From assembly GCF_001423245.1 (NCBI RefSeq), contig NZ_LMOH01000025.1, forward strand, positions 63,329 through 127,328: 64,000 bases of DNA, given 5' to 3'. Shown piece by piece: positions 1 to 64,000 of the stretch. Within the stretch, counting starts at the first letter, position 1, and each line of letters begins with the position of its first letter. The position numbers and the translations under genes are program-made. Origin of the DNA: Aureimonas sp. Leaf324. Its GTDB lineage: Bacteria > Pseudomonadota > Alphaproteobacteria > Rhizobiales > Rhizobiaceae. The notes beneath the pieces were generated by a model. It worked only from the letters and a program-made list of their open reading frames with translations. It was not told the origin of the DNA and searched no databases.

Positions 1-132
1 CGACTTGCCCGCTCCGTTGGCGCCGAGCAGCGCCACCATGCCGCCCTCCTCCAGCCGGAGCGACACGCCCTTGATCGCGAGGAACACGCGGTCGTAGATC
101 ACCTCGACATTGGACAGCGACAGGAGGCTCAT
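1..132 (-). CDS. livF: Branched-chain amino acid-type ABC transporter ATPase (LivF-like), N-terminal fragment
   Basis: Only the first 44 codons are in the window; the rest lies beyond the left edge. The fragment begins MSLLSLSNVEVIYD and already contains a complete Walker A motif, GANGAGKS, at about residues 37-44. In this family it is the second cytoplasmic ATPase that powers HAAT-type uptake together with LivG. It starts 4 bases after the stop of the binding-protein gene and is the last gene of the operon visible here, which fits the common livG-H-M-K-F set. The start ATG follows a purine-rich stretch in the upstream stop region. Assignment to LivF rather than LivG rests on the short N-terminus and on livG being present elsewhere in the operon. 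Confidence 0.85.
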   Translation of the reverse strand, partial: MSLLSLSNVEVIYDRVFLAIKGVSLRLEEGGMVALLGANGAGKS

Positions 133-136
133 GGCG

Positions 137-1381
137 TCAGCGTCCCTCGCGGAAGCCCTTGGCGCCGGCGTCGATCTCCTTCTGGACGACCTCACCGTAA
201 TGCGCACCCCAGTCGGTGACCGGCACCCAGGTCTCGCCGTTCCATTCCGACACGCGGCCGAAGCCGCCGCCCTGATGGTCCTTCGCCGTGATGGTGATCG
301 GCGGCATCAGCCCTTCGGCGTTGAAGTTGGCGATCTTCTCGAAGCCCGCCTTGAGGCGCTCGCCGGTCAGTTCGCCGCTCGCGCCGTCGGCAAGGCCAAG
401 GCGTGCGGCTTCCACCGCGACGGCCATGGTCGCGACGCCGAGATTGTAGGCCGACGAGCCGACGAGCTCGGCATTGCCGGCGCCCTGGCCGGGTTTCACG
501 ACCTTCTCTTCGATGCGCTGGATGATCGGGTTGTCGCGGCCCGGTGCCACCGCCTCGAAGCGCTTGACGCCCTTCATGATGTCGGGCCCGACGGTGCGCG
601 CGTCGGTCTCAGTCAGCCAGACGACGGACAGGATCTTGTCGGCCGCGATGCCGTTGCGAATGGCCTCGCGCACCGACACGGCCTGGCCGCCGCCCGCGCC
701 CCAGATCAGCGCGTAGTCCGGCCGGTAGCGCCGCACCTCGGTCCAGGTCGAGCCCTGCTCGTTGCCGGGGCTGGCATAGGCGAAGGTCGAGACCTCGAAG
801 CCCTTCTCGGCGGCAAGATCCTTCAGGACGTTGATCGGCTCGCGCCCGAACGGGCTGTCGATGTGGACGAGCGCGATCTTCTTGCCGGCAAGCCCGCCGC
901 CCTTCGTCTCGATCCAGTTGGCGAGAACGGTCGCCTGGCTCCAGTAGGTCGCCATCATCGGGAAGATGTAGGGGAAGGTCTCGCCGTCCGAGGCGTCGCC
1001 GCGCCCGTGCACCGGCGTGATCATCACCACCTTGTCCTGCAGCGCCTGCGGCACGAGAGCGCGCGACACGGGCGTCGAGAGGAAGTCGAAGAGGATGGCG
1101 CCCTGGTCGCGCGCCCGGTTGTAGGCCTCGATACCGCGCTGCGGCTGGTTGCCCGTGTCCGACACCAGCGCCTCGAACTTGCGGCCGTCGAGGCCGCCCT
1201 CGGCGTTGACGAGGCTGAGATAGTCGCGCTGGCCCTGATTGTATTCGCCGGTCACGAAAGTATAGACCGCCGTGAAGTCCTGGGGCATCGCGAACTTGAT
1301 CGTCTCCTGCGCGAGCGCCGCGCCGGAGAGACCGGCCGCGAGGGCGAGCCCCCCCAGGATCGATGCGAGACTGCGTTTCAT
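137..1381 (-). CDS. Periplasmic substrate-binding protein of a HAAT/Liv-type ABC transporter
   Basis: A 414-residue exported receptor. Residues 1-24 form a typical signal peptide (positive KR, a Leu/Ala/Gly core, AALA before the mature QET). The remainder has the type I periplasmic binding fold (Peripla_BP_6, LivK-like) and would deliver substrate to the LivH/LivM channel. It is 37 bases downstream of livM and 4 bases upstream of livF. Because the same operon contains an acyl-CoA ligase, the ligand may be a carboxylic acid (aromatic or aliphatic) rather than a branched-chain amino acid. That is inferred from context; no residue shows specificity. Length is normal for the family, which usually runs 370-420 residues. 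Confidence 0.85.
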   Translation of the reverse strand: MKRSLASILGGLALAAGLSGAALAQETIKFAMPQDFTAVYTFVTGEYNQGQRDYLSLVNAEGGLDGRKFEALVSDTGNQPQRGIEAYNRARDQGAILFDFLSTPVSRALVPQALQDKVVMITPVHGRGDASDGETFPYIFPMMATYWSQATVLANWIETKGGGLAGKKIALVHIDSPFGREPINVLKDLAAEKGFEVSTFAYASPGNEQGSTWTEVRRYRPDYALIWGAGGGQAVSVREAIRNGIAADKILSVVWLTETDARTVGPDIMKGVKRFEAVAPGRDNPIIQRIEEKVVKPGQGAGNAELVGSSAYNLGVATMAVAVEAARLGLADGASGELTGERLKAGFEKIANFNAEGLMPPITITAKDHQGGGFGRVSEWNGETWVPVTDWGAHYGEVVQKEIDAGAKGFREGR

Positions 1382-1418
1382 GTGGGTCTCCTCCGGGTGT
1401 TTCTTGGGTTTTCGGCGG

Positions 1419-2492
1419 TCAGCGCTTCGCGTGGCGGAAGGGCCAGACGAGGAAGGTGTTGCGGATGTTGTCGTAGATCTTGGCCATCCCGAGCGGCTCC
1501 AAGAGCAGGAAGGCGACGATCAGCGCGCCGTAGGCCATCATCGGGATGTGCGAGAGAAGGTTGGTCGAGACCGACAGCCAGCCGGCCGACGACAAGGCGA
1601 TCACGAGATTGGTGAGGACGATCGGGGCGAGCAGCACGAAGCCCGCGCCAAGGAACGCGCCGATCACCGAGCCGAGGCCGCCGACCAGCACCATGGCGAC
1701 GAGCTGGATCGAGACGTTGAAGGTGAACTGCTCGGGCGTGACCGCGCGATAGTAGCAGAAGGCCAGCACCGCGCCCGACACGCCGCCCATGAACGACGAG
1801 GTGAAGAAGGCGACGAGCTTGGTGCGGAACGGATCGACGCCGATCACGGCCGCCGCGAAGTCCTTCTCGCGGATGGCAATGAGCGCACGCCCGAACGCCG
1901 TGCGCTTGACGTTGAGGAGGAAGAGCGCGGCCACCACGGCCCAGGCGAGCGCTGCCCAGTAGCGGGCCCAGGGGCCGTCGAGCGGCAGGAACAGGAGCGA
2001 GACGCGCGGGGTCTGGAGCGTCGCCTGCGCGCCGCCGGAGATCGCCGGCACGTTGATGATCACCCAGTCCACGAGATACTGCATGGCGAGCGTCGCCATC
2101 ACGAGGTAGAGCCCCTTCACCCGGAGCGCCGCCGCGCCGAAGACGCAGCCGATCACCGCCGAGACGAGCCCCGCGCCGACCAGCGCCAGCTCGAACGGCA
2201 GGCCGGCGCGCGTCAGGTGGATCGAGGTGTAGGCGCCGATCGCCATCACCGCCGCGAAGCCGAAATGGAGCTGGCCGGCGAGCCCCATGAGAAGGGTCAG
2301 CGACAGCGTCGCCGCGCTCCACACCAGCCAGGGCAGGAGGTAGGAGCCGAGATAGAGCGGCGACACGAGGAAGGGCGCGGCGACGCCGAGCGCCAGGACG
2401 AAGGCGAGGGCGTAGCGGTCGGCCGGCACGCGCCAGAGCCGGGCGTCGGAGCGGTAGGACGTGTGGTGGACGCCGGCGAGACGGTAGAACAT
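1419..2492 (-). CDS. livM: ABC transporter permease, LivM family
   Basis: A 357-residue inner-membrane permease with many hydrophobic segments and the family region reading LLMGLAGQLHFGFAAVMAIG at about residues 67-86, close to the usual LivM signature (G-Q-x-S-x-G-x-A). It pairs with LivH to form the membrane channel of the importer. Its start ATG lies 3 bases after the livH stop, so the two are probably translationally coupled. A hydrophilic N-terminus of about 25 residues precedes the first membrane span, as is common for LivM proteins. Confidence 0.9.
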   Translation of the reverse strand: MFYRLAGVHHTSYRSDARLWRVPADRYALAFVLALGVAAPFLVSPLYLGSYLLPWLVWSAATLSLTLLMGLAGQLHFGFAAVMAIGAYTSIHLTRAGLPFELALVGAGLVSAVIGCVFGAAALRVKGLYLVMATLAMQYLVDWVIINVPAISGGAQATLQTPRVSLLFLPLDGPWARYWAALAWAVVAALFLLNVKRTAFGRALIAIREKDFAAAVIGVDPFRTKLVAFFTSSFMGGVSGAVLAFCYYRAVTPEQFTFNVSIQLVAMVLVGGLGSVIGAFLGAGFVLLAPIVLTNLVIALSSAGWLSVSTNLLSHIPMMAYGALIVAFLLLEPLGMAKIYDNIRNTFLVWPFRHAKR

Positions 2493-2495
2493 CGG

Positions 2496-3374
2496 TCAGA
2501 TCCTTTCGATGTCCTCGCGGCCGAAGATGCCGTAGGGCCGGACCATGATGGTGAAGAGGATGATCAGCGAGGTCACGACGTCGCGCGTGCCGCCGCCGAC
2601 GAGGCTGTCGAGATAGCCCGGCACGACCGAGCCGAGGATGCCGACGAGGAGCCCGCCGACGAGGACGCCGACGATGGAATCCACCCCGCCGAGGATGACG
2701 ACGGCGACCGCCGGGAAGAGCAGTGCCGAGAGCGTCCAGTCGACGCCCTGCACCGAGCCCCAGAGCGTGCCGGCCGCGACCGCGGCGACGGCGGCGAGCC
2801 CCCAGGAGATGCCGATCGCCCGCTCCACCGAGATGCCGACCGCCCAGGACGAGACGTGGTCGTCCGAGACCGCGCGCAGCTTGGTGCCGAGGCGTGTGCG
2901 GAAGAAGAGGAGCGAAGCGCCGATCAGGAGCAGCGCGATCACGCCGCCGTAGAGATAGTCGCGGTTGATGAAGACGTCGCCGACGATGATCGGCGAGAGG
3001 TCGATGCCGAGGTCGAGGGATTTCGGTGCGGCGCCGAGAAGCCCCGGCCCGAGGCCGCGCAGGAAGATCTCGAGGCCGAGGGTGAGCATCACCACCATGA
3101 TGATCGGCTGGCCGACCATGCGCCGGAGGAGCAGGCGTTCCACGGCAAGGCCGAAGCCGAACATGAGGACGCAGGCGATCGGCACGGCGCCAAGAAGCGG
3201 CAGGCCGGCGGCCACCAGCAGCCAGACCACGTAGGCGCCGATCAGCACCACCGCGCCCTGCGCGAGGTTCGGCACCCCCGACGACTTGTAGATGAGGACG
3301 ATGCCGAGCGCGACGAGCGAGTACATCAGGCCGGTCAGCGCGCCGTTGACCAGAAGCTCCGCGAAGTAGCTCAT
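2496..3374 (-). CDS. livH: ABC transporter permease, LivH family
   Basis: A 292-residue permease starting MSYFAELLVNGALTG. It carries the LivH hallmark GIVLIYKSSGVPNLAQGA near residues 23-40, which in the family contributes to the cytoplasmic coupling region, followed by about eight predicted membrane spans. The open frame extends further upstream, but the ATG chosen overlaps the stop of the preceding ligase gene by 4 bases (ATGA) and gives the normal family length, so the longer reading inside the ligase gene was rejected. It forms the channel together with LivM. Confidence 0.92.
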   Translation of the reverse strand: MSYFAELLVNGALTGLMYSLVALGIVLIYKSSGVPNLAQGAVVLIGAYVVWLLVAAGLPLLGAVPIACVLMFGFGLAVERLLLRRMVGQPIIMVVMLTLGLEIFLRGLGPGLLGAAPKSLDLGIDLSPIIVGDVFINRDYLYGGVIALLLIGASLLFFRTRLGTKLRAVSDDHVSSWAVGISVERAIGISWGLAAVAAVAAGTLWGSVQGVDWTLSALLFPAVAVVILGGVDSIVGVLVGGLLVGILGSVVPGYLDSLVGGGTRDVVTSLIILFTIMVRPYGIFGREDIERI

Positions 3375-5338
3375 GCCGCGGCCCTCCCCTCGCCCACGGT
3401 CCGGAGGGTGAGGTCGCGCTTCAGGACGCCTTGCGCGCCGGTCTCGTAGGTGACGCGCGCCTCGAAGGCGATTGCGCCGGCGCCGGCATAGAGCGCCTCG
3501 ACAATCGGGCCGTAGTGGGCGTCGATCACGTCGCGCTTCAGCTTGCGCGTGCGCGTCACCTCGCCGTCGTCGGGATCGAACTCCTTGTGGAGATTGACGA
3601 AGCGGGTGATCGCCAGCCCGTCGGGCAGGCGCTTGTTGAGGGCGGCGATCGTGCGCTCGACGAGATCGAGCACCTCGGGCTTCTGCGACAGGTCGGCATA
3701 GGACGTGTAGGAGACCGCGTTTTCCTGCGCGAAATGACCGACCGCCTCGAAGTCGATGCAGACAATCGCGGCGAGCGACGGCCGCCCGCGCCCGACGACG
3801 CACACGTCGCGGATATAGGGCGAGAACTTCAGCCGGTTCTCGATATAGGTCGGGATGTAGCGCGTGCCGCCGCCCGTGTGGACGACCTCGGACACGCGGC
3901 CGAGCACCACGATCTGCCCGTCGGGCTCGACCTGGCCGGCGTCGCCGGTGCGCAGCCAGCCGCGGTCGAGCGCCTTGGAACTCGCCGCCTCGTCGCCGTA
4001 GTAGCCGTCGAAGACGTTGTCGCCACGCATCAGGATCTCACCGGTCTCGTCGATCCGGACCTCGATGCCGGGGAACGGACGACCGACCGTGTGGAGCTGG
4101 AGATCGCCCGCCCCTTGCGCGACGGCGAGCGCGCAGTTCTCGGTCTGGCCATAGAACTGGCGAAGGTTGAGGCCGAGCGCCCGGAAGAACAGGAACACCT
4201 CCTCGCCGATCGCCTCGCCCGCCGTATAGGGCCGCTCGACGCGCGACAGGCCGAGCTGGTCGAGAAGCGGCCCGAAGACGAGAAGCCGGCCGACCTGCCA
4301 GCGCAGGCGCTCCAGCGCGGAAGGCTCGCGCCCCTCCAGCCGCCGGCGTTCGAGCTCCACCGCGAAGGGCACGAAATGCTCGAAGAGGCCGCGCTTGATA
4401 CGCGTCGACTCCTCCATGCCGACCTGGACGCGCGTCAGCATGTTCGACCAGGCGCGGGGCGAGGAGAAGTAGATGGTCGGCGCGATCTCGCGCAGGTCGT
4501 GCTGGGCGGTCTCCTGCCGCTCGGGGATGGCGACCACGAAGCGCAGCGTGATGGCGGCGGCAAGCGAAAAGAGGAAGTCGCCGACCCAGGCCATGGGCAG
4601 ATAGGCCATGTGGACCTCGCCCTCGCGGAAGTAGCCGGCCGCGGCCGCATTGCGAACGCCCGACAGGACGTGACCGTGCTTCAGCGGAATGCCCTTCGGC
4701 GCGCCGGTCGTGCCCGACGAATGGAGGAGCACGGCGACGTCGTGGACGCCGGCGCGCTTCAGGAGACCGTCGCGAAGGCCGGGCTCGCGCGCCAGCCGCT
4801 CGCGCCCCTTCACCAGCAGCGCCTCCAGCGCCACGACGCCCGGCGGCTCGCGGCCCTTCAGGCCGCGCGGGTCGTCGTAGGCGATCGTGGAGAGCTCCGG
4901 CACGGTCTCACGGACGACGAGCAGCTTGTCGACCTGTTCCTGATCCTCGGCGATGGCGAAGCGGATGCCTTCGCGGCGGATCTGGCCGGCGAGTTCCTCC
5001 GGCGCGACCTCGGAATAGGCGGGCGAGGGCACGGCGCGCAGCGCGATCACGGCGAGCATCGCGACGTAGAGGTTCGCGCGGTTGTCGCCGATCACCAGCA
5101 CGATGTCGCCGGCCTTCAGGCCCGCCGCCTTGAAGCCGGCGGCCTGCTCGAGGACAAGGTCGCGATACTCGGCCCAGGTCCATTCCTGCCAGATGCCGCG
5201 GTCGCGCTCGCGGATGGCGACGGTGCCGCCGTGCGTCTTCGCATTCTCGTCGAGCGCGGCGATCAGCGTGTCGCCGTCCCGCCAGTCCGGATGGAGCGCC
5301 CGCGCACCCGCCTCGATCGTCGCCCCGTCATGCAGCAT
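3371..5338 (-). CDS. AMP-dependent acyl-CoA ligase inside a Liv-type transporter operon
   Basis: A 655-residue cytoplasmic adenylate-forming enzyme of the long-chain acyl-CoA synthetase group (COG1022-like). It would convert a carboxylic acid, ATP and CoA to the acyl-CoA through an acyl-AMP intermediate. The AMP-binding core HSSGTTGAPKG is at residues 206-216, QFYGQTENCALA lies in the middle, GWLRTGDAG comes later, and a C-terminal basic stretch TRTRKLKRD supplies the likely catalytic lysine region. It lies between livG and livH: its ATG overlaps the livG stop by 11 bases and its own stop overlaps livH by 4. This tight coupling suggests that the imported acid is activated on entry. A TTG 15 bases further upstream is an alternative start. 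The actual acid cannot be read from the sequence. Confidence 0.88.
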   Translation of the reverse strand: MLHDGATIEAGARALHPDWRDGDTLIAALDENAKTHGGTVAIRERDRGIWQEWTWAEYRDLVLEQAAGFKAAGLKAGDIVLVIGDNRANLYVAMLAVIALRAVPSPAYSEVAPEELAGQIRREGIRFAIAEDQEQVDKLLVVRETVPELSTIAYDDPRGLKGREPPGVVALEALLVKGRERLAREPGLRDGLLKRAGVHDVAVLLHSSGTTGAPKGIPLKHGHVLSGVRNAAAAGYFREGEVHMAYLPMAWVGDFLFSLAAAITLRFVVAIPERQETAQHDLREIAPTIYFSSPRAWSNMLTRVQVGMEESTRIKRGLFEHFVPFAVELERRRLEGREPSALERLRWQVGRLLVFGPLLDQLGLSRVERPYTAGEAIGEEVFLFFRALGLNLRQFYGQTENCALAVAQGAGDLQLHTVGRPFPGIEVRIDETGEILMRGDNVFDGYYGDEAASSKALDRGWLRTGDAGQVEPDGQIVVLGRVSEVVHTGGGTRYIPTYIENRLKFSPYIRDVCVVGRGRPSLAAIVCIDFEAVGHFAQENAVSYTSYADLSQKPEVLDLVERTIAALNKRLPDGLAITRFVNLHKEFDPDDGEVTRTRKLKRDVIDAHYGPIVEALYAGAGAIAFEARVTYETGAQGVLKRDLTLRTVGEGRAAA

Positions 5339-6164
5339 GAGCGGCCCCTCCAATATAGGCGGCGACCACGGCCGGATCGCTCATCGCCTCGCGCGCCGGG
5401 CCTTCGGCGATCGCCTTGCCGTTGTTGAGGACGACGACCCGGTCGCAGATCGCCGTCACCACATCGAGGTGATGTTCGATCAGGAGCACGGTCAGCCCGA
5501 GTTCCTCGCGCGCGTCGAGGATGAAGCGGACCATGTATTCCTTCTCCTCCTGGTTCATGCCGGCCATCGGCTCGTCCAGCACCAGGAGGCGCGGCTCGGC
5601 GGCGAGCGCGCGGGCGAGTTCCACCCGCTTCTGCAGCCCCAGCGGAATGGTGTCGACATGCTCGTCGCGCACGCTCTGCAGCTGCAGGAGGTCGATCACG
5701 TCCTCCACCTTGCGGCGGTTCTCGATCTCGGCGCGCTCGGCCCAGACGGGGTAGAAGAAGGCGGCCAGCGCCGAGGGGCGCATGAAGATGTGCCGGCCCA
5801 TCAGGATGTTGTCGAGAACGCTCATGCCGCGGAACAGGGCGACGTTCTGAAAGGTGCGGGCGACGCCCATCCGGGCGACCTTGTGCGGCCGCGTGCCCTC
5901 GATGCGCGCCCCATGGAGGCGGATCGAGCCTTCCTGCGGCGGATAGAAGCCGGTGATGGCGTTGACGAGCGTCGTCTTGCCAGAGCCGTTCGGCCCGACG
6001 AGGCCGAAGATCTCGCCCTGGCCGACACGGATCGACACGGATTTCAGCGCCTGGAGCCCGCCGAACCAGCGGCTGACATTCTCGCAGGCCAGCGCTTCAG
6101 GCCTACCTGCCGCGCCGTCGGACGCGCGGGTGCTTGCGGCGACGAGCGCCGTCGGATGCTGCAT
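5328..6164 (-). CDS. livG: ABC transporter ATPase, LivG family
   Basis: A 278-residue cytoplasmic ATPase and the first gene of the transporter operon. Walker A is GPNGSGKTT at residues 57-65. The signature region reads LGLQKRVELARAL, a LivG-type variant of LSGGQ. Walker B is LLVLDEPMAGMN, and HHLDVV follows as the switch region. It has about 30 extra residues before the ABC domain compared with typical LivG (around 255 residues). The frame stays open further upstream, but the ATG chosen gives the better-sized protein. Its promoter must lie in the 139-base gap shared with the divergent lysR gene. Confidence 0.9.
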   Translation of the reverse strand: MQHPTALVAASTRASDGAAGRPEALACENVSRWFGGLQALKSVSIRVGQGEIFGLVGPNGSGKTTLVNAITGFYPPQEGSIRLHGARIEGTRPHKVARMGVARTFQNVALFRGMSVLDNILMGRHIFMRPSALAAFFYPVWAERAEIENRRKVEDVIDLLQLQSVRDEHVDTIPLGLQKRVELARALAAEPRLLVLDEPMAGMNQEEKEYMVRFILDAREELGLTVLLIEHHLDVVTAICDRVVVLNNGKAIAEGPAREAMSDPAVVAAYIGGAAHAA

Positions 6165-6274
6165 GACCCGCCTCCTCCCAGAGCCTGTCAGTGCCGATAC
6201 GGGGTGGTCCGATCTCCCAATCGTCCCAACCGGAAGGAGGCTAGCAAAGCCCGTCGCTTTCAGGAATACGTAAT

Positions 6275-6289
6275 CGATCGCACAGATCG
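6275..6289. promoter_or_regulatory. Candidate LysR-type operator (T-N11-A dyad)
   Basis: A perfect inverted repeat, CGATC-gcaca-GATCG, lies 14 bases before the lysR start in the livG/lysR divergent gap. It contains a T-N11-A spacing (T at 6274, A at 6286), the core feature of LysR-family binding sites. The position suits autoregulation and control of the divergent liv operon. It is one short dyad only, so chance occurrence is possible. Confidence 0.35.
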
Positions 6290-6303
6290 TTCGGATCCTT
6301 CGA

Positions 6304-7200
6304 ATGAACCCCAACCTGATCGACCAACTCCGCACCTTCGTGACGGTGGTGGAGGAGGGCAGCTTCACCGGCGCCGCGCGCCGCCTCAACCGGGCGGTCT
6401 CTTCCGTGTCCTATGCGGTCGCCCAGATCGAGCGGCACTGCGGCTTCCCGCTTCTGGAGCGCGCCACGCGCCAGCCCGAGCTCACGCGCCGCGGCCGCGC
6501 GGTGTTTGCGGAAGCCAGCTTCCTCGTGGAAAGCGCGCGCCGCCTGACGGCGCACATGAAGGCCTTGGAGAAGGGCGAGGAAACGCGCATTCGCATTGCG
6601 GTCGACGTCCTGTTCCCGCTCGACCATCTCCACGCCGCGCTCCAGCGCTTCGACGCGGCGCGCCCGCGCGCTCGCGTCCAGCTCTTCACGAGCTCGCTCA
6701 ACACGCTCTGGGAAACGCTGCGCAGCGGCGACGTCGACTTCGCGCTGACCTTCCTGGCCAACGTGCCGGCCGACATGACGGCCCGCTCGTTCCGCAACGT
6801 GACGATGTGGCCGGTGGCGGCCGCCACCCATCCGCTCGCCCGGATGGCGCAGCCGATCCCGATCGAGGCCTTCCAGTCGGAGCGGCAGATCTACTTCATC
6901 GGCGATCCCGGCGTCGACGTCGAGCGCATGGGCCGCGTGTTCGGCCCGGACGTCTGGACCTCCAACGACCTCGAGCACATCCGGATGCTGGTGACGGGCG
7001 GTTTCGGCTGGTGCTTCACCAACGAGGCGTTCTTCGCGCGCGAGGAGGCGTCGGGCGCAGTGAAGCGCCTGCGCAGCGCGGACAACCGGCTCCATCCGGT
7101 GCGCGCGCTTGGCGCCGCCTGGTCGATCGACCGCGCGCCGGGCCCGCTCGGCGGCCAGATCGTCGACTTCCTCGGCGGCGCCCTCGGCGAGGCCGATTAG
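6304..7200 (+). CDS. LysR-family transcriptional regulator
   Basis: A 298-residue DNA-binding regulator. Residues 1-60 form the winged helix-turn-helix typical of the family (LRTFVTVVEEGSFTGAARRL, then a second helix ending in QIERHCGFPLLER). The rest is the LysR substrate-binding domain, which senses a small effector. It is divergent from livG across 139 bases, the usual arrangement for a LysR protein controlling its neighbour, so the liv/ligase operon is the likely target. Its stop codon overlaps the stop of the convergent HAD gene, leaving no room for a separate terminator. Confidence 0.9.
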   Translation: MNPNLIDQLRTFVTVVEEGSFTGAARRLNRAVSSVSYAVAQIERHCGFPLLERATRQPELTRRGRAVFAEASFLVESARRLTAHMKALEKGEETRIRIAVDVLFPLDHLHAALQRFDAARPRARVQLFTSSLNTLWETLRSGDVDFALTFLANVPADMTARSFRNVTMWPVAAATHPLARMAQPIPIEAFQSERQIYFIGDPGVDVERMGRVFGPDVWTSNDLEHIRMLVTGGFGWCFTNEAFFAREEASGAVKRLRSADNRLHPVRALGAAWSIDRAPGPLGGQIVDFLGGALGEAD

Positions 7201-8033
7201 CCCCGCCGCGCCTCCATGAGGAGGTCGAGGAACTTCGCGACCCCGTCCTCCTCGTTGGAGGCGGTGACGTAGCCGGCGGCGCGATGGACCGCCTCGCTCC
7301 CCTGCCCCATCGCGACGCCGAGGCCGGCGCGCTGGAGCATCGGAATGTCGTTGGGCATGTCGCCGACCGCCGCGGTCTCCTCCAGCGGCACACCGTGGGC
7401 CTTGGCGAGGAAGGCCGCGCCGTCGCCCTTGTTGGCGACTTTCGCGGTCACGTCGAGGAAGTAGAGCTGCGAGCGCACGACGTTGGCGGTCTCTCCGAGG
7501 AGATCGCCGATCTCGCGTTCCATGCGCTCGACCAGTGGATGGTCGTCCGACACGCCGACGACCTTGTCGGTCCGGTCGTACCAGGGCGAGAAGTCCTGCG
7601 TAATCGTCGGGTCGAGCTGGGCCGCCTTGCGCTCCCGGTCGCCGTGCAGCGCGTCCTCGCTGCGGGCGAGCCAGAGCCCGTCGGCGAACACCCAGACCGG
7701 CACCCCGGCCGCGTCCAGCGCCTCGACCGCACGCTTGGCGTCGCCCGGCGCGAGGCGATGCGCCTCGATCACGTCGCCGCCGGCCTCGAACAGCGTGCCG
7801 CCGTTGAAGGCGCCGACGGCGCCCTCGATGCCGAGTTCGCCGACGATGTGCCCGAGCCCGCTCGCAGGCCGTGCGCTGATGAGGGTCACCACGATGCCGG
7901 CGTCGCGCGCCCGCGCGACCGATGAGACCGTCGCCTCCGACACGGTCTTGTCGTCGCGCACGATGGTGCCGTCGATGTCGCAGATCACGAGGCGGACGGC
8001 CCTGGCGATGGCCGGATCGAGCGCGTCCGCCAT
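7197..8033 (-). CDS. Cof-type HAD-superfamily phosphatase
   Basis: A 278-residue cytoplasmic hydrolase. The DxD nucleophile motif is CDIDGTIV with Asp19 and Asp21, and the later KGDGAAF and GDMPNDIPML motifs are those of HAD subfamily IIB (Cof) enzymes, which dephosphorylate sugar phosphates or related metabolites. It lies 1 base after gnd and would be the third gene of a tkt-gnd-HAD unit. A start 21 bases upstream, inside gnd, is possible; the ATG used gives MADALDPAIA directly before the domain. The substrate is unknown. The context suggests a phosphosugar, which is inference only. Confidence 0.85.
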   Translation of the reverse strand: MADALDPAIARAVRLVICDIDGTIVRDDKTVSEATVSSVARARDAGIVVTLISARPASGLGHIVGELGIEGAVGAFNGGTLFEAGGDVIEAHRLAPGDAKRAVEALDAAGVPVWVFADGLWLARSEDALHGDRERKAAQLDPTITQDFSPWYDRTDKVVGVSDDHPLVERMEREIGDLLGETANVVRSQLYFLDVTAKVANKGDGAAFLAKAHGVPLEETAAVGDMPNDIPMLQRAGLGVAMGQGSEAVHRAAGYVTASNEEDGVAKFLDLLMEARRG

Positions 8034-8034
8034 C

Positions 8035-9012
8035 CTATTGCGGAATCTCGACATGGCCGCCGAAGCCGTAGCGCATGGCCGAGAGCATCTTGTCGCCGAA
8101 GGTCGCCATCTGGCGCGAGCGGTAGCGCGCGTAGAGCGCGGCCGACAGGACGTTGACCGGCACCGCCTCCTCCATCGCCGCCTCCAGCGTCCAGCGCCCC
8201 TCGCCCGAGTCGGCGACGTTGCCGGAGAAGTGGTCGAGGTTTCGGTCGCCGGCCAGCGCGATCGCAGTGAGGTCGAGAAGCCAGGACGAAATCACCGAAC
8301 CGCGGCGCCACACCTCGGCGATGTCGGGGAGGTTGAGATCGAAGCGTTCGTCCTCGGGCAGGGCTGAAGAATTCTTGGTCTTCAGGATGTCAAAGCCCTC
8401 GGCGTAGGCCTGCATCAGCCCGTACTCGATGCCGTTGTGCACCATCTTGACGAAGTGGCCCGCGCCCGCCGGCCCGGCATGGATATAGCCGCGCTCGGCC
8501 CGGTCGTCGGCGGCATGGCGGCCGGGCGTGCGCTCGATATCGCCGTATCCCGGCGCCAGCGCGTCGAAGACGGGATCGAGCTCGCGCACCGTGTCGTCGG
8601 GTCCGCCGATCATCATGCAGTAGCCGCGCTCCAGCCCCCAGACGCCCCCCGAGGTGCCGACGTCGACATAGCGGATGCCCTTCGGTTCCAGTTCCTTGGC
8701 GCGGCGGATGTCGTCCTTGTAGAAGGAGTTGCCGCCGTCGATCACGACATCGCCGGGCGAGGCGAGACCCGCCAGCTCGCGGATCGTCGCCTCCGTCGGC
8801 TCGCCGGCCGGCAGCATGACCCAGAAGACGCGGCGCCCGGAAAACTGGCCGGCGAGGTCTGCGAGCGACGACGCGCCCTTGGCGCCCTCGCCCTGAAGGC
8901 CCGACACGGCCTCCGCGTTGCGGTCGAAGACGAGGCATTCGTGGCCGTGCGCCATGAGGCGGCGAGCGATGTTGCCGCCCATGCGGCCGAGGCCGATGAT
9001 CGCGATCTGCAT
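8035..9012 (-). CDS. gnd: 6-phosphogluconate dehydrogenase, decarboxylating (short form)
   Basis: A 325-residue oxidoreductase that would convert 6-phosphogluconate to ribulose 5-phosphate and CO2. The N-terminal nucleotide-binding motif is [13 protein letters not shown], and the catalytic-region motif [10 protein letters not shown] is clear. The protein belongs to the short class (about 300-330 residues, the YqeC/GntZ type) rather than the roughly 470-residue classical enzyme. In that class NAD use has been reported for some members, but the cofactor is not decided here. It lies 49 bases downstream of tkt, so the two form a pentose-phosphate unit. Confidence 0.9.
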
Positions 9013-9061
9013 GTGGGTCCTGCGATGTTCGTTGCGTCGGAGGGTGAAGGCGGGCGGCGGC

Positions 9062-11158
9062 TCAGCGGCCGGACGCCACCTGTTCGCGCGCGAGCTTGAC
9101 GACGTTGTCGACCGTGAAGCCGAACTTCTCCTGGAGCTTGGCGATCGGGGCCGAGGCGCCGAAGGTCTTCATGACGATTTTGGCGCCCTTGGAGCCGGCA
9201 TACTGGTCCCAGCCGAGCGATCCGCCCTGCTCCACCGCGACACGGGCCATGACGTCCGGCGGCAGCACCTCGTCGCGGTAGCTCTCGTCCTGTCGTTCGA
9301 AAAGGTGCCAGGACGGCATGGAGACGACCCGCGCCTTGATGCCTTCGCCCTGGAGACGCTCGCGCGCCTCGATGCAGAGGGAGACCTCGGACCCGGTGGC
9401 CAGGAGGATCACGTCCGGCTTGCCGCCCTCGGCCTCGGCGAGGACATAGGCGCCCTTGCGAAGGTTCGAAGCCGGCGCGAATGTCGAGCGGTCGAGCGTC
9501 GGCAGCGGCTGGCGCGACAGGACGAGTGCGGTCGGCTCGTGCCGCTGCTCCATCGCGACCCGCCAGGCTTCCGCCGTCTCGTTGGCGTCGCAGGGGCGGA
9601 TCGTGTTGAGGCCCGGGATCGCGCGCAGGGAGGCGAGGTGCTCCACCGGCTGGTGGGTCGGCCCGTCCTCGCCGACGCCGATCGAATCGTGCGTGAACAC
9701 CCAGACTGCCGGGATCTCCATGATCGCCGACAGGCGCACGGGCGCGCGCATGTAGTCCGAGAAGACCAGGAACGTCGCGCCGTAGGGGCGCACGTAGGAC
9801 AGCGCCATGCCGTTGACGACGGCGCCCATGCCGTGTTCGCGGATGCCGAAATGGAGGTTCCGGCCGGCATAGTCGTCGGCCGAGAAGCTGCCTGCCCCCT
9901 CGAAGCCGAGCTTGGACTTGTTGGAGGGCGCAAGGTCCGCCGAGCCGCCGACGAGGAAGGGCACGCGTTCGGCGATCGCGTTCAGCACCTTGCCGGACGC
10001 ATCACGCGAGGCGATGCCCTTGGCGTCCGGCTCGAAGCTCGGGATCGAGGCATCCCAGCCGTCCGGCAGCCGGCCCTCGCGCATCGCGTCGATCTCGGCA
10101 GCGAGCTCGGGATGGGCCTGTCGATAGCGGGCGAAATCGGCCTCCCAGGCCTCGCGCGCCGCCTTGCCGCGCGTCTCGACCCGGCCGCGGAAATCGGTGG
10201 CGACGCCGTCTGGCACGTAGAAATCCTTGTCCTCCGGCCAGCCGTAGGAGCGCTTGGCGCCTTTCACGTCCTCGGCGTCGAAGGCCTCGCCGTGCGCGGC
10301 CGCCGTGCCCTGCTGCTTGGCAAGGCCGTAGCCGATCACGCTGTCGACGACGACGAGCGTCGGCCGCTCGTCGGTCGCGCGGAACTCCTCCGCCGCGCGG
10401 CGGATCGCCGACCGGTCGTTGGCGTCGGAGACATGCAGCGTCTTCCAGCCGTAGCCGCGGAAGCGCTTCGCGACGTCTTCGGAGAAAGCGAGGCTGGTGA
10501 AGCCCTCGATCGAGACCTTGTTGTTGTCGTAGATCCAGAGAAGGTTCGACAGCTTCAGATGACCGGCGAGCGAGGCGGCCTCGGAGGACACGCCCTCCAT
10601 CATGTCGCCGTCGCCGCAGAGCACGATCACGTCGTGGTCGAAGACCTTGGCCTCCGGCTTGTTATAGCGCGCGGCGAGCCAGCGCTCGGCGATCGCCATG
10701 CCGACCGAGTTGCCGCAGCCCTGGCCGAGCGGGCCGGTGGTCGTCTCGACGCCGGTGGTCATCCGGTATTCCGGGTGGCCCGGCGTCTTCGACGAGAGCT
10801 GACGGAACGCCTTGATGTCGTCGAGCGAGACGGCCGGCTTGCCGGTCTTCTTACCTTCCGCGTCGATCTCCTCGACGCCCGCGAGATGCAGCACCGAGTA
10901 AAGCAGCATCGAGCCGTGGCCGACCGACAGCACGAAGCGGTCCCGGTTCGGCCAGTCCGGCTGGCCGGGATCGTAGCGCATGAACTCGGTCCACAGCGTG
11001 TAGGCGACCGGCGCCAGACCCAGCGGCGCGCCGACATGGCCGGAATGCGCCTTCAGGACGGCGTCCATCGACAGGGTGCGGATCGTGTCGATCGCCAGCT
11101 GCTCGGGCGAGCCGCGCTCGCTGGATCCGGCGTCGGCGGCTACGGGGTTCGCGCTCAT
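9062..11158 (-). CDS. tkt: Transketolase
   Basis: A 698-residue thiamine diphosphate enzyme that transfers two-carbon units in the non-oxidative pentose phosphate pathway. The cofactor-binding motif [19 protein letters not shown], followed by [12 protein letters not shown], lies in the N-terminal third. The central domain has [14 protein letters not shown] with the conserved Glu-His, and the C-terminal domain contains [11 protein letters not shown]. Length is standard. It is first in the tkt-gnd-HAD group. The 299-base gap upstream to exbB should hold its promoter; I could not identify convincing -35/-10 boxes for it. Confidence 0.96.
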
Positions 11159-11355
11159 GGGGCGTTCCTTGTGGTTCGAGGCCGGGCGCGTCGCGGGGGT
11201 TCGACCCCGAGCGTCGCGGCGTCCCGCTCATCTCACGCCTTATGGTGGAGCGCGGCGCCGTCATGTCGATGGGCGCGCCGGGCGTCCCGTGCCAAGGATC
11301 GCGGGAGGGGGCGAGCGCCGGGGCTTGTGCGGGCCGGACGCGATGCGTATGGAAA

Positions 11356-11376
11356 ACATGACTAGATTGTTCATGT
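11356..11376. promoter_or_regulatory. Candidate RirA-type iron-responsive operator upstream of exbB
   Basis: The sequence ACATGA-N9-TCATGT is a perfect 6-bp inverted repeat containing TGA-N9-TCA, the core of the IRO box reported for the rhizobial iron regulator RirA. It sits 81 bases before the exbB start in an AT-rich patch unlike the surrounding DNA. TonB-ExbBD genes are typical iron-repressed targets, so position and neighbour agree. Apart from this site and the tkt promoter I see nothing else in the 299-base tkt-exbB gap. Confidence 0.5.
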
Positions 11377-11457
11377 ATTCTCGATCGGCATCCGCCCCTC
11401 CCCGGTTGCCGTCGGGACCGAGGGCCCCTCCCGCCCGATCGGCGAGAAAGTTCGACG

Positions 11458-12519
<1,062 letters not shown>

Positions 12520-12525
12520 CGCGCC

Positions 12526-12981
12526 GTGGGTGTCAGCCTGAAAAGCTCCGACGACGACGATTCCGGCGAAGTCTCCGAGATCAACGTCACGCCCTTCATC
12601 GACGTCGTTCTCGTGCTCCTCATCATCTTCATGGTGGCGGCGCCCTTGTCCACCGTCGACGTGCCGGTGGACCTGCCCGTCTCCAACGCGCAGCCCCAGC
12701 CGCGCACCGACGAGCCGCTCTATCTCACCGTGCAGGACGACCTGAACCTCGTGCTCGGCGAGGAGGCGATCGCCCGCGAGGCCCTGGGGGCTGCGATCGA
12801 CGCGCGCACCGGGGGCAACCGGGACGAGCGCATCTTCCTGCGCGCCGATGCCGCCGTCGATTACGGCGATCTCATGGAGGTGATGAACGCGCTGCGGGAC
12901 GCGGGCTATCTCAAGATCGCGCTGGTCGGGCTCGAGAACACGGGCGCCGCGCCCGCCGCCGGGGTCGCCCCGCAACCATGA
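12526..12981 (+). CDS. exbD: TonB-system proton channel subunit ExbD
   Basis: A 151-residue protein with one membrane span near residues 22-43 (VTPFIDVVLVLLIIFMV). It contains the conserved aspartate (Asp26) that carries protons in ExbD/TolR, followed by a periplasmic domain. It uses a GTG start 6 bases after the exbB stop. The last codons overlap the tonB start by 4 bases. An Asp-rich cytoplasmic tail (residues 9-13) precedes the span. Confidence 0.94.
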   Translation: MGVSLKSSDDDDSGEVSEINVTPFIDVVLVLLIIFMVAAPLSTVDVPVDLPVSNAQPQPRTDEPLYLTVQDDLNLVLGEEAIAREALGAAIDARTGGNRDERIFLRADAAVDYGDLMEVMNALRDAGYLKIALVGLENTGAAPAAGVAPQP

Positions 12982-13904
12982 CGCTTGCCCGCCCCGACGA
13001 TCTCGAACGCGGCTCCACCACGATGAGCGTCGCGCGCTGGGGCACGGCGATGCTGTGCATCGCCACCGCCCATGCCGCGGCCGCCTGGTTCTTCGTGCAG
13101 CTCCCCCCGATCGCGACCCCGCCGACCGGCGCGCCCGAGGCGCCGATCCTGATTGAGCTCGCGCCGCCGGAAGCCGCACCGCCGGCCGCGCCCGCCGTGG
13201 AAGCGCCGGAGCCCGCTGAAGAGCCGCAGGAAACGCCGCCCGAACCGCTACCGCCGGAGCCGGAACCCGAGCCGCCCCCGCCCGAGCCCATCGCGCCGCC
13301 GCCCGAACCCGATCTCCCGCCGCCGGTGGAGGAGCCGCCGCCGGTCGTGGACCCCGAGCCCCTGCCCGAGCCGCCGGCGGAACCCCAGCCCGAGCCGCCG
13401 CCTGCCGTCGAGACGCCGGCGGAGGCAGTGATCAATGCGCCGGTCCCGCGCGCGCGCCCTCGCCCGCCCGAGCCGCGTCGCGAGGTCGCCGAGCGCCGCC
13501 CCGAACGCCCGCGCGAGGCGGAGCGTCCGCGTGAGCGCGAGCGGCCCCGCACCGAACGCCGGCAGGCGGCGGCACCTGCTTCTAGCGCCTCGCGCGCCGC
13601 GCCCGAGGCCTCGCAGGGTCAGCGCGTGCGTTCGAGCGTGTCGCCGGCGCGATGGCAATCGCAGGTGTCGGCGCGGCTCAACCGCTTCAAGCGCACCCCG
13701 CGCGGGGGCGGCGCGGGCACGGTGCGCGTGTCCTTCACGATCACCGCCAGCGGCGCCGCCACCGGCATCCGCCTGTCGGGCTCGTCCGGCAATCCGGCTC
13801 TCGACGAGGCCGCGCTCTCCCTGGTGCGCCGCGCCAGCCCATTTCCGGCGCCGCCGGAGGGCGGGAGCGTCCCCATGACGGTGCCGATCGCTTATACGCG
13901 CTGA
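12978..13904 (+). CDS. tonB: Energy transducer TonB
   Basis: A 308-residue periplasm-spanning protein anchored by one N-terminal membrane helix at about residues 20-38. A long Pro/Glu-rich rod follows (about residues 42-150), then an Arg/Glu-rich linker, and a C-terminal TonB domain beginning near QSQVSARLNRFKRTP with the typical GxVxVxFTI and AL.LVRRASPFPAPP elements. It contacts TonB-dependent receptors in the outer membrane. The ATG overlaps the exbD stop (ATGA). A second ATG 15 codons further in, closer to the membrane helix, is an alternative start. The Pro-Glu region is real protein repeat structure; the strongly biased codons there produce several false frames. Confidence 0.93.
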   Translation: MTLARPDDLERGSTTMSVARWGTAMLCIATAHAAAAWFFVQLPPIATPPTGAPEAPILIELAPPEAAPPAAPAVEAPEPAEEPQETPPEPLPPEPEPEPPPPEPIAPPPEPDLPPPVEEPPPVVDPEPLPEPPAEPQPEPPPAVETPAEAVINAPVPRARPRPPEPRREVAERRPERPREAERPRERERPRTERRQAAAPASSASRAAPEASQGQRVRSSVSPARWQSQVSARLNRFKRTPRGGGAGTVRVSFTITASGAATGIRLSGSSGNPALDEAALSLVRRASPFPAPPEGGSVPMTVPIAYTR

Positions 13905-13961
13905 CGGCGCATGGACGAAGACACCCGCGGAGGCGTGTCCGGAGGCCCGTTCGGGAGCCTG

Positions 13962-14480
13962 TCAGTCGAGGCTGAGATCGATGGCGCGGCGCGCCGTCAT
14001 CTCCAGCCCGACCTTCTCGACGTTGGCGAGGATCCAAGTGGACATCGCATTCTGCGAATTCTTTTCTTCGCGGATCATTTCGGCGTCGCGAAACTGGATC
14101 CAACGTCTTTGCGCGGTGCGCAGGGCTCCCAGTTGCCCGTCTCGCAAGGCCTGATCGCTAACGTCGTCCCCGCGGATCGCATCCACTTGGGCCTGAAAGT
14201 TCCGGTTCAGAAGCTGGTCCCAAGCCGCGGTTTCGCGCGCCGCGCAGAAATAGGTCCGGGCCGATACAATCTCATCGGATGGCTGGTCGCGGCACATCTC
14301 GGATATCCGGCCGATGCACGTGTCCTTCTCGCGCCTCTTCCTCTGCATCTCAAGGCAAGCACGGATCGCGGCCAGATCGGCGGCGATCTCGACCTGGTTT
14401 CCGGCAGCGCCTGCTCGTCCGGCCGAAGCCGACCAGGAACAGAGGAGCACGGCAAGAAGCATCGCGAGCAGGCGTATCAC
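13962..14480 (-). CDS. LprI-like (DUF1311) secreted protein
   Basis: About 172 residues. The hydrophobic start LLAMLLAVLLCSWSASA looks like a signal peptide. The mature part has paired cysteines and the motif region QLLNRNFQAQVDAIR ... RTAQRRWIQFRDAE that characterises the lysozyme-inhibitor LprI N-terminal family (DUF1311). Some members inhibit lysozyme; most have no proven role. It begins 2 bases after the stop of the COG4091 gene. The start is uncertain: GTG at 14480 gives a signal peptide with an Arg n-region, while ATG at 14462 has AGAGGTGAT 14 bases upstream. It was missed at first because a frame in the upstream gene runs through it. Confidence 0.75.
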   Translation of the reverse strand: MIRLLAMLLAVLLCSWSASAGRAGAAGNQVEIAADLAAIRACLEMQRKRREKDTCIGRISEMCRDQPSDEIVSARTYFCAARETAAWDQLLNRNFQAQVDAIRGDDVSDQALRDGQLGALRTAQRRWIQFRDAEMIREEKNSQNAMSTWILANVEKVGLEMTARRAIDLSLD

Positions 14481-14482
14481 CT

Positions 14483-15814
14483 CTAGGCGACCCGGCCGAC
14501 GAACTGCTCGTCCGCCGCGTCCAGTTCGCGGCGAACGCGGGTGATCTCGAGGCTCTCGTCGGGGGCGGCGTTGGCGTAGGTGATCTTCTCGCCGGCCTTG
14601 ATCGGGGCGGTCACCCGTGCGCCCTCGGCCAGGCCGAGTGGCAGGCCGCCGGCGGCCCGCGCCTCCCCCCACGTCATCGCGAAGCCGCGATACTGCGTCT
14701 CGCCGATGCGCCCGAGCGTCTCGCCTGGGGCGAGGTCGCGCTTGGCGACGGCGACGCACTCGGCGACGGGCCGGTCCAAAGGCTCCATGTGCGGGCGGCG
14801 GTGGACGGCCGCATGGATCGCCGACAGCGGCACCTCGATCGAGGTGAGATGGAAGGGGCGCAGGAGCGAGAAGCAGGGGCCGGGGCCGACCTTCAGGTCG
14901 GCGATGCGCTCGGTGACGCGCGGATGGCGGCCCTTCACCACGCAGAAGACGCCCGGCGCGACGCCGCGCCCGATCGTGTAGTCGACACAGCCCATGCGCG
15001 ACAGGATGCCCCCATCCTCCTTCGGGCAGAGCACCTGCGCAAGGTCGTCGGCGGTGGCGTTCGGGCCGTGCATGCCCGGAACGTCCGGCACGAGACCGGT
15101 CGCGTTGGCGATCGCCACCATCTCGACCATGGTCTTCGATCCGTCGACGAACTCGACCAGCATGCGCGCGTTCATGTTGCGCCGGGCCGCTTCCGCCTCG
15201 TAGTCGGCGGGCACGGCGTTGAAGTCGAGCGGGTTGTTCTTGCCCTTGCCCGCGCACACGATGTCGAGACCCAGCGACTGGGCGAGACCGATCAGCTCGA
15301 TCGTCGCGTGCGGCTCGTCGCCCGCCGCGCCCGTGTAGACGACGCCCGCCCGCTTCGCTGCGGCGTTGAGATGGCGGCCGACCGCGATGTCGGCTTCGAC
15401 GTTCAGCATCACCACATGCTTGCCGGCCGCAAAGGCCTTCAGTGCCAGCGTCGTGCCGAAGCTCGGGCTGCCCGTCGCATCCACCACGACGTCGATGCGG
15501 CCCGCCTCGCACAGGAGCGCGGCGTCCGGCACGATCGCCGCGCGGCCCGCCTCGATCGCGGCGTCGACGTCCCCGGCGCGCTCGGCGCGCGCACTTTCCT
15601 CCGGCGCGTAGCCGGCATAGGCGAGTGCGGCCTCGGTCTCGGCGGCCCGCGAGGTCGACACGGCGCCGAGCCGGACGCCCGGCATCAGCTTCAGCTGGAC
15701 CAGGAGGTCGATGCCCATCTGCCCCGCCCCGGCGACGCCCACCGTCACCGCCCCGTGCTTGTCCGCATAGGCGTGGAGATCGGCGGCAAGGCCGACGCGT
15801 GCGATGGAATGCAT
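14483..15814 (-). CDS. Homoserine-dehydrogenase-like oxidoreductase with C-terminal SAF domain (COG4091 type)
   Basis: A 443-residue protein. The N-terminal Rossmann fold has GVAGAGQMGIDLL near residues 26-38, and a second motif reads DVVVDATGSPSFGT. The C-terminal third (AVAKRDLAPGETLG ... GARVTAPIKAGEKITY) is a SAF-like domain. This architecture is that of the predicted homoserine-dehydrogenase/SAF family, which includes proteins acting in sugar or amino-acid pathways, but the reaction is not established. It is divergent from the response-regulator gene across 182 bases and appears to head a two-gene unit with the LprI-like gene. I give no gene symbol because the substrate cannot be read. 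Confidence 0.75.
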   Translation of the reverse strand: MHSIARVGLAADLHAYADKHGAVTVGVAGAGQMGIDLLVQLKLMPGVRLGAVSTSRAAETEAALAYAGYAPEESARAERAGDVDAAIEAGRAAIVPDAALLCEAGRIDVVVDATGSPSFGTTLALKAFAAGKHVVMLNVEADIAVGRHLNAAAKRAGVVYTGAAGDEPHATIELIGLAQSLGLDIVCAGKGKNNPLDFNAVPADYEAEAARRNMNARMLVEFVDGSKTMVEMVAIANATGLVPDVPGMHGPNATADDLAQVLCPKEDGGILSRMGCVDYTIGRGVAPGVFCVVKGRHPRVTERIADLKVGPGPCFSLLRPFHLTSIEVPLSAIHAAVHRRPHMEPLDRPVAECVAVAKRDLAPGETLGRIGETQYRGFAMTWGEARAAGGLPLGLAEGARVTAPIKAGEKITYANAAPDESLEITRVRRELDAADEQFVGRVA

Positions 15815-15996
15815 GGGAAGCCGGCCCTTCGGATGGGCGCCGCGACGGCGGCGCTGTCAGCCTCGACCGATAGCGGCAGGGCGGCAGGGGAATCAACCGG
15901 CCGCGACGTCACGTCTTCGCTCATGTTCCCAACCCGGGCCCGAGGCCCTATGGTCGGGCCTCTGCGACCCCTCGAGAGCGGCGGAACCGGCCTTTC

Positions 15997-16671
15997 ATGC
16001 GCATGCTCCTGGTGGAGGACAACGAGGGACTGGGCGATGCCGTCAATCGCCACCTGCGCGGGGCCGGCCACGCGGTGGAATGGGTGAGGAGCGCCGAGGA
16101 CGCGGTGGAGGCCTTCGGGCTCGACACGTTCGACGCGGTGATCCTCGACCTCACGCTGCCCGGCCGCGACGGGCTCTGGGTGATCTCGCAGCTGCGCCGG
16201 GCGCGCTCCAGCGTCCCCGTCCTCGTGATGACGGCGCGATCCGAGATCGACGACAAGGTCAGCCTCCTCGACCAGGGCGCCGACGACTACCTGACGAAGC
16301 CCTTCGACCTGCGCGAGCTCGACGCGCGGCTGCGCGCGCTCCTGCGCCGTCCCGCCGGGCAGACCACCAGCGTCTCGGCCTTCGGCGACGTGACGGTGGA
16401 TCTCGCCGGCCACGCCGTGAGCCGGGGCGGCGAGCGGCTCGACATCGGCCGGCGCGAGTTCCGCCTGCTCGAGATCCTCCTGTCGCGGCCCGGTGTCGTC
16501 GTCGGCAAGGAGCAGCTGATGGCGCAGCTCTTCTCGTTCGACGAAGCGGTCTCGATAAACGCGCTGGAGCTCTACGTCTCGCGCCTTCGCCGCAAGCTGG
16601 AGGGCTCGGCCTTGGAGATCGCGACGGTGCGCGGGTCCGGCTATGTCGCGCGGGTGCGCGATGGCGGATAG
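15997..16671 (+). CDS. OmpR-family response regulator, likely TctD-type
   Basis: A 224-residue transcription factor. The receiver domain (1-115) has acidic residues in LLVEDNEGLG, phospho-acceptor Asp51 in AVILDLTLPG, and Lys in YLTKPFDL. The C-terminal winged helix (about 125-222) has the region ISINALELYVSRLRRKL-like, here SINALELYVSRLRRKL, and ends TVRGSGYVAR. It overlaps the kinase gene by 11 bases, so the pair is co-translated. With tctCBA downstream it matches the TctD/TctE arrangement known for control of tricarboxylate uptake. Its binding site may be the direct repeat before tctC. Confidence 0.92.
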   Translation: MRMLLVEDNEGLGDAVNRHLRGAGHAVEWVRSAEDAVEAFGLDTFDAVILDLTLPGRDGLWVISQLRRARSSVPVLVMTARSEIDDKVSLLDQGADDYLTKPFDLRELDARLRALLRRPAGQTTSVSAFGDVTVDLAGHAVSRGGERLDIGRREFRLLEILLSRPGVVVGKEQLMAQLFSFDEAVSINALELYVSRLRRKLEGSALEIATVRGSGYVARVRDGG

Positions 16672-19114
16672 GACGGTCTCGATCCGGCGCCGGGTGCTGG
16701 TCGCCGCGACGCTCCTTCTCCTGCTGGCCGCCCTCGTCCTCGTCGCCTTCATCCGCGACTATGCCGAGCGGGCGTCCGAGCGCGCCTTCGACAGCCTGCT
16801 CGGCGCCTCGGCCCTCATCATCGCGGGCGCCGTCCAGCTCGAGGAGGGCGAGGTGACGGTGGAACTGCCGCTCGCCTCCTTCTCGATGTTCTCCGGCCGC
16901 GACCGCATCTTCTACGCGGTGGAGGCGCCGGACGGCACCAACGTCACTGGCTATCCCGACCTGTCGGAAGGCCTCGTCCCCGAGGACGACAGCGAGCCGA
17001 CCTTTGCCGACGCCGTCTACCGCGGCGAGCCGGTGCGCGTGGCGAGCGCCGGGCGGCTCGTCTCCACCGCGTCCGGCACGGGCTGGGCGACGGTGCGCGT
17101 CGCCGAAACGCTGAGCGAGCGGCGCGCGCTCGCCCGCGAGATCTTCCAGAACGCGCTCCTGCCGGTGGTCGCGCTTCTTCTCCTGGCGCTGGTGATCCTG
17201 TGGTTCGGCATCGGCCGCGCCTTCCGCCCGCTCCTGTCGCTGGAGCGGCACCTGCGCGCCCGCGCCCCGGAGAACCTCTCGCCCGTCGACCTGCCGGTGC
17301 CGCAGGAGGCGGTGCAGCTCGTCGGGGCGCTCAACGACTTCATGGGCCGGCTGGCGCTGGCGCGAGAGCGCCTGGAGGCTCTCGTCGCCGAGGCCGCGCA
17401 CGAAGTGCGCACGCCGCTCGCCTCGCTGCGCCTCCAGGCCGAGGTGGCGCGCGGCGAGAGCGACCCCGAGGCGCTGCGCACCCAGGTCGCGCGCATCCAC
17501 GACGAGGCGGTGCAGGCGAGCCAGCTCGTCTCCCAGCTCCTGATGGACGCGACGATCTCGCACCGGCTCGACACCGCGCCGGCGGGCGCGACGCCGGTCG
17601 GCGCGGTGGTGACCGAGGTCGTGCGACGGCTCGACCCCGACACCGCCGACCGCGTGCGCGTGTCGATCGCGCCCGGCATGGCCGAGGCCTCGCTTGGGGC
17701 CGATCGCGTGGTCCTGCGCGAGATGCTCCGCAACCTCGTCGACAACGCCCTCACCTACAGCCGCGGCCCGGTGGAGATCGCGGTCGCGGCGCGTGCCGAC
17801 GGATCGATCGGCATCGACGTCGCCGACCGCGGGCCGGGCATCGCGATCGACGAGCGCGAGGCGGTGTTCCAGCGCTTCCGGCGCGGCGGGGCCTCGGCCG
17901 GGACCAACGGCTCGGGGCTGGGACTGGCGATCGTGCGCCGCGCGGTCGAGGCCCAGCGCGGGCGGATCGATCTCAAGGACCGGCCGGGCGGCGGGCTGCT
18001 CGTCCGGCTCGTGCTGCCGCGGGTCGACCTCCGCACCGGCCGCCCGGCCGCGAGAGCCCTCGCCTCGCTGGCCCTTCTTGCGATCCTGTGGTGGCCGATC
18101 GCGACGGCCGGCGCGGCCGAGGTTGTCTACCCCGCGCCGGACGGCTCCGGCGAGACGCGCCTCCAAATCCTCGGGGCCACCGACACGGGCCTCTTCGCCC
18201 ATCTCGTGCGCGGCTTCCAGGCGCGCCGGCCAGACGTCACCGTCACCTACGAGGAGGGCGAGACGCTCGCCATCTTCGAGGCCTTCGCCTCCGGCGCCCG
18301 CCCGCCGCCGGACGTGATGATCAGCTCGGCCTCCGACCTCCAGGTCAAGCTCGTCAACGACGGCTTCGCGCAGCCCTTGAACCTTGCCGGCGCCGCCAAT
18401 CTGCCGGGCTGGGCGCAGTGGCGCTCCGAGCTCTTCGGCTTCTCCTTCGAGCCGGCGGTGATCGTCTACAATCCCGACATCCTCGCCGAGAACGAGGTGC
18501 CGCGCAGCCATCTGGACCTCGCCGAGCTCCTGGAGAAACAGGCCGTGCGGCTCGCCGGCAAGATCGCGACCTACGACGTCGCGCGCTCGGGCGTCGGCTA
18601 CATGCTGGCGGCACAGGACCAGTCCGTGTCGTCCTATTTCTGGCGCCTCGCCAGCGCCTTCGGCCGGGCGGGCGTGCGCCTGTCGGGAGCGAGCCCCGCG
18701 ATCCTCGACGGCGTCGAGCGCGGCGATCTCGCGCTCGGCTACAACGTCCTCGGCTCCTACGCCTTTGCGCGGCAGGCGGCGGGCGCGCGCATCGGCATCG
18801 TGGTGCCCGACGACTACGTGCTCGTCGTCACGCGCTCGATGTTCGTGCCAGTCGGGGCGCAGCGCGCCGACCTCGGCGAGGCCTTCATCGAGTTCGCGCT
18901 GTCGGACGAGGGCCAGTCGATCCTCGCCGGTCCCGCCGCACTCGGCGCCGTGGTGCCGGGGACGCAAGGAAGCTGGACGGCCGAGCGCATCGCGGCGCGC
19001 GGTCGCGGTGCCGTGCAGCCGGTGCCGCTCGGCCCCTCGCTTCTCGTCGGGCTCGACCGCCAGCGTCGTGCCCGGTTTCTGGACACGTGGATGGAGATCG
19101 TTGCACCGCAATAA
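16661..19114 (+). CDS. Sensor histidine kinase fused to a periplasmic solute-binding protein
   Basis: One uninterrupted frame of 817 residues. Membrane span 1 is at about 12-32, a periplasmic sensor segment at 33-160, and span 2 at about 165-185. A HisKA domain follows with His247 in AEAAHEVRTPLASL, then a HATPase domain with RNLVDNALTY (357-366), DRGPGI (389-394) and GSGLGLAIV (417-425). After the kinase ends near 452 there is a third hydrophobic segment, ALASLALLAILWWPIATAGA (about 466-485), then a full extracellular solute-binding domain (about 487-817, resembling iron/AfuA-type binding proteins). The third span places the binding domain in the periplasm, so the topology is consistent. ATAGA-AE resembles a signal-peptidase site, so the binding domain could also be released. 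No stop or frameshift separates the two parts; a GTG at 18011 is the only plausible internal start. Start chosen: the ATG overlapping the regulator by 11 bases. Confidence 0.88.
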   Translation: MADRTVSIRRRVLVAATLLLLLAALVLVAFIRDYAERASERAFDSLLGASALIIAGAVQLEEGEVTVELPLASFSMFSGRDRIFYAVEAPDGTNVTGYPDLSEGLVPEDDSEPTFADAVYRGEPVRVASAGRLVSTASGTGWATVRVAETLSERRALAREIFQNALLPVVALLLLALVILWFGIGRAFRPLLSLERHLRARAPENLSPVDLPVPQEAVQLVGALNDFMGRLALARERLEALVAEAAHEVRTPLASLRLQAEVARGESDPEALRTQVARIHDEAVQASQLVSQLLMDATISHRLDTAPAGATPVGAVVTEVVRRLDPDTADRVRVSIAPGMAEASLGADRVVLREMLRNLVDNALTYSRGPVEIAVAARADGSIGIDVADRGPGIAIDEREAVFQRFRRGGASAGTNGSGLGLAIVRRAVEAQRGRIDLKDRPGGGLLVRLVLPRVDLRTGRPAARALASLALLAILWWPIATAGAAEVVYPAPDGSGETRLQILGATDTGLFAHLVRGFQARRPDVTVTYEEGETLAIFEAFASGARPPPDVMISSASDLQVKLVNDGFAQPLNLAGAANLPGWAQWRSELFGFSFEPAVIVYNPDILAENEVPRSHLDLAELLEKQAVRLAGKIATYDVARSGVGYMLAAQDQSVSSYFWRLASAFGRAGVRLSGASPAILDGVERGDLALGYNVLGSYAFARQAAGARIGIVVPDDYVLVVTRSMFVPVGAQRADLGEAFIEFALSDEGQSILAGPAALGAVVPGTQGSWTAERIAARGRGAVQPVPLGPSLLVGLDRQRRARFLDTWMEIVAPQ

Positions 19115-19129
19115 GGCAGGCTGGCTTCG

Positions 19130-19163
19130 TGACAGGTTTTTGACAGGAACCCTTTGTTAGGAT
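19130..19163 (+). promoter_or_regulatory. Candidate response-regulator site and promoter before tctC
   Basis: Two identical heptamers TGACAGG at 19130-19136 and 19141-19147 are 11 bp apart, the period used by OmpR/PhoB-family regulators that bind tandem repeats on one helix face. Ten bases further is TAGGAT (19158-19163), a possible -10 box, which is the normal spacing when such a site replaces the -35 element. It lies in the 244-base gap between the kinase fusion and tctC, about 195 bases before the tctC start. The rest of that gap shows no gene. Confidence 0.45.
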
Positions 19164-19358
19164 GTCCCCAGACGGCCGGGGAGGCTGGATGCGACCGTGG
19201 GCGGGCTTTCGAGAAGCTCTCGCCCTTCGACCGGACGGCCTGGAGGGGCAGGACGGTCTTTCTCGGCAGCCGACGCGCGCCGCCACTCTCCCCGCGACCA
19301 TCGTTTAGGTTTTGAGGACGACGCGATTCCAAGCGTCGCCACCAGGGAGGATCCAGCC

Positions 19359-20309
19359 ATGAAGTCGATCATCTTCGGCGCGCTCGCCGCGCTTCTCGTC
19401 TCCACCAGCGCCTTCGCCCAGACGCCCGCCTACGAGATCATGGCCCCGGCCTCGCCCGGCGGCGGCTGGGACCAGACCGCCCGCGCCATGCAGAACGTCC
19501 TGCAGGAGACCAAGCTCGCCAGCAACGTGCAGGTCGTCAACGTTCCGGGCGCCGGCGGCACGATCGGTCTCGCCCAGTTCGTCTCGACGAAGTCCGGCAA
19601 CCCGAACGCGCTGCTCGTCGGCGGCTACGTGATGGTCGGCGCGATCCTCACCAACAAGTCGCCGGTCACGCTCGACCAGGTGACGCCGCTCGCCCGCCTC
19701 ACCGGCGAGGACGAGGCCATCGTGGTTCCGGCGTCCTCGCCCTACCAGACGATCGCCGACCTCGCGAAGGCGATGAAGGAGAACCCGGGCGCCGTGGCGA
19801 TCGCCGGCGGCTCGGCCGGCGGCACCGATCACATCGCGGCCGGCCTCCTCGCGCAGGCCGTCGGCGCCGACCCGAAGGCGATCAACTACATCGCGTTTTC
19901 CGGCGGCGGCGAGGCTCTCGCAGCCATCCTCGGCCAGCAGGTCGCGGCCGGCATCTCCGGCTACGGCGAGTTCGAGAGCCAGGTGAAGGCCGGCACGCTC
20001 CGTCTTCTCGCCACCACGGGCGCCCAGCGCGTGCCGGGCTCCGAGGCGCCGACGCTGAAGGAAGCCGGCATCGACATGGAGCTGCAGAACTGGCGTATGG
20101 TCGCCGGCGCCCCCGGCCTCACGGCCGAACAGCAGGCCGCCACCATCGCCAACATGCAGAAGATGGTCGACAGCCCCGAGTGGAAGGCGGTCCTGGAGCG
20201 CAACAACTGGCAGAACACGTTCCTCGCCGGCGACGCCTTCAAGACCGAGCTCGCCAAGAACATCGAGGACACCAAGGAAGTCCTCACCGCGATCGGCCTC
20301 GTCCAGTAA
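19359..20309 (+). CDS. tctC: Tripartite tricarboxylate transporter substrate-binding protein TctC
   Basis: A 316-residue exported receptor. The signal peptide spans about residues 1-21 ([20 protein letters not shown]). The mature protein starts [18 protein letters not shown], where the PASPGGGWD loop is the ligand carboxylate-binding signature of the TctC/Bug family. It hands substrate to the TctA-TctB channel. A GGGAGGATCC ribosome site lies just before the ATG; the longer upstream frame has no such site. It overlaps tctB by 1 base (TAATG). The ligand is probably a di- or tricarboxylate but is not fixed by the sequence. Confidence 0.94.
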
Positions 20310-20797
20310 TGAGCGCCCCGTCGGACCATGCGCCGACCGAACGCCGCCCCGACCGGGCGGCGTTTGCCATCGGCATCGGGCTGGGGATCCTGGGAGCCCT
20401 CGTGCTGCTCGACGCCAGCCATATCGGCGGCGGCGCCTATGCCCGCATCGGGCCGGCGACCTTTCCGACCCTGATCGGCTTCGCGCTTCTCGGCCTGTCC
20501 GGCTGGACCATGTTCGAGGCGTGGCGCGGCGACTTTCCCGAGCGCGATCACGACGAGTTCGCCCCGATCGTGTGGATCGTCGGCGGGCTGGCGGCCCAGC
20601 TCCTGCTCCTGACCACCGCCGGCTTCTCGATCGCCACCGGACTCCTCTTCGCGGCGACCGCGCGGGCCTTCGGCAAGCGCAAGCTCTATGTGTCGATCCC
20701 GGTCGGCATCCTCCTGAGCCTTGCGATCTGGCTGATGTTCACGAAGGTCCTGAACCTCGCGCTGCCGGCCGGGCCGCTGGAACGCCTCTTCGGCTGA
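20309..20797 (+). CDS. tctB: Tripartite tricarboxylate transporter small membrane subunit TctB
   Basis: A 162-residue inner-membrane protein with four predicted hydrophobic spans, including [20 protein letters not shown] near the N-terminus and [19 protein letters not shown] near the C-terminus. The motif [10 protein letters not shown] is the characteristic TctB feature. The start ATG shares a base with the tctC stop. TctB proteins are poorly conserved, but length, topology and place in the tctC-B-A order make the call firm. Confidence 0.9.
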
Positions 20798-20894
20798 GCC
20801 TTCCGCCTCCGGCCCGGCGCCGAAGGCTTCTCCCTTCCAGCGCGCGCCTCCCGCCGGGACGGCCCGCGCCCGCTCGAACCATGGGTTGCCAGCG

Positions 20895-22505
<1,611 letters not shown>

Positions 22506-22529
22506 GGCGGCCTCGCACGGCACGAACGA

Positions 22530-22564
22530 AAAAGGGCGGCTTCCGATGGGAAGCCGCCCTTTTC
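22530..22564. terminator. Bidirectional intrinsic terminator after tctA
   Basis: A 12-bp perfect stem, AGGGCGGCTTCC / GGAAGCCGCCCT, with a 4-base GATG loop, flanked by an A-run on the left and a T-run on the right, so it can stop transcription on both strands. It serves tctCBA on plus and the 59-residue gene on minus. Confidence 0.92.
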
Positions 22565-22591
22565 ATGCATGGGTCGTTAACGCGTCGGCGA

Positions 22592-22771
22592 TCAGCCGAG
22601 CTTGATCTCGTCGAAGGCGTTCGGCTCGATGCCGGCAGCCTTGAGGGCCGCGCGCGAGGGACGCTTGCCGGCCTCGGCCGCCGCCGCGCAAGCAGCGATG
22701 CCACCGAACGCTTCGGTCATGCTGCGGATCCGCTGGCCGAAGGAGCGCGTGCGGTTGTTGCGGGGGGTCAT
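22592..22771 (-). CDS. Small basic protein of unknown function (59 residues)
   Basis: Starts MTPRNNRTRSFGQRIRSMTE and ends AFDEIKLG. The first 17 residues are strongly basic, the middle has an alanine-rich helix-like stretch, and there is no membrane span or signal peptide. The ORF is short, but an AAAGGA ribosome site lies 9 bases before the ATG and an efficient terminator lies about 28 bases after its stop, so it is probably a real single-gene unit. It is divergent from the PerM-like gene across 228 bases. I do not recognise the family and assign no function; a nucleic-acid-binding or small regulatory role is only a guess from its charge. Confidence 0.6.
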   Translation of the reverse strand: MTPRNNRTRSFGQRIRSMTEAFGGIAACAAAAEAGKRPSRAALKAAGIEPNAFDEIKLG

Positions 22772-22999
22772 CGAGGTCGTCCTTTCGAGGTGTCTGTCTC
22801 GTTTCGATGACCAGAAGATGGGCCTTCGCCCCCCGGACTTGAAGCGTCGATTCGGCGCGTCAGCCATGCGCTTTCCGCATATCGGAGACGCCAGCCATTC
22901 TAAACCGATTGAAGTCGTGCGCGGGAACTTAATCAGGGACGCCGCATTCCTCACGGTTCGCGTCGCACAGGTCCGGCGCGGCTGGGGGAGCGTGAAGCG

Positions 23000-25000
23000 T
23001 TGGATATCGTCACTTCGCAGATGCTGCGTCGCGCCTTGCCGCTGTTCACGGCGCTGGCGATCGGCGTCCTGACGCTGTCGATCGCCGCGATCCTGACGCT
23101 CGGGCGAGAGATCTTCGTGCCCTTCGCCCTCGGCATTCTCCTTGCCTTCATCCTCGCCCCGATCGTGATCGGGCTGCAGCGCCGCCGCGTGCCGCGCATG
23201 CTCGCGATCTCCGGCGCGATCCTCGCCGCCACCGTCGCGATCGTGGCGCTCGGCTTCATCATCGCGCTGCAGATCACCTCGCTCGTCGGCGAGATCCCGT
23301 CCTATCGCCTGACCGTGCAGGAGAAGCTGCAGTCGCTGTCGGCCTCCGCGCAAGCGAGCGGCAACGGCCCGTTCAGCCGGGCGGCCGTGGCGCTCGAGGA
23401 AATGGCCGCCGACATCCAGCATCTCGCTGCGCCCGCCGAGACGGCGGGGGGCAACGGTGCCGACGGGACCCCCGCGCCGCGCCCGATCCCGGTCACCGTC
23501 GAGAACGAAAGCTCGCTCTTCGATACGATCAGCGCCATCGCACTGCCGCTTCTCCAGCCGCTCGCGACCTTCGGCGTCGTGATCATCTTCGCGATCTTCA
23601 TCCTCCTCCAGCGCGAGGATCTCAGGAACCGCTTCATCCGCCTCGCCGGCACCGACGATCTCCAGCAGACCACGGCCGCGATCGACGATGCGGCGCGGCG
23701 CCTGTCGAAGCTTCTCCTGTTCCAGCTCGGCGTGAACGCTGCCTTCGGCACCGTGACGGCGCTCGGCCTCTGGCTCCTCGGCGTGCCGAGCCCTGCGCTC
23801 TGGGGCATCCTCGGCGGAATCCTGCGGTTCATCCCCTATGTCGGCGGCTTCGTCGGCGCGGGCCTGCCGATGCTGCTCGCCTTCGCGGTCGATCCCGGCT
23901 GGTCGATGGTGATCTGGACGGCGGTCCTCTATCTCGGTGCCGAGGCGCTGCTGTCCAACGTCGTGGAGCCGGTGCTCTACGGCCACTCCACCGGCCTGTC
24001 GCCCGTCGCCATCCTGCTGGCCGCGACGATCTGGGCCTTCCTCTGGGGCCCGGTCGGGCTGATCCTCGCGACGCCGCTGACCATCTGCCTCGTGGTGATG
24101 GGCCGGCACGTGCCGCGCCTCGCCTTCATCGACGTGATGTTCGGCGACCGTCCGGCGCTGTCGCCGCCACAGATCTTCTACCAGCGCATGCTGGCCGGCG
24201 CGCCGGACGAGGCGGTCGATCAGGCCCACGAATTCCTGCGCCAGCGCGAGCTCGCGACCTATTACGACGAGGTGGCGCTCGAGGGCCTGCGCATCGCACA
24301 CGAGGACGTCGCGCGCTTCGCCGTCGAGGGCGAGCGGCTGGAAACGCTGCAGCGCTCGACGCTGGAACTGGTCGAGGGCCTGAAATCCGTGCGCACCTCG
24401 GCCCTCGGTGGCCGGCGTGGCAAGAAGACCATGACGGCGGAAGCCGCCGCGGCGGTCGATGCAGCCGGTCCCGACCAGGAGGTCACGCGCATCGTCCAGC
24501 GGCAGCAGGATCTGGCACCCGCCTGGCGCGGCGATCGGCCGGTGGTCTGCCTGTCCGGCTCGAACGCGCTCGATGGCGCGGTCACGGCCATGCTGGCACA
24601 GGTCCTGACCCGCCACGGGCTTCGGGCCGAGGCGGTGAGTCTCGCCTCGCTGATCGAAAACCCGCCGAGCCGCGAGGATGCCAAAGGCGTCGCGCTCGTC
24701 TGCCTGTCGTTCGTCGAGCCGCTGTCGACGGTGCATCTGCGGCAGGCGGTTCGGCGCGTCCACCGCTTCGCCCCGCACGCGCGCATCCTCATCGGCATCT
24801 GGCGCCAGCGCGACCCCGCGATGCTGCAGGAACTGAAGCGCCGCGTTCACGCCGACGCCCTGGTGACGACGTTGAACGGGGCGCTCGCCGCCGCGCTCGA
24901 CATGTCCGGGCAGGCGATGCACGTGCCGGCGCCGGAGACGCCCGCCGCTCCCAACATCACTGATGAGACCAAGGTCGAGGCCGCCGTCGAAGCGGTCTGA
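23000..25000 (+). CDS. AI-2E/PerM family membrane transporter with long C-terminal cytoplasmic domain
   Basis: A 666-residue protein. The first ~370 residues have about eight hydrophobic spans and the family features GILLAFILAPIV, an amphipathic loop, LWGILGGILRFIPYVGGFVG and GPVGLILATPLT, typical of the AI-2E/YdiK/PerM family (ion or small-molecule exporters; AI-2 export is proven for few). The last ~290 residues are soluble and not part of the usual 350-residue family. They include VVCLSGSNALDGAVTAMLAQ followed by alternating beta/alpha pattern, possibly a nucleotide- or cobalamin-type fold. The TTG start at 23000 has GGGGGAG 9 bases upstream; the first ATG (23021) has no site, so TTG is preferred. 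Confidence 0.82.
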   Translation: MDIVTSQMLRRALPLFTALAIGVLTLSIAAILTLGREIFVPFALGILLAFILAPIVIGLQRRRVPRMLAISGAILAATVAIVALGFIIALQITSLVGEIPSYRLTVQEKLQSLSASAQASGNGPFSRAAVALEEMAADIQHLAAPAETAGGNGADGTPAPRPIPVTVENESSLFDTISAIALPLLQPLATFGVVIIFAIFILLQREDLRNRFIRLAGTDDLQQTTAAIDDAARRLSKLLLFQLGVNAAFGTVTALGLWLLGVPSPALWGILGGILRFIPYVGGFVGAGLPMLLAFAVDPGWSMVIWTAVLYLGAEALLSNVVEPVLYGHSTGLSPVAILLAATIWAFLWGPVGLILATPLTICLVVMGRHVPRLAFIDVMFGDRPALSPPQIFYQRMLAGAPDEAVDQAHEFLRQRELATYYDEVALEGLRIAHEDVARFAVEGERLETLQRSTLELVEGLKSVRTSALGGRRGKKTMTAEAAAAVDAAGPDQEVTRIVQRQQDLAPAWRGDRPVVCLSGSNALDGAVTAMLAQVLTRHGLRAEAVSLASLIENPPSREDAKGVALVCLSFVEPLSTVHLRQAVRRVHRFAPHARILIGIWRQRDPAMLQELKRRVHADALVTTLNGALAAALDMSGQAMHVPAPETPAAPNITDETKVEAAVEAV

Positions 25001-25182
25001 CTGAGGCCACCGACAGCACGAGCCGGCCCTGTTTGCGGCCGTCCGGCGGGGGCCCATCGGTGACTTGGGTTCCTGCCGTCCGGGTGACGGCCGTCCTTTG
25101 GCGGCGCCTTGATCCCCGTGAGCGTCCAGCCGATCCCGCCCGCTTCGCGCCCGCCTAAAAGACGTCTCGACCTGACATGAAA

Positions 25183-25212
25183 AAGGGCCGCCTCCTTTCG
25201 GAAGCGGCCCTT
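25183..25212 (-). terminator. Intrinsic terminator of glgX
   Basis: The stem AAGGGCCGC / GCGGCCCTT, with a short inner extension, is followed on the minus strand by five T residues (25180-25184 region). This is the correct orientation for glgX, whose stop lies about 40 bases upstream on that strand. The remainder of the 253-base gap after the PerM-like gene contains no gene. Confidence 0.85.
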
Positions 25213-25253
25213 CATGTTTCCTGCCGGCGCCGGCAAGGCGCCGGGATGGTCGA

Positions 25254-27530
25254 TCAGCCCTTGTCGGGCCGGACGATATGCACCCGCTCGGCGGCCGCGC
25301 GGCGGAAGGCTTCCGACACGTGCTGGAACGCCTGGTGCGCCTCGTCCGACAGGGAGTAGCCGTCCTCGGGCTCGAGGATGAAGGCGAGCAGCGAGCGGCC
25401 GGTTGCCATGTAGTCGGTGTCGAACTCGAAGGGGACGAGCTCGTCGCGGTTCGGCGTGTTGGTGTCGATGATGCAGTGCCAGCGACGGCCGCCGGGCGCC
25501 TGCGGCAGCTTGAAGTTCACGACGTCGTGGTGCGCGTTGAGGACGAGAAGCATCGTCGCGTCGGACCCGACGCGCTTGATGCCCTCGGCCTGCGCGCGCC
25601 CGTCGAGAAGGACGCCGAAGCAGCGGGCGCCGGCATCGTCCCATTCGGCCTGCTGCATCTCGCCGCCCGACGGCGACATCCACGTCACGTCCTTGGCGCC
25701 GATCTCCTCGTCGAACCGCCCCTGGAGGAAGCGGCCGCGACGCAGCATCGGCAGCGCCTGACGCAGCATGATGAGCTTCTGGACGAACTCGGCGAGATCC
25801 TCGCCGTCCTGCGTGACGTTCCAGTCGACCCAGCCGATCTCGTTGTCCTGCGCATAGGCGTTGTTGTTGCCCCCTTGCGTGCGGGCGAACTCGTCGCCCG
25901 CCAGGATCATCGGCGTGCCGCGCGACAGGAGAAGCGTCGCGAAGAAGTTGCGCAGCTGGCGGAAGCGGACGTTGTTGATCTCCGCATCCTCGGTCGGTCC
26001 CTCGACGCCGTAGTTGTTCGAGAGGTTGTGCGAGTGGCCGTCGCGATTGTCCTCGCCGTTCGCCTCGTTATGCTTGTCGTTGTAGCAGACGAGGTCGTGC
26101 AGCGTGAAACCGTCGTGGGCGGTGATGAAGTTGACGCTCGCCCAGGGCTGGCGGCCGCGGTTGTTGAAGAGGTCGGCCGAGGCCGAGATCTTGCCGGCCA
26201 CCGCCGGAACCTTGCCCTCGTCACCGCGCCAGTAGGCGCGCACCGTGTCGCGGTAGCCGTCGTTCCACTCGGCCCAGCCCGGCGGGAAGCGGCCGACCTG
26301 ATAGCCGCCCGGACCACAGTCCCAGGGCTCGGCGATCAGCTTGACCTGGGACAGCAGCGGATCCTGCATCGTGGCGTGAAGGAAGGAGGATTCCTCCGAA
26401 AAGCCCGTCGGCTCGCGCGCCAGGATGGTCGCGAGGTCGAAGCGGAAGCCGTCGACGCGCATCTCGCCGGCCCAGTAGCGCAGGCTGTCCATCACCAGCT
26501 GCATCACGCGCGGATGCGAGGTGTTGACGGTGTTTCCGGTGCCGGTGTCGTTGATGTAGTAGCGCTTGTTGTCCGGCAGGAGCCGGTAGTAGGTCGCGTT
26601 GTCGATGCCCTTGAACGACAGGGTCGGCCCGTTCTCGTTGCCTTCCGCCGTGTGGTTGTAGACGACGTCGAGGATCACCTCGAGCCCGTTGTGGTGGAAG
26701 GTCGAGACGAGTTCCTTGAACTCGTTGACGAAGGGCGATCCCATGTAGCGCGGATCGGGCGCGAAGAAGCCGAGGGTGTTGTAGCCCCAGAAGTTCCGGA
26801 GGCCCTTCTCGACGAGGTAGCTGTCGTCGACGAAGGCGTGGATCGGCAGGAGCTCGACCGAGGTGATGCCGAGGCTCTTGATGTACTGGACGACGTCGTG
26901 GTGCGCGAGGCCGGAGAACTTGCCGCGGTCGCGGTCCGGCACGCTCGGATGGCGCTGGGTGAAGCCCTTGACGTGGGTCTCGTAGAAGACGGTCCGCTCC
27001 CACGGCACGTTCGGCCGGCGGTCGTTGCCCCAAGTGAAGGCGGGATCGACGATCTGCGACTTCGGCACGAAGGCGGCCGAATCGCGCTCGTCGAACGACA
27101 GGTCGCCGTCGGCATGGCCGATCGTGTAGCCGAAGAGGGCATGGTCCCACTTCAGCTCGCCGACGTGCTGCCGGGCATAGGGGTCGAGGAGCAGCTTGTT
27201 CGGGTTGAAGCGATGGCCGGCGTCGGGCTCGTAGGGGCCATGGACGCGATAGCCGTAGACGAGGCCGGGGCGCGCGTCCGGCAGATAGCCGTGGAACACC
27301 TCGTTGGTGTATTCCGGCAGCACGATGCGCTCGAGTTCGGTCGTGCCGGTCTGGTCGAAGATGCAGAGCTCGACCTTCGTGGCATTGGCGGAGAACAGGG
27401 CGAAGTTGACGCCCAGCCCGTCCCATGTGGCGCCGCGAGGGAACGGCCGGCCGGCCTCGACACGTGATTTGTGGAGGCCTGGCTTCGCGAGAGTGGACGC
27501 GAAGTCGGAGGCATTCGGTTGAATGTTCAA
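25254..27530 (-). CDS. glgX: Glycogen debranching enzyme GlgX
   Basis: A ~758-residue GH13 isoamylase-type enzyme that hydrolyses alpha-1,6 branches of limit-dextrin glycogen. The N-terminal CBM48-like domain starts GRPFPRGATWDGLGVNFALF. The catalytic barrel has DVVYNHTAEGNE, GFRFDLATIL (nucleophile Asp), a downstream glutamate region KLIAEPWDCGPGGY and TAHDGFTLHDLV. The start is uncertain: no ATG lies near the domain, and the nearest candidate is TTG at 27530, giving MNIQPNASDF. The next in-frame ATG upstream (about 27668) would add 46 residues and overlap the promoter of the divergent CBS gene. Other glycogen genes are absent from the window. A terminator follows the gene. Confidence 0.9.
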   Translation of the reverse strand: MNIQPNASDFASTLAKPGLHKSRVEAGRPFPRGATWDGLGVNFALFSANATKVELCIFDQTGTTELERIVLPEYTNEVFHGYLPDARPGLVYGYRVHGPYEPDAGHRFNPNKLLLDPYARQHVGELKWDHALFGYTIGHADGDLSFDERDSAAFVPKSQIVDPAFTWGNDRRPNVPWERTVFYETHVKGFTQRHPSVPDRDRGKFSGLAHHDVVQYIKSLGITSVELLPIHAFVDDSYLVEKGLRNFWGYNTLGFFAPDPRYMGSPFVNEFKELVSTFHHNGLEVILDVVYNHTAEGNENGPTLSFKGIDNATYYRLLPDNKRYYINDTGTGNTVNTSHPRVMQLVMDSLRYWAGEMRVDGFRFDLATILAREPTGFSEESSFLHATMQDPLLSQVKLIAEPWDCGPGGYQVGRFPPGWAEWNDGYRDTVRAYWRGDEGKVPAVAGKISASADLFNNRGRQPWASVNFITAHDGFTLHDLVCYNDKHNEANGEDNRDGHSHNLSNNYGVEGPTEDAEINNVRFRQLRNFFATLLLSRGTPMILAGDEFARTQGGNNNAYAQDNEIGWVDWNVTQDGEDLAEFVQKLIMLRQALPMLRRGRFLQGRFDEEIGAKDVTWMSPSGGEMQQAEWDDAGARCFGVLLDGRAQAEGIKRVGSDATMLLVLNAHHDVVNFKLPQAPGGRRWHCIIDTNTPNRDELVPFEFDTDYMATGRSLLAFILEPEDGYSLSDEAHQAFQHVSEAFRRAAAERVHIVRPDKG

Positions 27531-27606
27531 GGGATGGATCCCGTCATGAAATGAGACACGCCGGATCGAGAAAGGCGGAAGCCACGTATTTGGTTCCCGC
27601 ACCTGC

Positions 27607-27630
27607 GAACCGTTTGCCGGCACGTCCGTT
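27607..27630 (+). promoter_or_regulatory. Weak candidate EcfG-type promoter before the CBS-domain gene
   Basis: GAAC-N16-CGTT lies 40 bases before the start of the CBS gene. The alphaproteobacterial general-stress sigma factor EcfG recognises GGAAC-N16/17-CGTT. Here the first base differs (CGAAC), so it is a near match only. Confidence 0.25.
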
Positions 27631-27669
27631 GTTCTCGGCCAACGCCACCCGCCACGAGGATGCGCCATC

Positions 27670-28098
27670 TTGAAGATCCAGGACGTGATGAACCGGCATG
27701 TCGAGTTTGCCGGGCTCGACGACCCCGTGTCGGAACTCGCCGTGATGATGGGGGACCTCGACGTCGGATCGCTGCCCATCGGCACGGCGGACGACGCCAA
27801 GGGCGTCGTCACCGATCGCGACATCCTCTACCGCGTCGTGGCGCGCGGCCTCGATCCGGCGCAGACGCGGGCGCGCGACGTCATGTCCGCGCCGCTCCTC
27901 GCCTGCCGTCCGTCCGACAGCCTGCAGGCCGCGATGGACCTGATGACCGCGCATCGCATCCGGCGCCTTGCCGTCACGCAAGGAGACGGCGCCGTGGTCG
28001 GCTGGGTGACGCTCGCCGACCTGTCGCGCGTGCTTCTTCTGGAATCGGGCACGGTTCAGTCGGCGCTGCGCGAGATCACGCGCGAAAGCGCCGGTTGA
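27670..28098 (+). CDS. Tandem CBS-domain protein
   Basis: A 142-residue cytoplasmic protein consisting of two CBS motifs (about residues 1-58 and 65-130) that usually bind adenine nucleotides and sense energy state. The first runs from MKIQDVMNRHVEF to GVVTDRDIL, and the second from ARDVMSAPLLACRPSDSL to VVGWVTLADLSRVL. It starts with TTG, preceded by GAGGA 9 bases upstream. The first in-frame ATG (27688) would delete the conserved first strand, so TTG is preferred. The last 23 bases overlap the convergent DUF533-like gene. Family members often modulate partner enzymes or channels; the partner here is unknown. Confidence 0.85.
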   Translation: MKIQDVMNRHVEFAGLDDPVSELAVMMGDLDVGSLPIGTADDAKGVVTDRDILYRVVARGLDPAQTRARDVMSAPLLACRPSDSLQAAMDLMTAHRIRRLAVTQGDGAVVGWVTLADLSRVLLLESGTVQSALREITRESAG

Positions 28099-28663
28099 GG
28101 CTGCCGACGACGTTCGCCGTCAGGCCAAGGCGGGCGGCGAGGTAGGTGAGATAGGCCTGCGCGACCGCCGAGCGCTGGCCGACCACCAGAAGCGAAACGG
28201 CATAGACGTGCGCCGCCTTGTCGAGCCGGCGCGCGGCATCGGCCAGAGCGCCGATCGAGACCGGCGGTGCCGCCTCGTCTCCCAAAGGCGCGAGATGCGA
28301 AGGCGTGGCGCCGAGCCGCGCCAGCGTCTCCCGCGCGCGCTCGCGCCGTGCGGCGTCCGCCCAGCCACCCTCGTCGGCTTCGAGCGCCAGCGCGGCCGCA
28401 TCCACGACGAGCGCCGCCTCCCCGGCCGAGAAGGAGCGGAAGTCGAGGGTCAGCGGAAACGAGACCTGCCGGAAGTTCGCCAGATGCGCCGACAGAACCT
28501 TCAGCGCCAGCGTCGCCTCCACGCTGTCGCGGCGCGTCGAGACCGGCGCCGGCGCGGGGGCGGCGTCCATCGCGGGTAGGTCGAGCGCCTCGAGGTTCAG
28601 GCCCTGCCCGTCGCGCGGTCCCGCCTGGCGCCCGGCCAGGCGCCAGAGCCATTCGACGCTCAA
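28076..28663 (-). CDS. TerB/DUF533-like protein coupled to a response regulator
   Basis: About 195 residues. The C-terminal ~90 residues (LDKAAHVYAVSLLVVGQRS ... YLTYLAARLGLTANVVGSL) match the helical TerB/DUF533 pattern (Y-x-x-S-L-L, YL-x-x-LA-x-x-LGL). The N-terminal part is Pro/Ala-rich and poorly structured. No signal peptide is visible. The most likely start is the TTG that overlaps the regulator stop (TTGA), giving MSVEWLWRLAGRQ; there is no nearby in-frame ATG that keeps the N-terminus. It ends inside the convergent CBS gene. DUF533 proteins have no established biochemical role, so function is unknown; co-translation with a two-component system suggests an output or accessory part. Confidence 0.65.
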   Translation of the reverse strand: MSVEWLWRLAGRQAGPRDGQGLNLEALDLPAMDAAPAPAPVSTRRDSVEATLALKVLSAHLANFRQVSFPLTLDFRSFSAGEAALVVDAAALALEADEGGWADAARRERARETLARLGATPSHLAPLGDEAAPPVSIGALADAARRLDKAAHVYAVSLLVVGQRSAVAQAYLTYLAARLGLTANVVGSLNRRFRA

Positions 28664-29039
28664 GCTTGCGCCGCCGCGGGCTGCGGCAGCAGGGCCTCGA
28701 TCTGTCCGAGGAGCTTGGAGAAGTCGACGGGCTTGGCGTGGTAGTCGTCGCAACCGGCCGCCAGCGTCTTTTCCTTATCGCCCGACATGGCGTGGGCGGT
28801 CAGCGCGATGATCGGAATGCGCGGCATCGAGGCGTCGGCCCGCATGGTGCGCGCGGCCGTCCAGCCGTCGAGAACCGGCAGGTTCATGTCGAGAAGGATG
28901 ATGTCCGGGGCCGCGCCCCGGGCCTTCTCGATCCCGTCCTGTCCGTCGTGCGCAAGCACCACCTCGTAGCCGCGCCGCTGCAGGCGGCGGGACAGGAAGT
29001 CCCAGATTTCCTCGTGGTCCTCGACCAGCAGGATGCGTG

Positions 29040-29043
<4 letters not shown>
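28660..29043 (-). CDS. Single-domain CheY-like response regulator
   Basis: A 127-residue receiver domain only. Acidic residues are in LLVEDHEEIW, phospho-acceptor Asp52 is in IILLDMNLPVLDG, Thr is in ALTAHAM and Lys in YHAKPVD. No output domain is present, so it acts by protein contact or as a phosphotransfer step. Its ATG overlaps the hybrid kinase stop by 4 bases (ATGA). The kinase already carries two receivers, so this is a third receiver in one operon. Confidence 0.92.
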
Positions 29044-32420
<3,377 letters not shown>

Positions 32421-32557
32421 GCTTGGAAGTCCCCCGAACGCGGACGAGGGCGCCGCATCCCTCGCGTAACGGCGCGCACCCGATTTCGTTCGACGGGCAC
32501 AGGTCGCCGCGCCGTTTTTTCGCTCCCGCCTTCCGCCGTCCCCTCCGCGAGCCCTCC

Positions 32558-34327
32558 ATGACCCTCGACCAAGCCCTCGCCTTCGGCCTCGTCGGCCTCA
32601 CCGTCGCCGGCTTCGTCTGGGGCCGCCTGCCCTACGACCTGATCGCGCTGCTCGGACTTCTGGCCGGCGTCATCACCGGGATCGTGCCGGTGAAGAGCGC
32701 CTTCTCGGGCTTTGCCGACGACGTGGTGGTGATCGTCGTCGCCGCGCTCCTCGTCAGCGCCGCGATCGCGCGCTCGGGCGTCGTCGAGGACATCATGCGC
32801 CCGCTGATGCCGCACATGCGCACGGCGCGGCGGCAGGTCTTCGTGCTGGTCGGCGCCGTCACGCTCCTGTCGATGGTCACGAAGAACGTCGGCGCGCTCG
32901 CCATGTTCATGCCGATCGCCGCGCAGGTCTCGCGCAAGAACGGCACGTCGGTCTCCCAGCTCCTGATGCCGATGGCCTTCGGCTCGCTGATCGGCGGCCT
33001 CGTGACCCTCGTCGGCACCTCGCCCAACATCATCGTCTCGAAGATCCGCCAGGACATGACGGGGCAGCCGTTCGCCATGTTCGACTACGCGCCGGTCGGC
33101 ATCGGCGTCGTGGTCTGCGGCTTCCTGTTCCTCTCGCTCGCCTCCGGCCTCATCCCGAAGCGGAAGGCCGCGGGCGGCATGGGCGACGCCTTCGCCCTCG
33201 ACGCCTACACCGCCGAGGCCGAGATCCCGGCCGGCTCGACCATCGCGGGGCGCAGCGTCGCCGAACTCGAGGCGGCCGCCGACAATGACATCGCCGTGCG
33301 CCTCGTGATCCGCGAGCGGTTCCGCCGCCACGAACCGACGCCGGGCATGGTGCTAAAGGCGGGCGACCTCCTGCTTCTGGGCGGCGAGCCGGAGGGCATC
33401 GAGCGGGCCGTGGCGCGCGCCGGCCTCAGCCTCACGGGCGATCTGACAACGCGCGCCGACATCGAGACCGAGAGCGTGGTGGAAGGCGTCGTGACACCGC
33501 AGTCGCCGGCGATCGGCTCGCGCCTCGGCAAGCTGGCGCTGGAGACCGCACATGGGGTGGCGGTGCTTGCCGTCAGCCGCTCCGGGCGGCCGATCGAACA
33601 GCGGCTCGCGACCTTGCGCCTTCGCGAGGGCGACGTCCTCGTCCTGAAGGGAACCAGCGAGAGCGTGCCGGCGGCGCTCGCCGAACTGCGCATCCTGCCG
33701 CTCGCCGAGCGTTCGATCGTGCTCGGCCGCTCGCGACGCTCGTTCATTCCGCTCGGGGTTCTGGCGGCCGCGATGATCCTGACCGCCGCGGGTATCGTCA
33801 GCGCGGTCGCCGCCTTCTTCGGCGCCGCGGTGATCCTCCTTCTCCTGCGCGTCATGAGCATGCACGAGGCCTATGGTACGGTGGAGGCGTCGGTGATCGT
33901 GCTCCTCGCCGCGCTGATCCCGCTGTCGGAGGCCATTCAGACCACCGGCGGCACCGACCTCATCGCCGGCTGGCTGTCGACCGCCCTCCATGGACTGTCG
34001 CCGCTGACCTCGCTCTTCATGGTGACGCTGCTCGCGATGGCGGTGACGCCGTTTCTCAACAACGCGGCGACGGTGCTGATGCTCGGCCCCATCGCCGGCA
34101 GCCTTGCGATCCGGCTGGGGCTGAACCCCGACCCGTTCCTGATGGCGGTGGCGCTGGGAGCGGCCTGCGACTTCCTCACGCCGATCGGTCACCAGTGCAA
34201 CACGATCGTCATGGCGCCGGGCGGCTACCGGTTCGGCGACTACTGGCGCCTCGGCCTGCCGCTCTCGGCCATCGTGCTCTTCGTCGGCGTCCCGCTGATC
34301 GCGCTGTTCTGGCCGGTCGGCGGCTGA
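32558..34327 (+). CDS. SLC13/DASS-type anion transporter with RCK-C (TrkA-C) domains
   Basis: A 589-residue membrane protein. Two blocks of hydrophobic spans (about 1-200 and 395-589) flank a soluble section (about 215-385) with two TrkA-C-like repeats, recognisable by GDLLLLGGEPEGIER and GDVLVLKGTSESVPA. The first block has VTKNVGALAMFMPIA and GTSPNIIVS, the second has FLNNAATVLML and FLTPIGHQCNT. These paired N-N/T motifs are the cation/substrate sites of the divalent anion:Na+ symporter group (sulfate, dicarboxylates). Start: the ATG giving MTLDQALAFGLVG; the longer upstream frame runs through the kinase gene and is rejected. The substrate is not predictable. Confidence 0.88.
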   Translation: MTLDQALAFGLVGLTVAGFVWGRLPYDLIALLGLLAGVITGIVPVKSAFSGFADDVVVIVVAALLVSAAIARSGVVEDIMRPLMPHMRTARRQVFVLVGAVTLLSMVTKNVGALAMFMPIAAQVSRKNGTSVSQLLMPMAFGSLIGGLVTLVGTSPNIIVSKIRQDMTGQPFAMFDYAPVGIGVVVCGFLFLSLASGLIPKRKAAGGMGDAFALDAYTAEAEIPAGSTIAGRSVAELEAAADNDIAVRLVIRERFRRHEPTPGMVLKAGDLLLLGGEPEGIERAVARAGLSLTGDLTTRADIETESVVEGVVTPQSPAIGSRLGKLALETAHGVAVLAVSRSGRPIEQRLATLRLREGDVLVLKGTSESVPAALAELRILPLAERSIVLGRSRRSFIPLGVLAAAMILTAAGIVSAVAAFFGAAVILLLLRVMSMHEAYGTVEASVIVLLAALIPLSEAIQTTGGTDLIAGWLSTALHGLSPLTSLFMVTLLAMAVTPFLNNAATVLMLGPIAGSLAIRLGLNPDPFLMAVALGAACDFLTPIGHQCNTIVMAPGGYRFGDYWRLGLPLSAIVLFVGVPLIALFWPVGG

Positions 34328-34510
34328 AGCGGTTCCCAACGGGTCGGCTCGCCGGCACGGAGAAAGGTTCGGTTCGCGGCACGGCGCGCGGAGGGAGCGA
34401 TGCTGCGCATCGCGACCGGCGAGGAGCGCACGCCCCGGACGCCAAGCGGCCCGCCGCGCGGCGGCCGCCTGAACGGCGACGACGAGGGTCAGGCCCGGTC
34501 GGATGCCGAG

Positions 34511-35965
34511 CTACAGCCCCAGCTCGGCGGTGCGCCCGCTGTCTTCGAGTTCCCAGGACGCGGTCCAGTGCCCGGCGCGTCGGCGCAAGACGAGGTAGTT
34601 CCGCTCGGCGGTGTAGACCGTGCGCTGGCCGGGCAGGCGCTTCAGCCGGATCGGCCGTCCCGGCAGCGGCGAGTGTCCGAGCCGCGACAGGAGGCCGAGA
34701 CCGAGGCCGAGGGCGGCCGGCGGCTTGGGATGGGTGATGCCCGAGGCGACGAGCTGGTGCAGCGACGAGCCGTCGGACAGGCGCATCTCGCCGCGCGTCG
34801 CCAAATGGATCTCGCCCGACACGACGGTGACCGGGCCTCCGCGTTCGACCGCCTCGCGCTCAAGACGTGAAAGAAAGCGCACCCATTCCGCCCGGTGGCC
34901 GCGGCTCTGCCACTGGTCGCGCAGGTCGTCCTCGTACTGCTGCTGGCCGGGATAGAGATCCAGCAGCGCCTCGACCAGCGACAGGCGCGGCCCGAGCGCC
35001 GGCACGCTGGAGACGACGATCCGCCGATCGCTGCCCGGCGCGGCATCCAGCCCCGCCTCGAAGGCCTTCCAGCCCTCGTCTCCCATGACGCGCCCCGGCG
35101 TGCGCTCCGAGCGAAGATCGGGCAGGAGCACGCAGAAGCCGGGGAACAGGGCGTCCTGCGAAAAGCTCGCGCCGGTCCGGTCGCGGCAGGTGGCCGGCAG
35201 CGCGGCGGGGTCGGCGCCGAGCTGGAACAGCACGAACATCTCGCGCGCCGCCCGGAAGAGGCCGAGCGCGACGGGGCTCTCCTGCAGGCCCGCGGGATGG
35301 CTGCCCCAGCCGTCGAAGATGTCGTGGTCGTCCCAGATCATCAGCGAAGGCACGCGCGCGCCGAGTTCGGCGAAGGCCGGCTGACGGATCAGCGCGAGAT
35401 AGCGGCGGAAGAAATAGCCGCGAGCGGCCTCCTCCATGGCGGGCGTCCAGTCGACACCGGGCTTGCGGTCGATGTCCAGCTCGGCCCAGCGCCGCGTCTC
35501 GGGATGGGCGTCCATCGCCTCGTCGGCATAGAGCTGGTCGCCGCCGTGGAGAAGGAGCGCGAAGGGGCGCGTGCGGTGCTCGGCGGCCAGCCGCCGCCAC
35601 ATGACGTCGCGGTCCTCGTGGCTGCGCGCCTCGTCGCCGTTCTCCTGCCCGTTGCAGGAGACGAAGCCGACCGCGAGATCGCCGGAGAGGTCGGTCACGA
35701 CGGGAAAGTGCCGCCCGTCCAGCCGGTAGCCCGTCTCCGGCCCGACCGGCAGCGTGAACTCGGCGCCCCAGACGGCGTGGCCGAAGAGCTCGGCGCGAAG
35801 CGCGAGCGGCGCCGCGTCCGCCCCGTCCGCTTCCAACCGGGGCGCCTCGGCCCCCTGCCGCGTGACCGCGACGAGGCCGAGCCGGACCGCGGCCGGGTCC
35901 GCACCGCGCGCGTAGAGGATGGGGCCGGCGACCAGCGCCGGCTCGTGCAGGGGGGTGGTGCTCAA
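34511..35965 (-). CDS. PhoD-like metallophosphatase
   Basis: A ~484-residue protein of the alkaline phosphatase D/PhoD-like family. Metal-ligand motifs are visible: FVSCNGQENGD, LLHGGDQLYADEAMD, MIWDDHDIFDGWGSH and VVSGEIHLA. No signal peptide or Tat motif can be seen at the chosen start, so unlike classical PhoD it may be cytoplasmic. The start is taken as TTG (giving MSTTPLHEPALVAG) with GAGG stretches just upstream; no ATG fits before the conserved region. It is convergent with the SLC13-type gene, and the 183-base gap between them has no clear gene or strong terminator. Confidence 0.8.
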   Translation of the reverse strand: MSTTPLHEPALVAGPILYARGADPAAVRLGLVAVTRQGAEAPRLEADGADAAPLALRAELFGHAVWGAEFTLPVGPETGYRLDGRHFPVVTDLSGDLAVGFVSCNGQENGDEARSHEDRDVMWRRLAAEHRTRPFALLLHGGDQLYADEAMDAHPETRRWAELDIDRKPGVDWTPAMEEAARGYFFRRYLALIRQPAFAELGARVPSLMIWDDHDIFDGWGSHPAGLQESPVALGLFRAAREMFVLFQLGADPAALPATCRDRTGASFSQDALFPGFCVLLPDLRSERTPGRVMGDEGWKAFEAGLDAAPGSDRRIVVSSVPALGPRLSLVEALLDLYPGQQQYEDDLRDQWQSRGHRAEWVRFLSRLEREAVERGGPVTVVSGEIHLATRGEMRLSDGSSLHQLVASGITHPKPPAALGLGLGLLSRLGHSPLPGRPIRLKRLPGQRTVYTAERNYLVLRRRAGHWTASWELEDSGRTAELGL

Positions 35966-36053
35966 CGTCCTCGGGTTCCTCGTCCGGCCGCCTCTCGACG
36001 CCCGACATGTCGTGCGCGAGCGGGCCGCGACAAGGCTTGGGCGGGGCCGAACC

Positions 36054-37171
<1,118 letters not shown>

Positions 37172-37175
<4 letters not shown>

Positions 37176-37987
37176 GGAACCGCCCTCGCCTTGGGTTTGA
37201 GGAAGGAGCGCGCGCGACCGGGACCCGCGCCACCGAGGAGATGCAGCAGCACCATGCAGCCCCAGGTCACCGCGAAGGCGATCATCGCGAGCGCGGCGGG
37301 CTCGTAGGCCCGGTTGGCGCCGACGTTCTGGAGATAGGGACCGAAGGCCGGGCGGTTGAGGAGGCTCGCCAGCACGAACTCGCCGATCACGATGGCGAAG
37401 GTCAAGAAGGCGCCCGACAGGACCGCCGCGCGCACGTTCGGAAGGATCACCTGTGTCAGGATGGTTGAGCGCTTCGCCCCGAGGCTTTCGGCGGCTTCCG
37501 TCAGCGTGCGGATGTCGATCGCCTGAAGTCCGGTGTCGACGGCGCGGTACATGTAGGGCAGCGCCAGCACCGTGTAGCCGAAGACGAGGATGACGTTGGT
37601 GCCGGCGACCGTGCCCGTGAAGGGCAGCCAGGACGAGGAGTTGTAGAGCCTGAGATACCCGAACACGAGGACGATCGGCGGGATCACCAGCGGCAGGAGG
37701 GTGATGAACTCGATCACCGGGCGAAGCCGCGGCAGGCGCAGGCGCACCCAGTAGGCCGTCGGAACGACGAGGAGCGTGCCGAGCACGATGGTCGTGACCG
37801 CGCAGATGCCGGAGAACAGGAAGGTCTCCTGGAACCGGTCGTCGGCGAAGACAACCCGGTAGGCCTGGAAGCTCCACTGGCCGCGCAGCATGGAGAGCGA
37901 GAACTGGAACGTCGCCCAGAGCGGCAGGAGGAAGTAGAGCGCGGCCAGAACCACAGCGATCCAGGCGAGGACCCGCGGCGCCTTCAT
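37172..37987 (-). CDS. ABC transporter permease (PotC-like)
   Basis: A 271-residue membrane protein with six predicted spans. The EAA-type cytoplasmic loop reads EAAESLGAKRSTILTQVILP (about 174-193), where the ATPase docks. The start ATG overlaps the stop of the partner permease (ATGA), and its own stop overlaps the ATPase gene in the same way, so all three are translationally coupled. Confidence 0.9.
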
Positions 37988-38898
37988 CGCAGCCACCGCT
38001 CGGCGCGCGATCGCAGCCAGATGTAGAGGAGGTTGGAGCAGCCGGTGATCACGATCATGCCGAAGGCGAGCGCGTAGCCGAGGTTGGGGTTGTAGAGGAC
38101 GTCGCCGCGGATCTGCGCGTAGAGGAGGATCGGCACGATGTTGAGCGAGGAGCCGGTCAGCGCGTAGGCCGTGGCGATGGCGCCGAAGGCGTTGGCGAAA
38201 AGGAGCAGGAAGCAGCCCATGAGGCTGGGGAACAGGACGGGCAGCGCCACCATGCGCCAGTACTGCCAGTTCGAGGCGCCGAGGATCGAGGAGGCCTCGC
38301 GCCATTCCCGCTTCAGCCCGTCCAGCGCCGGCGTGATGATCAGCACCATCAGCGGGATCTGGAAGTAGAGATAGGTGGTCGTCAGGCCCCAGAAGCTCAG
38401 GAGGTTGAAGCCGAGCCGGTAGATGTTGAGGCCGAAGGCCTCGTTGAGGAACCAGGTGACGAGGCCGATGCGCCCGAGGGTGGCCAGGAAGGCGAAGGCG
38501 AGCGGGATGCCGGCGAAGTTCGAGGCGACGCCCGAGAAGGTGACGACGGAGGAGCGGATCCAGGACGGCAGGCCGCCGTGCACGATCGCATAGGCGAGGA
38601 AGAAGCCGAGCAGCGCGCCGAGGCCGGCCGAGGCGAGGCTGATGCGGATCGAAATCCAGTAGGCCGCCACGATCTGCGACTGGAAGAGCCCGGCGATGTT
38701 GGCGAGCGTGAAGCTGCCCGCAGGGTCCTGAAAGGCGCCGACCACGAGGTAGAAGGTCGGGGCGATCAGGAACAGGATCGCGAAGGCGAAGAACGGGACG
38801 ACGCCCACCCAGGCGAGCGAGCCCTTCTTCGCGCGCTCGGCCGGCGGCCCGGCGGCAGCAGCGGCGCCCGTCATGGGCTCGAGGGCCTGGACACTCAA
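37984..38898 (-). CDS. ABC transporter permease (PotB-like)
   Basis: A ~304-residue permease with six predicted spans and the EAA loop REASSILGASNWQYWRMVALP. Two starts are possible: TTG at 38898 has AAAGGGG about 9 bases upstream; ATG at 38874 (MTGAAAAAG) has none, so TTG is preferred. The gene is about 100 bases after the binding-protein gene; that gap includes a GC-rich tract and nothing coding. Confidence 0.88.
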   Translation of the reverse strand: MSVQALEPMTGAAAAAGPPAERAKKGSLAWVGVVPFFAFAILFLIAPTFYLVVGAFQDPAGSFTLANIAGLFQSQIVAAYWISIRISLASAGLGALLGFFLAYAIVHGGLPSWIRSSVVTFSGVASNFAGIPLAFAFLATLGRIGLVTWFLNEAFGLNIYRLGFNLLSFWGLTTTYLYFQIPLMVLIITPALDGLKREWREASSILGASNWQYWRMVALPVLFPSLMGCFLLLFANAFGAIATAYALTGSSLNIVPILLYAQIRGDVLYNPNLGYALAFGMIVITGCSNLLYIWLRSRAERWLR

Positions 38899-38999
38899 CG
38901 CGGGAGACCCCTTTTGCGCGGGACGCCGGCGACCGGCGTGGTGGGAAGACGATGGACCGCCGCCGCGAGGCGACGGTCCGGACGCGTTTGACGTCTGTC

Positions 39000-40115
39000 T
39001 TACTGGACGTTGGCGCCCACGACCTGATCCCACTTGGTGGTGATCTCGGTCTTGGCGGCGTTCTGGTCTTCCAGCGAGGGGAACTTCGCAGCCTCGTAGG
39101 AGGCGGCCGGCGGCAGGCGGTCGAGGAGATCCTTCGGGATCTTGCCGGCCTTGGCCATCTCGTTGAAGCGGATCGGGTGGCAGTAGCCCTTGAGGTAGGT
39201 CAGCTGACCCTCGTCGGAGTAGATGTACTCCATCCAGAGCTTGGCCGCGTTCGGGTGCGGCGCGTAGGCGCTGATCGCCTGGACGTAGACGCCGGCGAGA
39301 ACGCCGGTCTTGGGCACCACGACCTCGACGGCCGGGTTGCCGTTCAAGGTGTCGCGGCTCGACAGGGCGTTGTAGTCCCAGCGGATCATGATCGGCGTCG
39401 TACCCTGCGCGAGCGAGGCCGGCTTGCCGATGACGGGCACGAAGTTGCCGGCCGCGTTCAGCTGCTTGAAGAAGTCGAGGCCGGCATCGGCGATCTCGGT
39501 GGCCGAGCCGTTCGGCGACTTGGAAAGACCCGCGGCGTAGACGGCCTGGATGGCCTGCGCCGAGGCGCGCGGATCACCGGCCAGCGCGACGGAGTTGGCG
39601 TAGTCGGACTTCAGGAGGTCGGCCCAGTCCTGCGGCACCTCGGACACGATGTCCTTGTTCACCTCGAAGGTGAGCACGCCGTAGTAGTCGCCGTACCAGT
39701 AGCCCTCGGCATCCTTGGCGTCGGCCGGGATCTCGCCCCAGGTCGCGACCTTGTAGGGCTGGATCAGCTTGTCGGTCTTGGCCTGCGGGCCGAAGGACAG
39801 GCCGACGTCGATCACGTCGGGCGCCTGCGGGCCGGTGTTGCCCTGATTGGCCTTGATCGCCTCGATCTCGTCGGCGGAGCCGGCGTCGGGATTGAGCTCG
39901 TTGACCTGGAGGCCGTACTTCGCCTTGAAGCCGGAGATCATCTCGCCGTAGTTGCACCAGTCGTGCGGCAGGGCGATCGTGGTGAGCGAGCCTTCCTTCT
40001 TGGCGGCCTCGACCAGCGCGTCCATCCCTTGCGCGCTCGCACCGGTCGCAGCGGCGCCCAGCGCAAAGCTCGCGAGCACCGCAAGCGACACGCCCTGTTT
40101 CAAAGTCCCGATCAT
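39000..40115 (-). CDS. Periplasmic binding protein of a polyamine-type ABC transporter
   Basis: A 371-residue exported receptor; signal peptide about residues 1-28 ending ATGASA before QGMD. The type II binding fold is evident: ALVEAAKKEGSLTTIALP at the start, DVIDVGLSFGPQ, MIRWDYNALSS, and a C-terminal EYIYSDEGQLTYLKGYCHP typical of PotD/AfuA/PhnS proteins. AGGAG lies 7 bases before the ATG; an ATG 33 bases upstream lacks one and would spoil the signal peptide. It heads the operon. Two cysteines in the mature protein could form a disulfide. Ligand unknown. Confidence 0.9.
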   Translation of the reverse strand: MIGTLKQGVSLAVLASFALGAAATGASAQGMDALVEAAKKEGSLTTIALPHDWCNYGEMISGFKAKYGLQVNELNPDAGSADEIEAIKANQGNTGPQAPDVIDVGLSFGPQAKTDKLIQPYKVATWGEIPADAKDAEGYWYGDYYGVLTFEVNKDIVSEVPQDWADLLKSDYANSVALAGDPRASAQAIQAVYAAGLSKSPNGSATEIADAGLDFFKQLNAAGNFVPVIGKPASLAQGTTPIMIRWDYNALSSRDTLNGNPAVEVVVPKTGVLAGVYVQAISAYAPHPNAAKLWMEYIYSDEGQLTYLKGYCHPIRFNEMAKAGKIPKDLLDRLPPAASYEAAKFPSLEDQNAAKTEITTKWDQVVGANVQ

Positions 40116-40335
40116 CCAGCTCTCCTGACGTTGTCCTGCGATGGGCATGCCGCGCCAGCAGCGCTCAGCCCCCGGCCGAGCGGGGGACTATCACCGACGC
40201 GTGACAGTTCCGTGTCGCTCGCACCGGACGGAGGTGCCGTTGCGTCCGACGCCTATGTGAGCGGGAAAACGCCGGCGGGGCAAGAGGCGCAGGCTGTGCC
40301 GTCCCCGGCTTTGGCGCACTTGGGCGCCAGACACG

Positions 40336-40361
40336 AAAAAGCCGGCCCAGAGGGCCGGCTT
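40336..40361 (-). terminator. Intrinsic terminator downstream of terC
   Basis: The stem AAGCCGGCCC / GGGCCGGCTT has 10 bp and an AGA loop, and is followed by five T residues on the minus strand. It sits about 28 bases after the terC stop. It lies in the 274-base gap before the binding-protein gene, which otherwise holds only that gene's promoter region. Confidence 0.9.
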
Positions 40362-40389
40362 CGTCGGGTTGGGTTCGGATGGCTCGAGG

Positions 40390-41448
40390 CTACTGGATCT
40401 TGCGCCCGTCCGCCCGGCTCTTCAGGAGGCTCGCCACCGTGGTGACGACGAGGATGCCGATGATGACCATCAGCGACTGCTCGATCTCGATGTGCATCCA
40501 GGATGGCACCGCGATCGGCTGGCCGCCGTTGAGGAAGGGCAGCGTGTTGGCCTCGACGGCGTGGACGATGAGCTTCAGGCCGATGAAGGCGAGAATCAGC
40601 GACAGGCCGATGCCGAGATAGACGAGGCGATCGAGCAGGCCGCCGATCAGGAAGTAGAGCTGCAGGAGGCCGAGCAGCGCGAAGGCGTTGGCCGTGAAGA
40701 CGATGTAGGGCGCGTCCGTCAGGCCGTAGATCGCGGGGATCGAGTCCAGCGCGAACAGGAGGTCGGTCATGCCGAGCGCCAGGATCACGATGAACATCGG
40801 CGTGAACAGGCGTTTGCCGTTCTCGATGACCCACAGCTGGTTGCCGCGGTAGTCGTCGGTCGTGTTCAGGTGGCGCTGGAAGTACTTCACGATCGAGTTC
40901 GGCTCGTACTCCTCGTCGGTCGTCTTCTGGTGCTTCAGGCTCTCGACGATGAGCTTCCACGCCGTCCAGAGGAGGAACAGGCCGAAGAGGTAGAACACCC
41001 AGGAGAAGCGCTCGATGGCCGCCGCGCCCAGCGCGATGAAGATGCCGCGCATGACGAGCGCGATCACGATGCCGATGAGCAGCGCCTTCTGCTGGTAGGC
41101 GCGCGGCACTAGGAAGCTCTTCATGATGATGACGAACACGAAGAGGTTGTCGACCGAGAGCGACTTCTCGGTGACGAAGCCGGCGAAATACTCGATGCCG
41201 TGCTGGCGGTCCCAGAAGTGCCAGACGCCCCAGCCGAAGAGGAGCGCCAGACCGACGTAGAAGGTCGACCACAGGGCCGATTCCTTAAAGGTCGGCTCAT
41301 GGGGCTTTCGGACGTGGGTGAGGAAGTCGAAGACGAAGAGGGCGCCGATGGCCGCGATGGTGGCCAGCCACACCCAGGTCGGCACGACGTCGGGCGAGAC
41401 GCCCGTCACGGCCGTTTGTGCCGCCGCATCCGAAAGTGTTTGCTCCAA
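40390..41448 (-). CDS. TerC/Alx-family integral membrane protein
   Basis: A 352-residue protein with about nine spans. The family motifs with membrane-embedded acids are present: EKSLSVDNLFVFVIIM and LLFALDSIPAIYGLT. TerC/Alx proteins are linked to manganese export and metalation of exported enzymes. The start is TTG at 41448 with a strong AGGAGG 6 bases upstream; there is no in-frame ATG near the N-terminus, so TTG is well supported. The leader contains a possible yybP-ykoY manganese riboswitch, which would fit the family. A terminator follows. Confidence 0.9.
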   Translation of the reverse strand: MEQTLSDAAAQTAVTGVSPDVVPTWVWLATIAAIGALFVFDFLTHVRKPHEPTFKESALWSTFYVGLALLFGWGVWHFWDRQHGIEYFAGFVTEKSLSVDNLFVFVIIMKSFLVPRAYQQKALLIGIVIALVMRGIFIALGAAAIERFSWVFYLFGLFLLWTAWKLIVESLKHQKTTDEEYEPNSIVKYFQRHLNTTDDYRGNQLWVIENGKRLFTPMFIVILALGMTDLLFALDSIPAIYGLTDAPYIVFTANAFALLGLLQLYFLIGGLLDRLVYLGIGLSLILAFIGLKLIVHAVEANTLPFLNGGQPIAVPSWMHIEIEQSLMVIIGILVVTTVASLLKSRADGRKIQ

Positions 41449-41464
41449 CGATCCCTCCTAAGCG

Positions 41465-41575
41465 CCGCCCTTCGTGGGTGCGGCTTCGAAACTGACAAAG
41501 GCCGCAGGGGCCGCGCTCTCGCCTGCATAGCTGGAACGGCGACGGCGCGTCGCAACTCCCCGGACCCATGCGTGC
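41465..41575 (-). promoter_or_regulatory. Possible yybP-ykoY (Mn2+) riboswitch in the terC leader
   Basis: On the minus strand, GGGGAGTTGC (41552-41561), close to the conserved GGGGAGTAGC of the yybP-ykoY class, is directly followed by a perfect hairpin GCGACG-CGC-CGTCGC. About 20 bases later comes GGCGAGAGC, resembling the conserved 3' GCGAGACC element. Such elements commonly precede terC/alx genes. The closing P1 helix is imperfect as I can draw it, so this is a hypothesis. Confidence 0.4.
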
Positions 41576-41723
41576 GGCCGCTTAGGTGTGCAATCGCTGC
41601 CGCAATGCAACATCCCGCCGCCACAAATCTTGGGCACGGAAGAGCGACGGAGAAACGCCGGTACCGGAAGTTTGGGACTAACCGGTTGAAACCAAGGGAT
41701 TGCGCGTCGTTACTTCGGCGCAA

Positions 41724-42401
41724 TCACGCTTTGTTGAGACCGGCGTGTTCGCGAAGCTTGGCGATATTGTCACGATAGCTTACTTCCGTGCCGCCGCGGT
41801 AGACCGCCGAGCCCGCGACGAACGTGTCGGCGCCGGCCGCCCGGATCGCGCCGATCGTGTCGGGCGCGACGCCGCCGTCCACCTGCAGCCGGATCGGCCG
41901 GTCGCCGATCAGCGCGCGCAGGCGCCGGATCTTCTCCAGCGTCGCCGGGATGAAGCTCTGCCCGCCGAAGCCGGGGTTCACCGTCATCACCAGCACGAGG
42001 TCGACGCGGTCGAGGACGTATTCGATCGCGGTCTCGGGCGTCGCCGGATTGATCGCGACGCCCGGCTTGCAGCCGAGCCCGCGGATCGCCTGCAGCGTCC
42101 GGTCGAGATGGGTCGAGGCCTCGGCGTGCACGGTGATCCCGTCGCAGCCCGCCCTGGCGAAGGCCTCGAGATACGGATCGGCCGGCTCGATCATCAGATG
42201 GGCGTCGAAGAATTTGCGTGAGGCGCCGCGCACGGCCGCCACGACCGGCGGCCCGAAGGTGATGTTGGGCACGAAGTGCCCGTCCATCACGTCGAGGTGG
42301 ATCCAGTCGGCGCCCGCCCGGTCGACGGCGGCGATCTCCTCGCCGAGCCGCGAGAAGTCGGACGACAGGATCGAGGGCGCGATGAGGATGTCGCCGCTCA
42401 C
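41724..42401 (-). CDS. rpe: Ribulose-phosphate 3-epimerase
   Basis: A 225-residue TIM-barrel enzyme interconverting ribulose 5-phosphate and xylulose 5-phosphate. Motifs: [16 protein letters not shown] (metal and catalytic Asp), [14 protein letters not shown], and [10 protein letters not shown] near the phosphate site. It uses a GTG start, with GGGGGC about 8 bases before it and only 1 base after the fbp stop, so it is coupled to fbp. This makes an fbp-rpe pair feeding the same carbon pathways as tkt and gnd at 8-11 kb. The 275-base gap to terC downstream holds the terC leader. Confidence 0.94.
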
Positions 42402-42402
42402 C

Positions 42403-43446
42403 TCAGATGCCCCCGATCGGACGCTGGCCGAACAGCGACGAGGTCTCGGTGAGGCTGGCGGGATCGGCCATCACGCGGGCGAACTCGACGACCTCCTCGC
42501 GCGAGCCGAAGACGACGGGCGTGCGCTGGTGGAGGCCATCGGGCACGATGTCGAGGATCGGCTGGATGCCGTCGCTCGCCGCCCCGCCCGCCTGCTCGGC
42601 GCAGAAGCCGACCGGGTTCGCCTCGTAGACGAGGCGGATGCGGCCGCGATCGTAACCCTTCCGGCGGTCGCCGGTGTAGATGTAGATGCCGCCGCGCACG
42701 AAGATGCGATAGGCGTCGGCCACCATCGATGCGACCCAGCGCATGTTGAAGTCGCACCCGCGCGGGCCCTCCGCCCCCTCCTGGCAGCGCTCGATGTAGA
42801 GGCGCACCGGCTCGTCCCAGTGGCGCGCGTTGGAGGCGTTGATCGAATATTCCCTGGCGACCGCCGGAATGTTGAGCGGTCCCATGCGCGTGAAGGTGCC
42901 GGTCTCGGGCGACCAGCCGAAGGCGTGGGTGCCCTCGCCCAGCGTCACCACCAGCATGAGGCGCGGACCGTAGACGAAGAAGCCCGCCGCCAGCTGCGCG
43001 CGTCCCGGCTGCCGGAAGACGCCCGAGGGATCGGCGCGATGCGCGTCGGTGACCGGCAGGATCGAGAAGATCGTGCCGATCGACACGTTGGTCTCGATGT
43101 TGGACGAGCCGTCCAGCGGGTCGATCGCCATGGCAAGGCTCGCGCCCTCGTTCAGGACCACCGCCTCGTCCTGCTCCTCCGAGCCGTAGAAGGCGACGGG
43201 CGCGGCGCGCGCAGCATCGAGGAACAGACGGTCGGCCTCGCGGTCGAGCACCTTCTGGATGTCGCCGCCGCCGTTCGGGTCGCCCGCCGGGCCGGTGGCC
43301 GCGCCCGCATCCCCGGTCGCGCCGGTCGAGATCAGGCGCTGGAGCGAGCCGGCGGCCTCGGCCAGCCGCTCGATCAGCGCCGCGACGTCGCGCTGCCGGG
43401 AGCCGGCCGCCGCATGGGCCTCGAGGTATTGCGTCAGCGTGCTCAT
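42403..43446 (-). CDS. fbp: Fructose-1,6-bisphosphatase class I
   Basis: A 347-residue enzyme removing the 1-phosphate of fructose 1,6-bisphosphate in gluconeogenesis. The metal-binding motif [19 protein letters not shown] is intact, and RYIGSMVADxH-like is represented by [14 protein letters not shown] with [13 protein letters not shown] after it. The chosen ATG has GGAGG 5 bases upstream. Upstream it is 73 bases from fni, downstream 1 base from rpe. The Ala/Gly-rich insert at about residues 43-60 ([12 protein letters not shown] region) is a lineage-specific loop. Confidence 0.94.
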
Positions 43447-43519
43447 GCGTCCTCCGTCGAAACCGTGGTCGGCCCGGATTAGCGGATGGGACACGCCCGC
43501 GGCAAACGGAAAGCGGGGC

Positions 43520-44650
43520 TCAAGGCGCGGGCGACAGGAGCGGCGCCCGGCGCAGCGCCCCGAGATCGGCCGAACCGGTACAGAAGCAGGCGATCCGCAA
43601 CTCCTCGATCACCTGCGTGAAATGGGCGACCACCGCCTCGGTCGAGCGATCCGCCGCGGGCAGCCCGGCCGCGGCCTGGCCGACAAGGTCGGCGCCGAGC
43701 CGAATCGCGCGCGCCGCGTCGAGGCCGTTGCGAACGCCCCCTGAGCCGATCACCACGGCCTCGGGACAGGCGGCCCGGACGTCGTGGATGGCGCGGGCGG
43801 TCGGAATGCCCCAGTCGGAGAACAGGAGGGCGGCGGCGCGTGCGCGCGGGTCGCTCGTCCGCTCGGCCTCGATCGCCGCCCAGCTGGTGCCGCCGGCGCC
43901 CGCGACATCGATCGCCGCGACGCCGGCATCGACCAGTTGCCGCGCGAGCCGGCCGGAGATGCCAGCGCCGACCTCCTTGACCACGACCGGGAACTCGACG
44001 GCCGCGACCAGCGCCGTGATCGCGGCAAGGATGCCGCTCCAGCGCCGGTCGCCGCCCGGCTGCAGGGCCTCCTGCAGGGGATTGAGGTGGACGATCAGGG
44101 CATCGGCCTCGATCATGGCGACCGCGCGCCCCGCCTCGTCCGGTCCCCAACCCGCGACAAGCTGCGCCGCGCCGATATTGGCCAGAATCGGCGCGTTCGG
44201 CGCGCGGCGGCGAAGGCCGGCGTCGAGCCCGCCCGCGCCCCGCCCTTCCAGCGCGATGCGCTGCGAGCCGACCGCGAGCGCAAGGCCGAGGTGATCGGCC
44301 GCTTCGGCGAGGCGCGCATTGATCGCGCCGGCCCGCTCCGGCCCGCCGGTCATCGAGGAGATCAGGATCGGCGCGCGCATCGCGCGGCCGAGAAACCGCG
44401 TTCCCAGATCGATCGCGTCAAGGTCCATCTCGGGCAGCGCCGCGTGCTCGAAGCGCACGGCGTCGAAGCCGGTCTCGGCCTGGCGGCCGGTAAGGCGCGG
44501 CGACAGGACGATGTCGAGATGGTCGCCCTTGCGCGCGGCGATGCCCGTGGTCTCCTCGCCCATGCCCGTCCCGTTCCTCGTCCCGCCGTCCAATCGAGCC
44601 TCCCGCATGCCATCGTCGGGCGTGAGGCGCGCTACGTCGATTCGTCGCAT
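43520..44650 (-). CDS. fni: Type 2 isopentenyl-diphosphate delta-isomerase (FMN-dependent)
   Basis: A 376-residue flavoenzyme interconverting IPP and DMAPP, the first committed supply step for carotenoids. Family motifs: ARKGDHLDIVL at the N-terminus, ILISSMTGG, LAVGSQRIAL, NIGAAQL, HLNPLQEALQPGGD, KEVGAGIS, and GSGGVRNGLDAARAI for FMN phosphate. Start: ATG at 44650 has GGAGGGGA 6 bases upstream; ATG at 44563 (MGEETTGIAARK) gives the more usual 346-residue length but a weaker site. It is divergent from crtE over 87 bases, so the two probably share a control region. The enzyme should not be confused with the unrelated type 1 Idi. Confidence 0.94.
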   Translation of the reverse strand: MRRIDVARLTPDDGMREARLDGGTRNGTGMGEETTGIAARKGDHLDIVLSPRLTGRQAETGFDAVRFEHAALPEMDLDAIDLGTRFLGRAMRAPILISSMTGGPERAGAINARLAEAADHLGLALAVGSQRIALEGRGAGGLDAGLRRRAPNAPILANIGAAQLVAGWGPDEAGRAVAMIEADALIVHLNPLQEALQPGGDRRWSGILAAITALVAAVEFPVVVKEVGAGISGRLARQLVDAGVAAIDVAGAGGTSWAAIEAERTSDPRARAAALLFSDWGIPTARAIHDVRAACPEAVVIGSGGVRNGLDAARAIRLGADLVGQAAAGLPAADRSTEAVVAHFTQVIEELRIACFCTGSADLGALRRAPLLSPAP

Positions 44651-44737
44651 TGCGTTCCCCTCCCGGCCCGGCGGCTTTCAGCGACGCCCGCCCGTGCTAC
44701 AACTTCGTACAGAACTCTGCCCACGGTGACATCAGGG

Positions 44738-45700
44738 ATGTCCCGCGCCGAAAGTGACGAAGACGCGATGACCCTTTCCACCGACGGCCCGAACACCCTC
44801 CTTCTCGCCCGGATCGAAGCGCGGCTGGCCGAACTCGTGCCCGTGGTCCTGGCAGGCCAGCAGGGGCTGGAGGCGGCGATGCGCGACAGCCTGCTGGCGC
44901 CCGGCAAGCGCCTGCGCCCGCTGATCGCGGCGATCGTGGCGCAGGATCTCGGCGGTCCGCTGGATGCCGCGCTCGACGCCGGCTGCGCCGTGGAGATGGT
45001 GCACGCCGCCTCGCTGATTCTCGACGACCTGCCTTGCATGGACGACGCGGCGCTGCGGCGCGGCCGCCCGGCGATCCACCGCGGCCACGGCGAGGACGTC
45101 GCGGTGCTCGCCTCGGTCGCCATGCTGACGGAAGCCTTCGCCGTCCTGTCGCGGATCGAGGGGCTGGCGCCCGAGCGCCGCAACGCGGCGGTCGGGGTGC
45201 TCGCCTCGGCGGTCGGCTCGCTCGGCCTCGTCGGCGGCCAGTACCAGGACCTTCGTGGCGGCCGCGGGCCCCGGTCGGCGCAGGACATCGGCGATGCCAA
45301 CGGCCGCAAGACCGGCGCCTTGTTCCTGTCGGCGGTCGAGCTCGGCGCGATCGTGGCGGGCGCGACGCCGGGCCAGCGGGCGAACCTCTCCGCCTTCGCA
45401 GGCGAGCTCGGCCTCGCCTTCCAGCTGATGGACGACCTCCTCGACCTGACCTCGGACCCGGCCGCGATCGGCAAGGACGTCGGACGCGACGCCGGCAAGT
45501 CGACCGTGGTGGCGCTGGTCGGCGTCGAGCGGACGCAGCGGCTGGTGGAGCGACACATCGGGACCGCACGTGCCCATCTCGAAACCGTCTTCGGTGCCCG
45601 TTCGCGTCTCGATGCCTTGGTGGTGCGGCTCGCAAGTCTCGGCCGCGCGCCGCCTGCCGAGGTCGCGCCGGCGATCGAACAGGAGAGCGGCCGCCGCTGA
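44738..45700 (+). CDS. crtE: Geranylgeranyl diphosphate synthase
   Basis: A 320-residue trans-prenyltransferase. First Asp-rich motif: ILDDLPCMDD (Asp96, Asp97, Asp102, Asp103); second: LMDDLLDLTSD in the C-terminal half; also GKRLRPLIAAI and GGQYQDLRGG. The residues before the first motif are small (Ala-Ala-Ser), consistent with a C20 rather than C15 product. The start at 44738 has GGTGA 8 bases upstream; 44768 is the alternative (310 residues). Although it belongs to the carotenoid pathway, it is on the opposite strand to crtXYIB, separated from it by a signalling gene. A housekeeping farnesyl synthase role (ispA) is the main alternative. Confidence 0.87.
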   Translation: MSRAESDEDAMTLSTDGPNTLLLARIEARLAELVPVVLAGQQGLEAAMRDSLLAPGKRLRPLIAAIVAQDLGGPLDAALDAGCAVEMVHAASLILDDLPCMDDAALRRGRPAIHRGHGEDVAVLASVAMLTEAFAVLSRIEGLAPERRNAAVGVLASAVGSLGLVGGQYQDLRGGRGPRSAQDIGDANGRKTGALFLSAVELGAIVAGATPGQRANLSAFAGELGLAFQLMDDLLDLTSDPAAIGKDVGRDAGKSTVVALVGVERTQRLVERHIGTARAHLETVFGARSRLDALVVRLASLGRAPPAEVAPAIEQESGRR

Positions 45701-45822
45701 AGCGGCTCAAGCTGCCGGCCACCGTGATCGTATCCGGCCCTGACAATTCGCAATTTCCGGCACACGCTACGGTTTTTTTCACGTCGCCATGACCATGGTG
45801 GACCGTCAACGGAGAGCCGTTC

Positions 45823-47826
45823 ATGGTCCTGTCCACCTGCCTCGTGCTGGAACACCAGCTGACGCTGCTCCTGCTCGCGGCCGTCGTATGCGCCTGCGGG
45901 GCCTTCGTGACGATGACCCTCTTCGCGCGCAGCCGCTTCTTCGAGGGGATGGCGCGGATCGGCTGGCTATTCCTCGCCGCGATCAGCGCCGGCATCTCGA
46001 CCTGGACCACGCATTTCGTCGCCATGCTCGGCTACCGGCCCGACGTGCCGGCGACCTTCGACCCGTTCCTCACCGTCCTGTCGATCCTGGTGGCCATCGT
46101 CGGCGCCGGCATCGCGCTCGTTCTGGCCGGGCGCGTTCCGACGCGCCTGCGCACGGTGGTCGGCGGCTCGATGCTCGGTCTGTCGGTGGCGGGCATGCAC
46201 TATCTCGGCATGTTCAGCTACCAGATCGCCGGCGTGATCCACTGGAACGCCGGTTTCGTCGCCCTCTCGCTCGCGGCCTCCGCGGGTTGCCATGTCTTTG
46301 CCCTTTGGATCCAGCGGCGCGCGGCCGGGCGTCGGCGCGAATGGATGTCGGCTGGAATGATGTCCCTCGGCATTCTGACGCTGCACCTTCTCGCCATGCA
46401 GGCCGTCACGGTGACGCCGCTCGCCTTGCCCGAGACGGCCGCCGGCGTCGCGTCGACGGGCGTTGCGCTCGCGATCGCGATCCTCGCCCTCCTCATCGTC
46501 GGCACCGGCCTTTCGACCTCGATCATCGACATGGACGAGCGGACCCGCGCCGACCGGTCGCTGATCGATCTCGCCTACCGCGATCCCCTCACCGGCCTTC
46601 CCAACCGGCGCGCGCTGCAGCTCAAGATGGACCAGGCGCTGGCCGAGGGCCGATGGTTCAAGCTGATGATGATCGACCTCGATCACTTCAAGACGATCAA
46701 CGACACCTATGGCCATGCCACCGGCGACAAGCTCCTGTGCGAGGTGTCGCGGCGCTTCCAGGCGGCGATGGGGCCGGGCACTTACGGCTATCGCATCGGC
46801 GGCGACGAACTGGCGGCGCTGGTCTTCAACGACCCGGAATCAGCGGCGCAGATGGCGCATGAGTTCGGCGCGGCCTTGCGCGAGCCGATGGACATCGACG
46901 GGCACCAGATCCTGTCGGGCTGCTCGATCGGCATCTGCAGCATCGAGAACGCCGAGGATGCCGACACGATCACGCGCCGGGCGGACGCCGCGCTCTACGA
47001 GGCCAAGCGCCGTGGACGCGGGCAGGTCGTGCGCTTCACGCCGGGCATGCGCGAGGCGGATCGGCAGCGCGCGCAGATGGAAAGCGATCTCCAGTCCGCG
47101 GTGGAGCGCGACGAGTTCCGGCTGCACTACCAGCCGATCGTCGACCCCGAGACGCTGGCGATCCGGGGCTACGAGGCGCTCCTGCGTTGGACGCATCCGA
47201 TGCGCGGCCCCGTGTCGCCGGCCGAGTTCATCCCCGTCGCCGAGGCCTCCGGGGCGATCGTGCCGATCGGGCGCTGGGTCCTCGAGGCGGCGTGCCGCGC
47301 GGCGTCGGCCTGGCCGTCGGACCTCTATGTCGCGGTCAACGTGTCGGCGCTGCAGCTGCGCTCGATCCGCTTTCCCGCGCTTGTCGCCCGGATCCTGGCG
47401 GAAACCGGCCTGCCGCCGCAGCGCCTGACGATCGAGCTGACCGAGACCGCGATCGTCTCCAATCACGACGAGGTGGCCACGATCCTGACCGCCGTCCGGG
47501 CCCTCGGGGTGCGGGTGGCCGTGGACGATTTCGGCACCGGCTTCTCGTCGCTGTCGCACCTTCGCCGCCTGCCGGTCGACGTCATCAAGATCGACCGGAG
47601 CTTCGTCACTTCGGCCGAGATCGACCGCAACTCGATGGCGGTCCTGAAGGGCCTGGCGCAGATCGGCCGCGACATGGGAATCGCGATCGTCGGCGAGGGC
47701 GTGGAGACGCCGGCCCAGCGCGAGATCCTGCGACGCATCGGCTGCGACGGCGCGCAGGGCTACCTGTTCGGCAAGCCGACGCCCTTCGTGCTGCCGTCGA
47801 CGCCGATGCTGGCCCGCGCCGGCTGA
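45823..47826 (+). CDS. MHYT-GGDEF-EAL cyclic-di-GMP signalling protein
   Basis: A 667-residue membrane protein. The MHYT sensor occupies about 8-225 with its three repeats HFVAML, GMHYLGM and LHLLAM (a proposed metal or gas-sensing unit). GGDEF domain about 245-405: DPLTGLPNRRAL, then GGDEL (326-330) in place of GGDEF. EAL domain about 418-655: YEALLRW, NVSALQL, ELTETAI, DDFGTGFSSL, DVIKIDRSFV, GEGVE, all intact. So phosphodiesterase activity is expected; cyclase activity is uncertain because of the last residue of GGDEL. GGAG lies 8 bases before the ATG. It is placed between crtE and crtB, and its stop is 10 bases from the convergent crtB stop. Confidence 0.93.
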   Translation: MVLSTCLVLEHQLTLLLLAAVVCACGAFVTMTLFARSRFFEGMARIGWLFLAAISAGISTWTTHFVAMLGYRPDVPATFDPFLTVLSILVAIVGAGIALVLAGRVPTRLRTVVGGSMLGLSVAGMHYLGMFSYQIAGVIHWNAGFVALSLAASAGCHVFALWIQRRAAGRRREWMSAGMMSLGILTLHLLAMQAVTVTPLALPETAAGVASTGVALAIAILALLIVGTGLSTSIIDMDERTRADRSLIDLAYRDPLTGLPNRRALQLKMDQALAEGRWFKLMMIDLDHFKTINDTYGHATGDKLLCEVSRRFQAAMGPGTYGYRIGGDELAALVFNDPESAAQMAHEFGAALREPMDIDGHQILSGCSIGICSIENAEDADTITRRADAALYEAKRRGRGQVVRFTPGMREADRQRAQMESDLQSAVERDEFRLHYQPIVDPETLAIRGYEALLRWTHPMRGPVSPAEFIPVAEASGAIVPIGRWVLEAACRAASAWPSDLYVAVNVSALQLRSIRFPALVARILAETGLPPQRLTIELTETAIVSNHDEVATILTAVRALGVRVAVDDFGTGFSSLSHLRRLPVDVIKIDRSFVTSAEIDRNSMAVLKGLAQIGRDMGIAIVGEGVETPAQREILRRIGCDGAQGYLFGKPTPFVLPSTPMLARAG

Positions 47827-47836
47827 CCGCGACGCG

Positions 47837-48763
47837 TCAGCGCGGACGGGTCCACAGAAGCGGCGGGCGCGCCGGCCCGGCGCCGCCCCGCAGCGCCATC
47901 GCCGCGCCGCGGCCGATCTCGGCGATCTTCTCACCCGTCGTCGTGGACACGCGCTCGGGCAGCAGCTGGGGTCCGATCGCCACCAGCTTCAGGCCGATGC
48001 GCCGATAGATGCCGTGCGCCGTGCCGACCGCCCAGGCCGAACGGCGCGGCAGCGCGCCGACGCCGATGCGAGCGGAGGCATAGTAGGGCTCGGCCGCCTC
48101 GACGAGACGGCGGCGCAGCCGGAACACCGCCTCGGCCCGCCGGGGATCGGTGAGATCGGCGATGGCGAGCCCCTCCTGGGTTAGCCAGTCGAGCGGCAGG
48201 TAGACCCGGCCGGCCACCGCGTCGTCCACGACGTCGCGCGCGATGTTGGTCAGCTGGAAGGCAAGGCCGAGGTCGCTCGCGCGATCGAGCACGGCCTCGT
48301 CCCGGACGCCCATGATCCGCGCCATCATCACGCCGACGACGCCCGCCACCCGCCAGCAGTAGACGAGAAGATCGTCGAGGGTGCGGTAGCGCTCCTCGTC
48401 GACGTCCATCGCGAAGCCCGCGAGGTGCTCGGCGGCGTCCGTGCGGGGAATGGCGTGCCGCCGCACCACTTCGGCGAGCGCGGCGAAGGCGGGGTGCAGG
48501 CCTTGCGTGCGCCCCTCGAAGGCGGCCTCCGTATCGGCCCGGAGCGCCGCGATCCGCTCGTGCGCCGGACGCTCGTCGAGGTGGCGTGCCGCCGAGCCCG
48601 CCTCCTGCCCGTCCACCACGTCGTCGCAGTGCCGGCACCAGGCGTAGAGCATCACGACGCTCGAGCGCGTCTCCCGGTCGAAGAGGCGCGAGGCGGCGGC
48701 GAAGCTCTTTGATCCCTTGGCGATCGACGCGGCCGAGATGGCCGCGAGGTCAGGCTGGCTCAT
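47837..48763 (-). CDS. crtB: Phytoene synthase
   Basis: A 308-residue squalene/phytoene synthase joining two GGPP molecules to phytoene. Both Asp-rich motifs are present: WCRHCDDVVDG near residues 42-52 and NIARDVVDDAVAGRVYLP further on. SKSFAAASRLF at the N-terminus is typical. The gene is last in crtX-Y-I-B and overlaps crtI by 14 bases. Length matches the bacterial family. Confidence 0.95.
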   Translation of the reverse strand: MSQPDLAAISAASIAKGSKSFAAASRLFDRETRSSVVMLYAWCRHCDDVVDGQEAGSAARHLDERPAHERIAALRADTEAAFEGRTQGLHPAFAALAEVVRRHAIPRTDAAEHLAGFAMDVDEERYRTLDDLLVYCWRVAGVVGVMMARIMGVRDEAVLDRASDLGLAFQLTNIARDVVDDAVAGRVYLPLDWLTQEGLAIADLTDPRRAEAVFRLRRRLVEAAEPYYASARIGVGALPRRSAWAVGTAHGIYRRIGLKLVAIGPQLLPERVSTTTGEKIAEIGRGAAMALRGGAGPARPPLLWTRPR

Positions 48764-50252
48764 GCCCGAGGATCAGCCCTGCCGTCGCCTTGGCCGAGCC
48801 GACGACGCCGGGCACGCCCGCGCCGGGATGGGTTCCCGCACCGACGAAGTAGAGGTTCGGGATCCAGTCGTCGCGATTGTGCGCGCGGAACCAGGCGGAC
48901 TGCGTCAGCACCGGGTCGAGCGAGAAGGCCGACCCGTGATGGGCGTTGAGTTCCGAGACGAAGTCGTTCGGCGTGAAGATGCGCTGGGTGACGAGGTCGG
49001 CGCGCAGGCCCGGCATGTAGCGGGCCTCGAGATAGTCGAGGATGCGGTCGGCATAGCGCGGCCCCTCGACCGACCAGTCGATCGGGGCGTTGCCGAGGTG
49101 CGGCACCGGCGACAGCACGTAGTAGCTGCCCATGCCCGGCGGGGCGAGCGACGGGTCGGTGGCGCAGGGGCTGTGGAGGTAGAGCGAGAAGTCGCCCGCC
49201 AGCTCCTTGCCCTTGAAGATCTCGTCGATCAGCGCCCGGTAGCGCGCGCCGAAGAGGACCGTGTGGTGCTGAAGCTGCGTCTGGTGCCGCTTCAGGCCGA
49301 AGTAGAGGACGAAGAGCGACATCGAGAAGCGCTTGCGCTTCAGCTTGGCGGCCTGCGCGGCACCGCGCGTCGTGCCGCGCAGGAGCTTGTCGTAGGTGTG
49401 GACGACGTCGGCGTTGGAGGCGACGATATCGGCGTCGAAGGTGCGTCCGTCATGCAGCACGACGCCGGTCGCGCGCCGCCCGTCCACCGCGATGCGCGAC
49501 ACCTCCGCGTTCAGTTCGATCCGCCCGCCGATGTCGGTGAAGAGCTTCACCATGCCCTGGATCAGCGCGCCGGTGCCGCCCTTCGGGAACCAGACGCCCC
49601 ATTCGCGCTCCAGCGCGTGGATCAGGGCATAGATCGAGGAGGTCGCGAAGGGGTTGCCGCCGACCAGCAGCGAGTGGAACGAGAAGGCCTGCCGGAGCTG
49701 GTCGTCCTTGATGAACTCCGACACCTTGGCATAGACCGAGCGCCAGGCCTGGAGCTTGGCGAGCTGCGGCCCGGCGCGCACCATGTCGCGGAACTGCAGG
49801 AACGGCACGGTGCCGAGCTTGAGGTAGCCCTCCTCGAACACCGCTCTGGAATAGGCGAGGAAGCGGCGGTAGCCTTCGACGTCCTCGGGGCTCTTGGCGC
49901 CGATCTGCCGGTCGAGCTCGGCCTGGTCGTTGGCGTAGTTGAAGGCGTAGCCGTCCTCCCAGCAGAGCTGGTAGAACGGGCTGACGGGCAGGAGCGTCAC
50001 GTAGTCCGACAGCTTCTTGCCGGCGGCCTCGTACAATTCCTCCAGTGCCGACGGATCGGTGATCACGGTCGGTCCGGCGTCGAACACGAAGCCCTGGTCC
50101 TCGTAGACGTAGGCGCGGCCGCCCGGCTTGTCGCGCTTTTCCAGAAGCACCGTCTGGATGCCGGCGGCCTGAAGCCGGATCGCCAGCGCCAGTCCGCCGA
50201 AGCCCGAACCGATGACGACGGCGGACCGGGCGGGCGGGGGAACGTGCTTCAT
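48750..50252 (-). CDS. crtI: Phytoene desaturase
   Basis: A 500-residue FAD enzyme converting phytoene to lycopene. Dinucleotide motif AVVIGSGFGGLALAIRL and LLEKRDKPGGRAYVYEDQGF at the N-terminus; DAGPTVITDP; and the C-terminal bacterial CrtI motif GAGTHPGAGVPGVVGSAK. Number of desaturation steps is presumed to be four because lycopene cyclase follows in the operon. Start ATG overlaps the crtY stop by 4 bases (ATGA). The frame remains open upstream but that extension lies inside crtY. Confidence 0.96.
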   Translation of the reverse strand: MKHVPPPARSAVVIGSGFGGLALAIRLQAAGIQTVLLEKRDKPGGRAYVYEDQGFVFDAGPTVITDPSALEELYEAAGKKLSDYVTLLPVSPFYQLCWEDGYAFNYANDQAELDRQIGAKSPEDVEGYRRFLAYSRAVFEEGYLKLGTVPFLQFRDMVRAGPQLAKLQAWRSVYAKVSEFIKDDQLRQAFSFHSLLVGGNPFATSSIYALIHALEREWGVWFPKGGTGALIQGMVKLFTDIGGRIELNAEVSRIAVDGRRATGVVLHDGRTFDADIVASNADVVHTYDKLLRGTTRGAAQAAKLKRKRFSMSLFVLYFGLKRHQTQLQHHTVLFGARYRALIDEIFKGKELAGDFSLYLHSPCATDPSLAPPGMGSYYVLSPVPHLGNAPIDWSVEGPRYADRILDYLEARYMPGLRADLVTQRIFTPNDFVSELNAHHGSAFSLDPVLTQSAWFRAHNRDDWIPNLYFVGAGTHPGAGVPGVVGSAKATAGLILGHEPA

Positions 50253-51412
50253 GCGGATTCCTTGGGACGGCGGGCGGCGAGGACCCGGAGGGCGCTCAGG
50301 ACCGGAACCGGGGGCTTGCCGGCGAGAATGCGCACCTTGTCGCCAAAGTCCAGCCGTGCGGCATAGAACCGCGCCACCAGATCCTCCGGCAGACGGTGGA
50401 AATGCTCGAGGATCCGGTAGCGCTCCTCCGGCCGTCCGGCCTGGAACAGGAGGCGGTTCAGCATGCGGAAATAGCTGCGGTCGGACCAGATGTTGCGCGC
50501 GTGCGCGTCGAGAAGACGCGACAAACCTTCGGGCGAGATGTCCGGCGCGCGCGAGACGAGATCGGCGACATGGACGGCGTCGGGCAGCGAGTAGCCGGTG
50601 GTGGGGTGGAATAGAGCATGGGCGAGGCCCACCGTCGGCATGCCGCCGGCCGCCGCGATCAGGGCGTCGATATCGCCGCCGAGCGCGATCGGCAGGATGC
50701 CGTGCTCCTCGCGCACGAGGCGCCCCTCGCCCCAGTTCGCCGCCGCGGCATAGTCGGCGAGATGCCCGCGCAGGGTCGCGACGTCGAGATCGCCGCGGTC
50801 GGCATAGTAGGTGTCCTCGACGAGGAGGCGCGTCGGCGAGAAGGGCAGGAGATAGACGAAGCGGTAGCCGTCGCGCTGAGGCACGGTGGCGTCCATGATC
50901 ACCGGGCGCTCGACGCCGTGCGGCCGGTCGAACTCCCATTCCTGGCCGAGGAACTTCTGGAAGCCGAGATCGAGATGCGGGCTCTGTCGCGCGCCCCGCC
51001 CGTCGATCACGGCGCGCGCGGTCAGCGTGCGCTGGTCGGCGAGCGTGACGGCGTTGGGCGTCACCGCCACCGCCGGAACGCCGGTCAGGAGACGCTCGCC
51101 GAGCCGCGCGGCGATCACCTCGCGGAAGCGCTCCGACGAGACCGAGGCGTAGCCGGTGGCAAAGCGGCGGCGCCGGCCGGGAAAGCGCACGTCGTAGTCG
51201 GCCCAGCGAGCCGAGACGAGCGGGGCGACCCAGTCCTGTTCGGCGGTCGACAGGTCGCCGTCGTGGAAGCTCCAGGTGTGGTTGCCGCCGAGCGCCTCGC
51301 CGCCCTCGACGACGAGGACCTTGAGATCCGGCCGGCGCATCGCGAGGCGAAAGGCGATCAGCCCGTTGGCGAGGCCGCCGCCTAGAAGGATAAGATCGGC
51401 GTCGAGGCTCAT
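50249..51412 (-). CDS. crtY: Lycopene beta-cyclase
   Basis: A 387-residue flavoprotein-fold enzyme cyclising both ends of lycopene to beta-carotene. It begins DLILLGGGLANGLIAFRL, has GGNHTWSFHDGDL near residue 47, RQSPHLDLGFQKFLGQEWEF and the C-terminal FHPTTGYSLPDAV. These are CrtY (not CrtL or CruA) features. ATGA overlaps on both sides couple it to crtX and crtI. Confidence 0.95.
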   Translation of the reverse strand: MSLDADLILLGGGLANGLIAFRLAMRRPDLKVLVVEGGEALGGNHTWSFHDGDLSTAEQDWVAPLVSARWADYDVRFPGRRRRFATGYASVSSERFREVIAARLGERLLTGVPAVAVTPNAVTLADQRTLTARAVIDGRGARQSPHLDLGFQKFLGQEWEFDRPHGVERPVIMDATVPQRDGYRFVYLLPFSPTRLLVEDTYYADRGDLDVATLRGHLADYAAAANWGEGRLVREEHGILPIALGGDIDALIAAAGGMPTVGLAHALFHPTTGYSLPDAVHVADLVSRAPDISPEGLSRLLDAHARNIWSDRSYFRMLNRLLFQAGRPEERYRILEHFHRLPEDLVARFYAARLDFGDKVRILAGKPPVPVLSALRVLAARRPKESA

Positions 51413-52674
51413 GCCACCTCCCGCGCGCGCGCCGGCCAGGCCGCTCCACCGGCTTCCGCCACCCAGGCCTCGACCGCCTCGGCCGCGCGCGTCGCTCCGC
51501 CCGCCGCGCCGATCGCCGCGCCGATGGCTGCGGCCTCCCTGCCGAACCGGGGCTCGGCAAGGAGGCGCGTCAGCGCGCGCTCCACGGCATCCGGCGTCAG
51601 GCGGCGTCGCGACAGCTTCAGGCCCGCGCCATGGTGGACGAGGCGGGCGGCGACGCCCGGCTGGTCGTAGGCGATCGGAATGGCAAGCGCCGGCACGCCG
51701 GCTTCCATCGCGTCGAGCGCGGTGTTCAGACCGGCATGCGTCACGCAGACGCTCGAAGCGCGCAGCATGGTGCGCTGGGGCAGGAAATCGGTCACGAGAT
51801 CCGCATCGATGGTGGCCGCCTCCCCTGCCGTCAGACGTCCGCAATGAGCCACGACCAGACCGAGGTCAAGCCGCCGGCAGGCTTCGGCGACTACCCGGAA
51901 GAAACCGACGCGATGCCCCTGCAGCGTGCCGAGCGAGGCGAAGACGAGCGGCCGCGCGGGATCGGGCGCGAACGGCAGCGGCTCCTGCCCTTCGCCGGGC
52001 GATCGCAGGGGGCCGACGCCGAGGATCCGGCGCGCGCCGCCATAGGGAAAGTCGAAGGCCGGCAGCGTCTGCGAGATCGTGCCGAGCGGCGACAGCCAGT
52101 CCTCCATGCCGCCGAGCGGCTGGAGGCCGAGCGAGACGGCGCAGCGACGAATCGTCTCGGCCTGCCGGCGCATCAGGAGGCCCGCGACGTAGCGCCCGCC
52201 CCGGTTGCGCTTCAACCCGTCCGCGCTGTCGTCGAACGGCCAGTCGAGATAGGGCGGCGGGAGGGCCGCGTCGGGATCGATCGGCAGCGCCGAGGCGAGC
52301 GACACGAAGGGCAGGCCGAGATGGGTGGCGAGAAGGCCGGTCGCCGGCTCCATCTGGTCGCCGACGAGGGCCTCGACGCCCGCCGCGCGCAACACCGACA
52401 CGCCGCCGGACACCAGCCCTTGCGTGCGCTCCGCCGCCTCCGCCACCGTGCGCAGGATGCCGAGGAGCCCGGTGGACCCGGCCTTCGGCGGCGGACGGGC
52501 CGCTGCGCCGAGCTCCGCCTCGCGGACCTCCCAAGGACCGGCACGCACCATCTCGCCGACGCCGGCGTTCATCAGGAAGGTCGAGCGGTGGCCACGCTGG
52601 GCGAGCGCCAGCGCCAGAGCCTCGAACGCGCGCGCATGGCTCGGAAACGGAGGGCAGACGAGACCGAAATGCAA
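51409..52674 (-). CDS. crtX: Zeaxanthin glycosyltransferase
   Basis: A 421-residue GT1-family enzyme closely resembling Pantoea CrtX as I remember it: CPPFPSHARAFEAL at the N-terminus, GDQMEPATGLLA, LPFVSLASALPI, SPLGTISQ, VFASLGTLQGHR, VVAHCGRLT and a sugar-nucleotide site THAGLNTALDA ... PIAYDQPGVA. It would transfer glucose from UDP-glucose to the hydroxyl groups of zeaxanthin. It is the first gene of crtX-Y-I-B. The start appears to be TTG (MHFGLVCPP) without a clear ribosome site, since no ATG is in frame nearby. Its product needs hydroxylated carotenoid, whose hydroxylase gene (crtZ) is not in the window. Confidence 0.92.
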   Translation of the reverse strand: MHFGLVCPPFPSHARAFEALALALAQRGHRSTFLMNAGVGEMVRAGPWEVREAELGAAARPPPKAGSTGLLGILRTVAEAAERTQGLVSGGVSVLRAAGVEALVGDQMEPATGLLATHLGLPFVSLASALPIDPDAALPPPYLDWPFDDSADGLKRNRGGRYVAGLLMRRQAETIRRCAVSLGLQPLGGMEDWLSPLGTISQTLPAFDFPYGGARRILGVGPLRSPGEGQEPLPFAPDPARPLVFASLGTLQGHRVGFFRVVAEACRRLDLGLVVAHCGRLTAGEAATIDADLVTDFLPQRTMLRASSVCVTHAGLNTALDAMEAGVPALAIPIAYDQPGVAARLVHHGAGLKLSRRRLTPDAVERALTRLLAEPRFGREAAAIGAAIGAAGGATRAAEAVEAWVAEAGGAAWPARAREVA

Positions 52675-52805
52675 AGCGGTATGCCGAGGTTGGTGCGGGC
52701 GACGAGATCACAGATAGCGTGAAACGCCCGCGGGGCGACGCAGAAGACTGTGGACGGCCATCGCATCGTCCGCAACCGGGAGAGCAACCCACGCGTTCAC
52801 CCGCC

Positions 52806-53396
52806 ATGACAGACATGGCTCCTCGCCCCGCCGCCCGCGCTTCCAACGTGCTTCTGTCCACTCCGGCGGGCCGGATCGTCGTGGGGGCTTCGATCGTCCT
52901 CGTGATGGCGGCCATCCTGGACCTGATGGGACGGCCGCTGGTCTGCGACTGCGGCACCATCCGCCTTTGGGACGGCGACCCGCACTCGCCGGGGTCCTCG
53001 CAGCAGTTCGCGGACTGGTATTCCGCGCTTCACGTCGTCTTCGGCATCGGCCTCTACCTGGCGCTCCACCGCGCGCGGCCGCACTGGCCGACGAGCTGGC
53101 TTCTTCTCACCGCCCTCGCCTCCAGCGCCGTCTGGGAGGCGATGGAGAACTCGCCCTGGATCATCGCGATGTTCGGCCAGGCGGTCGGCGCGCCGGAATA
53201 CAACGGCGACAGCGTCTTCAACGCGCTGGGAGACACCGTGTTCGTGGCGCTCGGCTTCCTCGCCGCGCGCGCGCTTCCCCTCAAGGGAACGATCGCGCTG
53301 GTGCTCCTCCTCGAACTCGCCATCGCGCTCGCCATCCGAGACGGGTTCGTGCTCGGCACGCTCCGGCTTCTCGGGGTCTCGGTGCCGCCGGTCTGA
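52806..53396 (+). CDS. DUF2585 membrane protein
   Basis: A 196-residue protein with about five hydrophobic spans (for example IVVGASIVLVMAAILDLM, WYSALHVVFGIGLYLALH, TVFVALGFLAARALPL). The central block VWEAMENSPWIIAMFGQ and YNGDSVFNALGDT are the conserved features of the DUF2585 family, found mainly in Rhizobiales. No function is established. It is divergent from crtX across 131 bases, which hold both promoters, and its stop is 3 bases from the convergent acetyltransferase. It lacks the His-box motifs expected of a carotenoid hydroxylase. Confidence 0.85.
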   Translation: MTDMAPRPAARASNVLLSTPAGRIVVGASIVLVMAAILDLMGRPLVCDCGTIRLWDGDPHSPGSSQQFADWYSALHVVFGIGLYLALHRARPHWPTSWLLLTALASSAVWEAMENSPWIIAMFGQAVGAPEYNGDSVFNALGDTVFVALGFLAARALPLKGTIALVLLLELAIALAIRDGFVLGTLRLLGVSVPPV

Positions 53397-53399
53397 GCG

Positions 53400-53924
53400 T
53401 CAGCGGGCTTTGGCGAACATCCAGCAGTCGCGCGGGGTGTCCTCGATGTTCGGATGCACCATCCAGCGCTTGAGCAGCCCCTCGCGATCGAGGCCGGCCT
53501 TCTCCATGACGCGCGCGGACGCGACGTTGTCGACGTCGCAGGTGGCGCCGATGCGCCAGACGTCGCGCTGCTTCATCGCCCAGGCGACGACCTCGGTCAG
53601 CGCCTCGGTCATCAATCCCTGGTTCCAGGATCGGCGCGACAGGACGTAGCCGAAGCCGATCCGTCCCGGCACGTCGCGCCGGATCGTCAGCGCCCCGCGC
53701 AGCTGCCGGTCGCGCCGGCCGAGAAGCGTGAAGGTGCGCGACGTCTCGCTGGCGATGCAGCCGGTGATGAACTCCTCGGTCTCGCGCACCGAGGTGTGCG
53801 GCGCCCAGGTCAGGTAACGCGTGACCTCGGGGTCCTGCGCGTACTCGTCGAAGATCGCACCCGTGTCGCCGAGGGCGATGGGGCGGAGGATCAGGTCTTC
53901 GGTCCAGAGCGTGTCAGGAAACAT
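53400..53924 (-). CDS. GNAT-family N-acetyltransferase (RimJ/RimL type)
   Basis: A 174-residue enzyme with the GNAT fold: LILRPIALGDTGAIF at the start, GRIGFGYVLSRRSWNQGLMT with the acetyl-CoA region, and NVASARVMEKAGLDREG near the end. This subgroup acetylates protein N-termini, antibiotics or small amines; the substrate here cannot be read. It is 51 bases downstream of the HerA-like gene on the same strand. Confidence 0.86.
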   Translation of the reverse strand: MFPDTLWTEDLILRPIALGDTGAIFDEYAQDPEVTRYLTWAPHTSVRETEEFITGCIASETSRTFTLLGRRDRQLRGALTIRRDVPGRIGFGYVLSRRSWNQGLMTEALTEVVAWAMKQRDVWRIGATCDVDNVASARVMEKAGLDREGLLKRWMVHPNIEDTPRDCWMFAKAR

Positions 53925-53975
53925 GCGGCCCTTCTGGCACGGATCACGGGCGGGGACGAGCCCTCGACCCGCGCA

Positions 53976-55496
53976 TCATTTCACGCGGCGAAGGCGCGGG
54001 GCGGCGGCAGGCCCGCGCGGCTTGGCGCTGCCCGCCCCGGTGCGCCAGTTGTTGCCGGCGATGGTGACGACGCGGTTGCCGCGAAAGTCCGTCTCGGCGG
54101 CGATATAGCCGCGCTCGGCCATCCAGGTCAGAAGGAAGCGCCCGCGCGAGGGCGAATGGCTGCCGTAGGCGCGCGCCAGCACCTCGTCGCCGGGGCAGGG
54201 CTCGGCGTCGCGTGCCGCCTTCGCCAGAAGGAGATAGACGCCCTGCATGTCCTCCGGCAGCTCCTCCGATCGCGCCACGACCTCGGTCCAGGCCTCGTCC
54301 TCGCCGTCGGCTCCGACCCCGGCCCGCGCCAGCGCGAGCTTGCGCCGGAAGCCGGCAAGATCGAGCGCACCCGGCGACAGCCGCTTCAGCCGGCAATGGG
54401 TGAGAAAGTCCTGATAGAGGGTCTGGACGGGGCGGAACGCCGCCTCCGGGTCGGCCATCAGCTCGGTGAAGATGGAATCGATCCGCTCCTGGCGCTCGGC
54501 CAGCGTCTCCTCGTCCTCCTCCGGCTCGTCCTCCAGCGGGGCGGGCGCGGCAAAGCGCGGCGCCGAGACGCGCTCCAGAAGCTCGCGCGTCGCCACCGCC
54601 GGCTCGCGCCGAACCGGCGCCGGCAGGGCGACCGGCTCGTCCGCGCCGGCGGTGAAGATGAGATCGGCCATCTCGGCCGGGCTCGCCTCGGGCAGCGCCA
54701 TCAGCACCGGGCGGCCCGAGCGTCCGGCCGTCTCCACCGGGCCGATGCGCAGCGGAATGGGCTTGCGCGACAGCGCCGGCCCGAGCGCCACGAAGTGGCC
54801 GGGCTCGAGGTCGCGGAAGCGCTCGGCCTGCCGCCGGTCCATGCCCAGAAGGTCGGCCGCGCGCGCCATGTCGATGTCGAGAAAGGTGCGGCCCATCAGG
54901 AAGTTCGAGGCCTCCGCCGCCACGTTCTTGGCAAGCTTGGCGAGGCGCTGCGTCGCGATCATGCCGGCCAGCCCGCGCTTGCGGCCGCGGCACATGAGGT
55001 TGGTCATCGCGCCGAGCGAGATGCGACGCGCCTCGTCCCCCACTTCGCCGGCGATCGCGGGCGCGAAGATCTGCGCCTCGTCCACCGCGATCAGCATCGG
55101 GAACCAGTGGTGCCGGTCGGCGTCGAAGAGACCGTTCAGGAAGGCGGCAGCGCAGTTCATCTGCACCTCGGCATCCAGCCCTTCGAGGTTGAGGACGACC
55201 GAGGCGCGATGCTGGCGGATGCGCGTCGCGATGCGCGCGAGTTCGGCGGGCGTCCGGTCTGCGTCCACCACGACATGCCCGAACCGGTCGGAGAAGGACA
55301 CGAAGTCGCCCTCCGGATCGATGATCGCCTGCTGCACCCAGCCGGCGCTCTGCTCCAGGATGCGCCGGAAAAGGTGCGACTTGCCGGAGCCGGAATTGCC
55401 CTGCACCAGAAGGCGCGTGGACAGGAGTTCCTCCAGGTCCATCTCCGCCGGCTCGCCCGTGGCGGTCGTTCCGAGATCGACGGCGACCTTGGTCAA
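53976..55496 (-). CDS. HerA/DUF853-like ATPase
   Basis: A 506-residue P-loop ATPase. Walker A GNSGSGKS at 33-40, a conserved IIDPEGDF strand, Walker B MLIAVDEAQIF, and a sensor region IATQRLAKLAKN. The pattern matches the HerA/VirB4-FtsK branch often annotated as DUF853 or ATP-binding protein. The C-terminal ~200 residues contain an acidic linker (DEPEEDEE) and a winged-helix-like end. Classical HerA works with the nuclease NurA, but no nurA gene is adjacent. TTG start with GGAG 8 bases upstream; the first ATG (55442) lies within the domain start. Its cellular role is unknown. Confidence 0.83.
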   Translation of the reverse strand: MTKVAVDLGTTATGEPAEMDLEELLSTRLLVQGNSGSGKSHLFRRILEQSAGWVQQAIIDPEGDFVSFSDRFGHVVVDADRTPAELARIATRIRQHRASVVLNLEGLDAEVQMNCAAAFLNGLFDADRHHWFPMLIAVDEAQIFAPAIAGEVGDEARRISLGAMTNLMCRGRKRGLAGMIATQRLAKLAKNVAAEASNFLMGRTFLDIDMARAADLLGMDRRQAERFRDLEPGHFVALGPALSRKPIPLRIGPVETAGRSGRPVLMALPEASPAEMADLIFTAGADEPVALPAPVRREPAVATRELLERVSAPRFAAPAPLEDEPEEDEETLAERQERIDSIFTELMADPEAAFRPVQTLYQDFLTHCRLKRLSPGALDLAGFRRKLALARAGVGADGEDEAWTEVVARSEELPEDMQGVYLLLAKAARDAEPCPGDEVLARAYGSHSPSRGRFLLTWMAERGYIAAETDFRGNRVVTIAGNNWRTGAGSAKPRGPAAAPRLRRVK

Positions 55497-55628
55497 ACGG
55501 CTTCACTCCGAAATGCGAACGGTCCCGCACGGCTCAGCGCACGGGCCCGCGATGTTCATGGTCGAGGAAGCCCTAATCTAGCGGAGCGGGTGTCCGATCA
55601 GGAGTCCCGCGCCGCCCGGCGTCCACAG

Positions 55629-56327
55629 TTATCGCTGGTTGCCCAGCCACTTGTCGTAGTCGGACACGAGAAGGTGCACCGGCGCCTCGTCCTCCTCGAT
55701 CTCGGCGAAGCGCCCGATCGGCTCGGCGAAGACGTTGTCGGTCAGGTCGTCGTTGACGGTCGAGACCTCGCCGATCAGGACGTCCCCGCCCTCGCCCCAG
55801 AAGGCGTGCCAGTCGGTGCGCGGCATCAGCGTCACGCTCTCGCCCGGCGACAGGCGCAGGATGTCGCCGCCCTTCATCTGGCGCCGCATGCCGTCGGTGA
55901 CGACATTCACGGGCAGTGACTTGTCGATCTCGCCGTCCGGCCCCGCCGTGTAGAGCTTCAGCGCCAGCGTCGCCCCGCCGCGGTTGATGATGTCCTCGGC
56001 CTTGAGATCGTGCCGGTGCATCGGCGACAGCTGATCCTTCCGCGAGATCATGATCTTCTCGGCATAGAGCATCCCGCGCCCCGCCTTCAGGTCGGCATTG
56101 TCGCCGTTGCGCGTCGTGAACAGGAACAAGCCGAGATTGTCGAAGTCGCCGCGCCCGTAATCCGTGATGTCCCAGCCGAGCCGCCGCTCCACGACCGCCG
56201 AAAGATCATCCCGCCGCGCCTGCATCTCGGCTGGCGAGAGATAGGCGAACGGCGGCATCACGTAGCCGAACGACCGGATGAACTCGTCGCTCTGCCGGAT
56301 GATCTCGTTGACCCGCGATCTCTTCAT
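55629..56327 (-). CDS. D-lyxose (or D-mannose-type) ketol-isomerase, cupin family
   Basis: A 232-residue cupin. SPMHRHDLKAEDIINRGG contains the metal-binding His-x-His and Glu, and DWHAFWGEGGDVLIGEVS the distal His. These match the D-lyxose isomerase family (DUF1498) that interconverts D-lyxose and D-xylulose. The ATG used has GGAGGAGGG 5-7 bases upstream. No sugar kinase or transporter is adjacent, so its pathway is not indicated, though xylulose would enter the pentose phosphate pathway. Confidence 0.82.
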   Translation of the reverse strand: MKRSRVNEIIRQSDEFIRSFGYVMPPFAYLSPAEMQARRDDLSAVVERRLGWDITDYGRGDFDNLGLFLFTTRNGDNADLKAGRGMLYAEKIMISRKDQLSPMHRHDLKAEDIINRGGATLALKLYTAGPDGEIDKSLPVNVVTDGMRRQMKGGDILRLSPGESVTLMPRTDWHAFWGEGGDVLIGEVSTVNDDLTDNVFAEPIGRFAEIEEDEAPVHLLVSDYDKWLGNQR

Positions 56328-56407
56328 GCTGCCCTCCTCCGGCACGCCCTCGTTGCCGATGCCCTAGCACGAGACGGGGCCGGGGCGAGAGTGCCAACGT
56401 CGATGGC

Positions 56408-56585
56408 AGGGGCGCTGCCCCTGCACCCCGCCAGGGGAAATGATTTCCCCTTGGACCCCTCCTCATTTGAGGCTTGTCCGAGATCGGGACGGGCCAACGG
56501 CTCGTCCCGATCTCGGAAGAGGTCACAAACGAAAAGAAGGGTTCGGGAATTCTTTCCCGAGCGGGGCTCGGGGCGGCAGCCCCGC
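56408..56585. repeat. Cluster of five perfect hairpins in an intergenic region
   Basis: In 178 bases there are five perfect inverted repeats: 56408-56422 (6-bp stem), 56433-56451 (8 bp), 56478-56516 (14 bp, CCGAGATCGGGACG arm), 56543-56560 (7 bp) and 56561-56585 (8 bp). It lies between udgX and the lyxose isomerase gene (276 bases, no ORF). The last pair, read on minus, could end udgX transcription; the whole looks like an extragenic palindromic element. Confidence 0.7.
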
Positions 56586-56603
56586 TAACCCACCCCCGCG
56601 CCC

Positions 56604-58082
56604 TCACCCCAGCGCGATCTCGGGCACGTAGGCTTTGGCGCGGTCCATGTCGGCGTGGAAGGCTTCGCGCTCGCGCGCCTGGGCCTGCGGGTCGGGCAGG
56701 CGAAGGATGTAGGCGGGGTGGACGGTGACGAGGAGCTTGGTGGTGCCGCCGGGCAGGTCGATCAGCTTGGAGCGCGTGTCGCGGATCGTCACGGTCTTGC
56801 CGAGGACGGACGCGGCGGCGGTGGCGCCGAGCGCCACGATGAGCTTCGGCTTGATGAGCTCGCGCTCCTGTTCGAGCCACCAGCGGCAGACCTTGACCTC
56901 GCCCATGTTGGGCTTGGCGTGGATGCGCCGCTTGCCGCGCGGCTCGAACTTGAAATGCTTCACGGCATTGGTGACGTAGGCTTGGGAGCGGTCGATGCCG
57001 GCGGCGGCGAGAGCCTCGTCGAAGACCTTGCCGGCGGGGCCGATGAAGGGCTCGCCGGCCAGATCCTCCTGGTCGCCCGGCTGCTCGCCGACGAAGATGA
57101 CCGGCGCGTCGGCGGGGCCCTTGCCGAAGATGGTCTGGGTCGCGGGCTCCCAGAGCGGGCAGGCCTTGCAGTGCTTCGCCTGCTCGCGGGCCTCCTCGAT
57201 GTCTTCCGGCGGCTTGTTGAAGCCGTTGAAGGCCGGAGCCTGTGATGCCGCGCGTGCCATGTCGTTTCGCTCCGCCTGTTTCTCGTGGCGGAAACTCGGG
57301 AGCGTCGGCTGGGTTTCGATCATGCGGCGCTGCGCCGCCTCGGCGCCCCGGATCAGCGGCTCGATCAGGGTCGCCTCGGGCAGGTTGTGCCAGTACTTCT
57401 TCGGCATCTCGGCTTGCATCGCCTTCACCTTCAAGCGCGCCGGATTGAAGATCGAGGCGTAGTAGGTGAGCCAGAGCGCTTCCATGTCGTCGTCGGCGGG
57501 CTTCTGGGAGGGGTCGGCGCCCGGCGCGAAGACCATCTCGACGCCGTCCCAGTGGACGGAGCGCTTCGGCGTCAGGATGCTCCAGACCATGCCGGCGAAG
57601 CGTCTGACGAAGAACGGGGCGGTGAGTTCGACCACGTGGTGGAAGGGCTCGAACCAGGCGATGTACTGGCGTTGGCCCTCGGCGTCCTCGATCTCGCGGA
57701 AGCGCACGAAGGCCTTCATCTTGTGGCTGTCGCGATAGACCGCCTTCTGCATCTCGACGGCGCGGCGCGTGTCGGAGTCGGAGACGATCTCGAGGAGCTT
57801 CTTCTCCGACTGGAGGCGCCAGAGGAGGCGATAGGCGAAGACGAAGCGCTCAGGGTCGGCGTGGCAGATGAGCTTGCGCGCGACGTCCGGAAACGCCTTC
57901 GGAACGTTGAAGGGCGCGGCGTCAGCAGCGCGGTCCGGCAACGGCTCGGCAAAGAGGGGCGCGGGATCCTCGCCCACGGCAAAGGCCATCTCCTCCGGCG
58001 GCACACCGAGCGCCAGCGCGGTGCGGGCCGCCTCGCGCCAGCCGTCGAAATCCGCCGGGTGGTCGAGGCGCGCCAGAAACAT
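56604..58082 (-). CDS. udgX: DUF4130-UdgX fusion, uracil-DNA-binding repair protein
   Basis: A 492-residue protein. Residues ~1-250 are the DUF4130/TIGR03915 region (WRLQSEKKLLEIVSD, FVRFREIEDAEG, HWDGVEMVF). Residues ~290-492 are a family 4-like UDG: CKACPL (Cys305, Cys308), GEQPGDQEDLAGEPFIGPAG, then the UdgX-specific KRRIHAKP loop with His388, and VTVHPAYILRLP. UdgX proteins bind uracil in DNA and become covalently attached through that His. Only three cysteines are in the UDG part (305, 308, 399); the fourth family-4 position appears to be His in VKHFKFEP. Its ATG overlaps the radical SAM stop by 1 base, so both are co-translated. Confidence 0.9.
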   Translation of the reverse strand: MFLARLDHPADFDGWREAARTALALGVPPEEMAFAVGEDPAPLFAEPLPDRAADAAPFNVPKAFPDVARKLICHADPERFVFAYRLLWRLQSEKKLLEIVSDSDTRRAVEMQKAVYRDSHKMKAFVRFREIEDAEGQRQYIAWFEPFHHVVELTAPFFVRRFAGMVWSILTPKRSVHWDGVEMVFAPGADPSQKPADDDMEALWLTYYASIFNPARLKVKAMQAEMPKKYWHNLPEATLIEPLIRGAEAAQRRMIETQPTLPSFRHEKQAERNDMARAASQAPAFNGFNKPPEDIEEAREQAKHCKACPLWEPATQTIFGKGPADAPVIFVGEQPGDQEDLAGEPFIGPAGKVFDEALAAAGIDRSQAYVTNAVKHFKFEPRGKRRIHAKPNMGEVKVCRWWLEQERELIKPKLIVALGATAAASVLGKTVTIRDTRSKLIDLPGGTTKLLVTVHPAYILRLPDPQAQAREREAFHADMDRAKAYVPEIALG

Positions 58083-59320
58083 CAGAAGAGGCTCAGCTGC
58101 TCGGCCTTGGGTGCCACCAGCCCGCGCAGGTTCTCCCGGTCGGTGAGGCCACCAGGCGTCCAGTCCAGCGCCTGCACGAAGGGGCGCACCTTTTCCACCG
58201 AGTGGCAGAGCCGGGCGACGTCGTCGAGACGCAGCGACCGATGGCGGCGCGTCGAGAGGATGCGGTCCACCGCCTTGGCGCCGAAGCCCGGCACGCGCAG
58301 GAGCATCTCGCGATCCGCCTTGTTGACGTCGACCGGGAAACGCCCGCGGTTCTTCAGCGCCCAGGCGAGCTTCGGATCGATGGCGAGATCCAGCATCCCG
58401 TCGGCCGAGCCGCCCGAGACGATCTCGTCCCGCCCGAACCCGTAGAAGCGCATCAGCCAGTCGGCCTGATAGAGGCGGTGCTCGCGCATCAGGGGCGGCT
58501 TGGCGAGCGGCAGGCGCGAGGAGGCATCCGGGATCGGCGAGAAGGCGGAATAGTAGACACGGCGCAGCCGGTAGTTGCCGTAGAGGTTCTCGGACCGGCC
58601 GAGGATCAGGTCGTCGTTCGCCCCGTCGGCGCCGATGATCATCTGCGTCGACTGGCCGCCCGGCGCGAACTTCGCCGGCTTGGCGCGGTCCTTCGCCTCG
58701 CCCTTGTGTTCGTCGATCTTGAGCCGGAGGTGCCCCATCGAGCGCTTGATGTCGCGCGGCTTCTTCTCGGGCGCCAGCGCCTCCAGCGCGATGTCGGTCG
58801 GCAGTTCGATGTTGATCGACAGGCGGTCGGCGAAGAGCCCGGCCTCCTCGATGAGCTTCGGCGATGCGTCGGGGATGGTCTTGAGGTGGATGTAGCCCGA
58901 AAAGTTCTCTTCCATCCGCAGCTTTCGCGCGATGCGCACCATCTCCTCCATCGTGTAGTCGGAGTTGCGGATGATGCCCGAGGAGAGGAACAGGCCCTCG
59001 ATGTAGTTCCGCTTGTAGAACTCCATCGTCAGCTTCACGACCTCCTCCACCGAGAAGCGCGCCCTTGCGACGTTGGAGGACGAGCGGTTCACGCAGTAGA
59101 CGCAGTCGTAGATGCAGAAGTTGGTCATCAGGATCTTGAGCAGCGAGATGCACCGCCCGTCCGGCGCATAGGCGTGGCAAATCCCGGACCCTTCGGTCGA
59201 GCCGATGCCCTTGGACTTCGACGAATCCCGTTTCGATGTCCCGCTGGAAGCGCAGGACGCGTCGTACTTGGCGGCGTCCGAGAGGATCGCCAGCTTCTGC
59301 ATCAGGGTCGGCTTGCTCAT
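58082..59320 (-). CDS. Putative DNA modification/repair radical SAM protein (TIGR03916-like)
   Basis: A 412-residue protein. The radical SAM motif CIYDCVYC has Cys69, Cys73 and Cys76, preceded by LKILMTNF. Additional Cys-rich N-terminus. LSINIELPTD and MIIGADGANDDLI lie in the barrel. The C-terminal ~90 residues include a helix-hairpin-helix DNA-binding segment, VNKADREMLLRVPGFGAKAV. The partner is UdgX, the usual neighbour of this family; the reaction is not known. Start: ATG at 59320. Longer starts at 59356 or 59377 would place the SOS box inside the gene, whereas 59320 leaves it 15 bases upstream with a TATATA sequence between, so the short start is preferred. Confidence 0.9.
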   Translation of the reverse strand: MSKPTLMQKLAILSDAAKYDASCASSGTSKRDSSKSKGIGSTEGSGICHAYAPDGRCISLLKILMTNFCIYDCVYCVNRSSSNVARARFSVEEVVKLTMEFYKRNYIEGLFLSSGIIRNSDYTMEEMVRIARKLRMEENFSGYIHLKTIPDASPKLIEEAGLFADRLSINIELPTDIALEALAPEKKPRDIKRSMGHLRLKIDEHKGEAKDRAKPAKFAPGGQSTQMIIGADGANDDLILGRSENLYGNYRLRRVYYSAFSPIPDASSRLPLAKPPLMREHRLYQADWLMRFYGFGRDEIVSGGSADGMLDLAIDPKLAWALKNRGRFPVDVNKADREMLLRVPGFGAKAVDRILSTRRHRSLRLDDVARLCHSVEKVRPFVQALDWTPGGLTDRENLRGLVAPKAEQLSLF

Positions 59321-59334
59321 TTTCTTTATATAGT

Positions 59335-59349
59335 GTTCCCGCTTCGTTC
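59335..59349 (-). promoter_or_regulatory. LexA (SOS) box of the radical SAM-udgX operon
   Basis: GTTC-CCGCTTC-GTTC is an exact match to the alphaproteobacterial LexA consensus GTTC-N7-GTTC (read as GAAC-N7-GAAC on the minus strand). It ends 15 bases before the radical SAM start, next to a TATATA -10-like sequence, so LexA binding would block the promoter. The 223-base gap also holds the BA14K promoter. Confidence 0.8.
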
Positions 59350-59408
59350 GGGCCATGCATGGCAACGGCTTTTCCACCGCCTGCGACCAGGACGCTCGAA
59401 CTCGACGT

Positions 59409-59427
59409 GTTCAGGTCGCGTTCAGGT
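59409..59427 (+). promoter_or_regulatory. Direct repeat GTTCAGGT-N3-GTTCAGGT before BA14K gene 1
   Basis: Two identical 8-mers 11 bp apart, about 117 bases before the start of the first BA14K gene, followed by an AT-rich -10-like patch (TTTTATGA). The 11-bp period is that of OmpR-family sites. A near copy occurs before the second BA14K gene. Confidence 0.5.
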
Positions 59428-59543
59428 TGCGCCGCTCATTTTATGACCATGGATGGAACCGGATGACCGATCCCCGGTTCCTGCGGTCCGTCACTCCGGT
59501 CAGTAGCCGCGACGCTACCGCCACTCTTGGGAGAAAGCCCTTC

Positions 59544-59993
59544 ATGCGTAAGCTGTTCCAGTCGTTCATGGCCGCCGCGGTGCTGGCCACCGGCGTCGTC
59601 ACCTTCTCGGCCCCGCAGGCCGAGGCCCAGAGCTTCCGCGAGCGTCAGCGCTTCGTCGAGCGCTTCTGCGCCCGCAACCCCGGTGCCCGCGATTGCCGCG
59701 ACTTCCGCCGTGACGGCCGTCGCTGGGACGACCGCCGCTACAATCGCTGGTACCGCGAGAGCTATCGTGACCGGAACCGCGGCGATGCCGCCGCTGCCGC
59801 GATCTTCGGCTTCGCCGCCGGTGCTGCCGTGGGTGCGGCCGCCAACGCCAACCGCGCGCCCGCCTATCGCGAAGGCGTCGTGGTGAGCCGCTCGCAGGCC
59901 GCCCGTTGCGCCGCGCGCTACCGCACCTACGACCCGCGCACCAACACCTACGTCGCCAACAGCGCGGGCGAGCGTCGCTACTGCAACCTCTAA
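59544..59993 (+). CDS. BA14K-family secreted protein, copy 1
   Basis: A 149-residue exported protein. Signal peptide ~1-29 (hydrophobic AAAVLATGVVTF, then APQAEA). The middle is rich in Arg, Asp, Tyr; a Gly/Ala-rich segment AAAIFGFAAGAAVGAAA follows, possibly membrane-associating. The C-terminus AARYRTYDPRTNTYVANSAG ending in a Cys pair is the BA14K signature (Brucella immunoreactive 14 kDa protein). Function in the family is unclear; a lectin-like or envelope role has been proposed. GGGAG lies about 10 bases before the ATG. A terminator-like hairpin follows. Confidence 0.88.
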   Translation: MRKLFQSFMAAAVLATGVVTFSAPQAEAQSFRERQRFVERFCARNPGARDCRDFRRDGRRWDDRRYNRWYRESYRDRNRGDAAAAAIFGFAAGAAVGAAANANRAPAYREGVVVSRSQAARCAARYRTYDPRTNTYVANSAGERRYCNL

Positions 59994-60014
59994 ACCGCAG
60001 CGATCTCTTTGCAG

Positions 60015-60046
60015 AAAAGGCGTCGGGCACTTGCCCGGCACCTTTT
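60015..60046 (+). terminator. Terminator-like hairpin after BA14K gene 1
   Basis: AAAAGG and CGGGC arms pair with GCCCG and CCTTTT around an ACTT loop, with a small internal mismatch. It lies 22 bases after the stop, and the 3' arm ends in a short T run. Confidence 0.7.
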
Positions 60047-60097
60047 CGCATATCGGCACCTTTCCGTCATTTAAGGGTCCACGGCGGAAACTTCCGC

Positions 60098-60116
60098 GTT
60101 CAGCTATCGTTCATCT
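60098..60116 (+). promoter_or_regulatory. Direct repeat GTTCAGCT-N3-GTTCATCT before BA14K gene 2
   Basis: Two related 8-mers with an 11-bp period, about 81 bases before the gene. They match the element before copy 1 in 13 of 16 repeat positions and both are followed within two bases by TGCG. Confidence 0.45.
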
Positions 60117-60196
60117 GCGATCGTGCTTCATCACCGTCGACAGCCGGGCGAGCGCCCGGCATTGAACGAACCGGCGGTGCCGGATGGGAGCTTTCC

Positions 60197-60637
60197 ATGC
60201 GCAAGACGTTTCTTGCTCTCGTAACCTCTGCCCTCGCCCTGACCGCCGCCGTGCCGGCGGCGCAGGCCGATCCCTGGCGCCATCGCGACCGGGGCAACGC
60301 GGGCGACGTGCTGCTCGGCGGCGCGGTGGGCCTGGCCGCCGGCGCGCTGCTCGGCTCGGCCCTGTCGCAACCGCAGCAGCCCCGCTACTACGAGCCCGCG
60401 CCGCGCTACTACGAGCCGCCGCCGCGCCCGGTCTATGTCGCGCCGCCGTCCTACGAGGACACGATCCCCGCGCCGCCGCGCTACTATCAGCCGCGCCAGG
60501 CCCGCTATTACGATGACTACGGCACCTACACGCGCTCGAGCCATGTGGATCGTTGCCTCGCGCGCTACCGCTCCTATGACCCGCGCACCGACACCTATGT
60601 CGGCTACGACGGCTACGAGCGTCGCTGCAATCTTTGA
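60197..60637 (+). CDS. BA14K-family secreted protein, copy 2
   Basis: A 146-residue paralogue of the previous gene. Signal peptide ~1-24 ending VPAAQA. A Gly/Ala-rich segment GGAVGLAAGALLGSAL is followed by a Pro/Tyr-rich stretch with repeated RYYEP units (about 60-105), absent from copy 1, then the C-terminal RCLARYRSYDPRTDTYVGYD with a closing Cys-Asn-Leu shared with copy 1. It has its own promoter element and a terminator downstream, so the two copies are separately transcribed. Confidence 0.87.
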   Translation: MRKTFLALVTSALALTAAVPAAQADPWRHRDRGNAGDVLLGGAVGLAAGALLGSALSQPQQPRYYEPAPRYYEPPPRPVYVAPPSYEDTIPAPPRYYQPRQARYYDDYGTYTRSSHVDRCLARYRSYDPRTDTYVGYDGYERRCNL

Positions 60638-60660
60638 CGGGTCGTTCCGTCGGATAAGAG

Positions 60661-60692
60661 AAAGGGGCGGCCCCGCCGGGCCGCCCCTTCTT
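60661..60692. terminator. Intrinsic terminator between BA14K copy 2 and the molybdenum hydroxylase operon
   Basis: A 12-bp perfect stem, AAGGGGCGGCCC / GGGCCGCCCCTT, with a 4-base loop. T content beside it is moderate on both strands (CTTCTT on plus, TTTCTCTT on minus), so it can serve both converging units. Confidence 0.8.
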
Positions 60693-60714
60693 GCTTTCGC
60701 AGGGTCGGGAAGCG

Positions 60715-61518
60715 TCAGCCGCGCGCCGAGCGCACCGCCCGCTTGGTGACGACCGGCACGAGATTGGCGCGATAGGCCGACGAGCCGTGGAGATCGCCGA
60801 TCATCTCGCCCTCGTCGACCGAGACGCCGTCGAGCGCCTCCGGCTCGAAGCGGGCGGAGAGAGCCGCCTCGCCCTCGTGCCAGCGGAAGGCGCCGTTGGA
60901 GCCGGCGCCCGTGACGGCTACGCGGGTCTCGCCACCGCGCCGGGCGACGAAGACGCCGCACATGGCGTAGCGCGAGGCGGGATTGCGGAACTTCTCCCAG
61001 CCCGCTGCGTCCGGCGCCTCGAACGAGACGCCCGTCACGATCTCGTCCTCCTCCAGCGCCGTCTCGAACAGGCCGAGAAAGAAGTCGTCCGCCCCGATCT
61101 CGCGCCGGTCGGTGTGGATCGTGCCACCGAGCGCGAGGAGCGCCGCCGGGTAGTCGGCCGCCGGGTCGAAGTTGGCGACGACGCCGCCGATCGTGCCCAT
61201 GTGGCGCACGGCGGGATCGCCGATCAGGTTGGCAAGCTCGCAGAAGATCGGGCAGACCGCCTCGATCTCCTTGGAGGCCGCGACCTCGGCATGGGTGACG
61301 CCGCCGCCGATCCGCACGCGCCGTCCCTCGACCGAGATCCCCTTGAGATCGGCGATGTGACGTAGGTCGATCAGCGCCGAGGGGCTGGCGAGCCGCGCCT
61401 TCATGGTCGGGATCAGCGTCATGCCGCCCGACAGGTACTTGCCCTCGCCGCCCGAGGCGCCGACCAGCGCCTTGGCCTCGTCGAGCGATCCGGCACGCTT
61501 GTATTGCGTCTGGTACAT
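60715..61518 (-). CDS. Xanthine dehydrogenase/CO dehydrogenase-type FAD subunit
   Basis: A 267-residue medium subunit (CoxM/CutM type). FAD-binding segments GKYLSGGMTLIPTMK near residue 30 and TIGGVVANFDPAADYPAAL in the middle are clear. It passes electrons from the FeS subunit to an acceptor. The start ATG has GAGGAGGG just upstream; the longer frame would overlap the large-subunit gene. It is 10 bases after the large-subunit stop. The substrate of the complex is not known. Confidence 0.9.
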   Translation of the reverse strand: MYQTQYKRAGSLDEAKALVGASGGEGKYLSGGMTLIPTMKARLASPSALIDLRHIADLKGISVEGRRVRIGGGVTHAEVAASKEIEAVCPIFCELANLIGDPAVRHMGTIGGVVANFDPAADYPAALLALGGTIHTDRREIGADDFFLGLFETALEEDEIVTGVSFEAPDAAGWEKFRNPASRYAMCGVFVARRGGETRVAVTGAGSNGAFRWHEGEAALSARFEPEALDGVSVDEGEMIGDLHGSSAYRANLVPVVTKRAVRSARG

Positions 61519-61528
61519 GCGTCCCTCC

Positions 61529-63883
<2,355 letters not shown>

Positions 63884-63958
63884 GAGATCCTCCCGAGATC
63901 GAAACTGGTAGGTCGGCACGCGCCTGGCGTGCCGGAACGGTCGGCCCTGACGCCGGCC

Positions 63959-64000
63959 CTATTCGGCCGCAACGCGCTGCGGCTCGGCGGCAGCGCCCGA
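63959..64000 (-). CDS. Possible C-terminal end of the 2Fe-2S small subunit
   Basis: The last 13 codons and a TAG stop of an open frame entering from beyond the window, ending EPQRVAAE. The Ala/Glu-rich tail and position just before the large subunit fit the small FeS subunit of this enzyme family (gene order small-large-medium), but the FeS motifs lie outside the window. Confidence 0.4.
   Translation of the reverse strand, partial: SGAAAEPQRVAAE

Follow-up and report, generated by a model that had tools for sequence, protein, structure and literature searches.

A LexA box conserved upstream of a radical SAM and DUF4130-UdgX operon of Aureimonas sp. Leaf324

Pairs of COG1573, presumably a uracil-DNA glycosylase (UDG), and COG4277, which we take to be a helix-hairpin-helix (HhH) radical SAM protein, are the described systems closest to the operon analyzed here. 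SOS control of this pair was reported in Bacteroidetes (PMC8565304), and the available part of that paper points to earlier reports (its refs 7 and 65) of the same control in Verrucomicrobia and Alphaproteobacteria. It also gives GTTC-N7-GTTC as the alphaproteobacterial LexA motif and lists SplB as being under SOS control in several species. A radical SAM protein that is not named appears in other SOS regulons in the accessible text of PMC7739468, while the accessible text of PMC1839093 describes four UDG-family genes in Caulobacter without stating SOS control of them. A search of the open-licence literature at title and abstract level found no account of the function of an operon combining radical SAM, DUF4130, and UdgX parts.

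Layout of the operon and its LexA box

The window, the whole stretch of 64,000 nucleotides that was analyzed, comes from Aureimonas sp. Leaf324, whose genome comprises 4.4 Mb in 30 contigs. Its minus strand carries a gene for a 412-aa radical SAM protein (58082..59320) that belongs to TIGR03916 (564.8 bits against a cut-off of 343.5, with the CX3CX2C motif present); the closest named relatives among the matches listed are from Aurantimonas species (81-86% identity). It is followed on the same strand by a gene encoding 492 aa (56604..58082) that family profiles identify as a DUF4130-UdgX fusion. The two genes overlap by one base, as the original prediction had it: base 58082 both ends the stop codon of the radical SAM gene (58084-58082) and begins the ATG of the fusion gene (58082-58080).

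The exact GTTC-N7-GTTC site predicted upstream of the radical SAM start is found at 59335-59349. It reads GTTCCCGCTTCGTTC on the plus strand and GAACGAAGCGGGAAC in the direction of the minus-strand radical SAM gene, that is, GAAC-N7-GAAC, and the same region is boxed in relatives. The radical SAM ATG lies at 59320-59318 and the gap between box and ATG is 14 bases; the 15 bases given earlier are the difference between the positions. Directly after the box in the gene direction lies a putative -10 element, TATATA (59327..59332, minus strand), and CTAT- or GTAT-like bases occupy this position in most of the close relatives with a box at -29. A second site at 59409-59423 was considered as part of the operon and rejected, since it scores a low 5.5 bits and the 13 named loci closest to the window (L009-L021; upstream sequence of L010 limited to 1.7 kb) all lack an additional exact box ahead of the radical SAM gene.

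The box had been called perfect, which holds for its half-sites and not for its GC-rich, low-scoring spacer. With a scoring matrix built from the 127 other boxes of the radical SAM operon family, the window box reached 15.5 bits, at about the 5th percentile of these 127. In the same genome, the exact lexA box scored 11.4 bits, a one-mismatch reverse lexA site 14.0 bits, and the uvrA box 20.7 bits; the window box outscores both lexA sites and falls below the uvrA box. The genome encodes both LexA and RecA, each with boxes of its own: an exact box lies about 57 bases upstream of the lexA family match, and the recA gene has two one-mismatch boxes only. The exact box of uvrA lies about 189 bases upstream of its family match.

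Conservation of the box and the nature of the regulator

Taken alone, the box pattern is not significant, because the window holds three exact matches against 1.24 expected, a number reached in 12 of 100 shuffles, and the genome holds 155 (the reversed pattern occurs 38 times). These counts are what speaks for a chance match. What lifts the box above chance is its promoter position, which is kept across orthologous loci. Used as direct evidence of a DNA-damage role, as in the original prediction, the box by itself proves little; combined with its conservation in orthologues, it does support that role.

For this comparison, 80 named alphaproteobacterial loci were taken as the best 80 of 588 confirmed, and they are weighted toward close relatives. 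Further loci came from 96 of the 112 genomes with a match over the family cut-off in two even samples, one of the order and one of the phylum (38/199 and 84/398 genomes with a match, 10 common to both). The final set held 146 alphaproteobacterial loci, including the window, and 29 from other classes of the phylum, 175 in all. Two loci were left out, L099 because it repeats the locus of the window and L184 because its flanks are those of L059; L119, which is the same place as L155, was dropped and stands in for L155 in the counts of half-site spacing.

An exact box lies within -150..+20 of the start in 141 of the 146 alphaproteobacterial loci, and the remaining five (L043, L058, L067, L104, and L113) have a one-mismatch box in this interval; random 170-bp stretches gave 0.4% and 8.8%, respectively. 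The box is therefore present in the orthologous operons, from which its absence had been named as evidence against the prediction. Between -60 and +5 of the inferred start, 132/146 loci carry an exact box (128 in the window orientation and 4 reversed) and 5/146 a one-mismatch box, against 0.2% exact and 2.8% with one mismatch in the best box for random 65-bp pieces drawn from these loci; the loci are related, hence these counts are not independent trials. When spacers of N0 to N15 were compared in the same interval, N7 occurred in 132 loci and every other spacer in 0 or 1. With 137/146 alphaproteobacterial loci boxed exactly or with a single mismatch in -60..+5, against about 3% of random stretches, we regard a chance match as extremely improbable.

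The boxed loci may also differ in their promoter elements. Of the 85 loci whose box is near the ATG, 65 begin the spacer with ATA, possibly as part of a -10 element. Where the box is further out, at least 4/6 matches to TATAAT follow the box in 21/43 loci but lie inside the spacer in 15/43. Two promoter types among the boxed loci are only suggested by this pattern.

A direct repeat of this kind might also be bound by a regulator other than LexA, for example of the OmpR type. OmpR-type proteins also use repeats about 11 bases apart, and the two further GTTC-N7-GTTC sites of the window precede two BA14K genes, which are not obvious SOS genes. However, lexA and uvrA of the same genome stand under the same box. 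In seven loci of family f35, presumably Bradyrhizobium-like (L095, L098, L101, L137, L138, L139, and L143), a single box lies between the operon and a divergent gene pair that we take from its sequence to be imuA and imuB. This shared box is in reverse orientation at -96 to -99 and is the only exact one within 300 bases upstream. L115 and L117 also have a divergent imuA-imuB pair, with several boxes. The shared promoter region links the operon, in some genomes, to the error-prone polymerase set.

The form of the box in other classes bears on the same question. Upstream of the 29 loci that belong to other classes of the phylum, we found CTGT-N8-ACAG, which we take to be the gamma- and betaproteobacterial LexA box, as an exact site in 19 loci, with one mismatch in 5, and in neither form in 5. 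The exact sites fall at -56 to -15 relative to the inferred start, which may be wrong for L160, L161, and L179; random stretches gave 0.2% exact and 1.1% one-mismatch sites. Among CTGT/ACAG spacers of 4 to 13, N8 was seen 19 times, N13 once, and all others never. That 24/29 of these promoters carry CTGT-N8-ACAG, exactly or with a single mismatch, fits the known change in LexA specificity. The orthologous box differs where LexA differs, and a site for some other regulator would hardly be expected to vary like this; we hold that alternative to be very improbable, and consider LexA control of the operon, as predicted from these promoters, to be strongly supported.

It should be noted that SOS control is not universal, since 5/29 of the other-class loci have no box even when one mismatch is allowed. 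Three of these are genomes of genus f89/g214, whose operon promoter is without TTAGTAGTAATACTAA, the form found above their own lexA and presumably the lexA-site form known from Xanthomonas. In the remaining two, the best LexA matches of the genomes score 99.6 and 62.8 bits against a family cut-off of 110.95. Other phyla were sampled through three plasmid records only, from Bacteroides, Acetoanaerobium, and Gemmatirosa. The clostridial locus among them, from Acetoanaerobium, has AAACATATGTTC upstream, one mismatch from the GAAC-N4-GTTC box.

The two proteins and the gene content of the operon

In the radical SAM protein, the CX3CX2C motif (C69, C73, and C76; 59093..59116, minus strand) is invariant in 178/178 aligned proteins, namely the 175 locus proteins and three from the plasmid records. 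Three further cysteines, C23, C48, and C57 (59150..59254, minus strand), are each conserved in 177/178; the sole exception, which lacks all three, is the Gemmatirosa protein (39% identical), which may lie outside this family. Together, the six conserved cysteines point to the radical SAM cluster and to a possible second iron-sulfur cluster at C23, C48, and C57. The putative C-terminal HhH segment (residues 314-356; 58253..58381, minus strand), cited in the original prediction as support for DNA contact, matches at 21.8 bits, under the Pfam cut-off of 27, and its P344, G345, and G347 are invariant in all 178 aligned proteins. A structural model made from an alignment of the window protein with those of 57 of the 80 named loci (mean pLDDT 82.4) gave weak matches to many radical SAM enzymes (best E 5.8e-8, TM 0.38).

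The available part of PMC3765255 associates DUF4130 with SplB-like radical SAM photolyases, which favors a reading in which the radical SAM protein, in the manner of spore photoproduct lyase, reverses lesions directly and works on a damaged pyrimidine independently of uracil. SOS control and the HhH segment would fit such an activity. However, TIGR03916 is the only NCBIfam model matched at E <= 0.001, a photoproduct lyase model not being matched, and the best 50 of 73 Foldseek matches at E <= 0.001 contain no such lyase. The three extra conserved cysteines also tell against it, as to our knowledge they are not known from SplB. We consider direct lesion reversal rather unlikely. A defense-system reading was dropped because neither the radical SAM nor the DUF4130-UdgX protein had a PADLOC match at E <= 0.1. 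A phage origin was also considered; there were weak PHROG matches only, 2 viral contigs, and 10 phage records.

The second gene had been described as UdgX. This is correct for its C-terminal half, and the gene as a whole is a DUF4130-UdgX fusion rather than a plain UdgX. The DUF4130 domain spans residues 78-236 in Pfam (57375..57851, minus strand) and TIGR03915 spans residues 8-237. The UdgX domain follows at residues 239-480 (56643..57368, minus strand; TIGR03914, 329.5 bits against a cut-off of 189.95), and Pfam recognizes a UDG domain besides DUF4130. It contains both UdgX motifs, GEQPG in motif A and the KRRIH histidine loop (56919..56933, minus strand), whose H388 is the counterpart of the crosslinking histidine. 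In an alignment of the window protein with those of 57 loci, taken from the 76 that encode a full-length fusion (58 sequences in all), E333, Q334, and H388 are invariant, as is R386 of the loop, and K384 and R385 are kept in at least 90%. The predicted model (mean pLDDT 90.3, pTM 0.55) is matched in its UdgX half by Mycobacterium smegmatis UdgX structures at 42-45% identity. UDG matches fill the best 50 PDB matches and most of the viral ones too, and none among the best 50 PDB matches or the viral matches listed could be attributed to DUF4130, in which F125, E145, R161, and Y207 do not vary even across 10 diverse sequences. The UdgX motifs come from PMC10359453, according to whose available part UdgX excises uracil and its histidine then bonds to the sugar of the resulting site. 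It is therefore this abasic sugar, and not uracil as originally stated, that is trapped covalently.

The presence/absence patterns of these domains were compared across the 175 loci, UDG absence being judged within the fetched locus stretch only: 147 loci encode the DUF4130-UdgX fusion, 2 have a separate UDG match, 22 have DUF4130 without a UDG match, and 4 have no DUF4130 match. The respective numbers are 136, 2, 4, and 4 for the 146 alphaproteobacterial loci and 11, 0, 18, and 0 for the 29 others. Because 22 of the 175 loci have DUF4130 and no detected UdgX, 20 of them keeping the box with at most one mismatch, UdgX looks like an accessory part of the operon as judged by gene content, and the radical SAM and DUF4130 pair is the most constant LexA-boxed unit. 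UdgX is fused in 136/146 alphaproteobacterial loci and is thus rarely dispensed with in Alphaproteobacteria. A strict two-protein model is weakened by the four boxed loci without a DUF4130 match within 5 kb (L016, L019, and L020) or 2.5 kb (L182) downstream, all of which are alphaproteobacterial. The radical SAM and DUF4130 pair was found in Proteobacteria, Bacteroidota, and Clostridia, with UdgX joined to it in many Proteobacteria.

These patterns also bear on the possibility that UdgX is the working part, with the radical SAM protein and DUF4130 as helpers, and that the operon deals with uracil in DNA. The prevalence of the fusion in Alphaproteobacteria and the invariant catalytic residues agree with this, as does the suggestion in the available part of PMC8565304 that SOS-controlled uracil-DNA glycosylases counter ribonucleotide misincorporation by error-prone polymerases. 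It is nevertheless improbable in our view, given the 20 boxed loci whose fetched stretch contains the pair but no UDG match, and the second genes of the Bacteroides record (257 aa) and the clostridial record (about 248 aa), which are too short for a fusion.

Proposed role and relation to known systems

The reading that we prefer, and hold with considerable confidence, is that of a LexA-controlled SOS operon in which the radical SAM protein and DUF4130 form a core pair that processes damaged DNA and UdgX serves as a tether. The switch between LexA and RecA is established for the SOS response in general. In Aureimonas sp. Leaf324, LexA would bind GAAC-N7-GAAC across the promoter and keep both genes off; after DNA damage, RecA filaments would bring about self-cleavage of LexA, and a single message would then yield both proteins, the DUF4130-UdgX protein by translation coupled to that of the radical SAM enzyme. 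For the chemistry we offer a proposal: the radical SAM enzyme and DUF4130 would act on damaged DNA, while the UdgX arm would remove uracil and bond to the abasic sugar that remains. The bonded UdgX would thereby hold DUF4130 at the abasic site, and through DUF4130 also the radical SAM enzyme.

A fuller version, in which an uncharacterized SOS-induced DNA-processing machine combines a two-cluster radical SAM enzyme and DUF4130 with UdgX, the latter acting as covalent anchor and supplying uracil or abasic sites, and in which the radical enzyme either repairs the anchored nucleotide or releases UdgX, is put forward tentatively and seems doubtful at present. If true, the release of UdgX by the radical enzyme would explain how cells tolerate a self-crosslinking glycosylase. 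In view of the SOS-type regulation, a DNA-damage role of the widespread TIGR03916 radical SAM family as such is very likely, and telling the core pair apart from UdgX shows which protein to purify first.

When compared with known families, the proteins of the window are ordinary members of TIGR03916, TIGR03915, and TIGR03914, all three of which were matched over their cut-offs. The weak structural matches of the radical SAM protein include enzymes of the radical SAM type that hold a second cluster through additional N-terminal cysteines, namely lipoyl synthase, MiaB, and RimO (TM 0.32-0.54, 12-17% identity); their substrates are unrelated. The UdgX half shares the KRRIH and GEQPG motifs and 42-45% domain identity with M. 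smegmatis UdgX (6AJO, 6IOD, and others), but it differs from the latter in being the C-terminal half of a DUF4130 fusion in an SOS-boxed operon. Spore photoproduct lyase (SplB), a DNA-repair protein of the radical SAM type under SOS control in several species (PMC8565304, available part), resembles the TIGR03916 protein in these respects. Unlike SplB, the TIGR03916 protein has extra conserved cysteines, and SplB is absent from both its family matches and its best 50 structural matches. Neither DUF4130, nor a box shared with imuA-imuB, nor the loss of UdgX is mentioned in the available part of PMC8565304; likewise, the available parts of the cited papers make no mention of the other-class box, the imuA-imuB-shared box, an optional UdgX, or the extra cysteines. 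The COG1573-COG4277 operon, as described in the available part of PMC8565304, is taken to be the same gene pair under the same control in the same class as the Aureimonas operon, which adds a new example strain. Since that paper already reports this pair, the SOS control of the operon is a new instance of a reported arrangement.

Gene order and boxes in related loci

In one of the relatives' loci holding the radical SAM gene, L018, approximately 2 kb separates this gene from the DUF4130-UdgX fusion gene. A second exact GTTC-N7-GTTC box lies there at about 8164-8178, approximately 100 bases upstream of DUF4130-UdgX and close to a divergent gene that, on inspection by eye, resembles a PIN toxin gene. 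The two genes are also split in L017, where a second exact box was sought and not found. Three genomes, two of Fulvimarina and one of Jiella (L016, L019, and L020), keep the boxed radical SAM gene, and no DUF4130-UdgX match was found within these loci, including 5 kb downstream. A conserved inverted repeat, TCTCATCCAATGAGA, is found upstream of the radical SAM start in three loci of one genus (L157, L169, and L180), where it occupies the place expected for the LexA box.

Genes similar to that of the radical SAM protein are also present in a few phage-labelled records (H61-H70 and the viral contigs L205 and L206).

Neighboring genes and their upstream repeats

On the minus strand, the operon is close to a HerA-like (DUF87) ATPase gene (53976-55496), and a D-lyxose isomerase gene (55629-56345, minus strand; PF07385) lies on the operon's downstream side. 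Two tandem plus-strand genes, 59544-59993 and 60197-60637, encode BA14K-like proteins (PF07886). Each is preceded by a GTTC-N7-GTTC repeat, at 59409-59423 and 60098-60112, respectively. These repeats may be LexA sites or direct-repeat sites of another kind. Using the matrix of family boxes, the 60098-60112 repeat scores 13.1 bits, higher than the exact lexA box of this genome (11.4 bits).
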